Below, piece by piece: positions 1 to 40,388 of a DNA stretch of 40,388 nt; the first letter of the stretch is position 1; each line of letters starts with the position of its first letter. Source of the DNA: Terriglobia bacterium (GTDB lineage: Bacteria > Acidobacteriota > Terriglobia > Acidiferrales > UBA7541); the NCBI GenBank assembly GCA_020072765.1, contig JAIQGD010000029.1, positions 1 to 40,388 of the forward strand, read 5' to 3'. Below the pieces are notes generated by a model that saw nothing but the letters and a program-made list of their open reading frames with translations, made no database searches and was not told the origin of the DNA. The position numbers and the translations under genes were made by a program.

Positions 1-677
1 TGCACGTTGGGCTCGTCCAGGCAGAGCACCACCGAACCGTAGAAGGGCACGCGGTTCACGAATTGCACAAAGGCATCCTGGATTTCCTCGAGCGAGGCGT
101 ACTGGTCGAGATGCTCGCGGTCGATGGTGGTCACCACGGCGATCACCGGAGCCAGCAGCAGGAAGGAGCGGTCGCTTTCGTCCGCTTCCACCACCATGTA
201 CTCGCCCTGGCCCAGGCGCGCGTTCGAACCGGCATGGTTCACGCGGCCGCCGACGACAAACGTGGGATCGAGTCCCGCGGCGGCCAGCACCGCCGCCGCC
301 AGCGACGTGGTGGTGGTCTTGCCGTGCGCGCCCGCGACCGCGATGCCGTATTTCAGCCGCATCAATTCCGCCAGCATTTCCGCGCGCGGGATCACGGGAA
401 TCTTCAGGCGGTGCGCTTCGACGAGTTCCGGGTTGTCGGACGGCACGGCCGAGGAGACGACCACGACGTGCGCGCCCTGCACGTGTTCGGCGTGATGGCC
501 TTCGTGAATCGCCGCGCCCAGCTTGCGCAGCCGCTCGGTGACCGCCGACAGCTTCGCGTCGGAGCCCGACACGGCATAGCCGCTGGACAGCAGGACCTCG
601 GCGATGCCGCTCATCCCGCTGCCGCCGATGCCCACCAGATGCACGCGCTGAAAATTGGGAAACGTCGCGCTGTTCAT
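1..677 (-). CDS. murC: UDP-N-acetylmuramate--L-alanine ligase, N-terminal part (runs off window)
   Basis: MurC adds L-alanine to UDP-MurNAc in the cytoplasm, the first step of the peptidoglycan stem peptide. About 225 N-terminal residues are present and the frame is open to base 1. The N-terminus carries the Rossmann-like motif [10 protein letters not shown] typical of MurC. The ATP-binding motif [10 protein letters not shown] follows near residue 110, then EADESDRSF and the [11 protein letters not shown] stretch of the Mur ligase central domain. The ATG at 675-677 overlaps the murG stop by four bases (ATGA), so translation is probably coupled. It is the last visible gene of the dcw operon on the minus strand; the C-terminal domain lies outside the window. 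Confidence 0.95.
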
Positions 678-1774
678 CGCGCCACCCCTTCGAGCAGGTC
701 CACAATCTCCTCGACCGCGCGGGGACGCGCCAGCGAGCGCGCGCGCTGCTCCATCTCTGCAATTTTCCGGGGCTGGTCCAGCAGGGAAAAGATTTCGGTG
801 GTGAGACGCTCGGGCGTCAGTTGCTCCTGCGGCAGCAGGAGCGCCGCGCCGGCCTGTTGCATGGCCGCGGCATTGCGCGCTTGATGCGCGTCGGTGGCGG
901 CTCCGAAGGGGATAAAGATGGCGGCGCGTCCGGAGGCTGACACCTCCGCGACCGTGATAGCACCCGAGCGGCAGACGATCAAGTCAGCCTGGGCAAACCT
1001 CTCCGCCATGTTCTCGATGAAGGGCACAACCTCCGCTTGCAGTTCGTGCCTCGCATAGGCCACGCGAACTGCATTATAGTCGCGTTCGCCGGTCTGATGC
1101 ACGATGAAAAGCTGATTTTTTCTGGCGGCAAATCGCTCCAGCGAATCCACCACCGCGCGGTTGATGCTGGCTGCGCCCTGGCTTCCCCCGGTGATCAGAA
1201 TGGTGAATGGCGCGCGATGTTCCTTGGGCGGCACGGTGAAAAACTCCTTACGCACTGGGCAGCCGGTGACCGCGGCGCGGCGGCCCAACTGCGCGGCGGT
1301 CCGCGCGTGCGCCACGGCGACGCGCGTCGCGAGCTTCGCCAAAATGCGGTTGGTGAAGCCCGGCTCGACATTGGGCTCGAACACCACGCTGGGAATGCCG
1401 TGCAGCACGGCCAGAAGAATCATCGGGCCGGAGGCGTAGCCGCCCACGCCAAACGCCGCGTCAAACTTATGCCGGCGCAGAATTTTTTCCGAGTCCCACA
1501 GGCCCGCCGGAAGCACCGCCGCATTCCGCAGCAGCCGCGCGCCTCCGATGCCTTTCAGTCCGGCGACGCGGATCAACTCCAGCGGAAAGCCCGCCTGCGG
1601 CACCAGCCGCGCCTCGATCCCGCGCTCGGTTCCTACAAACACGACGCTGCGCTCTCCTTGCCCGTCCGCCGTACCCCCGCGCCGCAGCCATTCGCGCGCC
1701 ACGGCCAGCGCCGGAAAAACGTGGCCGCCCGTGCCGCCTCCGGCAATCAGCAAACGCCGCGCGCCCGCGCTCAC
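674..1774 (-). CDS. murG: UDP-GlcNAc:lipid I N-acetylglucosaminyltransferase MurG
   Basis: MurG transfers GlcNAc to lipid I to make lipid II on the inner face of the cytoplasmic membrane. The 366-residue product has the usual family length. The N-terminus shows the glycine-rich loop [15 protein letters not shown]. The middle has GVGGYASGP, and the C-terminal domain carries the ITGGSQGA loop followed by [10 protein letters not shown], the UDP-GlcNAc site of GT28 enzymes. It overlaps ftsW upstream and murC downstream by four bases each, so it is firmly embedded in the operon. Nothing looks broken. Confidence 0.97.
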
Positions 1775-2880
1775 GTCTCATCCGCGTGCTGGCTGATGTT
1801 CAGCAGCACGCCCGTCGCCAGCAGCATGCCCGCCAGGCTGGAGCCGCCGTAGCTGATGAACGGCAGCGGAATCCCTTTGGTCGGCATCAAACCGAGCACC
1901 ACGCTCAGATTGATCAGCGCCTGGCCCACCACCATCGTCGTGATGCCGATGCCCAGCAGCCGCCCGGCTTGATCCGGCGCCTTCATCGCCGCCACAAAAC
2001 CCCGCCAGCCGTACACCGCGAACAGCGCCACCACCACCGCGGCGCCGAGAAAACCGAACTCCTCGCAGATCACCGAGAAAATAAAATCGGTGTGCGCTTC
2101 GGGCAGGAAGAACAGCTTCTGATGGCTTTCCATCAGCCCGACCCCGGAAAATCCGCCCGAGCCGACCGCAATCAGCGATTGCGCCAGCTGAAAACCGTGG
2201 CCCTGCGGGTCCGCGCCCGGAGAAAAAAACGTCTGCATGCGCTGCAAACGATAGGGCACGCGCACGATCAGCAGGTACACCGCCGGCAGCGCCGCCAGCA
2301 CCGCGCCCGCGACGTAGCGCAGCGAAACCCCGGCGATGAACAACATGGCGAAGGCGATCAGCGCGATCATGCACGCCGTGCCCATGTCCGGCTCGGCCAG
2401 AATCAGGGCCACGATGGCCAGCACGGTTCCCATCGCCGGCAGCAGCGTTTGCCGCACGTCGTTCACCCCGGCGGCGCGCGGCGCGCGGCGGATTTCCAGA
2501 AACCACGCCAGATACACAATCACGATCAGCTTGGCCAGCTCCGAGGGCTGCAAGCTCAGCGGACCGAAACGAATCCAGCGATGCGTGGCGTGCGAACGGT
2601 CCAGAAACAGCACGCCGATCAGCAGCACCAGCGTCACCGAAAGCGCCGTGAAGATCACGCGCGGCTGGCGCAGCTTGCGGTAGTCCGTGTTCATCAGCCC
2701 GAACATCCCGGCGATCCCCAGCGCGATCCACAGAAGCTGGCGCAGCAGGAAGTAGCAGGCGTTGCCGTGCTCCTGGCTGGCGGTCATCGCCGAGGAACTG
2801 AACACCATCACCGCGCCGATCAGGCACAGCGCCAGGGTGGCGCCGAACAGCTGGCGATCGGGCTGCAGGCTGCGAGGCAT
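1771..2880 (-). CDS. ftsW: Peptidoglycan glycosyltransferase FtsW (SEDS family)
   Basis: A SEDS-family polytopic membrane protein that polymerises lipid II at the division septum together with its partner PBP (FtsI). The 369 residues contain about ten hydrophobic segments. The region FFLPEAHTDFIFSVICEEFG and the C-terminal motif KGIPLPFISYGGSS are diagnostic of FtsW/RodA. Its position between murD and murG in a dcw cluster favours FtsW over RodA. It lies 3 bases after murD and overlaps murG by four. Its expected partner FtsI, encoded upstream in the same operon, lacks its membrane anchor in this assembly. Confidence 0.96.
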   Translation of the reverse strand: MPRSLQPDRQLFGATLALCLIGAVMVFSSSAMTASQEHGNACYFLLRQLLWIALGIAGMFGLMNTDYRKLRQPRVIFTALSVTLVLLIGVLFLDRSHATHRWIRFGPLSLQPSELAKLIVIVYLAWFLEIRRAPRAAGVNDVRQTLLPAMGTVLAIVALILAEPDMGTACMIALIAFAMLFIAGVSLRYVAGAVLAALPAVYLLIVRVPYRLQRMQTFFSPGADPQGHGFQLAQSLIAVGSGGFSGVGLMESHQKLFFLPEAHTDFIFSVICEEFGFLGAAVVVALFAVYGWRGFVAAMKAPDQAGRLLGIGITTMVVGQALINLSVVLGLMPTKGIPLPFISYGGSSLAGMLLATGVLLNISQHADET

Positions 2881-2883
2881 CGC

Positions 2884-4278
2884 TTATCCTTTCCGCGCGG
2901 GCGCGCCCGCCACGGAGCTTTTTTCGAGTGTCGCAACCGCCTCCTTGAAGACGCGGCCGCGCTGCTCGTAATTCTCGAATTGATCGAAGCTCGAACACGC
3001 GGGAGCAAGTAAAACGGTGTCGCCCGGCCGCGCGCGTTCGAACGCCAGATGCACGGCGCGATCCAGCGTCCCGGCATGTTCGACGGGAACGGCGCCGGCG
3101 ATCTCCGCGGCAATTTTTTCCGCCGCCGCACCGATCAGAATGGCCAGCCGCGCGCGGCCCTGCAGCGGCTCGCGCAGCGACGTGTACGGGCTGCCCTTGT
3201 CCTTGCCGCCCAGAATGACGAGCAGCGGTCCGGGAAACGCCTCGACGGCCTTGAGCGCCGCGTCCACGTTGGTGGCCTTCGAATCGTTGTAGAACGTCAC
3301 CCCGCCGATTTCGGCCACGAACTCCAGGCGATGCTCCACGCCGCGGAAAGTCTGCACGCCGGCGGCGATGGCGGCCGGCGCGGCGCCCGCCAGATAGGCC
3401 GCGGCGCACGCGGCCAGGACGTTTTCGACGTTGTGCTCTCCGCGCAGCGCGATCTGCTCGCGGCGCGCCAGCGGAGTCTCCGCGCCCTCGGCGCGAAAGA
3501 AAATTTGGCCGTCGCGCAGGAACGCGCCCTCAGCAACGCGCTTCTGGCGGCTGAACCAGTAGACGTGGGGCCGCGAAGGCATGCGCTTCGTAATTTCCGG
3601 ATCGTCGGCGTTGAGCACGGCGGCGTCGCGGTCGAGCTGGTTTTCAAACAGCCGCATCTTCGCCCGGGCGTATTCCTCGAACGAGGCGTGGCGGTCCAGA
3701 TGGTCGGGCGTCAAATTCAGCACCACGCCGATTTCCGGGCGAAAGGCCTCGATGGCCTCCAATTGAAAGCTGCTGATCTCGGCGACGGTGACGCTGGAAT
3801 CCGCCGACGACTCGACCAGCGAAAGCAGCGGCACGCCGATGTTCCCGCCGACCAGCACGGGAATTCCGGCGGTCCTCAGGATGTGGGCGACCAGCGCGGT
3901 CGTGGTCGTCTTCCCGTTCGAGCCGGTGATCGCCACCAGCTTCCCCCGCAGCAGCCGCCAGGCCAGCTCGATCTCGCTCCACACGGGAATCCCGCGGGCG
4001 CGCGCCAGTTCCAGCGCGGGCAGCTTGGCGGGCACACCGGGGCTCAGGACGATCAGATCCTGTTCGAGAAATGTGGCCGGGGTGTGGCCTCCCAGTTCCA
4101 GCTGGACGCCGGCGGCGCGCAGCTTCGCTGCGGCCTCAGCCAGCTCTGTCTCCGCCTTTTCATCCGTGGCCGTCACCGTCGCGCCATAGCCGGCGGCGAA
4201 CAGCGACACCACCAGCCCGGTGCGCGCCAAGCCCACCACCAGCACCCGCTTTCCCGCAAGATCAATTCCCGGTCTCAC
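2884..4278 (-). CDS. murD: UDP-N-acetylmuramoylalanine--D-glutamate ligase
   Basis: MurD adds D-glutamate to UDP-MurNAc-L-Ala in the cytoplasm. The 464-residue protein starts with a Rossmann-type motif (VLVVGLARTG), then the ATP loop ITGSNGKTTTTALV near residue 120. The central-domain motif LNLTPDHLDRH follows, and the C-terminal domain has FYNDSKATN and LGGKDKG. The start is a GTG, chosen because it gives the conserved N-terminus and lies 6 bases after the mraY stop. It is an ordinary operon member with family-typical length. Confidence 0.96.
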   Translation of the reverse strand: MRPGIDLAGKRVLVVGLARTGLVVSLFAAGYGATVTATDEKAETELAEAAAKLRAAGVQLELGGHTPATFLEQDLIVLSPGVPAKLPALELARARGIPVWSEIELAWRLLRGKLVAITGSNGKTTTTALVAHILRTAGIPVLVGGNIGVPLLSLVESSADSSVTVAEISSFQLEAIEAFRPEIGVVLNLTPDHLDRHASFEEYARAKMRLFENQLDRDAAVLNADDPEITKRMPSRPHVYWFSRQKRVAEGAFLRDGQIFFRAEGAETPLARREQIALRGEHNVENVLAACAAAYLAGAAPAAIAAGVQTFRGVEHRLEFVAEIGGVTFYNDSKATNVDAALKAVEAFPGPLLVILGGKDKGSPYTSLREPLQGRARLAILIGAAAEKIAAEIAGAVPVEHAGTLDRAVHLAFERARPGDTVLLAPACSSFDQFENYEQRGRVFKEAVATLEKSSVAGAPARKG

Positions 4279-4284
4279 CTGGCC

Positions 4285-5418
4285 TCACCTCAATTTCAAT
4301 GTCGTCAGCGCAAACAACGCAAACACCAGCGCCAGAATCCAGAAGCGCACGATGATCTTCGATTCGCTCCAGCCCAGCAGCTCGAAATGATGGTGCAGCG
4401 GCGCCATGCGAAACACGCGCTTGCCCGTCAGCTTGAACGAGCCCACCTGGATGATCACCGACAGCAACTCCAGAACAAAGATGCCGCCGATCGAAAGCAG
4501 CAGAATCTCCTGCTTGAGAATGACGGCCACCGTGCCGATGGCCCCGCCCAGCGCCAGCGATCCCACGTCGCCCATGAACATTTCCGCCGGATGCGCGTTG
4601 TACCAGAGAAATCCGAGCGAGGCTCCCAGCACCGACCCGCAGAAGATGGTCAGCTCGGCGGCTTCCGGAATTTTCTGAATCTCCAAATATTCGGCGAAGC
4701 GCGCGTGGCTGGAAAGATAGGTCAGCACGGTCAGCGCCGCCGAGGAGACCAGCACGCACCCGATCGCGAGCCCGTCCAGCCCGTCGGTGATGTTGACGCC
4801 GTTGGAAAGCCCGGCGATTACCAGCACCAGAAACAAAACGAACGGCACGTAGGCCAGCGGCCAGAAGAAGTCGTGCCGCAGCACCGAGTGGATCACCAGG
4901 TCGGGATGCAGGCGCTTCAGGAACGGCACGCTCAACTGCGTCGAGTATTCGCCTTTCTCCTGGAGCCACACGAGCACCACGCCCACGAACACGCAGACCA
5001 GCACCTGCAGAAGAAATTTCCGGCGCGCCGTCAGGCCGAGATTGCGCCGCCGCACCACTTTGTTGTAGTCGTCCACGAAGCCGATCGCGCCGAAGGCCAG
5101 CGTCGCGGCGACCGCCAGAATCACGCAGGGATTGCGCAGATCGGCCCACAGCAGCGTGGGAACCACGATGGCGGCCACAATCAGCACGCCGCCCATGGTC
5201 GGCGTGCCGGCCTTGGCGTGATGCCGCTGCGGCCCTTCCTCGCGGATGTACTGCTTGACCTGCAGCTCGCGCAGCCGCTTGATCATCCACGGACCGAGCA
5301 AAAACGAAAGCGCCAGCGCCGTCAGGGTCGCCACCGCCGTGCGCACGGTGATGTAGCGGAACACGTTGAGCGGGCTGAAATGCGGGCGCAGCGCATAGAA
5401 GAAGAGGTAATAGAGCAT
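4285..5418 (-). CDS. mraY: Phospho-N-acetylmuramoyl-pentapeptide transferase
   Basis: MraY couples UDP-MurNAc-pentapeptide to undecaprenyl phosphate, making lipid I at the inner membrane. The product is 377 residues with about ten membrane segments. Family motifs are visible: KAGTPTMGG in the first third, FVDDYNKV (with the catalytic-site aspartates), NITDGLDGLA, and MAPLHHHFELLGW near the C-terminus. A longer open frame extends 12 codons upstream, but the ATG at 5416-5418 gives the usual MLYYLFF start and leaves a 1-base gap to murF. Confidence 0.97.
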   Translation of the reverse strand: MLYYLFFYALRPHFSPLNVFRYITVRTAVATLTALALSFLLGPWMIKRLRELQVKQYIREEGPQRHHAKAGTPTMGGVLIVAAIVVPTLLWADLRNPCVILAVAATLAFGAIGFVDDYNKVVRRRNLGLTARRKFLLQVLVCVFVGVVLVWLQEKGEYSTQLSVPFLKRLHPDLVIHSVLRHDFFWPLAYVPFVLFLVLVIAGLSNGVNITDGLDGLAIGCVLVSSAALTVLTYLSSHARFAEYLEIQKIPEAAELTIFCGSVLGASLGFLWYNAHPAEMFMGDVGSLALGGAIGTVAVILKQEILLLSIGGIFVLELLSVIIQVGSFKLTGKRVFRMAPLHHHFELLGWSESKIIVRFWILALVFALFALTTLKLR

Positions 5419-5419
5419 C

Positions 5420-6895
5420 TCAATCGCGTCCCTTCGGCGCGGCCTCCACAGCACTTGCCGCTCCTTTCGCTGCGGCGCGGCGCCACTGCGCGTCCAGAGC
5501 CTCCAGAATCCGCTCCATCTTCACGCCGCGCGAGCCTTTCAGGAGCAGCAGGTCGCCGCGGCCCACAAAGCCCTCGAAAAACTTCGCCGCCTCCGCCGAA
5601 TTCTCGAAGAAGCGCGCGCGCTCCTGCGGATGGCCCGCCTCGACCGCCGCGGCCACGAAATCGTTCGCGCAACCCTGCACGCCGAAGATCCAATCGATTT
5701 TCCCCAGCCCGCCCGCCAGACGGCCGCAGGCGCGGTGCAACTCGGCCGAAGACGTCCCCAGTTCCAGCATCTCCCCGGCGGCCAGGATTCGCCGGCGGTA
5801 TCCCGGAGTCGCTGCCAGCAACTGGATCAGAGCGCCGAGCGCGGCCGGACTCGAATTGTAGGAGTCGTTGATCACCGAAAAACCCTCTTCGAAGCGCACC
5901 ACCTCGCCGCGCTTATCGGCGGGCACCAGCGCGGGAAACACGCGCTGCGCATCCTCCGCGCCGACGCCCCATACGCTGGCGGCCGCCAACGCGGCCAGCG
6001 CATTCATCACGTTGTGCCGCCCGATGAGGGGCAACTCGAGCCGCGCGCGACCCGCGGGACACACAAAATCAAACGCCGAGCCATTCAACCCGCGCTCCTC
6101 GATAGCTTCCGCGCGAAATTCCGCGCGCGGGCTGGTCCCGAACCGGATCACGCGCCCGCGCGCCACTTCCGAAAACTTCGCCACGCGCTCATCGTCCTCA
6201 TTCAGGACCGCAGTCGCGCCGGGCCACGCCAGGTTTTCGATCAGCTCGCGTTCGGCCAGCGCGATCTCCTCGATCGAGGAGAAGAACTCCAGATGTTCGA
6301 CCGCGACCCGCGTGATCACCCCCACCTCGGGCGCTGCAATCTTCGCCAGGTGCGCCAGTTCCCCCCGGTGCGACATCCCCAGCTCGACCACCGCCGCATC
6401 GAATTCCTCGCCGAGTTTCAGCAGCGTCAGCGGCAGGCCGTACTCGTTGTTCAGGTTCCCCTGCGTTTTCAGCACGCGGAACCGCGCGCCCAGCAGCGCC
6501 GCCAGAATTTCTTTTGTCGTGGTCTTGCCGACCGAGCCGGCCACCCCGGCGATCCGCCGCCCCGGCTTCTGGCTGCGCCAGATTTCGCAGGCGCGCGACG
6601 CCAGCCGCTGCAGCGCCGCCAGCGTGTCGTCCACCGGGAAAAGTTTCCCGCGCACCTCGGCGGAAAATTCTCCCAGACGCTCGCGCGCCACCACCGCGGC
6701 CGCCGCGCCGCACTCGATGGCTCCCACCACAAACGCGTGGCCGTCGTGGTGCGGGCCGCGAATGGCGACAAACAGATCCCCGTTCTGGAGCGTGCGCGAG
6801 TCAATCGAAACGCCGGATGCCACGGCCCCGGGCTCCAGCCCCGCGGGCGCCGCGACACCCAGCGCTGCCGCCAATTGCACTGCCGTCCACCGCAT
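5420..6895 (-). CDS. murF: UDP-MurNAc-tripeptide--D-Ala-D-Ala ligase
   Basis: MurF adds the D-Ala-D-Ala dipeptide, completing the cytoplasmic pentapeptide precursor. The chosen product is 491 residues. The N-terminal region holds SIDSRTLQNGDLFVAIRG, the ATP loop is AGSVGKTTTKE, and NEYGLPLTLL with ELGMSHRGE follow. NDSYNSSP lies in the C-terminal part. The open frame continues 75 codons upstream, but that part covers a dispersed repeat. The ATG at 6893-6895 is preceded by a purine-rich GGGGGAG about 5 bases away, a good ribosome binding site that fixes the start. The 157-base gap to murE is one of the few wide gaps in this operon. Confidence 0.96.
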   Translation of the reverse strand: MRWTAVQLAAALGVAAPAGLEPGAVASGVSIDSRTLQNGDLFVAIRGPHHDGHAFVVGAIECGAAAAVVARERLGEFSAEVRGKLFPVDDTLAALQRLASRACEIWRSQKPGRRIAGVAGSVGKTTTKEILAALLGARFRVLKTQGNLNNEYGLPLTLLKLGEEFDAAVVELGMSHRGELAHLAKIAAPEVGVITRVAVEHLEFFSSIEEIALAERELIENLAWPGATAVLNEDDERVAKFSEVARGRVIRFGTSPRAEFRAEAIEERGLNGSAFDFVCPAGRARLELPLIGRHNVMNALAALAAASVWGVGAEDAQRVFPALVPADKRGEVVRFEEGFSVINDSYNSSPAALGALIQLLAATPGYRRRILAAGEMLELGTSSAELHRACGRLAGGLGKIDWIFGVQGCANDFVAAAVEAGHPQERARFFENSAEAAKFFEGFVGRGDLLLLKGSRGVKMERILEALDAQWRRAAAKGAASAVEAAPKGRD

Positions 6896-6924
6896 CGCCT
6901 CTCCCCCGCCCCGCAACCTCAGTG

Positions 6925-7038
6925 TCGCGTCAGGGCACGCCTTCAGCGCGCCGTTTGCGTCCCGGACAGTAGTCGGGACCGTGCCGCCGACTGCGCAAAA
7001 TCCACGCGGCTTTAGCCGCTGAGGGACGTAAACTCCAG
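6925..7038. repeat. Dispersed intergenic repeat, copy A (inside dcw operon, murE-murF gap)
   Basis: This stretch shares modules with four other intergenic sites in the window (15558, 17480, 27432, 34041). One module reads CGCCGTTTGCGTCCCGGACAG and continues into a hairpin, stem TCCCG..AC / GT.CGGGA with one bulged G. A second module is the near-palindrome GCGGCTTTAGCCGC followed by TGAGGGACGTAAA. It sits between two essential genes of a co-transcribed operon, so any transcript would carry the hairpins. I see no open frame or transposase that explains it. Confidence 0.8.
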
Positions 7039-7052
7039 CCGCCGCTCGGTCG

Positions 7053-8543
7053 TTACGCCCCGGTCGAAAACCCCTTTTGGCGCAGGATCGCCCGCGCTTT
7101 TTCGCGGTCATCAAATCCAATGGTCCGGTCGCGCAACACCTGATAGGTTTCGTGGCCCTTGCCCGCCAGCAGCACGATGTCGCCCGGCCCCGCCTCGTCG
7201 AGCGCGAGGGCCAGCGCTTGTTCTCGGTCGGGCTCGATGCGGTACTTGGCGTTGGCCTTCTGCAGGCCCACCACGACGTCGTTGATGATGCGCAGCGGAT
7301 CTTCGCTGCGCGGGTTATCGCTGGTGAGCACGACGAGATCGCTCAGCGAACCCGCCGCCTCCCCCATCATCGGACGCTTGGCGCGGTCGCGCTCCCCGCC
7401 CGCGCCGAACACGGTGATGATGCGCCCGGCCGGATCCAGCTCGCGCGCCGTCGCGATCAGGTTGCGCAGCGCGTCGTCGGTGTGCGCGTAATCCACCACC
7501 ACCAGAAACGGCTGGCCTTCATCCACGCGCTCGAATCGTCCCGGAACCAATGCGAGATTGGCCACGCCTTCCGCAATTTTAGCGGCGGGAATTTCCAGCG
7601 CGATCCCCGCGCCGATGGCGGCCAGGATGTTGTAGACGTTGATGCGGCCCACCAGCGGCGAGCGGATTTCGATGTTGCCCCGCGGCGTGTGCGCCGTGAA
7701 TTCCAGCCCGCAAAAACTCAAGGCGATCTTTCGCGCCGTCAGATCGGCCGCGCCCTTCACGCCGTACGTGAACGTGCGGCGCACCAGCCCCGCGAGCTGC
7801 GCGGCATAGGGGTCATCGGCATTGATGACGCCCGCGCCGGGAGCGCCCGCGCCCGTTCCCTCGAACAGCCGGCGCTTGGCCGCGAAATAATCATCGAGAG
7901 TCTTGTGGTAATCGAGATGATCGCGCGTGAGATTGGTGAACACCGCCACGGCAAAATGGCAGCCCCACAGGCGTTCCATCGCCAGGGCGTGCGAACTGGC
8001 CTCCAGCACGACGTGCGTGCCGCCCGCATCGCGAATCTCGGCGAACATCTGCTGCAAGTCCAGCGATTCGGGCGTGGTATTCGCGGCCGGGCGGCTGCCT
8101 TTCGGCGTGCGATACCCCGTGGTGCCGATCAGGCCCGTGCTCAGCCCGGCGGCCCGCAAAATCGAGTCCACCAGGAACGCCGTGGTGGTCTTGCCGTTGG
8201 TTCCCGTCACCCCCACGAGCCTCAGGACATCGGCGGGATGGCCGTAGAAGTTCGCGGCTGCGCGCGCCAGTCCTCGCCGCTCGCTGCCAGGCAGCAGTTC
8301 CACCCACGTCGCGGTTTCGGGAAAGTCCGCCGGCCGCGCACTGGCGCTGGCCACCGCGATCGCGCCCCGGCGCAGGGCATCTTCGACAAACTTCACCCCT
8401 TCGAGCCTTTCGCCGTGCAGCGCAAAGAAGAGCGATCCGGGGGCAGCCTGACGGCTATCGCAGACCACCGACGCGACGTCGAGATCGGAAGGGCCCGTAA
8501 TCCCCCCGATTTCCGCCCCGGCCAGGAGTTTGTGAAGTTTCAT
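7053..8543 (-). CDS. murE: UDP-MurNAc-L-Ala-D-Glu--meso-diaminopimelate ligase
   Basis: MurE adds the third stem-peptide residue. The 496-residue product contains SVVCDSRQAAPGSLFFALHG at the N-terminus, the ATP loop TGTNGKTTTAFLV, and TNLTRDHLDYH in the central domain. The motif DNPR in the C-terminal domain (LTSDNPRSEDP) is the established signature for meso-diaminopimelate rather than lysine, so the wall should be of the m-DAP type. A longer frame runs 77 codons upstream with no family similarity. The ATG at 8541-8543, giving MKLHKLL, is the sensible start. It lies 68 bases after ftsI. Confidence 0.97.
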   Translation of the reverse strand: MKLHKLLAGAEIGGITGPSDLDVASVVCDSRQAAPGSLFFALHGERLEGVKFVEDALRRGAIAVASASARPADFPETATWVELLPGSERRGLARAAANFYGHPADVLRLVGVTGTNGKTTTAFLVDSILRAAGLSTGLIGTTGYRTPKGSRPAANTTPESLDLQQMFAEIRDAGGTHVVLEASSHALAMERLWGCHFAVAVFTNLTRDHLDYHKTLDDYFAAKRRLFEGTGAGAPGAGVINADDPYAAQLAGLVRRTFTYGVKGAADLTARKIALSFCGLEFTAHTPRGNIEIRSPLVGRINVYNILAAIGAGIALEIPAAKIAEGVANLALVPGRFERVDEGQPFLVVVDYAHTDDALRNLIATARELDPAGRIITVFGAGGERDRAKRPMMGEAAGSLSDLVVLTSDNPRSEDPLRIINDVVVGLQKANAKYRIEPDREQALALALDEAGPGDIVLLAGKGHETYQVLRDRTIGFDDREKARAILRQKGFSTGA

Positions 8544-8611
8544 GCCACGTTCTTCCAGTTTCGCGCTTCGCCCGGGATTTCTCAAGCCGGGCTTGTGCTT
8601 GATGGTCGTGC

Positions 8612-10579
8612 TCAATTGCCGTTCCCTCGGGCCGCTACGTGCACCAGTTCCGCGGAACGGCCGAAACGCACGGTGACGTGACTGCCCCGCAGGACTTGCG
8701 CGCCCGCCGCGGGAAATTGTTCCACCGCGACTCCGCTGCCCAGCAGCGAGGGCACGAGCCCCAGCGGCGAACATGCTTCGGTCACGCTGCGGACGCTCTG
8801 TCCCGCGAGGCTGGGCACGGCTACGGCTCCGGGATCGCCGAAGGCCACCGTGCGCCCCCTAGCGCCCTGCGGCGGTGTCTTCGCCACGGCCGCCGCGAAA
8901 TGCTCCTTGGCCGCATCCGCCCGGTGGTCCGCGACATCCGGTTCCGGGTGCGGCGCGGCGCGATGATTTTTGGCCGTCTGCGTATCCGATCGCGCCGGCA
9001 CATCGTGCGGCGTATCGAGATACGCCAGCACCTGCTCGGCGACGCGCTTGAACACCGGCCCGCCCACTTCGCCGCCATGATGCGGGCCCACCGGCGAATC
9101 GAGCACCACCAGAATGGTGACCACGGGATTATTCACGGGCGCAAACCCCACGAACGACGCCACGTACTGAGATGCGGAATAGCGGCCCGTCGCCGGATCA
9201 ATCTTCTGCGCCGTGCCGGACTTGCCCGCGGCCGTGTACCCCTCAAGTTGCGCCGGCTTGCCCGTGCCTTCCAGCACCACCGCTTCCATCATTTCGCGCA
9301 CCTGGGCCGCCGTGCGCGCGTCGGTCACCTGCCGCGGCTCCGCTCCCGGAGCGAATCCGGGCGCGGCGCCGCGAATCTCGCGCACGATGCGCGGGCGATA
9401 CAGCGTTCCGCCATTGGCCACCGCCGAAATCGCGGAAATGATCTGCACCGGCGTGACGCTCACTTCCTGCCCCATGGCCAGCGAGCCGATCGAATTCGCC
9501 GACCAGTTCTCCAGCGGGCGCAGCAAACCCCGATTTTCGCCGGGCAACTCGATGCCCGTGGGCTGGCCGATTCCGAAGGCGCGAATCGTGTCGTAGAAGC
9601 GCGGCGCGCCCAGACGCAGCGCCAGCTTGATGGCGCCCACGTCGCTGGAATTCTCTAGAATCCCGCGCACGCTCAGCACCCCGAACGAATGCCAGTCGTG
9701 AATCACCCGCCCGCCCACCAGAATCGACCCCATCTGGCAGTCGACCAAGTCATTGGGAGTGGCCACCCCGTGTTCGATCGCCCCCGTGACCGTCAGCACC
9801 TTGAACGTCGAGCCCGGCTCGTAGGCCGCCACCACCGCGCGGTCCATGCGCGCCTCGTCCGACGACGCGCCCGGCGTATTGGGATCAAACGTCGGCGCAC
9901 TGGCCACGGCCAGGAGTTCGCCCGAGTTGGGGTCCTGCACCACGACCACGCCGTCCTTGGCGTGCGTTTGCGCGATGGCCCGCGCCAGTTCTTTTTCGGC
10001 GATGTACTGGATCGTTTCGTCCAGCGTCAGCGCGACGCTCGCCCCGGGACCGCCCGCCGATCCCCGCCGGTCGTACCAGCGGCGGCGTCCGTCGGCCATC
10101 ACCAGGATGCGGCCGGGCTGCCCGCGGATCTGCTTGTCCAGCGAATACTCGATGCCGCCGATCCCCTTTTCATCCACGTCGACGTAACCGAGCACGGCGG
10201 CGGCCAGTTCGCGCTGCGGATAGACGCGCCGGTTCTCCTTCTGAAAGAAGACGCCGCGCAGATTCATGTCCGTGATCCGCCCGACCGTTTCGGGAGACAG
10301 CTTGCGCGCCAGGCGCACCGGCGTGCGCGCGCCGCGAATCTTGGTTTCAAGGTCGTCCGCCGGCAGATCCAGCACGTGCGGGTGGCCCTGGAACGGGCTT
10401 CCCAGCTTGCGCAGGGTGACCGCCTGTTCTTCAGTGTAGAGGCCTGCCTGGACGAGCGCGGCGTAGATGGCAGGCGCCTTGTGCCCCGCGGAGAAAAAGA
10501 TCCTGTCCCTGCCCTGCCAATCAGGGGCTCGCGGATCGTATCGCACCTCATCGAGGAAAAGAACCGCCGCGATGTCCAT
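8612..10579 (-). CDS. ftsI: Division transpeptidase FtsI/PBP with PASTA domain; N-terminus replaced by transketolase fragment
   Basis: From about residue 74 onward this is a class B penicillin-binding protein that cross-links septal peptidoglycan in the periplasm. The active-site serine lies in GSTFK (S257, K260), the second motif is S311-S-D313 (usually SxN), and the third is KSGT at K453. A PASTA domain follows near the C-terminus (VAVPSLAGQSVRSV). Residues 1-73 are not PBP sequence: they match the thiamine-binding N-terminal domain of transketolase. The expected cytoplasmic tail, membrane helix and RGxxxDRNG region, roughly 100 to 130 residues, are absent. As written the protein has no membrane anchor and could not reach the periplasm. 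The gene is either broken or mis-assembled; position after ftsL supports ftsI identity. Confidence 0.85.
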   Translation of the reverse strand: MDIAAVLFLDEVRYDPRAPDWQGRDRIFFSAGHKAPAIYAALVQAGLYTEEQAVTLRKLGSPFQGHPHVLDLPADDLETKIRGARTPVRLARKLSPETVGRITDMNLRGVFFQKENRRVYPQRELAAAVLGYVDVDEKGIGGIEYSLDKQIRGQPGRILVMADGRRRWYDRRGSAGGPGASVALTLDETIQYIAEKELARAIAQTHAKDGVVVVQDPNSGELLAVASAPTFDPNTPGASSDEARMDRAVVAAYEPGSTFKVLTVTGAIEHGVATPNDLVDCQMGSILVGGRVIHDWHSFGVLSVRGILENSSDVGAIKLALRLGAPRFYDTIRAFGIGQPTGIELPGENRGLLRPLENWSANSIGSLAMGQEVSVTPVQIISAISAVANGGTLYRPRIVREIRGAAPGFAPGAEPRQVTDARTAAQVREMMEAVVLEGTGKPAQLEGYTAAGKSGTAQKIDPATGRYSASQYVASFVGFAPVNNPVVTILVVLDSPVGPHHGGEVGGPVFKRVAEQVLAYLDTPHDVPARSDTQTAKNHRAAPHPEPDVADHRADAAKEHFAAAVAKTPPQGARGRTVAFGDPGAVAVPSLAGQSVRSVTEACSPLGLVPSLLGSGVAVEQFPAAGAQVLRGSHVTVRFGRSAELVHVAARGNGN

Positions 10580-10603
10580 GACGGAGAGCGTCCCTCCCGG
10601 ATG
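10361..10603 (-). pseudogene. Transketolase N-terminal fragment fused in frame to ftsI
   Basis: Reading the minus strand from 10603, the frame gives HPGGTLSVMDIAAVLFL, then RYDPRAPDW, GRDRIFFSAGHKAPAIYAAL and TLRKLGSPFQGHPHVLDLP. These are the hallmark blocks of the transketolase A-subunit N-terminus, including the conserved GHPGG-type and SxGHxxPxxY segments. The match starts right after an in-frame TAG at 10604-10606 and ends about 10361, where FtsI sequence takes over with no frame change. Only about 81 codons of a much longer domain are present, so it cannot be a working enzyme. Transketolase has no known place in a dcw cluster. Confidence 0.82.
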
Positions 10604-10684
10604 CTATCCTGTCGGAAAACTGCTCGCACGGCGGCTGCGACGCGGCCGCCGGAAAATGGATGTGGAGACCGGCCGCCCGGTCAT
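10604..10684 (-). other. 26-codon stub, possible remnant of the true FtsI start
   Basis: An ATG at 10682-10684, 12 bases after the ftsL stop, opens a short frame beginning MTGRPVSTSIFRRPRRSRR and ending at TAG 10604-10606. It is in the same frame as the transketolase/FtsI reading frame that follows. A short, arginine-rich cytoplasmic tail is what one expects just before the membrane helix of FtsI. I infer that this is the original ftsI start and that the intervening part was replaced. The stub is short, so this is not certain. Confidence 0.45.
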
Positions 10685-10696
10685 GCCCGGCTCACG

Positions 10697-11086
10697 TCAG
10701 GGCCGGGGCGCTGGCATCACCGCACGCGCCTGCGCCAGCACGGCTTCGCTCGGTCCCTCGGCCGGAGCCACCTGCCCCGGCACCGGCACCGTCAAACCCA
10801 GTTGCCCGCGGGCGATGGCGTCCACCCTCATCGGGGAGCGCAGCGTGGCCACTTCCAGCGTCAGCTGCTGGTGCAGCTCGGAGGCCTGCGCGCGCTCGGC
10901 CTGCAGCTGCTCGATGCTGTAGCGCAGCTGGATGCACGCGAAGTGCTGCCAGGCGTAAAACAACAGGCACGCCGCCAGCCCCGATCCGGCGGCCACCCGC
11001 CGCCAGAAATCGTGCAAGCGCGCCGCCGGAGCCGGGCGCACCAGGCGCGAGTTGTCGATCCGCTTGACCGTGTAATATTCCGTCAT
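10697..11086 (-). CDS. ftsL: Cell division protein FtsL-like
   Basis: A small bitopic division protein of 129 residues. It has an N-terminal cytoplasmic part of about 30 residues, one hydrophobic helix (GSGLAACLLFYAWQHFACIQL) and a periplasmic coiled-coil-like stretch (YSIEQLQAERAQASELHQQL), followed by a proline- and alanine-rich tail. The architecture and the position between rsmH and ftsI identify FtsL better than sequence does, since this family is poorly conserved. FtsL acts with FtsB and FtsQ to activate FtsW-FtsI. The ATG at 11084-11086 overlaps the rsmH stop by four bases. Confidence 0.85.
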   Translation of the reverse strand: MTEYYTVKRIDNSRLVRPAPAARLHDFWRRVAAGSGLAACLLFYAWQHFACIQLRYSIEQLQAERAQASELHQQLTLEVATLRSPMRVDAIARGQLGLTVPVPGQVAPAEGPSEAVLAQARAVMPAPRP

Positions 11087-11994
11087 CGCGATCTTCCCGC
11101 CGGACGTTGCGCGGTGAGCGCCACCTTCTCCGCCACGCGCATCTTCGCGCTGCGCGCCCGCGGATTGGCTTGAATCTCTTCCTCGCTGGGCACCAGCACC
11201 TTCCGCGTCAGCACGCGGAACATCGCGTCGCGCTCCAGCTGCTGAAACGCGTGCTTCACCAAACGGTCTTCCAGCGACTGGTAACTCAGCACCACCCAGC
11301 GCCCTCCCAAATTCAAAGTGACAGGGGTCCGCGAAAGAAACTGCTCGAGTTCCTCCTCTTCTCGATTCACCGCTTTCCGCAGCGCCAGAAACGTTTTTGT
11401 CGCGGGATGCAGTTTCTGCCTTCCCCTTGCTCTGCGGGCCCCTGCCACAACCGTTGCCAGGTGCTCGGTATCGCGAATGGGCCGCGACCGGACAATCGCC
11501 CTGGCGATTCTGCGTGAATCCCTTTCCTCGGCCTGGTGATAGAGGAGGTCGGCCAGCTCTTTCTCCGACCATTGGTTCACAATTTCGTCCGCCGTGAGCG
11601 GCGTGTCGGGGTTCATGCGCATGTCGAGCGGTCCCGCCCAGCGGAACGAAAATCCGCGCTCAGGGCTGTCCAGCTCGAGGCTTGATACGCCCAGATCGGC
11701 GAGCACTCCATCCAGCAGGGGCAGCTTCAGCTCCTGTGCCACTTCGCCGATTTTCGAGAAGTCCGTGTGCACCAGAGTCACCTTGTCCTCGTACGGCTTC
11801 AGCCGCTCCCGCGCGATTTCCAGCGCCTGCGGATCGCGGTCCAGCACCACCAGCCGCCCCGTCGTCAGCCGCCGCGCGATTTCCACGGCGTGCCCGCCGG
11901 CTCCCGCCGTCGCGTCCAGGTAGGTCCCCTCGGGCCGGATGTGAAGCCACTCCAGCACCTCGGACACCAGAACGGGCGTGTGCGGCACGCTCAC
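11083..11994 (-). CDS. rsmH: 16S rRNA (cytosine(1402)-N4)-methyltransferase RsmH
   Basis: RsmH (MraW) methylates C1402 of 16S rRNA using S-adenosylmethionine. The 303-residue protein begins with SVPHTPVLVSEVLEWL and the SAM-binding loop DATAGAGGHAVEIA. ADLGVSSLELDSPERGFSF and PLDMRMNP follow, and it ends with the family's SYQSLEDRLVKHAF region. Length and gene order (mraZ-rsmH-ftsL) are canonical. It lies 3 bases downstream of mraZ. Confidence 0.97.
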   Translation of the reverse strand: MSVPHTPVLVSEVLEWLHIRPEGTYLDATAGAGGHAVEIARRLTTGRLVVLDRDPQALEIARERLKPYEDKVTLVHTDFSKIGEVAQELKLPLLDGVLADLGVSSLELDSPERGFSFRWAGPLDMRMNPDTPLTADEIVNQWSEKELADLLYHQAEERDSRRIARAIVRSRPIRDTEHLATVVAGARRARGRQKLHPATKTFLALRKAVNREEEELEQFLSRTPVTLNLGGRWVVLSYQSLEDRLVKHAFQQLERDAMFRVLTRKVLVPSEEEIQANPRARSAKMRVAEKVALTAQRPAGRSR

Positions 11995-11997
11995 AAC

Positions 11998-12435
11998 TTA
12001 AATGCCCAGTTCGTCAAATGCCTTTTCGTCTTCCGCCGTGATCGGGTTCCGGTTCAGTTGATCCAGGAATCGGGTGTGGTTCCAGATCTCCAGGTACGTC
12101 AAATGCCCCTGGATATCCACTTCACCCTTCATTTCCGCCGATTCCCGCAATACAGGTGGAATTAAAATGCGCCCCTGCCCATCCACCTCGACGACCTGGC
12201 CGAAATAATTGGCCCGCGCCAGAAACTTCTGCTTCGCGCGGTTGTGGGAGGAAAGCTTGGCGAGCTTCTTCTCGATCCCCTCCCAGACCTTCATGGGATA
12301 GACCTGGGCGCGATCGCCGGCCGTGCTGGTCACGTAAAACTTGGCCCCCATGCGGCGCAAGGGTCCCAGGAAGTCCGCGGGAATCTTCACCCGCCCCTTC
12401 TCGTCGACCGTCGCCAGATAGTTGCCGCGCAGCAT
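11998..12435 (-). CDS. mraZ: Transcriptional regulator MraZ
   Basis: MraZ is a DNA-binding AbrB-like protein that controls the dcw operon. The 145 residues contain two SpoVT/AbrB-type halves: MLRGNYLATVDEKGRVKIP at the N-terminus and YFGQVVEVDGQGRILIP in the middle, each with the conserved D..GR(V/I).IP pattern. It is the first gene of the cluster. Three 10-base direct repeats lie about 75 bases upstream of its start (12511-12540), matching the known way MraZ binds its own promoter region, so autoregulation is likely. Confidence 0.97.
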   Translation of the reverse strand: MLRGNYLATVDEKGRVKIPADFLGPLRRMGAKFYVTSTAGDRAQVYPMKVWEGIEKKLAKLSSHNRAKQKFLARANYFGQVVEVDGQGRILIPPVLRESAEMKGEVDIQGHLTYLEIWNHTRFLDQLNRNPITAEDEKAFDELGI

Positions 12436-12510
12436 GTGTACCCTTGTGAACCCCGTCCCGCGTGTCCGCCCTCGGAATCACTCGTTTATGCGCCCCTGCC
12501 CTGCTCTGTG

Positions 12511-12540
12511 CCTCTACCACTTTCTACCACTTTCACCCAC
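12511..12540 (-). promoter_or_regulatory. MraZ operator: three 10-bp direct repeats
   Basis: On the minus strand the three consecutive decamers read GTGGGTGAAA, GTGGTAGAAA and GTGGTAGAGG. Equally spaced GTGG or TGGG boxes with one-turn periodicity upstream of mraZ are the established target of MraZ (TGGG repeats in E. coli, AAAGTG-type repeats in mycoplasmas). They start about 12 bases downstream of the -10 box, so MraZ bound there would block the polymerase. The site is seen directly; its binding by MraZ is inferred. Confidence 0.85.
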
Positions 12541-12551
12541 ATTGGTCCCTG

Positions 12552-12579
12552 ATTGTAGATAGCTGCGCGGGGTTGTCAA
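12552..12579 (-). promoter_or_regulatory. Sigma70-type promoter of the dcw operon
   Basis: Minus strand: a perfect -35 hexamer TTGACA (12574-12579), a 16-base spacer, and TACAAT (12552-12557) as -10. The predicted start point at about 12545 is followed at once by the MraZ repeats and gives a leader of about 110 nucleotides before mraZ. It is the best promoter match I see in the window. Confidence 0.8.
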
Positions 12580-12761
12580 GCGGAATGTTGCAAAAGTGAG
12601 AAAGATTCTGCGGAGACGCCCTCGAGGCATCCCGCCAGCCCGGGGCGGGGCGCCGGCAGCGAAAAACACAATTCCTAGTGGGCTTCCCGCGCGCCCTTCC
12701 CGACGGCTAGTGGTTTAGGCCCGCCCGCGCGTGGTTTTGTTTTGAAAGAGTCAACAACCGG
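12580..12761. other. Non-coding stretch between ZIP gene and dcw promoter
   Basis: After the ZIP gene ends (minus strand) there are about 180 bases before the dcw promoter. They are GC-rich with no open frame that resembles a protein. I see no clear hairpin followed by a T-run, so how transcription from the ZIP/YchF side stops here is not evident. Confidence 0.4.
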
Positions 12762-13535
12762 CTAGACGTGGAAGAAGGCCTTGAGAAGGAACAGAACGGC
12801 GACGCCGAAGAAAACCAGCACGGCCATGCCCACGCCCGGCTCGCGGTTCACTTCGGGAATCAGATCGGACGCGGCCACGTACAGCGTCACCCCGGCCGAC
12901 AGCGGCAGCGCATCGCCCACCGCGCTCCGCAGCACGAACATCAGCCCCACGCCGCCCAGCGTGGCCCCGCCCAGGATCACCGACGAAAAAAACGCCGCTC
13001 GCCGGCTCTGCCCGCTGGCCAGCATCAGCGACGCCACCGTGAACCCCTCGGGAATTTTGTGCAGGAAAATCGCCACGAAGATCACGCCGCCCAGCCACGC
13101 CGAGACCAGCAGGCCCGAGGCAATGGCCACGCCGTCGAAAAACGTGTGGATCACCAGGCCCAGCAGCGCGGCGTAACTGGCATGCGCCGCCGACACCTCA
13201 GCGTGATGCGTCTCTTCCCCGAAATGAAAATGCGGCGCCACGGTATGCTCGAAAAAATGCACCAGGAAGTAGCCGGCGAGAACGAACCCGAACACGGTAT
13301 TCGTGTTGTTGTAGAAGTACGAGGAGGCGTCGCTGCGCAGCCGCAGCGATTCGGGAATCATTTCCAGCAGCGCCGTGGCCAGCATGAATCCGGAGCCCAG
13401 CGCGATGAAGTATTTCAAATAGTGCCGCGACCACTGTCGCCGCACGATCAGCAGCCCGCCCGTGACGTTGGCCCCCGCCGCCGTCAGCCCCAGCAGCAGC
13501 GCCAGCAGGATCCGCGTTGGATCGGCAAGGTGCAT
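12762..13535 (-). CDS. ZIP-family metal transporter
   Basis: A polytopic inner-membrane protein of 257 residues that should import zinc or another divalent metal. About eight hydrophobic segments are visible. The metal-binding helices of the ZIP family are recognisable: HTFFDGVAIA in the fourth segment and HKIPEGFTVA in the fifth. A histidine-bearing loop (HFHFGEETHH) sits before them, as is common in ZIP proteins. The start is ATG 13533-13535; a GTG one codon earlier is equally possible and lies 3 bases from the ychF-like stop. The pair ychF-like/ZIP is probably co-transcribed. Confidence 0.9.
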   Translation of the reverse strand: MHLADPTRILLALLLGLTAAGANVTGGLLIVRRQWSRHYLKYFIALGSGFMLATALLEMIPESLRLRSDASSYFYNNTNTVFGFVLAGYFLVHFFEHTVAPHFHFGEETHHAEVSAAHASYAALLGLVIHTFFDGVAIASGLLVSAWLGGVIFVAIFLHKIPEGFTVASLMLASGQSRRAAFFSSVILGGATLGGVGLMFVLRSAVGDALPLSAGVTLYVAASDLIPEVNREPGVGMAVLVFFGVAVLFLLKAFFHV

Positions 13536-13541
13536 CACCGT

Positions 13542-14618
13542 CTATCCGGAATGCCGGAACAATATCACGTCGCCATCCTGCACGATGTACTCTTTCCCTT
13601 CCAGCCGCACCTGCGCGCGCTCGCGCGCCGCCGCGAAGCTGCCCGCCCGCAGCAGGTCTTCCCAATTCACCACTTCCGCCTTGATGAACCCGCGCTCGAT
13701 GTCGCTGTGAATCGCGCCCGCGGCCTGTTGCGCGGTCATGCCCCGGTGGATGGTCCAGGCGCGGCATTCCGGCTCGCCGCAGGTGAGGAACGAAATCAGT
13801 CCCAGCAGGCGGTAGGTCGCCTGGATCAGGCGGTCGCGCCCGGATTCCGCCAGCCCGTAGGCGCGCATTATCTCGGCGGCCTCGGCTTCGTCGAGTTCGG
13901 CGAGCTCCGCTTCGATTTTCCCGCAGATGGGCACGACGGCGGTGTGGCGCTTGGTGGCCAGCTTTTCCAGGTGATGCTTCTCGACCACGCGGCCGATGTC
14001 CGCGGCCTCCTCGTCGCCCAAGTTCAGGACGTAGAGCATCGGCTTGCGCGTCAGGAACATGAAGCCGGTGAGCATCTTCTCCTCTTCCGGCTTGAATTCC
14101 AGTTCGCGCAGCGGCGTTTCGCTTTCCAGCGCCTTGCGGCATTGATTCAGGAGACGCAGCTCGGTTTCGAGCACGGTCTCTTTCTTCTTTTTCAAATCCT
14201 TTTCGACGCGCTCGATCCGCTTGGTGGCCTGTTCGAGGTCGTTGAGCATCAGCTCGATTTCCACGCTCTCGATATCGCGCAGGGCGTCGAGCGACCCGCC
14301 CTCGTGCGGCACAGCGGGGTCCTCGAACAGCCGCACGACGTGCGCCAGCGCGTCGGCCTCGCGCAACGGGACGAGCGAAGCCGCGTTCTTCTCGCGGTCC
14401 TTTTGTATCCCGCCGATGTCCACGTACTCGATCGTCGCGTAGGTGATCTTCTTCGGCTTGAAGATTTCGGAGAGTTTCACCACGCGCGGATCGGGCACCC
14501 GCGCGATGCCCAGGTGCGCCTGCGTCGGCGCGCTATGCGCCTCCACGCGCGCCCGCGTCAAAATGCGGAACAAGCTCGTCTTCCCTACCTTGGGCAGCCC
14601 AATTATTCCGGTTTGCAT
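13542..14618 (-). CDS. ychF: YchF/Obg-type P-loop GTPase/ATPase (DUF933, TGS domain)
   Basis: The 358-residue protein has the YchF layout. The N-terminal nucleotide-binding domain has P-loop GLPKVGKTS at residues 7-15. A charged helical insertion (IERVEKDLKKKKETVLETEL) lies near the middle. The C-terminal TGS/DUF933 region includes SFLTCGEPECRAWTIHRG and ends IVQDGDVILFRHSG. YchF proteins bind ATP or GTP and associate with ribosomes and stress responses. Several motifs differ from the classical ones: P-loop GLPKVGKTS instead of GLPNVGKST, and DIGGI where DIAGL is usual. This may be a divergent YchF paralogue rather than the canonical one. Confidence 0.85.
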   Translation of the reverse strand: MQTGIIGLPKVGKTSLFRILTRARVEAHSAPTQAHLGIARVPDPRVVKLSEIFKPKKITYATIEYVDIGGIQKDREKNAASLVPLREADALAHVVRLFEDPAVPHEGGSLDALRDIESVEIELMLNDLEQATKRIERVEKDLKKKKETVLETELRLLNQCRKALESETPLRELEFKPEEEKMLTGFMFLTRKPMLYVLNLGDEEAADIGRVVEKHHLEKLATKRHTAVVPICGKIEAELAELDEAEAAEIMRAYGLAESGRDRLIQATYRLLGLISFLTCGEPECRAWTIHRGMTAQQAAGAIHSDIERGFIKAEVVNWEDLLRAGSFAAARERAQVRLEGKEYIVQDGDVILFRHSG

Positions 14619-14720
14619 AAGCTTCTGATGTTAACACACCGGCCCCCCGGTGATGCGGAGCGGCCTAACTCCGGACTCCCCATCCAGCAGGATTGTGAAC
14701 GGCGGATGCCCCGCTTTTCC

Positions 14721-14728
14721 TGTATTCT
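14721..14728 (+). promoter_or_regulatory. Possible -10 element of the alkA-like gene
   Basis: TGTATTCT ends only 12 bases before the ATG at 14741. No convincing -35 was found at 16 to 18 bases upstream. It resembles the TG-preceded -10 boxes found close to several other starts in this window. Confidence 0.35.
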
Positions 14729-14740
14729 GACCCGACTGCC

Positions 14741-15469
14741 ATGAGCGAAAACACCATCCCGCCATTCGATCACCGGGCCGCGGTGCAGCATCTCGCCAAG
14801 GCCGACCGCCGCCTGGGGCGGCTCATCGAGACATTGTCCGCGCGGGCCGTGGAATTCCGGCTGGAGATCGAAGAGGCGCAGACTCCGTACGAATCGCTGC
14901 TGGAGGCGATCGTCTACCAGAGCATCTCCGGGAAAGCCGCCGCGAAGATTTTCAGCCGGGTGGCGGCGCTGGGCGCCAACGGGCGCTGCCCCGCGCCCGA
15001 GGAATTGCTCCGCGTGCGCACGCCGACGCTGCGCAAGATCGGGCTGTCGTTCGCCAAGGCCGCCGCCGTGAAGGATCTCGCGCAAAAAACCATCGAAGGC
15101 GTCGTCCCCACCCTCAACGACGCTCAGAAGATGTCCGACCAGCAGCTGGTCGACCGGCTGATTTCGGTCCGCGGCGTCGGCCCGTGGACCGTCGAGATGT
15201 TTTTGATTTTCCGCCTCGGCCGCCCCGACGTGCTCCCCATCCACGACTACGGCGTGCAAAAAGGTTTCGCCATCACCTATCGCCGCAAGGACATCCCCAA
15301 GCCGCGCGAGCTCGCCGCATTCGGCGAACGCTGGCGCCCCTATCGCACCGTCGCCAGCTGGTACATGTGGCGCGCCGTCGAACACGCCGGCCCGCGCAAA
15401 GCCCCGCGCAAAATCACCAAGGCAGCGCGCAGGCGCACCCCCGCGAAAAAGCGCGCGCCGAAGAAATAA
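14741..15469 (+). CDS. DNA-3-methyladenine glycosylase (AlkA-type, HhH-GPD)
   Basis: A base-excision repair glycosylase that removes alkylated bases from DNA. The 242-residue product shows the helix-hairpin-helix/GPD fold: AIVYQSISGKAAAKI near residue 50, the hairpin VRGVGPWTVEMFLIF around residues 143-157, and the catalytic aspartate in LPIHDYGVQ (D169). The C-terminal 30 residues are very rich in lysine, arginine and alanine, a tail that could add DNA affinity. It is transcribed divergently from the YchF-like gene with a 122-base gap. The family is clear; exact lesion preference is not. Confidence 0.9.
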   Translation: MSENTIPPFDHRAAVQHLAKADRRLGRLIETLSARAVEFRLEIEEAQTPYESLLEAIVYQSISGKAAAKIFSRVAALGANGRCPAPEELLRVRTPTLRKIGLSFAKAAAVKDLAQKTIEGVVPTLNDAQKMSDQQLVDRLISVRGVGPWTVEMFLIFRLGRPDVLPIHDYGVQKGFAITYRRKDIPKPRELAAFGERWRPYRTVASWYMWRAVEHAGPRKAPRKITKAARRRTPAKKRAPKK

Positions 15470-15557
15470 AGGATCATCGGTAGAGACGCCGGCCTGCTGA
15501 ATCTTCCTTTGCAGCGGCGGGCCAGCGTCTTCAGAGTGCGTGTGGCAGCCTCAGCTT

Positions 15558-15639
15558 GGCGTCAGGGCACGGCTTTAGCCGTGCCGCAACTGCCAGAAGA
15601 TGGGTGCGGCTTTAGCCGCTGAGGGACGTAAATTGCAGG
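15558..15639. repeat. Dispersed intergenic repeat, copy B
   Basis: It starts GGCGTCAGGGCACGG like copy A, then has the hairpin CACGGCTTTAGCCGTG (7-base arms around TT). A few bases later comes GCGGCTTTAGCCGCTGAGGG followed by ACGTAAATTGCAG. The last 25 bases match copy A with few changes, while the TCCCGGACAG hairpin module is absent, so the family is modular. Confidence 0.75.
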
Positions 15640-15667
15640 TATCGCACAAGCTCTTTCCGCGGGCCAG

Positions 15668-15708
15668 CCACTTCTTCGACTTTCTCTGCGCCTCTGCGGT
15701 GCGCTTCG
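15668..15708. repeat. CTCTGCGCCTCTGCGGTG-type repeat, short copy
   Basis: The string TTTCTCTGCGCCTCTGCGGTG occurs here and, nearly unchanged, at 19020-19046. Both are intergenic. This type of CTCTGCG/CTCTGCGGTG tract recurs in many environmental bacterial genomes (general recollection, not checked). No coding frame is associated. Confidence 0.55.
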
Positions 15709-15718
15709 TTATTCCCGT

Positions 15719-16192
15719 TCAGCGCGCCCCGCCGCGCACGCTGAGAAACAGCGCGGCGAGGCCCACCAGCAGCACGCCGCTCTCGATCCGCACGGAGATG
15801 CGATGCAGCCGGTCGAATTCCACGCGCAGAGGACTCTCGCGCGGCGCCGTCTCCACCGAGATCATCCGCACGCGCAGCGCGTCCATCCGCGGTATAACGA
15901 TCCGCTGCGAAGCCAGCGTCAGCACCAGCATGAGGACCACGCCCAGCGCCGCCGGCTCCGCCAGCGCGCGCACCGACCGCCCGAGCCCCAGCGCGGCCAG
16001 CAGATAAATCACCGCCGCGATGATCCCCAGCCAATGCAGCCCCTTGATCGTGACCCCAACGATCGCGCCGGCCAGATCGGCATTGGGCAGCACCGCAAAC
16101 GCGCCGCGCGTGACCACCGCCGCGAAATACACGATCGCTCCCACCCACGTGCCTAATGCGAACACTTGCAGGAATCGCAGGATGTGGCTCAT
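15719..16192 (-). CDS. DUF4149-like small integral membrane protein
   Basis: A 157-residue protein with four hydrophobic segments: near the N-terminus (FLQVFALGTWVGAIVYFAAV), at about residues 55-70, at about 80-95, and at the C-terminus. The arrangement and the N-terminal GTW/G..YF features fit the DUF4149 (TMEM205-like) family, whose role is unknown. It ends with a short basic tail. It lies close to tRNA-Val and reads away from moxR. I cannot assign a reaction. Confidence 0.7.
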   Translation of the reverse strand: MSHILRFLQVFALGTWVGAIVYFAAVVTRGAFAVLPNADLAGAIVGVTIKGLHWLGIIAAVIYLLAALGLGRSVRALAEPAALGVVLMLVLTLASQRIVIPRMDALRVRMISVETAPRESPLRVEFDRLHRISVRIESGVLLVGLAALFLSVRGGAR

Positions 16193-16270
16193 CGAGGAAA
16201 TCCGCTAGAATGAATTTTGGGCGGGCGTGGAGGGTTGGTTTGCATCGTCGCCAACGAAACCGGCAGTGAA

Positions 16271-16346
16271 TGGTGGGCGATCAAGGACTTGAACCTTGGA
16301 CCTCTCCCGTGTGAGGGGAGCGCTCTAACCACTGAGCTAATCGCCC
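16271..16346 (-). tRNA. tRNA-Val (anticodon CAC)
   Basis: The minus strand folds into a full cloverleaf of 76 bases. The acceptor stem is GGGCGAT paired with ATCGCCC, the D-arm GCTC..GAGC, and the anticodon stem CTCCC/GGGAG around loop CTCACAC with anticodon CAC. The T-arm is CAAGG TTCAAGT CCTTG, followed by discriminator A and an encoded CCA. CAC reads GUG, the valine codon favoured in such a GC-rich genome. Confidence 0.97.
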
Positions 16347-16488
16347 ACGAAACGCATGTTCGGCGGCACAGCCACTCATCGCTGTGCCAGCCCGCCGGAG
16401 TTGAACTTGCCGAGCACCGCCAACACCGGCTGTGACGGCTCACCGGCGCACGATTCATTTTTAACACAAGGGCAGCCAATTGCAAACT

Positions 16489-17451
<963 letters not shown>

Positions 17452-17479
17452 CAGGACGCTGACTAATACGGAGAGCTTT

Positions 17480-17588
17480 GTGGGTCGCGGCTTCAGCGCG
17501 CCGTTTGCGTCCCGGACAGCCGTCGGGACCGCGACATAAAGCCCTCACAGTGAGAACGGCTTTAGCCGCTGAAGCTCCCTGAGGCTCG
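17480..17588. repeat. Dispersed intergenic repeat, copy C
   Basis: CGGCTTCAGCGCGCCGTTTGCG, here cut short, then TCCCGGACAGCCGTCGGGA, match copy A closely, including the bulged hairpin. The palindrome module ACGGCTTTAGCCGCTGA follows about 40 bases later. The copy separates moxR from the DUF58 gene, two genes that normally work together, and probably adds a structured segment to any joint transcript. Confidence 0.8.
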
Positions 17589-17620
17589 ATCTTGAGTTGC
17601 TCCACAAGCGGCCAGCGAAC

Positions 17621-18964
17621 ATGATGACGCAACACAACGCCATGGCCCGCGCGCCGCGCGGCCGCGACCGCCCCGGCTGGCGCAACTTCGGAATCGCCAT
17701 GCTGGTGCTTTCGGCCGCGCTGGTGGTCGCGCTATTTTCGGCGGCCGTGGCGCAGCAGGGACGCGTTGGGCTGGCGGCGCTCACCACGGTGATCTCCCTG
17801 GGCATGGCCGCCTGGGTGGCGGTGGTCATCGTGCCCGCGCTGGCCCGCCGCAGCAGCCTGCGCTGGCTCGCCTACCAGATCGATTACCGCCTCACGCGCG
17901 ACGGCATCATCTATCTCGCCGCCATCTTCGTCCTGATTCTCGCCGCGGTGAACACCGGCAATAACCTGCTCTTCCTGATTCTCGCCTGCCTGCTCGCCGG
18001 CATTCTGGTTTCCGGCGTGCTCTCCCGCACCGTGCTCTCGGGCATCGAAGTGCGGTTCGACCTGCCCGAGCACATCTTCGCCGAGCAGCCCGTGGTGGCC
18101 GAAGTCGAGCTGCGCAACGAGAAACAAGCCTGGCCGTCGTTCTCCCTGCGTGTCGTCGGCGAGGGAAAAGAGAAAAACGCCGAAGCCGAGGTGCTCACGC
18201 GGCCCGTCTTTTTTCCCTACATCCCGCGGCTCAGCGCCGCGCGCCAGAAAGTCGAGCTGCGCTTCCCCCGGCGCGGCGTCTATCGCCAGGACGCCTTCGG
18301 CATTCGCACGCGATTCCCCTTCGGCTTCTTCGAAAAAACGCGCCGCGTCGAATCCGGCATCGAGATCGTCGTCTACCCGCGCGTGGCCCCCACCGACCAG
18401 TTCTACGAAATTCTGCCGCTGCTCTCGGGCGAAATGGCCAGCCAGTTTCGCGGCCGCGGCCACGAGTTGCACTCCCTGCGCGATTACCAACCCACCGACA
18501 GCGCCCGCTTCGTCGACTGGAAGGTCACAGCCAAATCCGGCCGCCTGATGGTCCGCGAGTTCACCCGCGAAGACGAGCGCCGCGTCATGCTCGTCCTCGA
18601 TCCCTTCATCGGGACGCCGCGCGCCGAACTCGGCGCCCACGCCGCCGAACAGGCCGAGCGCTTCGAGCGCGCCGTCTCCATGGCCGCCTGCATCGCCTGG
18701 CACTTTTACGAGATTCGCTCGGTGTTGCAGTTCCGCACCCACCGCTTCTCGACGCCGATGGCTCCCGCCGGCGAAATCATTTACGACGCGCTGCGCCAGC
18801 TGGCCCTGCTCGAACCGGACACCTCCGCGGCCGGCGGCGCCTTCCTCGACGATCTCGCCAGCGAGCCGGAAATCTTCAAAATCGTCCTCACCGCCCGCGC
18901 GCAGAAAACCATTCCCACCGCGCTGTGGTCCTCCTCCTATTTTCTGTTTCTCGACGAGTTGTAG
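17621..18964 (+). CDS. DUF58 domain-containing membrane protein
   Basis: A 447-residue protein with two hydrophobic pairs in the first 150 residues (IAMLVLSAALVVALFSAAV, then TVISLGMAAWVAVVIVPAL, and a further pair around AAIFVLILAAVN). A beta-rich region follows, then the DUF58 core with RGHELHSLRDYQPTDSARFV, DWKVTAKSGRLMVREF and MLVLDP. DUF58 proteins are found with MoxR ATPases and transglutaminase-like TgpA proteins and probably work with them at the cell surface. The true start is uncertain: ATG at 17621, 17624 or 17642, or TTG 17597. No strong ribosome binding site decides between them. Confidence 0.9.
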   Translation: MMTQHNAMARAPRGRDRPGWRNFGIAMLVLSAALVVALFSAAVAQQGRVGLAALTTVISLGMAAWVAVVIVPALARRSSLRWLAYQIDYRLTRDGIIYLAAIFVLILAAVNTGNNLLFLILACLLAGILVSGVLSRTVLSGIEVRFDLPEHIFAEQPVVAEVELRNEKQAWPSFSLRVVGEGKEKNAEAEVLTRPVFFPYIPRLSAARQKVELRFPRRGVYRQDAFGIRTRFPFGFFEKTRRVESGIEIVVYPRVAPTDQFYEILPLLSGEMASQFRGRGHELHSLRDYQPTDSARFVDWKVTAKSGRLMVREFTREDERRVMLVLDPFIGTPRAELGAHAAEQAERFERAVSMAACIAWHFYEIRSVLQFRTHRFSTPMAPAGEIIYDALRQLALLEPDTSAAGGAFLDDLASEPEIFKIVLTARAQKTIPTALWSSSYFLFLDEL

Positions 18965-18997
18965 GCCGGCTGTAGCTGTAGATGTAGCGCAGGACTT

Positions 18998-19085
18998 CTT
19001 CGCTTTTCTCTGCTTTTTCTCTGCGTCCTCTGCGCCTCTGCGGTGAGCCTGCTTCCTCCATGATCTCCGTGAACCTCGGTGGTTC
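18998..19085. repeat. CTCTGCG/CTCTGCGGTG-type repeat, long copy
   Basis: The plus strand reads CTTTTCTCTGCTTTTTCTCTG, here cut, then CGTCCTCTGCGCCTCTGCGGTG and, after a gap, ATCTCCGTGAACCTCGGTGG. It is a pyrimidine-rich, imperfectly periodic tract shared with 15668-15708. The tract lies immediately before the mutY promoter-like motif and contains no convincing open frame. Confidence 0.55.
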
Positions 19086-19120
19086 GTCTTCGCGTCCCGT
19101 CGTGCGAGAATAGCGCCCGC

Positions 19121-20206
19121 ATGAAACTTCCCTCCACGCCCCGCGCGCGCGCCGATTTTCAACGCCGCCTGCTCGGCTGGTACGGCACCCATCGCCGCGC
19201 CCTGCCCTGGCGCGCCAGCCGCGATCCCTACGCCATCTGGGTGGCGGAAATCATGCTCCAGCAGACGCGCATCGCCGCCGTGCTGCCCTATTACCACCGC
19301 TTCCTGAAATCGTTTCCCACCGTGGCGGCGCTGGCCCGCGCCCGCGAAAGCCAAGTCCTGCGCCTGTGGTCCGGCCTCGGCTATTACTCGCGCGCGCGGA
19401 ATCTGCATCGCGCTGCCCGCCAGATTCTCACCCGCCATGACGAGCAATTCCCGCGCACCCTGGAAGCCGCGCTCGCCCTTCCCGGCGTGGGCCGCTATAC
19501 CGCCGCGGCCATCCTGAGCATTGCTTACGACGTCCCGCTGGCCGTGCTCGACGGCAATGTGGCGCGCGTGCTGGCGCGGCTGGGCGCGCTGCGCGGCGAT
19601 TTGCGCGCGCCGCGCCGCTGGCGCCACCTGACCGAAACGGCCCAGCGACTGCTCGCGTGCGAAGCTCCCGGCGACTGGAACGAAGCCTTGATGGAACTCG
19701 GCGAGACCGTGTGCACGCCGCAGACTCCGCGCTGCGCGGCCTGCCCCGTCGCGCGGTCGTGCCGGGCGCGCGCCGCCAAGCTGACGAACTCGATTCCCGC
19801 CCCGCGCCGCAAGCGCGCCGTCGTGCGCGTGCGTATCGCCGCCGCCATCTTGCTCGACCCCAGCGGCCGCACCCTCGTCCGGCGCGATCCCGGCGCCCAC
19901 GATGACGTCCTGTTCTCGCGCCTGTGGCAGTTCCCCGCCGTCGCGGTGGCGCGCCACCCGAAAAAAGAACTCGCCGCGCATCTGCGCGCGACCCTCGGCC
20001 TGCGCTCGACGTCGCTCACACTGGAAGCCCTGCCCACCGCGCGCCACGGCGTGACCTTCCGCCACATCACCCTGCTGCCCTATCTCGTGCGCCTTCCGCG
20101 CCTCCCCCGGCGCGCCCGCACCCGCCTGCTCCCGCTCAACCGCGTCACCCAATTAGCCGTCTCCAGCGCCACCCGCAAGCTCGCCGCCGCGGCTTTGCAT
20201 TCCTAG
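19121..20206 (+). CDS. mutY: Adenine DNA glycosylase MutY
   Basis: MutY removes adenine mispaired with 8-oxoguanine, preventing G-to-T transversions. The 361-residue product has the catalytic glutamate in VAEIMLQQTR (E43), the helix-hairpin-helix LPGVGRYTAAAIL, and the catalytic aspartate in LDGN (D144). The four iron-sulfur cysteines have the standard C-x6-C-x2-C-x5-C spacing (C198, C205, C208, C214). A C-terminal NUDIX-like 8-oxoG recognition domain follows (from about residue 230). The longer open frame starts 14 codons earlier, but ATG 19121 gives a family-like N-terminus. A TGCGAGAAT box ends 9 bases before it. It interrupts the MoxR/DUF58/TgpA gene group. Confidence 0.95.
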   Translation: MKLPSTPRARADFQRRLLGWYGTHRRALPWRASRDPYAIWVAEIMLQQTRIAAVLPYYHRFLKSFPTVAALARARESQVLRLWSGLGYYSRARNLHRAARQILTRHDEQFPRTLEAALALPGVGRYTAAAILSIAYDVPLAVLDGNVARVLARLGALRGDLRAPRRWRHLTETAQRLLACEAPGDWNEALMELGETVCTPQTPRCAACPVARSCRARAAKLTNSIPAPRRKRAVVRVRIAAAILLDPSGRTLVRRDPGAHDDVLFSRLWQFPAVAVARHPKKELAAHLRATLGLRSTSLTLEALPTARHGVTFRHITLLPYLVRLPRLPRRARTRLLPLNRVTQLAVSSATRKLAAAALHS

Positions 20207-20275
20207 TACACGCCTTCCTTGTTGCCCGATTCGCGCAACTCCCGTACGCCGTCCCATCCCGGCCCTGCCGCGGGG

Positions 20276-20284
20276 TGCTAGCAT
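20276..20284 (+). promoter_or_regulatory. Possible extended -10 of tgpA-like gene
   Basis: TGCTAGCAT, an extended -10-like element, ends 11 bases before the ATG at 20296. No clear -35 is present. The same TGCTA or TGCGA pattern occurs before ftsY, mutY, rimO and yacG. Confidence 0.4.
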
Positions 20285-20295
20285 CGTAGGCAGCC

Positions 20296-22578
20296 ATGGC
20301 CTCCGTCGCGCAACCGTCCGCGCCGCCTCTTCGCCCCGGTACGGGGGAAGAGCTGCCGGCCGTCCAACGCTATTTCGAGGTGTCGCTCTATCTGCTCATC
20401 TCGACGGGCATGGTGTCGATCCTTTCCACCGGCAAGCTTGATCTGTTCTCCACCGCCGCGGCCTCCGCCTTGCTGGGGTGGAAGGGCCTGCGCATCTGGC
20501 AAGCGCGCGGCCCGGAGCTTTCCGTGCGCGCCGCCACCGGCATGGTCCTGGCCTATTTCCTGTTCTTTCCCGCCGACCTGTGGCTGTTTTCCCGCAACCT
20601 GGCCGCCGACGCGCCTAATCCCCCGCTCTACGCCGCCCTGCTCTCGACCATTCACCTGTTGTTGTTCGCCACCATCATCCGCCTCTATTCCGCGCGCACC
20701 CGCCGCGACCATGCCTTTCTCGCCGTGCTCGCCGTGGCCTCCATCCTGGCTTCGGCCATTCTGACGGTTTCGACCGGCTTCCTGATCGCTCTGGCGATGT
20801 TTCTGGTGTTGTCCGTCTCGACCTTCGTGGCCATGGAGCTTCGGCGCAGCGCCGTCGGAGCCGCCTCGCCCCCGCTCGAACCGGGTTCGCCGATGGCGCG
20901 GCGCTTGAATCGGGCCCTCGGCCTGACCTCGGCGCTGGTGGCCGTCAGCGTCCTGGCGGCCGGCGTCGTGATCTTCTTCGTGATTCCCCGCTTCACCGCC
21001 GGCTACCTCAGCGCCTTCAATCTCCAGCGCGGCGTGGCCACCGGATTTTCCGACAGCGTGGAACTCGGCGTCATCGCCAACATCAAAAAGAGCACGGCCC
21101 TCGTCATGCGCATCCGCGTGGACGGCGATCCCGCCCGCGCCGCCCAAGTCCACTGGCGCGGCATCGTCCTGACCAATTTCGACGGCAAGCGCTGGTTCAC
21201 TCCTCAGCAGGAACAGGCCGTCCTCAGGCCCGGCCCTGACGGAACCTATGCGCTCCGCTCCGGCGCGCTGCCACCCGGCGACTTCTATCCCCTGCGCTAC
21301 ACCGTCTTCATGGAGCCCATCGGCACCCCCGCGATTTTCATCGCCCCGCACCCCGATTCGCTCCGCGGCCGATTTGGCGACGATATCCCCAGTCCTAGAG
21401 GGCTGCCGCCCCGCAACTTCCTGCTGGTCGACCGAACCGGCTCCATCTTCAATGCTTCTCCAAACAACCGGCCCATCCGGTACGACGGCGCCTCGCGCCT
21501 TCCCCTGATCCCGCCGCTCCGCCTCCGGCAAGCCTCCCGCGATTATCCGGCCGCCATTCGCGACACTTATCTCCAGCTGCCTCCACTCGACCCGCGCATC
21601 CACCAACTCGCCTTGCAGATCACCGCGCAGGCCGATACCCCGTACGATAAGGCCACCGCCATCGAGAAATACCTGACGTCGCACTATTCCTACACGCTCG
21701 ATCTCACTGGCCCGCTGGCGAAAGACCCTCTCGCCAATTTCCTGTTTGTCCGGCGCGCCGGCCACTGCGAGTATTTCGCCTCGGCCATGACGGTCCTGCT
21801 CCGCGCCACCGGCGTCCCGGCCCGCTACGCCGCCGGATTCCTCCCCGGCGAATACAACGACCTGGGACAGGACTACATCGTCCGCGAAAGTGACGCGCAC
21901 GCCTGGGTCGAGGTCTATTTCCCCGAATACGGCTGGATTCCTTTCGACCCCACCCCCGCGGGCGGCGAGAAACGCCACGGGCTGGCCGACCGCCTCGCCC
22001 TCTACTGGGACTGGTTCCAGCTCACCTGGGGCGAGTGGGTCATCAATTACGACTTCTCGCACCAGTTGACCCTGACCCGGGATGTGGGCCGGTCCACACG
22101 CAGCTGGAACGACCGCCTGCGCGACTCCTACCGCCGCAATCAGGCGGCCGCGATGCGCAAGATCCTCGACCTCGACCGCCGCATCGAAGCGTCGCCCTAC
22201 TTCCTGCCCGGCGCGCTCTTCCTTCTTGCGGCGCTGCTGCTGGGCCTCCGAGGCCGCGCCCTGATCCGCTACGCCGTCGCGCGCTGGAGCCTTCGCGCCC
22301 GCCGCGGCGGCAACCTCACCGCCGGGCTCGCCGCGCTCGAATACACCGAACTCCTGCGCCTGCTCGAAAAGCGCGGCTGGAAAAAATCCCCGTCGCAGAC
22401 CCCGCTCGAGTTCGCCGCCGCCATCTCTGCGCCGGAAATTTCCGCGCCCGTCGCCGAACTCACCGAGATGTACCAATCCGCGCGCTTCGGACATCATCCC
22501 GCCCCCGCCGGCCAGATGGCTTCCCTGCTCCGCTCGGTCCGCGATCTCCTCCGCGGGCGCCGGGGTTCTCCGCGATGA
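20296..22578 (+). CDS. Transglutaminase-like membrane protein, TgpA family (DUF3488/DUF4129)
   Basis: A 760-residue inner-membrane protein. The first 220 residues hold about six hydrophobic segments (DUF3488 part). A periplasmic region and the transglutaminase core follow, with the triad Cys491 (GHCEYFASAM), His535 (DAHAWVEVYF) and Asp551 (IPFDPTP). Another hydrophobic segment lies near residue 635, and a DUF4129-like cytoplasmic tail has ALEYTELLRLLEKRGW. Members are often encoded with MoxR and DUF58 proteins, as here, and a protease-like or transglutaminase activity has been proposed for TgpA. All three catalytic residues are present, so activity is plausible; the substrate is unknown. The stop overlaps the next ATG by four bases. 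Confidence 0.92.
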   Translation: MASVAQPSAPPLRPGTGEELPAVQRYFEVSLYLLISTGMVSILSTGKLDLFSTAAASALLGWKGLRIWQARGPELSVRAATGMVLAYFLFFPADLWLFSRNLAADAPNPPLYAALLSTIHLLLFATIIRLYSARTRRDHAFLAVLAVASILASAILTVSTGFLIALAMFLVLSVSTFVAMELRRSAVGAASPPLEPGSPMARRLNRALGLTSALVAVSVLAAGVVIFFVIPRFTAGYLSAFNLQRGVATGFSDSVELGVIANIKKSTALVMRIRVDGDPARAAQVHWRGIVLTNFDGKRWFTPQQEQAVLRPGPDGTYALRSGALPPGDFYPLRYTVFMEPIGTPAIFIAPHPDSLRGRFGDDIPSPRGLPPRNFLLVDRTGSIFNASPNNRPIRYDGASRLPLIPPLRLRQASRDYPAAIRDTYLQLPPLDPRIHQLALQITAQADTPYDKATAIEKYLTSHYSYTLDLTGPLAKDPLANFLFVRRAGHCEYFASAMTVLLRATGVPARYAAGFLPGEYNDLGQDYIVRESDAHAWVEVYFPEYGWIPFDPTPAGGEKRHGLADRLALYWDWFQLTWGEWVINYDFSHQLTLTRDVGRSTRSWNDRLRDSYRRNQAAAMRKILDLDRRIEASPYFLPGALFLLAALLLGLRGRALIRYAVARWSLRARRGGNLTAGLAALEYTELLRLLEKRGWKKSPSQTPLEFAAAISAPEISAPVAELTEMYQSARFGHHPAPAGQMASLLRSVRDLLRGRRGSPR

Positions 22579-23348
22579 ACTGGCGCCTGTGGGTTTTGCT
22601 GGGGGCCGTGCTGGCGGCCGTGCTGCTCGTGTTTCGCATGCCGGCCATTCCGCAGAGTGAGGCCTACCACACCTTCTCGGACAATCGCACCCTGCTCGGA
22701 ATTCCCAACTGCCTCGATGTCCTCTCCAACGTCTTCTTCCTGCTCGTCGGCGTGCTGGGCATGCGGTTTGTCTGGCGCGACCGCGCGGAAGCCGGCGCGC
22801 GCTTCCTCGATTCCCGCGAACGCTGGCCCTACTTCGTGTTCTTCCTGGCCGTCACGCTGACGACGTTCGGATCGATGAACTATCACCTGCATCCGAGCGA
22901 CCAGACCCTCGTCGGCGACCGCCTGCCCATGGCCATCGGCTTCATGTCCCTGGTCTCCGCGGCGGTTGCCGACCGCATCAGCGTCACCGCCGGTGTGCGC
23001 CTGCTCGCGCCGCTCGTGCTGACCGGAGTGGGCAGCGTTTTCTACTGGCAATTCACGCAGGCCCGGGGCCACGGCGATCTGCGCCCCTACGCGCTGGCGC
23101 AGTTTGGCGCGCTGTTCGTGCTCCTTCTGGTGGTTGTGCTCTTTCCCCCGCGTTACACGCGCGGGATGGACTTCGGCGTCTCACTCGCCATTTACGGCGT
23201 GGCCAAGCTATTGGAAGTCGCCAACAACTTCGTCTTCGCGCTCGGCCACATCGTGAGCGGCCACACCCTCAAGCACGTCGTCGCCGCAGCCTCCGCCTGC
23301 TGGCTCCTGCGCATGCTCCGCCTCCGCGCCCCCGTCGTTCCCGCCTAG
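22575..23348 (+). CDS. CREST-superfamily membrane hydrolase (alkaline ceramidase-like)
   Basis: A 257-residue protein with about seven hydrophobic segments. The conserved residues of the CREST superfamily (alkaline ceramidases, PAQR receptors, Per1) are in place: Ser100 and His104 in FGSMNYHLHPSD, Asp115 in VGDRLPM, and the C-terminal HxxxH pair His230/His234 in SGHTLKHVV. In characterised members these bind zinc and hydrolyse an amide or ester of a lipid. The ATG overlaps the TgpA-like stop (ATGA), so the two are translationally coupled. A role on a membrane lipid or lipid-linked substrate is inferred; ceramidase activity itself is not shown. Confidence 0.75.
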   Translation: MNWRLWVLLGAVLAAVLLVFRMPAIPQSEAYHTFSDNRTLLGIPNCLDVLSNVFFLLVGVLGMRFVWRDRAEAGARFLDSRERWPYFVFFLAVTLTTFGSMNYHLHPSDQTLVGDRLPMAIGFMSLVSAAVADRISVTAGVRLLAPLVLTGVGSVFYWQFTQARGHGDLRPYALAQFGALFVLLLVVVLFPPRYTRGMDFGVSLAIYGVAKLLEVANNFVFALGHIVSGHTLKHVVAAASACWLLRMLRLRAPVVPA

Positions 23349-23378
23349 CCTGGCCATCGTCTCCCCTCAAGACACTCT

Positions 23379-23432
23379 TCGCTGTTTTCTCCTCGACCTC
23401 CTTTGCTTCCTTTGCCTCCTTGCTTCCCCCGC
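23379..23432. repeat. Pyrimidine-rich CCTTTGCTTCC/CCTTTGCCTCC tract
   Basis: The gap before the potassium channel gene contains CTCCTTTGCTTCCTTTGCCT, a repetition of a short CCTTTGC(T/C)TCC unit. Similar low-complexity tracts appear at 15668 and 19000 in other sequence versions. I see no promoter or hairpin in it. Confidence 0.4.
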
Positions 23433-23479
23433 TTGACAATCCACCGCTCCCGGCACACGATTCGACCCGGCGATTTTTT

Positions 23480-24475
23480 ATGACCACCGGCACGCGCATC
23501 CAGCTGGCTTTGATCCTGCTGGCCATCGTGGTCCTGGCGGGCACGCTGGGCTTCCACGTCATCGAAGGCTGGACGTGGTTCGAGGGCTTCTACATGACCC
23601 TCACCACCATGACCACCATCGGCTACGGTGAAATCCATCCCCTCTCCCACGCGGGCCGCGTCTTCAATTCCTTCCTCATCGTGACCGCCGTGATCGCCAG
23701 CGTCTTCACCCTTGGCGCATTCTCCCAAGCATTGCTAGAATTCGAGTTCGGCAAGGCCTTTGGCCGCCGCCGCATGGAACGCGAACTCGAAAAACTCGCC
23801 GATCACTACATCGTCTGCGGCGCCGGCCGCGTGGGACGCACGGTCACGCGCGAGCTTCGCGCGCGCGGACAGACCTGCGTGGTGATCGAGCGCGACCCCG
23901 TGCGCGCCCGCTGGGCCGAAAACGAAAAGATCCCCGTGATTGTCGGCAACGCCTCCAGCGAGGAAAATCTCCAGAAGGCGCGCATCGACCGCGCCAAGGG
24001 CTTCATCGCCGCGGTCAGTTCCGACGCCGAAAATCTCTACATCATCCTGACCGCCCGCGGATTTCGTCCCGACCTGAAAATCATCGCCCGCGCCACCGAA
24101 GAGGAAGCCATCTCCAAGCTGCTGCGCGCCGGAGCCTCCCAGGTTCTCTCGCCCTACTATTTCGTCGGCCACCGCATCGTCCAACTCCTGCTGCATCCCA
24201 ACGTGCTCGACTTCGTCGACACCGCCTTCGGCACCGAGCGCCTGGACATCGCCGTCGGAGAAGTGAAAATTCCCCCGCAATCTCGCCTGGTCGGCAAAAA
24301 GCTCTCCGACTCCGGCATCCGCCAGCAGGCCAACGTCATCGTTCTGGCGGTCAAGGGCGCCGACGGCAAAATGAATTTCAATCCCCCGCCCGAAGCGGTC
24401 ATCCACGCCGACGATTGCCTCATCGTCATCGGCGGCGACCAGCAACTGAAGCTCCTGGAAGCCCTGGCGACCTAG
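23480..24475 (+). CDS. Potassium channel with RCK (TrkA-N/TrkA-C) domains
   Basis: A ligand-gated K+ channel of the two-transmembrane MthK/Kch type, 331 residues. The first helix is RIQLALILLAIVVLAGTLGF. The pore loop carries the selectivity filter TTIGYGE (residues 46-51), followed by the second helix. The cytoplasmic RCK-N domain starts at HYIVCGAGRVGRTVTREL, a Rossmann motif that binds nucleotide or ions. The RCK-C domain lies from about residue 250 (EVKIPPQSRLVGKKLSDSG). Start ATG 23480 is preferred over a longer frame from 23420, which would add a proline-rich tail overlapping the repeat tract. Confidence 0.93.
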   Translation: MTTGTRIQLALILLAIVVLAGTLGFHVIEGWTWFEGFYMTLTTMTTIGYGEIHPLSHAGRVFNSFLIVTAVIASVFTLGAFSQALLEFEFGKAFGRRRMERELEKLADHYIVCGAGRVGRTVTRELRARGQTCVVIERDPVRARWAENEKIPVIVGNASSEENLQKARIDRAKGFIAAVSSDAENLYIILTARGFRPDLKIIARATEEEAISKLLRAGASQVLSPYYFVGHRIVQLLLHPNVLDFVDTAFGTERLDIAVGEVKIPPQSRLVGKKLSDSGIRQQANVIVLAVKGADGKMNFNPPPEAVIHADDCLIVIGGDQQLKLLEALAT

Positions 24476-24507
24476 CGGCGCTTCCAGCGCCTTCGGGATC
24501 TCCGCAT

Positions 24508-24537
24508 TTGCTTCTCGCTCCGCCGGGTTGCGATAAT
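24508..24537 (+). promoter_or_regulatory. Possible rimO promoter with extended -10
   Basis: TTGCTT (24508-24513), an 18-base spacer and GATAAT (24532-24537) preceded by TGC give an extended -10 promoter. The predicted transcription start falls within a few bases of the ATG at 24546, so the mRNA would be nearly leaderless. Sequence match only. Confidence 0.45.
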
Positions 24538-24545
24538 CACTGTCT

Positions 24546-26006
24546 ATGGCCGCCGAAACAAAAGACCGCGCGCCGGCCCCGAAAGCCGGCTTTGTCAGCC
24601 TGGGCTGCCCCAAAAACCTCGTCGACAGCGAGGTGATGATGGGCATCCTCGCGCGCGCCGGCTACGAAATCACGCCGCGCGCCGATCAGGCGGACGTCCT
24701 GGTCGTCAACACTTGCAGCTTCATCGCTCCCGCGCAGCAGGAGTCGGTCGAAACCATCCTCGAAATGGCCGATCACAAGAAATTCGGCCGCGCCCAAAAA
24801 CTCATCGTCGCCGGATGCCTCGCCGAGCGCTACCGCGAACAGATTCGCGCGCAGATTCCCGAAGTCGACGCCGTGATCGGCACCGGCGAAGTCGAGCAAA
24901 TCCTGGCCGCCTGCCGCGGCGAACTCCGCCAGGGCTCCGCGGATGCGCAACCCAGCCACGCGATCTCGTATCTCTACCAGGACCAGACGCCGCGCATCCT
25001 CTCCACGCCGCGCCACGCCGCCTACATCAAGATCAACGAAGGCTGCGACCATCCCTGCACCTTCTGCGTCATCCCCCAGCTGCGCGGAAAATTCCGCAGC
25101 CGCCGGCTGGAGTCGGTCGCGCGCGAAGCCGCCAATCTGGCCGCCGCGGGCGTCCGCGAAATTTCTCTCATCGGCCAGGACACCACCTATTACGGCGAAG
25201 ACCTCGGCTTGCGCGACGGCCTGCCGTTGCTGCTCGAACGCCTCGCGCAGATCGAAGACCTGCACTGGGTCCGCTTCCTCTACTGTTATCCCAACCGCAT
25301 CACGCCGCGCCTGCTCGAGACCATCGCCGCGCACCCGCGCCTGGTGAAGTATCTCGATATCCCGCTGCAGCACGCCAGCCGCAGCGTGCTGGCGCGCATG
25401 AAGCGCGGCTCGCACGCCGGCGCGTTTCTGAAAACGCTCGAGAAAATCCGCAAGACCATTCCCGGCGTCTCGCTCCGCACTTCCTTCATCGTCGGTTTTC
25501 CCGGCGAGACCGAAAAGGATTTTCGCGAGCTGTGCGATTTCGTCCGCGCCGCCGAATTCGACTGGATGGGCGTCTTCGCCTATTCGGATGAGGACTCCGC
25601 CGAAAGTTTTTCGTACGAAAACAAGGTCGATGCGAAAACCATCGCCGGCCGCCGCGACAAGCTCATGTCCATCCAGAAGAAAATCTCCGCGCGCAAGCTT
25701 CGCCGCCGCATCGGCCAGCGTGTCGAGGCCTTGCTCGAGGGGCCGTCGCAGGATACCGACTTGATTTGGGAAGCGCGCCTGGAAGGCATGGCCCCGGAAA
25801 TCGACGGCAAGGTCTACCTCACGGAATTCGTTGGCGTCAACGACGCCGCCCAATTGCCGCCGCCCGGCACGCTCGCCACCATCGAAATCACCGAAGCCCG
25901 CGACTACGACCTCATCGCCCGCGTCGTCGCCTTTCCCGCACAGCCGCCGGCCGGCCGCCTCCCCGCCCCCGCCGGCAATCTCTTCCCCATCCTCGCCTCC
26001 CGCTGA
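24546..26006 (+). CDS. rimO: Ribosomal protein S12 methylthiotransferase RimO
   Basis: RimO is a radical-SAM enzyme that methylthiolates a conserved aspartate of ribosomal protein S12. The 486-residue product has the N-terminal UPF0004 domain with SLGCPKNLVDSE, NTCSF and VAGCLAERY, holding the cysteines of the auxiliary cluster. The radical-SAM cluster is C167-x3-C171-x2-C174 (GCDHPCTFC). A C-terminal TRAM domain carries the ALLEGPSQDTDL stretch. SLGCPKNLVDSE and the domain order fit RimO rather than MiaB. The C-terminus has about 20 extra proline/alanine-rich residues. Confidence 0.95.
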   Translation: MAAETKDRAPAPKAGFVSLGCPKNLVDSEVMMGILARAGYEITPRADQADVLVVNTCSFIAPAQQESVETILEMADHKKFGRAQKLIVAGCLAERYREQIRAQIPEVDAVIGTGEVEQILAACRGELRQGSADAQPSHAISYLYQDQTPRILSTPRHAAYIKINEGCDHPCTFCVIPQLRGKFRSRRLESVAREAANLAAAGVREISLIGQDTTYYGEDLGLRDGLPLLLERLAQIEDLHWVRFLYCYPNRITPRLLETIAAHPRLVKYLDIPLQHASRSVLARMKRGSHAGAFLKTLEKIRKTIPGVSLRTSFIVGFPGETEKDFRELCDFVRAAEFDWMGVFAYSDEDSAESFSYENKVDAKTIAGRRDKLMSIQKKISARKLRRRIGQRVEALLEGPSQDTDLIWEARLEGMAPEIDGKVYLTEFVGVNDAAQLPPPGTLATIEITEARDYDLIARVVAFPAQPPAGRLPAPAGNLFPILASR

Positions 26007-26082
26007 ACAAAATCGCGCCCGCCCCATCCCGTTGTGGTAACGTCTTGCGATCGAATCGCGTGTTGAGAAACGCTTCTATTCC

Positions 26083-26149
26083 TGTCATTCCGAGCGAAGC
26101 GCGATGTGTGCGTTCCGAATGGTTTGGCGGAACAAGGAATCTCTCTTCG
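26083..26149. repeat. TGTCATTCCGAGCG-type dispersed repeat
   Basis: The strand reads TGTCATTCCGAGCGAAGCG and, about 35 bases on, AACAAGGAATCTCTCTTCG. This pair of blocks (TGTCATTCCGAGCGAAGCG ... GGAATCTC) is a well-known type of intergenic repeat in many bacterial genomes (recollection). Only one copy lies in this window. It sits just before the ribosome binding site of the acyl-CoA-dehydrogenase-like gene. Confidence 0.6.
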
Positions 26150-26180
26150 TAGCAAGCCAAGGAAGAGAAGGAGCCAGCCC

Positions 26181-27416
26181 ATGAGCGCCAGCGCCACCCA
26201 GCGACATCTTCCGCTCCCCGAGCCCGACCTCACGCCCCAGGAGATGATTCGCCGGGCCATCGCCCTGCAGCCTCGCCTCCGCGCCGAGCAGGAAGAGACC
26301 GAGCGCCGCGGCGTCCACTCGCCCGCCTTGGACGAGGAGTTCCACAAGGCCGGATTCTACCGCTGCATCCAGCCGCGCCGTTTCGGCGGCTACGAATTCG
26401 ATCTCAAAACTTTTTACCGCCTGGCCATCGAGCTGGCGCGCGGCGACGCCTCCGCCGCCTGGGGCGTGATTCTCGGGGCGGGTCACGCGCTGATGCTCGG
26501 CTCGTTCTTCGACGCCGACGCGCAGGCCGCCGCCTTCGGACCCGACGGCGAGTTTTCCGCTCCCTCGGTGGCCGCGCCCACCGGCACCGCGACTCCGGTC
26601 GACGGCGGCTGGCTGATCAAGGGCACCTGGACCTACGCCTCGGGCGCGCCCTACGCCACCCACTTCATGCCCTCAGTGCTCATCCCCGGTGACGATCCCA
26701 AGCACCCCGGGATCGGACTCGCGGTGATTCCCCGGTCGCAATGGAAAATGCTCGACGACTGGGGCGCCATCCTGGGCATGCGCGGCAGCGGTTCCAACTC
26801 GATTCGCGTCGACGAAGCCCGCGTGCCCCTCAACCACGTCGTGCGCATCGACATGCGCAACACCGATCTCGCGCAAGGAACTCCCGGCGCCCGCTTGCAC
26901 AACAACCCGATGTACGCCGGCCGCAGCCTCTCTTTCTTTCACGCCGAACTCGTCTCCATCCTGACGGGGCTGGGCTACGCCGCCATCGACGAGTACGAAA
27001 AAATCATTCGCTCGCGCGACACCATCTGGCCGCCCTTCACCCCCCGCTACCAGCACCATCATTTTCAGCGCACCCTGGGACTCGCCATCGGCATGGTCAG
27101 CGCCTCCAGACGCCTCGCGCTCGACGCCGGAGACGCCTACATCGAACACTGCCGCCGGGGCTGCGCGGGCGGCGCGCCCTTTTCGCTGGAAGACGATCTC
27201 GAACTGTTCGCCAGCCTCGAACATGCCGGCCGTCTGGTCTGGGAAGCCATCGAAATGCTGTTCCGCACCTCCGGTTCCAGCGGCGCCAAGAATGGCGAGC
27301 GCATGCAGCGCTACTACCGCGACGCCTCCATGTACCGCACCCACATATCGGCGCAGTACGACACCGTCGCGCTACTCCTCGCCCAGGTCCATCTCGGCCT
27401 GGCCAACGGCTTCTGA
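26181..27416 (+). CDS. Acyl-CoA dehydrogenase-fold flavoprotein (HsaA/HpaH-type monooxygenase-like)
   Basis: The 411-residue product has the acyl-CoA dehydrogenase architecture. An N-terminal helical domain comes first (LAIELARGDASAAWGVILGAGHALMLG), then a beta domain with TPVDGGWLIKGTWTYASG and RGSGSNSIRVDEARVP, then a C-terminal helical domain with AEMLFRTSGSSG-like sequence (EAIEMLFRTSGSSGAKNGERMQRYYRD). The latter block and the lack of an evident catalytic glutamate fit the flavin-dependent aromatic or polyketide hydroxylase branch (HsaA, HpaH type) better than true fatty-acid dehydrogenases. A strong ribosome site, GAAGGAG, lies 7 bases before ATG 26181. The substrate is unknown and no partner reductase gene is nearby. 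Confidence 0.8.
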   Translation: MSASATQRHLPLPEPDLTPQEMIRRAIALQPRLRAEQEETERRGVHSPALDEEFHKAGFYRCIQPRRFGGYEFDLKTFYRLAIELARGDASAAWGVILGAGHALMLGSFFDADAQAAAFGPDGEFSAPSVAAPTGTATPVDGGWLIKGTWTYASGAPYATHFMPSVLIPGDDPKHPGIGLAVIPRSQWKMLDDWGAILGMRGSGSNSIRVDEARVPLNHVVRIDMRNTDLAQGTPGARLHNNPMYAGRSLSFFHAELVSILTGLGYAAIDEYEKIIRSRDTIWPPFTPRYQHHHFQRTLGLAIGMVSASRRLALDAGDAYIEHCRRGCAGGAPFSLEDDLELFASLEHAGRLVWEAIEMLFRTSGSSGAKNGERMQRYYRDASMYRTHISAQYDTVALLLAQVHLGLANGF

Positions 27417-27431
27417 GCGCCACCGGGAGCA

Positions 27432-27514
27432 CTCCGAAGGTTTCAATGTAGCGCCGCGGCCTTCAGTGCGCCTTTTGCATCCCGGACAGCAGTCGGGACG
27501 CGGCAGATCGTCGC
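27432..27514. repeat. Dispersed intergenic repeat, copy D
   Basis: Almost the same 83 bases as copy E at 34041: CTCCGAAGGTTTCAATGTAG, then CGCCGCGGCCTTCAGTGCGC, TTTTGCATCCCGGACAGCAG and TCGGGACGCGGCAGATCGTC. By eye only about eight positions differ. The hairpin TCCCG(G)AC..GTCGGGA is complete. A tail CGCTAAACTCCAG resembles the tail of copy A. It follows the flavoprotein gene and could act on the 3' end of its mRNA. Confidence 0.85.
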
Positions 27515-27599
27515 TAAACTCCAGTTACCACGCAGGCTCTTGAGCCCTTTCTTTCGCCGCACCGCCGATGCCGCCCACCCACCACGTCAAAACCATTCG

Positions 27600-27608
27600 T
27601 GCTAATCT
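27600..27608 (+). promoter_or_regulatory. Possible extended -10 of yacG-pgpA
   Basis: TGCTAATCT lies 3 bases before the first possible ATG (27612) and 15 before the second (27624). If it is the -10, the first ATG could hardly be translated, which favours 27624 as start. No clear -35. Confidence 0.35.
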
Positions 27609-27623
27609 AAAATGGAATTTGCC

Positions 27624-27818
27624 ATGAAGCGCCAATGCCCGATTTGCCGGAAACCAACGGACTCGGAAACCGACGCAGACTTCCCCTTCTGCAGCGAGCG
27701 CTGCCGCCTGCTCGATCTCGGCAACTGGGCCAGCGAAAAATACCGCATCAGCGAGCCAGTGATTGACGAATCGGTGCCGGAGACTCCCGAGCGCGACGAA
27801 GACGCCCACAAACCATGA
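27624..27818 (+). CDS. yacG: DNA gyrase inhibitor YacG, zinc-binding
   Basis: A 64-residue zinc-finger protein; the E. coli homologue binds GyrB and inhibits gyrase. The four zinc cysteines are C5 and C8 (CPIC) and C23 and C27 (FCSERC), followed by the family block RCRLLDLGNWASEKYRI. A longer version from ATG 27612 would add four residues. The second ATG has GGA 8 bases upstream and was preferred. The stop overlaps the pgpA ATG by four bases (ATGA), so the two are coupled. Confidence 0.9.
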   Translation: MKRQCPICRKPTDSETDADFPFCSERCRLLDLGNWASEKYRISEPVIDESVPETPERDEDAHKP

Positions 27819-28495
27819 CCGCAGACGCCCATTCGCCCGCCCCGGCAAACCCGACCGCCGCATCCTCCGCCGCGCCCCCGCGCAAGCCGCGCTTCGCCCT
27901 CTTCGTAGCCACCGCCGCCGGCCTCGGCTATCTCCCCCTCGCCCCCGGCACCTTCGGCGCTCTCGCTGGCCTTGCGCTTGCTCTTCTGCCTCAATGGCTG
28001 TTCTTTAGGACGCTGGCAATCACTCACGGCGAGGGGACCATCCATAGGCTGCTCACGAGTCCACCTCTCACGGGCTGGCTGGGTCCGTTAGCGCTAGTTC
28101 AAGGCCTGTTAGCCGTGGCATTCGCATCTGTGGGGGTATGGGCAGCCGGACATTCGGCCCTGTACTGGCACCAACACGACCCGCAGCGAGTGGTGATTGA
28201 CGAGGTGTCCGGGCAACATCTTGCGTTGATAGCTGGTGCGCTGTTGCCCATACGTGAGTACATCGTCTACCTGCCGCCCAGAGGGTCGATCTACCTGGTC
28301 TCGACGAGTCATCTGCTTAACTGGAAATATCTCCTGCTGGGCTTTATACTTTTTCGAGTCTTCGACATCTGGAAGCCGTTTCCGGTGCGCCAGGCGGAAT
28401 CGCTGCCCGGCGGCTGGGGCATCATGGCCGACGACTGGGTCGCCGGAATCTACGCGACGCTCGGCCTGTGGATCGCCCGAGCCGCGGGACTCTGA
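27815..28495 (+). CDS. pgpA: Phosphatidylglycerophosphatase A, compositional mosaic
   Basis: PgpA dephosphorylates phosphatidylglycerophosphate to phosphatidylglycerol at the inner membrane. The 226-residue product keeps the family motifs: GLGYLPLAPGTFGALAG near residue 45, VVIDEVSGQHL near 130 (acidic metal site), RVFDIWKPFP and the C-terminal GGWGIMADDWVAG. Codon use changes abruptly inside the gene. Between about 27965 and 28375 codons such as AGG, AGA, ATA, TTA, CTA and GTA appear, which are almost absent before and after and in neighbouring genes. The frame is kept across both borders. It may be a recombinant allele or a chimeric assembly. Confidence 0.92.
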   Translation: MTADAHSPAPANPTAASSAAPPRKPRFALFVATAAGLGYLPLAPGTFGALAGLALALLPQWLFFRTLAITHGEGTIHRLLTSPPLTGWLGPLALVQGLLAVAFASVGVWAAGHSALYWHQHDPQRVVIDEVSGQHLALIAGALLPIREYIVYLPPRGSIYLVSTSHLLNWKYLLLGFILFRVFDIWKPFPVRQAESLPGGWGIMADDWVAGIYATLGLWIARAAGL

Positions 28496-28554
28496 GGAGT
28501 GACTTCGGTTTTCACTGTCGGCTGTAAACTGTTAACTGTAGGCTGCCTTCACCC

Positions 28555-29574
28555 ATGACCACCACCCCAAGAATCGAAAGCGTGAAACCGGGCGCGGCAC
28601 TTCCCGGCGGCGAAATCGCCATCAGGGGAAGCGGCTTCAGCGTGCGCAACCACGCCCGGCCCCAGGTGCAGTTCGGCTCCGCCGAGGGAAGCCTCGTGCT
28701 CGCCGCGGACAATTTCCTGATCGCGCGTGTGCCCGACGGCGCGGCGGGCGGAGCGGTGCGCGTGCGCATGAACGGCATCGAAAGCGCTCCGTTCCCCATC
28801 GCGCTGGGCGTGCAAATTGCCGACAACCTGCATCCGGTGGGCAATCCGGCCGTCGACGCCGCCGGCAACGTCTACGTCACCTTCAGCGGCCAGCGCGGAC
28901 AGAAGGTTCCCGTCTCGCTCTACAAGGTGGACGCCAACCACGCCATCAAGCCTTTCATCACCGAGTTGATGAACCCCACGGGACTGGCCATCGGCCGCGA
29001 CGGCCATCTGTTCGTTTCCTGCCGCAACGACGGCACCATCCATCGCGTTTCGCCCGACGGCCGCTCCGCGCTCTGGGTCGAAGGCATGGGCATCGCCACC
29101 GGCCTCGCCTTCGACAAGGATGAAAATCTTTACGTGGGCGACCGCAGCGGAACCATCTTCAAAGTCGGTCCCAACCGCGAAATTTTCGTCTTCGCCACGC
29201 TCGAGCCCTCCGTGGCGGCCTACCATCTGGCGTTCAGCCCCGCCGGAGACCTCTTTGTCACCGGCCCTACCACCTCGAGCTTCGACCGCATCTATCGCAT
29301 TACTCCCGCGGGCGAAGTCAGCGTCTTCTTCCGCGGCGTCGGACGTCCGCAGGGACTCGCCTTCGACCGTCTCGGCAATCTTTACGTGGGCGCGTCGTTC
29401 GGCGGCCGCCGCGGGATCGTGCGCCTCACGCCACAGGCCGAGCCCGAACTCGTGCTCAGCGGCAGCAATATTGTCGGCCTGGCCCTGCTGCCCTCCCATC
29501 GCGCCATGATCACCACCAACAACGCCCTCTTCACCCTCGACTGGGACGTCGAGGGCCTGCCGTTGCACGGGTAG
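28555..29574 (+). CDS. IPT/TIG domain plus NHL-type beta-propeller protein
   Basis: The 339-residue protein begins with an immunoglobulin-like IPT/TIG domain at about residues 5-85 (IESVKPGAALPGGEIAIRG). Four to five NHL/SMP-30-like blades follow, each with a pattern such as PTGLAIGRDGHLFVSCRNDG, ATGLAFDKDENLYVGDRSG and PQGLAFDRLGNLYVGASFG. Such propellers act as binding platforms or lactonase-like enzymes; which applies here cannot be told. There is no obvious signal peptide, which is odd because TIG/NHL combinations are often exported. The stop is 7 bases before cinA, so the two genes are likely co-transcribed. Confidence 0.8.
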   Translation: MTTTPRIESVKPGAALPGGEIAIRGSGFSVRNHARPQVQFGSAEGSLVLAADNFLIARVPDGAAGGAVRVRMNGIESAPFPIALGVQIADNLHPVGNPAVDAAGNVYVTFSGQRGQKVPVSLYKVDANHAIKPFITELMNPTGLAIGRDGHLFVSCRNDGTIHRVSPDGRSALWVEGMGIATGLAFDKDENLYVGDRSGTIFKVGPNREIFVFATLEPSVAAYHLAFSPAGDLFVTGPTTSSFDRIYRITPAGEVSVFFRGVGRPQGLAFDRLGNLYVGASFGGRRGIVRLTPQAEPELVLSGSNIVGLALLPSHRAMITTNNALFTLDWDVEGLPLHG

Positions 29575-29581
29575 CGGCCCG

Positions 29582-30835
29582 ATGAAAGCTGAAATCATCG
29601 CCATCGGCTCGGAGCTGCTCACGCCGCACCGGCTCGACACCAACTCGCTTTTTCTCACCTCCGGGCTGAACCAGATGGGCGTGCGCGTGGTTCACAAGGC
29701 CGTTGTTGGCGACACGCCCGAGGAAATGCTCTCGTCCTTCCGCCACGCCATGGACCGCGCCGAAGTCGTGGTTTGCTGCGGCGGCCTCGGCCCCACCGAC
29801 GACGACCGCACGCGCGAAACCGTCGCCGTCGTGCTGGGACGCAAGCTCCGCCGCGATGAAGAACTCCTGGCCAGCATCCAGGAGCGCTTCCGCCGCATGG
29901 GCCGCGTCATGGCGGAGATCAACGCGCGCCAGGCCATGGTCATCGAGGGAGCCACGGTCCTGCCCAATCCCCGCGGAACCGCGCCGGGGCTCTGGATCGA
30001 AGCGCAGAGCCACATCCTGATCCTGCTTCCCGGCGTCCCCCACGAATTGCGCGCGATCTTCGAAGCCGAAGTAAAGCCCCGCCTGGCCAGACTCGGCATT
30101 CGCGACCGCCTCTTCACGCGCGACCTGCGCATCGCCGGGCTGCCCGAATCCGAAGTCGAGCAGCGCGTTTCCCCGCTCTACGCGCGTTATCCCGAGACGG
30201 AAACCACCATCCTCGCCTCACCCGGCGGCATCCAGCTCCATCCACGCCTCTGGTCCGACGACGCCGCGAGCGCCGAAGCCATGCTCGACGAAATCGTCGA
30301 CCGCATGGCCCTCGCCCTGGGCGAACATCTCATTTCCACGCGCGGAGAAACGCTCGAGGAAGTTGTCGCCCGCGTGCTCACCGAAAACCGCGCCACCATC
30401 GGCGTCGCCGAAAGCTGCACGGGCGGGATGTTGGCCGAGCGGCTGACCAGCGTGCCCGGCAGCTCCGCCTATTTTCTGGGCGGCGTCGTTTGCTACAGCA
30501 ATGAACTCAAGACCACCCTCGCGGGCGTCCCGCCCGAACTCATCGAATCCCACGGCGCCGTCAGCTCCCAAGTGGCCCTCGCGCTCGCCGACGGCATTCG
30601 CCGCCGCACCGGAGCCACGCTCGGCGTCGGCATCACGGGCATCGCCGGTCCTACCGGCGCCACCCCGGAAAAACCGGTCGGCCTGGTGCACATCGGCATC
30701 GCCGACGAACACGGACCCCGCGAGCGCCGCTTTCAATTCCCCGGCGACCGCGACCGCATCCGCCAGTACGCCACCTACACCGCCCTCGATACCGTCCGCC
30801 GCCATTTCCTGCTCCCCTCCCGCGGACGGGCCTAA
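29582..30835 (+). CDS. cinA: CinA family protein / nicotinamide-nucleotide amidase
   Basis: A 417-residue two-domain protein. The N-terminal MoCF-like domain (residues 1-170) has AEIIAIGSELL, NSLFLTSGLNQMGV and GGLGPTDDDRTRE. The C-terminal CinA domain (from about 255) has the deamidase motif VAESCTGGMLAERLTSVPGS and GITGIAGPTGATPEKPVG. In other bacteria the C-terminal domain hydrolyses NMN to nicotinate mononucleotide, while the N-terminal domain has ADP-ribose pyrophosphatase activity in some. It is followed 3 bases later by thpR, a common pairing in DNA-repair/competence neighbourhoods. Confidence 0.95.
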   Translation: MKAEIIAIGSELLTPHRLDTNSLFLTSGLNQMGVRVVHKAVVGDTPEEMLSSFRHAMDRAEVVVCCGGLGPTDDDRTRETVAVVLGRKLRRDEELLASIQERFRRMGRVMAEINARQAMVIEGATVLPNPRGTAPGLWIEAQSHILILLPGVPHELRAIFEAEVKPRLARLGIRDRLFTRDLRIAGLPESEVEQRVSPLYARYPETETTILASPGGIQLHPRLWSDDAASAEAMLDEIVDRMALALGEHLISTRGETLEEVVARVLTENRATIGVAESCTGGMLAERLTSVPGSSAYFLGGVVCYSNELKTTLAGVPPELIESHGAVSSQVALALADGIRRRTGATLGVGITGIAGPTGATPEKPVGLVHIGIADEHGPRERRFQFPGDRDRIRQYATYTALDTVRRHFLLPSRGRA

Positions 30836-30838
30836 CCC

Positions 30839-31411
30839 ATGCGGCTCTTCGTCGCCTTCGACCTGCCCGCCGAAGTCCGCCAGGCCCTTGGCGAGCTGAT
30901 TGCGCAACTCTGCCCGCTCTGCCCCAAAGCCCGCTGGGTGCGGTCCCAGTCCATGCACCTCACCCTCAAATTCCTCGGCCATGTGGACGATCAAGCGGAA
31001 GCGCAACTCGCCGCGATTCGCTCCGCGCTCGCCGCCGTCCATTCTCCCGCTCCCGTCGAGATGCAGTTCCGCGGCGTCGGATTCTTCCCGGATGCCCGCC
31101 GCCCGCGCGTCGTTTGGTGCGGCATCGACTGCTCGCCCAACCTCGTCCCGCTCGCCAAGGACATCGACCTCGCCCTCAAACCACTGGGGTTCCCGCCCGA
31201 AGACCGCCCCTTTGTGCCGCACTTGACGCTGGCGCGACTGGACGCCGGGCGCGGCGCCGCCCAGCTCGTCCGCGCCGCCGAGCAACTGACGGAGCGCTCA
31301 TTCGGATCGGCCCGCGAATCCGAATTTCATCTTTTCCAAAGCATCCTCCGGCCTTCCGGGGCAGAATATAGGAAGCTGCAATCGTACGGCTTCGTGAAGG
31401 GAGCGGCGTGA
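30839..31411 (+). CDS. thpR: RNA 2',3'-cyclic phosphodiesterase ThpR
   Basis: A 190-residue member of the 2H phosphoesterase family, which opens 2',3'-cyclic phosphates on RNA ends. The two catalytic HxTx motifs are present at the expected spacing: H40-L-T-L and H128-L-T-L. The N-terminal MRLFVAFDLPAEVR is typical. It starts 3 bases after cinA and its stop overlaps the plsY GTG, so all three genes seem to form one transcription unit. Confidence 0.94.
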   Translation: MRLFVAFDLPAEVRQALGELIAQLCPLCPKARWVRSQSMHLTLKFLGHVDDQAEAQLAAIRSALAAVHSPAPVEMQFRGVGFFPDARRPRVVWCGIDCSPNLVPLAKDIDLALKPLGFPPEDRPFVPHLTLARLDAGRGAAQLVRAAEQLTERSFGSARESEFHLFQSILRPSGAEYRKLQSYGFVKGAA

Positions 31412-32019
31412 ATCGCGACTGGCTCATTCCCCTGATCGCCTATCTGCTCGGCTCGATTCCTTTCGGGCTCTTGATCGTGAAAGCGCGCGGCGGGCCCGAC
31501 GTGCGCTCGACCGGCAGCGGCAACATTGGCGCCGCCAACGTCCTGCGCAGCGCCGGTGCGTTCGCCGGCGTGCTGACGCTCCTGTTCGACGCGGCCAAGG
31601 GTTATCTGTCGGTCTGGCTGGCGGGCCGCCTGACGAGCAGCAATCCCCGCTGGATGATCGCGGCGGCCGTCCTCGCGGTCGCCGGCCACATGTTCCCCGT
31701 TTGGCTGGGCTTCCGGGGCGGCAAGGGAGTCGCCACCAGCCTGGGCGTCTATCTGCCGCTGTGTCCCACTGCGGTGCTGGCCGCCGTTGTTCTCTGGCTC
31801 CTCATCGTGGCCTTCTGGCGCTATTCCTCGCTCGGCTCGATCGCCGCGGCAGCCGTATTTCCCGTCCTGATCTACTTCCTCTACGCTCCCGGATATGCGC
31901 CGCCCATGTATTTCACGCTCGGCACAGTCTCGATTTCGCTCATGGTCCTCGTTAAGCACCGCGCCAACATGGAACGCCTGCTAGCCGGAAAAGAAAACCG
32001 CGTCCAGTTCCGCCGCTAA
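31408..32019 (+). CDS. plsY: Acyl-phosphate glycerol-3-phosphate acyltransferase PlsY
   Basis: PlsY acylates glycerol-3-phosphate from acyl phosphate, the first membrane step of phospholipid synthesis. The 203-residue protein has about five hydrophobic segments and the conserved cytoplasmic motifs: LLGSIPFG near the N-terminus, RSTGSGNIGAANVLRSAG near residue 35, GHMFPVWLGFRGGKGVATS near 95, and KHRANMERLLAGKE at the end. The start is GTG 31408, overlapping the thpR stop. With pgpA it gives this strand two phospholipid genes. Confidence 0.96.
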   Translation: MNRDWLIPLIAYLLGSIPFGLLIVKARGGPDVRSTGSGNIGAANVLRSAGAFAGVLTLLFDAAKGYLSVWLAGRLTSSNPRWMIAAAVLAVAGHMFPVWLGFRGGKGVATSLGVYLPLCPTAVLAAVVLWLLIVAFWRYSSLGSIAAAAVFPVLIYFLYAPGYAPPMYFTLGTVSISLMVLVKHRANMERLLAGKENRVQFRR

Positions 32020-32164
32020 CACCCCCGTTGATGGCTTCCCCCTCGGCTGAAACCACCCCTTTCTGGGCGGCCCAGGGCCCATGTCCCTTATTGGGCAACA
32101 CTAGTACTATGGTCCCGTTGTGCCGGACGCGTCGCTTCGGTAGCATTTTCCCTCGGGAACTCTT

Positions 32165-33934
32165 GTGCTTATTGAAGCGTTCAAACACTTCAAGACGCGG
32201 CGCCTGCGCATCCTCTGGATTGTGCTGGGGGCTCTTCTGCTCGTCAGCGCCATACCGCTGTGGCTCTACCACCGCCAGGTCCTGCGCCTGAGCGAGGAAA
32301 AGCTGCAGGATACCGAGCGCGTCCAGCAGAGCGAAATCACCCGCTCGCTCGCCAATGAAACCCTGCAATTCCAGCGGAACCTCCGGCAGCAGCTTTCCAG
32401 CCAGCGCCAGGTGCTGGCCCTGACCGGCTGGATTCAGGACGTCGATGATCCCGGACGCGCCCCGCAGATCGCGCGCCTCCTCCAGGTTTTCGTCGAAAAC
32501 AATCAGCACATTCTGTACGTCACCGCCGTCAACCGCCAGGCCAAGGGCCAGTCGGCCGGCAGCTTCACCGCCGATCACGATCCCTTCGTCGAAGCCGCTC
32601 TGAAACGCGCCTTCACCTCCAGCATTCAGGGTTTCGATTCCATCAGCGAACCCTTTGCTCTGGGCCAGGACAATCGCCCCGCCCTGGTGGTCTCCATTCC
32701 CCTGCTCGACGACGGCCAGTTCACCGGCATGGTCGCGGCCGTGGTCTCGCTCGACCGCGTCGAGGCCCGCCTGCGCGACGCCAGCGTGCGCGACCGCGTC
32801 GTGTATATCGTCAACGCCCACGGCCAGATCGTGGCCTACCCCGATACGCGCGAGATGGTCCCCGGCCGCGATGTCTCGTCCACCTTCCCGCTCGCCAAGC
32901 AGATTATGGAATTGCCGCAGGAGTTGCGCGCCACCCAAACTTCCAATTTCAAGGTGCCCGCCAAGGACCCGCGCCGCCGCATCGAGATGATCGGCACCTA
33001 CAGCACCATCCCCGAGCTTCGCTGGGCCGTCATCGCCCAACGCAGCCTCGATGATGCGCGCATGGACGCCGGGGTGCAGGAACTCAACGCCCAGGCCCTC
33101 ACCTTTGTTCTCGGCGTCACCCTGGCCGCCCTGGTGCTGGGCTACTTCTTTGCCGTCGGCATCACCCGCCCCATCGGCGGCCTGGTCGAGTCCACCCGCG
33201 CCATGAGCCGCGCCGAATTCCACGAACGCGTCGAGGTCCGCGGCGCCGCCGAAATCAGCGAGCTCGCCGAAACCTTCAACAAAATGGCCGGCAACATCGA
33301 GGACTACGTTGACCGCCTCAAGCGCGCCGCCGAAGAAAACCGCGAGCTCTTCCTCGGCTCCATCAAAATGCTCGCCGCCGCCATCGATGAAAAGGACCCC
33401 TATACCCGAGGCCACTCCGGCCGCGTGGCCAAATATTCCGTGGTCCTCGGCGACATCCTCGGATTGACGGCCGAGGAACTCGACCGCCTGCGCATCTCCG
33501 CCCTGCTTCACGACGTCGGCAAGATCGGCGTCGACGACCGCGTCCTGAAAAAGCCCGGCAAGCTGGACGACGAGGAATTCGGCCTGATGAAGCAGCACAC
33601 CGTCAAGGGCGCCAACATCATGCGCCCCGTCGTGCAGCTCAAGGAGATGATCCCCGGCATCGAACTCCACCACGAGCGGCTCGATGGTCTCGGCTATCCC
33701 TACGGCCTCAAGGGTGACCAGATCCCCATGATGGCCCGCATCATCTCCGTCGCCGATACCCTCGACGCCATCACCACCGACCGCCCCTACCAGGCCGCCA
33801 GTGGCATCGAGTTCGCCGTCGAGCGCATCAAGTCGCTGGTCGTCTCCCGCTACGATCCCCGCGTCGTCGCCGCTCTGGAAACCGCCATCGAGTCCGGCCG
33901 CATCCGCCTCGCCGCCACACTGGTCGAAGTCTGA
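32165..33934 (+). CDS. Sensor HD-GYP domain phosphodiesterase with CACHE-like and HAMP domains
   Basis: A 589-residue membrane receptor. A helix near residue 20 (LWIVLGALLLVSAIPLWLY), a large extracytoplasmic sensor (about 45-310, CACHE-like by layout, with YIVNAHGQIVAYPD), and a second helix (LTFVLGVTLAALVLGYFFAV) are followed by a HAMP domain (ITRPIGGLVESTRAMSRAEF). The HD-GYP domain has HSGRVAKYSV, the HD pair in LLHDVGKIG (near residue 450), HHERLDGLGYP (near 500) and SVADTLDAITTDRPY. HD-GYP enzymes usually hydrolyse cyclic di-GMP, here probably in response to an outside ligand. The start is GTG 32165. No diguanylate cyclase gene is in the window. Confidence 0.93.
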   Translation: MLIEAFKHFKTRRLRILWIVLGALLLVSAIPLWLYHRQVLRLSEEKLQDTERVQQSEITRSLANETLQFQRNLRQQLSSQRQVLALTGWIQDVDDPGRAPQIARLLQVFVENNQHILYVTAVNRQAKGQSAGSFTADHDPFVEAALKRAFTSSIQGFDSISEPFALGQDNRPALVVSIPLLDDGQFTGMVAAVVSLDRVEARLRDASVRDRVVYIVNAHGQIVAYPDTREMVPGRDVSSTFPLAKQIMELPQELRATQTSNFKVPAKDPRRRIEMIGTYSTIPELRWAVIAQRSLDDARMDAGVQELNAQALTFVLGVTLAALVLGYFFAVGITRPIGGLVESTRAMSRAEFHERVEVRGAAEISELAETFNKMAGNIEDYVDRLKRAAEENRELFLGSIKMLAAAIDEKDPYTRGHSGRVAKYSVVLGDILGLTAEELDRLRISALLHDVGKIGVDDRVLKKPGKLDDEEFGLMKQHTVKGANIMRPVVQLKEMIPGIELHHERLDGLGYPYGLKGDQIPMMARIISVADTLDAITTDRPYQAASGIEFAVERIKSLVVSRYDPRVVAALETAIESGRIRLAATLVEV

Positions 33935-34000
33935 CCGCGCCCCGCGCCCAAGCGCCGGCTACCCCATCCTTCGCGCCGTGTTCGAAGAGTAGAGCCGGGT

Positions 34001-34039
34001 GCCCCATCCTTCGCGCCGTCTGCGAAGGGTGGGGCTTTT
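34001..34039 (+). terminator. Repeat-derived hairpin with T-run after HD-GYP gene
   Basis: GCCCCATCCTTCGC (34001-34014) pairs with GCGAAGGGTGGGGC (34022-34035) over 14 base pairs with one wobble and a 7-base loop, and is followed by TTTT. It looks like an intrinsic terminator about 65 bases after the HD-GYP stop. The same left arm recurs at 33962 and 34166, so it is also a member of a repeat family. Confidence 0.6.
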
Positions 34040-34040
34040 G

Positions 34041-34123
34041 CTCCAAAGGTTTGCATGTAGCGCCGCGGCCTTCAGTGCGCTTTTTGCATCCCGGACAGCA
34101 GTCGGGACGCGGCAGATTGTCGC
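34041..34123. repeat. Dispersed intergenic repeat, copy E
   Basis: Near-identical partner of copy D (27432-27514), in the same orientation, 6.6 kb apart. It contains the CCCGGACAGCAGTCGGGA hairpin and the CGCCGCGGCCTTCAGTGCGC module. It starts directly after the terminator-like hairpin, suggesting that these spacers gather several repeat families. Confidence 0.85.
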
Positions 34124-34213
34124 ATCGCCCGCGCCCTGTATCGCATGGACAAGATGGGCTGGTTGCCCCATCCTTCGCTCCGTGTGCAAAATGTGGGCGC
34201 CCCCCTTTGGAGT

Positions 34214-34231
34214 GCGGCGGCTCGCCGCCGC
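34214..34231. repeat. Short GC-rich palindrome
   Basis: GCGGCGGCTCGCCGCCGC can form a hairpin, and is set in the context CTTTGGAGTGCGG...CTTTGC. I recall similar TTTGGAGTGCGGCGGC elements in Acidobacteriota genomes, but only one copy is present here. Confidence 0.45.
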
Positions 34232-34348
34232 TTTGCAGCGCCCTAACATCCCTCAGCTGCCTTCCACAGCGAAGCTTGCTTCGCCGGCCAAAAGCGCGAA
34301 CCCGGCGCCCCTCGCCCGCCCGGTCGCAGCCTCCTCCACGCGCTCCTC

Positions 34349-34357
34349 TGCTAGAAT
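34349..34357 (+). promoter_or_regulatory. Possible extended -10 of ftsY-ribDE
   Basis: TGCTAGAAT, an extended -10 box, ends 41 bases before the ftsY ATG. It is the clearest form of the TGCTA/TGCGA motif seen upstream of several genes in this window. A -35 match is weak. Confidence 0.45.
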
Positions 34358-34398
34358 GGTGTGCTTCGTACCCAGGGAGCCTGCACGCCACGAATCTC

Positions 34399-35340
34399 AT
34401 GTTCTCGCTCTTCACAAAGCGCGAAGGGTCGCTGCTCGACCGCCTCAAGCAATCCGTCGCCAAGACGCGCACCGAAATCGCCGCCCGCGTCGAGCAACTG
34501 CTCACCGGCAACCGCCCGGTCGACGCCGAACTCCTCCACCAACTCGAAGCCGCGCTCCTGTCCGCCGACGTCGGCGTCCGCACCACCAAGGAAGTTCTCG
34601 CCGCCCTGCGCGAGCAGGTCAATCAGCACAAGCTTGAAGACGCCGCCGCGCTCAAGCAGGAATTGAAGCGCCAGGTCCTCAAGATCCTCGAGGCCCCCGC
34701 CGCCCCACCCGATGGCCAGCCCACCGCGGCGCCCCGCGTGATCTTTGTCGTCGGCGTCAACGGCACCGGAAAAACCACCACTATCGGAAAGCTGGCCAAC
34801 CGCCTCAAAGGCGAAGGCGCGCGCGTCGTGCTGTGCGCCGCCGACACCTTCCGCGCCGCCGCCATCGAGCAGCTCGAGGTCTGGGCGCGCCGCGCCGAGG
34901 TCGACCTCATCAAGCAGAAATCGGGCGCCGACCCCGCCGCCGTCGTTTTCGACGCGCTTTCCGCCGCCTGTTCCCGCGGCGCTGATGTCGTCATCGTCGA
35001 CACCGCCGGGCGCCTCCACACCAAATCCAACCTCATGGCCGAACTCGAAAAAATGAAGCGCACCGCCGCCAAAGTCGTCCCCGGCGCGCCGCACGACGTC
35101 CTGCTGGTTCTCGACGCTACCACCGGACAGAACGGCCTGAATCAGGCGCGCGAATTCTTCAGCCATGCCGGAGTCACTGGCATCGTGCTCACCAAACTCG
35201 ATGGCACGGCCAAGGGCGGCATCGTCGTCGCCATCGCGCGTGAACTCCATCTCCCGATCCGCTTTGTCGGCACCGGTGAAAAGGTTGACGATCTCGTGCC
35301 CTTTGACGCGCAAACCTATGTCAACTCGCTCTTCGACTAA
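34399..35340 (+). CDS. ftsY: Signal recognition particle receptor FtsY
   Basis: FtsY is the SRP receptor GTPase at the inner membrane that docks ribosomes making membrane proteins. The 313-residue product lacks the long acidic A domain of E. coli FtsY and consists of the N domain ([16 protein letters not shown]) and G domain. The G domain has [38 protein letters not shown] and [10 protein letters not shown], and the C-terminus has [14 protein letters not shown]. Short FtsY proteins of this kind are common. ATG 34399 gives the family start MFSLFTK. ribD begins inside its 3' end in another frame. Confidence 0.96.
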
Positions 35341-36469
35341 ACCGGCCCCCGCTCCTCGCGATTGGATGGCCGAGGCCCTCGCCCTCGCGCGGCAGGGGAT
35401 GGCCTGGGCCCATCCGAATCCGCGCGTCGGAGCGGTGATCGTCAAAAGCGGCCGCAAGGTCGGCGAAGGATTTCACGCCTACGATCGCCGCGACCACGCC
35501 GAAATCGCGGCCCTCCGGCAAGCCGGCGAAAAGGCGCGCGGCGCCACACTGTACGTCACCCTCGAGCCCTGCTCTCATACCGGCCGCACCGGGCCCTGCG
35601 CCCAAGCCGTCATCGCCGCGGGCATCCGGCACGTTTACGCCGCGATGAAAGATCCCAATCCCGCGGTCGCCGGTAGCGGCTTGGCCCTGCTGCGGCGCGC
35701 CGGCATCGGCGTGACCCTGGGCGCGCACGAAGCCGAGGCCCGGGCGCTGAACGAGGACTTCGCCAAATGGATTCGCACGGGCCGGCCTTTCGTCACTTTG
35801 AAAACCGCACTGACCCTCGACGGCCAGATCGCCGCGCGCCGCGGCAGCGCCACCCGGATCACCGGCGAGGCCTCTCACGAAGCGGTCCAGCAGCTTCGCC
35901 ATGCGGCCGATGCCCTGCTCACCGGAATCGGCACGGTCCTCGCCGACGATCCGCGCCTCACCGACCGCACCGGCCAACGCCGCCGGCGGCCGCTTCTCCG
36001 CGCCGTGCTCGATTCCCGGCTGAGAATTCCTTTGCGTTCGAAGCTGGTGAAATCGGCTGATGCCGATCTCGTCGTTTTCACCACGCAACGGCGGGACACA
36101 CCGAAGGCGCGCGCGCTCCTCGATGCCGGCGTCGAAATCGTGCCTGTTCCCCGGCGGCGCGGGCGCCTCGATCTGAAATCCGTGCTGGCCGAGCTGGGAC
36201 GGCGGCAAATCCTGAATCTTCTGGTCGAGGCCGGCGCCGAACTCAATGGCGCCGCGCTCGACGCCGGCATTGTGGACAAGATGATTCTCTTCTATGCTCC
36301 GAAGGTCCTGGGGACAGCCGGGGTGCCCATGGCGCGCATCCCTCCGCGCGGGTTTTCCAAATCACCCGCGCTCGCGAATTTGAGCGTGCGTCGCTGCGGA
36401 TCAGACTTCGTCGTCGAAGGATATTTTCACGATGTTTACAGGAATCACGGAACACGTCGGAACGATTGA
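35318..36469 (+). CDS. ribD: Bifunctional pyrimidine deaminase/reductase RibD
   Basis: RibD carries out two consecutive steps of riboflavin synthesis. The N-terminal deaminase domain has HPNPRVGAVIV and the zinc ligands H60 (HAEIAAL), C85 and C94 (EPCSHTGRTGPC). The C-terminal reductase domain has TLKTALTLDGQIAARRGSAT, ALLTGIGTVLADDPRL and LLVEAGAELNGAAL. The start is chosen as ATG 35318, which gives [17 protein letters not shown] before the conserved region and overlaps ftsY by 23 bases; ATG 35366 is the alternative. Its end overlaps ribE by 38 bases. No FMN riboswitch is visible upstream. Confidence 0.94.
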   Translation: MSTRSSTKPAPAPRDWMAEALALARQGMAWAHPNPRVGAVIVKSGRKVGEGFHAYDRRDHAEIAALRQAGEKARGATLYVTLEPCSHTGRTGPCAQAVIAAGIRHVYAAMKDPNPAVAGSGLALLRRAGIGVTLGAHEAEARALNEDFAKWIRTGRPFVTLKTALTLDGQIAARRGSATRITGEASHEAVQQLRHAADALLTGIGTVLADDPRLTDRTGQRRRRPLLRAVLDSRLRIPLRSKLVKSADADLVVFTTQRRDTPKARALLDAGVEIVPVPRRRGRLDLKSVLAELGRRQILNLLVEAGAELNGAALDAGIVDKMILFYAPKVLGTAGVPMARIPPRGFSKSPALANLSVRRCGSDFVVEGYFHDVYRNHGTRRND

Positions 36470-37085
36470 CTCGCTCGAACGCACCGAGGATGGCGGCCGC
36501 CTGCGCGTGAGCCTGGCGGGCGCTGCGGAAATCGCCGCGCAGATGAAGATGGGCGACAGTATCTCCGTCAGCGGCTGCTGCCTGACGGTCGTCGAATTTA
36601 GCGCCGGCCATTTCTCCGCCGATCTGTCCGGCGAAACCCTGCGGCGCACCTCGCTCGGCGAAAAGCGGCCCGGCGATCTGGTGAATCTCGAACGGCCGCT
36701 CGCGGCGAGCGCGCGGCTCGGCGGTCATTTCGTTCAGGGCCACGTCGACGGCGCGGGCCGCGTCACCGCCCTAGTTCCCGAGGGCGACAACTGGTGGCTC
36801 TCGGTCAGCGTGCCCGAGGAGTTGCGCCGCTACGTCGTCGAAAAGGGCTCCATCGCCATCGATGGCATCAGCCTCACCGTGGCCCGCTGGCAAGACGGCG
36901 TCGCCTCCATCGCCATCATTCCCTTCACGCACGCCCACACCAACGTCCACCGCATGCTTCCCGGCGCCGCCGTCAATCTCGAGTGCGACATCCTGGCCAA
37001 ATACGTCGAGAGCCTCCTCCCCTCCCGCAAATCTCCCGCCTCCTCACACCTCACCCTCAACAAGCTCATCGAAGAAGGCTTCTAG
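36432..37085 (+). CDS. ribE: Riboflavin synthase, alpha subunit
   Basis: Riboflavin synthase dismutates two 6,7-dimethyl-8-ribityllumazine molecules to riboflavin. The 217-residue product has the two-fold repeated lumazine-binding domain: MFTGITEHVG at the start, GDSISVSGCCLTVVEF, GGHFVQGHVDGAGRV in the first-to-second hinge, and IAIDGISLTVA in the second half. It starts within the 3' end of ribD and overlaps the convergent permease gene by 4 bases at its stop. The rest of the pathway (ribB/A, ribH) is not in the window. Confidence 0.96.
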   Translation: MFTGITEHVGTIDSLERTEDGGRLRVSLAGAAEIAAQMKMGDSISVSGCCLTVVEFSAGHFSADLSGETLRRTSLGEKRPGDLVNLERPLAASARLGGHFVQGHVDGAGRVTALVPEGDNWWLSVSVPEELRRYVVEKGSIAIDGISLTVARWQDGVASIAIIPFTHAHTNVHRMLPGAAVNLECDILAKYVESLLPSRKSPASSHLTLNKLIEEGF

Positions 37086-38527
37086 TTCGCCGTGGACCGC
37101 GCGGCTTCCCCCGCCCCCCCCCCCGCGCCGCGCCAATAGAGGATCAACCCGAGAAGAATTCCGCAGATCGTTCCGCCGCCCAGCTTCACCTCGAACAGCC
37201 ACTTGCTGGTGGCCTCGGCCGGCGGGATGAATGAAAGCGCGATGGCCGCCAGCACCACGGCGAATCCCAGCGAGCCCGCCACCCATACGCCGAATTTTCC
37301 GCCGGGGATGAGGATGGCGTTCCCGCCCGCCGCGCGATCCGGGCGGTACGCAAGCTTGATCACCGCCGCATACATGTAGAGAAACGGGATGAAATAGAGA
37401 ATCACCGCGGCATCCACCAGAATCTGGTAGGCGCTGTTGGCCGTCTCATTCACCTGGATCAGCAGCAACACGACGCCGGAGATTCCCGCCTGCACCAGGA
37501 TCGCGACCCAGGGAGTCCTCCACCGCGGATGAATTTTTCCAAACGCCGCGGGCATGTACCGGTCGATCCCCACCATGAACGGGATGCGCGCCACCCCCGC
37601 CACCGTCGTGCCAATTCCCCCCGCGTTCCCCGCCGTCACCAGCACCGCCGCGAGGATCCCGAAAAACGCGATCCCCAGCCGCGTCGAGCCCGCCGCCAGC
37701 GCCTGAAACACCCCGCTCTTTGGATCCACCGTCTGCGCCGGCAACATCGCCAGCACCGCGACGGTGCCCACCAGGTACGCGAACCCAATCAAGGCTCCCG
37801 AACCCAAAATCGCCCGCGGAAACGTCTTGCGCGGCTCGCGGATTTCCTCGCTCATCATCGAGCAAAGCTCCAGCCCCGTAAACGCAAAGGCAATCTGCGG
37901 CCAGAAATTCACCGTGTCCCAGTTCCAGGTCGGCTGCATGCTGCGCCACGTGAAATGGCTCACCGATCCCTGCGCGTGCCACAGGTAGGCCCCCATCCCG
38001 GCCAGCATGATCAGCGGAAGATACGTCCCCACGCCGCCCGCGTTCTGCAGCCACCTGCCCACGTTCAATCCAATGATGTTCAAAAACACGGCCACGAACA
38101 GCAGCACGCCCGACCCCGCCAGCAGGAACGCGCGGTCCTGCGCCAGCCAACCGGCGCCTCTGCCTCCCACGTACGCGCTCATCGCCGCGCTGGCCATCAG
38201 CAGTCCCGGAAAATAAAAGAAGGTGTAAATCCAGTAGGTCCAGCCGGCCACGAAACCGTGGAATTCGCCGAACGCGTGCTTCGACCACGCGTATAGCCCG
38301 CCCTCTTCGGGAAATCGCGTCGACAGTTCCACCACCACGAAGGCCGTCGGCAGAAAAAACAACAAGGCCGCCAGCACCCACAGGCTGATCGAGGAAGGGC
38401 CGTTATGCGCGGCCGCCGCGATCCAGCGCGGCCCGAGCACCGCGGCGATGTTGAATAGCAGCACGTCCCAAAAACCCATCACCCGGCGCAGCTGGCTGCG
38501 GGGATCGGCGGGGCCGCGCTCGCTCAT
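37082..38527 (-). CDS. APC-superfamily amino acid permease
   Basis: A 481-residue inner-membrane transporter with about twelve hydrophobic segments. The first helix region VMGFWDVLLFNIAAVLGPRW corresponds to the substrate-binding GxG helix of the amino acid-polyamine-organocation family. FPEEGGLYAWSKHAFGEFHGFVAGW is a highly typical APC motif, and EEIREPRKTFPRAILGS follows. It resembles the glutamate/GABA-antiporter type branch, but the substrate is unknown. The last codons pass through a run of 11 C bases (37114-37124), which makes the C-terminal frame open to slippage or sequencing error. It overlaps mlaF by four bases. Confidence 0.9.
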   Translation of the reverse strand: MSERGPADPRSQLRRVMGFWDVLLFNIAAVLGPRWIAAAAHNGPSSISLWVLAALLFFLPTAFVVVELSTRFPEEGGLYAWSKHAFGEFHGFVAGWTYWIYTFFYFPGLLMASAAMSAYVGGRGAGWLAQDRAFLLAGSGVLLFVAVFLNIIGLNVGRWLQNAGGVGTYLPLIMLAGMGAYLWHAQGSVSHFTWRSMQPTWNWDTVNFWPQIAFAFTGLELCSMMSEEIREPRKTFPRAILGSGALIGFAYLVGTVAVLAMLPAQTVDPKSGVFQALAAGSTRLGIAFFGILAAVLVTAGNAGGIGTTVAGVARIPFMVGIDRYMPAAFGKIHPRWRTPWVAILVQAGISGVVLLLIQVNETANSAYQILVDAAVILYFIPFLYMYAAVIKLAYRPDRAAGGNAILIPGGKFGVWVAGSLGFAVVLAAIALSFIPPAEATSKWLFEVKLGGGTICGILLGLILYWRGAGGGAGEAARSTAN

Positions 38528-39291
38528 GCGGTGGCGTCCAAAGCGGGAATCAATTCATCCTGGCGGAGAAAATTGCGGAGAACAGGGTTTTCCGAGCGCT
38601 CCAGTTCCCTCCACGTCCCGAAGAAGGCGACGCGCCCTTCGTGCAGAAAGATCACGCGGTCCGCGAGCTTCTTCCCCAGGTGCGTGTCGTGCGTGACGAC
38701 GATCGAGGTCTTGTGGAACTTCTCCTTGAGCCGCGCGATCAACTCGCTGGTGTGCAACGCCATCAGCGGATCCACCATCGTGGTCGGCTCGTCATACAGG
38801 ATCGCATCGGGATTATTCGCCAGCGCCCGCGCAATCGCCACCGCGCGCTTCGTGCCCGTGCTTAGATCCGCCGGAAGATGGTCGGCCAGGTCCGCGACTT
38901 CCAGCATCTCGAGCAATTCCTGGACGCGCCGGTCGATCGCCTCCCAATCCGGGCGGCCTCCCCGGCTCAGGAGAGGAAAAGCGACGTTTTCCGCCACGGT
39001 GAGCGAATCAAACAGCGCCCCGGCCTGAAAAACCATGGTGACGCGCCGGCGAACATCGGCAAACTGCTCCTCGCTCCAGCCCGTGACGTCCTGTCCCTCC
39101 ACGATGATCCGGCCTTCGTCCGGCTCCAGAAAACCCAGCAGCAGTTTCAGCGAAACCGATTTGCCCACGCCGCTGCGGCCCATGATCACCGCCGTTTCAC
39201 CCTGATCGACGAAAAAGCTGACGTCCTTCAACACCGCGTTCTCGTCGAACGATTTCCAGACGTTCCGGAACTCGAAGTAGTGGCCGCTCAT
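38524..39291 (-). CDS. mlaF: ABC transporter ATP-binding protein, MlaF-like
   Basis: The 255-residue ATPase resembles MlaF/Ttg2A, the energiser of the phospholipid (Mla/MCE) transporter. Walker A is GRSGVGKSVSLK near residue 40, the Q-loop VFQAGALFDSLTV follows (characteristic of MlaF), and the signature is LSTGTKRAVAIARAL instead of the usual LSGGQ. Walker B is ILYDEPTTMVDPL, and the switch histidine lies in VVTHDTHLG. No MlaE permease or MCE-domain gene is adjacent: the gene sits between a mobA remnant and an amino acid permease, so its partner must be elsewhere. It overlaps both neighbours by four bases. Confidence 0.85.
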   Translation of the reverse strand: MSGHYFEFRNVWKSFDENAVLKDVSFFVDQGETAVIMGRSGVGKSVSLKLLLGFLEPDEGRIIVEGQDVTGWSEEQFADVRRRVTMVFQAGALFDSLTVAENVAFPLLSRGGRPDWEAIDRRVQELLEMLEVADLADHLPADLSTGTKRAVAIARALANNPDAILYDEPTTMVDPLMALHTSELIARLKEKFHKTSIVVTHDTHLGKKLADRVIFLHEGRVAFFGTWRELERSENPVLRNFLRQDELIPALDATA

Positions 39292-39503
39292 TTTTCTCCG
39301 GGCCTCTCGCGCTCGCCCAGCCGCGCCCGCGCTTCCTCGTAATCCTCGGGCGAGTTCATATTCTTGAACAGGAGCCCTTCGGAATCAAAGCCTTTCCATT
39401 CCAGCGGACCGATCATTTCCACCAGAACGCTTTGCAGGCCGTCGGTGACCTTCCGGATGCCCTGCGCCAGCGCCGCGCGAATCGCCGGCGCGCACCGCTG
39501 GTA
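39288..39503 (-). pseudogene. mobA: MobA-like molybdenum cofactor guanylyltransferase, C-terminal fragment
   Basis: About 70 codons ending at 39288 match the C-terminal part of MobA-type nucleotidyltransferases: QRCAPAIRAALAQGIRKVTD, WKGFDSEGLLFKNMNSPEDY and EEARARLGERE. MobA attaches GMP to molybdopterin. The N-terminal nucleotide-binding part, more than 100 residues, is missing: at about 39490-39505 the sequence turns into a plus-strand cytochrome-biogenesis gene. The open frame happens to continue to an ATG at 39533 but that part is antisense to the other gene. It overlaps mlaF by four bases, a sign that the original gene was in the same operon. Confidence 0.8.
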
Positions 39504-40388
39504 CGTCGCCGGACACGCCCCCTTCTCCAGCATCTACGAGATGCTGCTCGCGTTTGTCTGGTCCATCGCCGTGCTGACCCTGTTCGTGCAGAAGCGCTAT
39601 GGCGTGAAAGTGGTCGGGACCATCACCATGCCGCTGGCCGCGCTGGGCATCATCCTCATGCAGTTGCTGCCCTCCGACATTCACCCGCTGGTGCCGGCGC
39701 TGCAATCCACCTGGCTGCACATCCACGTCACCCTCGCCATGCTGTCTTATGCCGCCTGCGCCGTCAGCTTCGCCCTGGCCATGATGTTCCTCATCCAGGA
39801 CAACATGCGCACGGAATCGTTCCTGGCCAATACCAGCGTGTTCGTCAGTCTCATCTACGCCGCCATCATCACGCGCTTCGCCGAGGGCGGCCTCAAGGTC
39901 GCCGCCTTCGACCCCCAGAGCAACAGCGAGTTCATCATCCAGCGCGGGCAGTCGCTGATGGTCGTCATCCCCAATCTGGGATGGATGTTCCTGCTGGCCA
40001 TGATCGTCACCCTGGTTCCCACCGGCCTCTACTTTTGGGGATGGTTTGCCGGCGATGAGAACAAGTACCGCATGGCCGACGCCGCCTTCTTCGTCGGCAT
40101 GCTCTTCCAGGTGCTGGCCACGGCGGCCTTCATCACCCGCGCCCGCGACGGCGCCTATCCCTCCCCCATGGCCGACGGTCTCTTCGCCACCCGGCTCTCC
40201 ACCAGCCCCTTCATCCTCTCCGGGCTGATCGCGGGCCTGATGGCCTCGCTGCTCTACCTGATGTTGAAGTGGAGAAGGGAAGGATTGCAGGAGATGTTGC
40301 CCTCGGCCGGGCGCCTCGACAGCCGGACCTACAAGACCATCGGCATCGCCTTCCCGCTCTTGACCCTGATGATCGCCGCCGGCGCGTA
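39457..40388 (+). CDS. Cytochrome c biogenesis protein, CcsA/ResC family, 5'-truncated and open at window end
   Basis: From about 39493 the frame gives HRWYVAGHAPFSSIYEMLLA, then LVPALQSTWLHIHVTLAMLS, both typical of the CcsA/CcsB (ResC) haem-handling protein of system II cytochrome c maturation. The window ends in GIAFPLLTLMIAAGA, which normally precedes the tryptophan-rich WWD haem motif. The first one or two helices are missing; an in-frame ATG exists at 39457 but the codons before about 39493 are antisense to mobA. Between the SYAACAV helix and the FPLLTL helix there are about 150 extra residues with three more hydrophobic segments. That insertion is longer than I expect in this family. 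Confidence 0.8.
   Translation, partial: MPCASAARIAGAHRWYVAGHAPFSSIYEMLLAFVWSIAVLTLFVQKRYGVKVVGTITMPLAALGIILMQLLPSDIHPLVPALQSTWLHIHVTLAMLSYAACAVSFALAMMFLIQDNMRTESFLANTSVFVSLIYAAIITRFAEGGLKVAAFDPQSNSEFIIQRGQSLMVVIPNLGWMFLLAMIVTLVPTGLYFWGWFAGDENKYRMADAAFFVGMLFQVLATAAFITRARDGAYPSPMADGLFATRLSTSPFILSGLIAGLMASLLYLMLKWRREGLQEMLPSAGRLDSRTYKTIGIAFPLLTLMIAAGA

Follow-up and report, generated by a model that had tools for sequence, protein, structure and literature searches.

Introduction

FtsI is described as essential (PMC8998562), and in E. coli it has one transmembrane helix (PMC4038516). The locus described here lies in a window of 40,388 nucleotides, i.e. the whole stretch of DNA that was analysed, and its closest counterparts are the FtsI proteins of the same genus. 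These are PBP3-type class B PBPs with a PASTA domain, with which the locus shares the gene from about residue 97 onward at 63-78% identity, as well as the gene order mraZ-rsmH-ftsL-ftsI-murE. The difference from these orthologues is the absence of residues 1-96, which comprise the cytoplasmic tail, the membrane helix, the region of the RGxIYDRxG motif and the start of the dimerisation domain. In their place, the frame carries a piece of a transketolase. With the ThDP-binding domain of transketolases (PF00456) this piece has about 76 codons in common, from HPGGTLS to FQGHPH, but these cover just about one quarter of it, and there is nothing before the conserved SGH and nothing after the piece.

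Chimeric contigs are documented for metagenome assemblies (PMC7881036; PMC8201837), and in spike-in tests species of low or intermediate coverage were likelier to be found in chimeric contigs with every assembler tested (PMC7881036). The hybrid resembles such contigs in that unrelated sequences are abruptly joined on one contig of one assembly. However, the documented chimeras are simple end-to-end joins, whereas here the foreign piece is flanked on both sides by native, collinear sequence, as in a small sandwich.

Organization of the locus

On the minus strand of the window, the order is mraZ, which was assigned from sequence and position, rsmH (11083-11994), ftsL (10700-11086), a leader (10604-10696), an open frame from 10603 to 8612, and murE. 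The ftsL gene is intact and collinear with the sister loci, and its TIGR02209 score of 39.7 bits lies just below the curated 42.45. The leader is a native, non-coding intergenic stretch that matches the sister leaders through a TAG, the TAG included. The earlier note on this DNA had counted an arginine-rich stub, MTGRPVST...PTG*, as part of ftsI; as the TAG is aligned in the sister genomes, it is native, and the stub is therefore leader DNA and not protein. From 10603, a single open frame of 663 codons follows in which the transketolase segment runs into the FtsI transpeptidase without any frameshift or stop, and both parts are undecayed. That one frame joins such strong matches to both families is far beyond what chance would produce.

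The ftsI part proper begins at about residue 97 and runs to its stop codon (8612-10375, minus strand), is positioned between ftsL and murE in collinearity with the sister genomes G001 and G009, and has an intact frame. It encodes the rest of the PBP dimerisation domain, a transpeptidase domain (PF00905, E 1.2e-72), as expected of an FtsI class B PBP, and a PASTA domain (Pfam). The PBP_dimer profile is matched only from position 65 of 180, and the dimerisation domain is thus incomplete. Judged from the sister locus L008, the host has lost about 298 nt, namely 10 nt of the leader and 96 codons, and 228 nt stand in their place. The sister FtsI L006 starts with MEQRNPRLRWLVVWVLAVAWMAVVVGRLSYLQLF... 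and has a clear hydrophobic helix, after which RGTIYDRKG follows. No such N-terminal membrane helix is found in the chimera, whose best 19-residue hydropathy within the first 130 residues is 0.98, versus 2.1-2.3 in the two sister FtsI proteins tested, and the loss of the membrane anchor that the earlier note had claimed is supported for this assembly.

Comparison with the genus

The window was compared by alignment with the ftsI loci of congeneric sister species, as the earlier note had already suggested. In all other genus genomes with ftsI at this place (17 of 17), the chimera is matched only from its residue 75-77 onward, which is exactly at the join. Those of these genomes that were inspected upstream of the join have an ordinary FtsI N-terminus with hydrophobic helix and RGxIYDRxG motif. 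Two genus genomes are too incomplete to judge: in G012 FtsI is not matched at this place, and in G003 the match is limited to a fragment of 31 residues. The joins are therefore unique to one assembly and absent from its close relatives, as is expected of an assembly or library chimera.

Over the part that could be aligned, approximately its first 30 kb, the window shows collinearity with both G001 and G009, and the transketolase segment is collinear with neither of them. The other gaps in collinearity with these two genomes are mostly short, and among those with sequence on both sides, no other combines a position inside an open frame in both genomes with a complete loss of similarity. About 90 kb of host sequence aligned with G001 contained no further patch of this kind besides the ftsI site, in a partial survey that took 90 of 402 kb, out of 3.78 Mb. 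Within the 152 contigs of the assembly, a search for a second FtsI found only other PBPs, which leaves the inactivated duplicate considered in the earlier note unsupported, and a search for the displaced FtsI N-terminus found only another PBP at 34%.

The transketolase piece

The foreign segment (HPGGTLSV...FQGHPH) occupies 10376-10603 on the minus strand. An 81-residue piece is matched by Pfam Transketolase_N (PF00456) with an E-value of 5e-15 and by the NCBIfam transketolase profile with 3e-20, which bears out its earlier assignment to transketolase. The match covers only positions 24-104 of the 334 positions of Transketolase_N (24-101 when the piece is taken alone), and no other transketolase domain is matched, so that the set of complete ThDP-binding, pyrimidine-binding and C-terminal domains that makes up a transketolase is not present.

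Where could this piece come from? In the 152-contig genome it is present once, within the ftsI frame. An intact transketolase with identical nucleotides elsewhere in the host genome, for which the earlier note had suggested a search, was rejected as source, as no copy was found; the transketolase that the host itself encodes, on contig 5, has 37% identity to the piece, and those of other genus members are 30-37% identical. The best matches found come from MAGs of Planctomycetota and Spirochaetota, with 73% identity over 77 residues. In the sampled part of the host phylum (396 genomes), the best identity is about 62%, and in 399 genomes of the host class the best nucleotide identity over the piece is 69%. 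A near-identical donor sequence was found neither in these class and phylum genomes nor in a scan of genome contigs (best 72%). The tree of the 77-residue transketolase stretch is poorly resolved and was taken as a hint only, and we claim no donor phylum. A compositional sign of foreign origin was rejected, since GC (0.649) and GC3 (0.779) of the piece do not stand apart from those of the neighbouring genes.

Positions of the joins

The 5' join falls between 10604 and 10603, some 10 nt ahead of the usual ftsI start. The window sequence ...TTTTCCGACAGGATAG matches TTTCCGATAGGGTAG of the sister leader, after which L008 reads GCCGGAGTTC and then the ATG of FtsI; as the stub is leader DNA, the join is upstream of the native start codon. 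The transketolase sequence starts at CAT (10603), and as the transketolase homologues compared read SGH at this place, the two sides of the 5' join share at most about 1 nt.

The 3' join is of a different kind. The alignment with G001 begins at 10375 and that with G009 at 10380, and the 20-nt string CCGCACGTGCTGGATCTGCC (10381-10362, minus strand) fits both genes: all of it is identical in the transketolase homologue L074, and 12 nt of it, CGTGCTGGATCT, also occur in the sister ftsI L010. At the protein level, HVLDLP is shared ground, as the sister FtsI L010 reads RVLDLPAEDLE and some proteobacterial transketolases read GHPHVLDLP. HVLDLP thus is not assignable to transketolase alone, and the 3' join has to be given as the zone 10362-10381. 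The earlier note had counted about 81 transketolase codons in frame with FtsI; frame and identity hold, and the sure length is reduced to about 76 codons. Donor and host likely shared up to about 20 nt at this site, and such a string suggests an overlap-driven mis-join. The fact that orientation and frame are right at the 3' join says little in favour of a working fusion, because both agree by chance once in six, and an in-frame join therefore needs no selection.

Origin of the hybrid

It is very likely that the transketolase-ftsI hybrid is an artefact, a chimera into which DNA from the community was drawn during assembly or library preparation; a cause of this kind was also preferred in the earlier note. 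A stretch of about 228 bp from the transketolase gene of another, unsequenced community member would have been spliced in for the 5' end of ftsI, and the 3' join would have been made through the short string common to both genes (up to about 20 nt), an overlap of the kind on which short-k graphs, gap closers or template switching operate. With an overlap of at most about 1 nt, the 5' join is not covered by a plain k-mer collision, which can account for the 3' join alone, and for this side a gap filler or a chimeric read must be assumed. We infer that both joins were made outside the cell, because a single-copy essential gene is without its anchor and carries a foreign piece seen nowhere else, because the frames on both sides are undecayed and the hybrid is unique to one 152-contig assembly, and because one join lies in a likely shared string, which presumably guided it. 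In the living organism, FtsI is most likely an ordinary protein with its membrane anchor in place.

Against an artefact speak the GC and GC3 of the piece, which are like those of its neighbours, and the fact that no donor was found. The host assembly, which from its fragmentation appears to be a MAG, has a completeness of 96.6% and a contamination of 0.2%, and with one patch in the about 90 kb compared it is not obviously error-ridden. Such scores are blind to a patch of 228 bp, and if the hybrid is an artefact, it calls for caution, as a patch of this size makes a false fusion protein of an essential gene.

What alternatives have to be weighed? Homology-facilitated illegitimate recombination leaves one join with a short shared sequence and one without, together with a deletion and foreign filler. 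The two joins agree with this pattern, and the GC of the piece equals that of the host. In such an event, the cell would have exchanged about 298 nt of its own sequence for a foreign stretch of about 228 nt, with a short homologous anchor at the 3' end and blunt joining at the 5' end, and the sequenced lineage, or part of the population, would carry a dead ftsI allele. We nevertheless regard real recombination as unlikely, as ftsI, which is essential wherever this was tested, occurs here in a single copy, with no second FtsI found in the assembly, as the hybrid is absent from every other genus genome, and as the sequence is undecayed, which would not be expected of an old dead allele.

A working chimera could start at the ATG at 10579 within the transketolase piece, from which the frame is open to 8612 and ahead of which a GGGAGGG string lies at a distance of 12 nt, and would then be a fusion of transketolase and FtsI that serves a new role in the cytosol. 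This is very unlikely, as the missing helix near the start means that the transpeptidase is not expected in the periplasm, the piece is a mere fragment of Transketolase_N with the rest of the enzyme absent, and no relative has such a fusion. That the swap of the ftsI 5' end for a foreign transketolase fragment truly exists in the genome of a bacterium that divides although its FtsI is unanchored would be startling, as it would mean septum synthesis without this anchor, and we consider it highly improbable.

Other features of the window

Upstream of mraZ, the window has less than 0.2 kb (12610-12798) where G001 has about 2.6 kb and G009 about 3.5 kb. Within the collinearity gap at 15424-15736 relative to these two genomes, the stretch 15548-15656 is a member of a dispersed repeat family and looks like a REP/MITE-like intergenic repeat. 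There are 26 more partial matches to the gap (77-100% identity, about 27-109 nt) on many host contigs, and one of them lies at 7006-7038 of the window, just upstream of murF, the neighbour of murE. Finally, 81 bases at 16266-16346 are 97.5% identical to G009, with surroundings of about 75-80%, and may possibly represent a candidate tRNA or other RNA gene.
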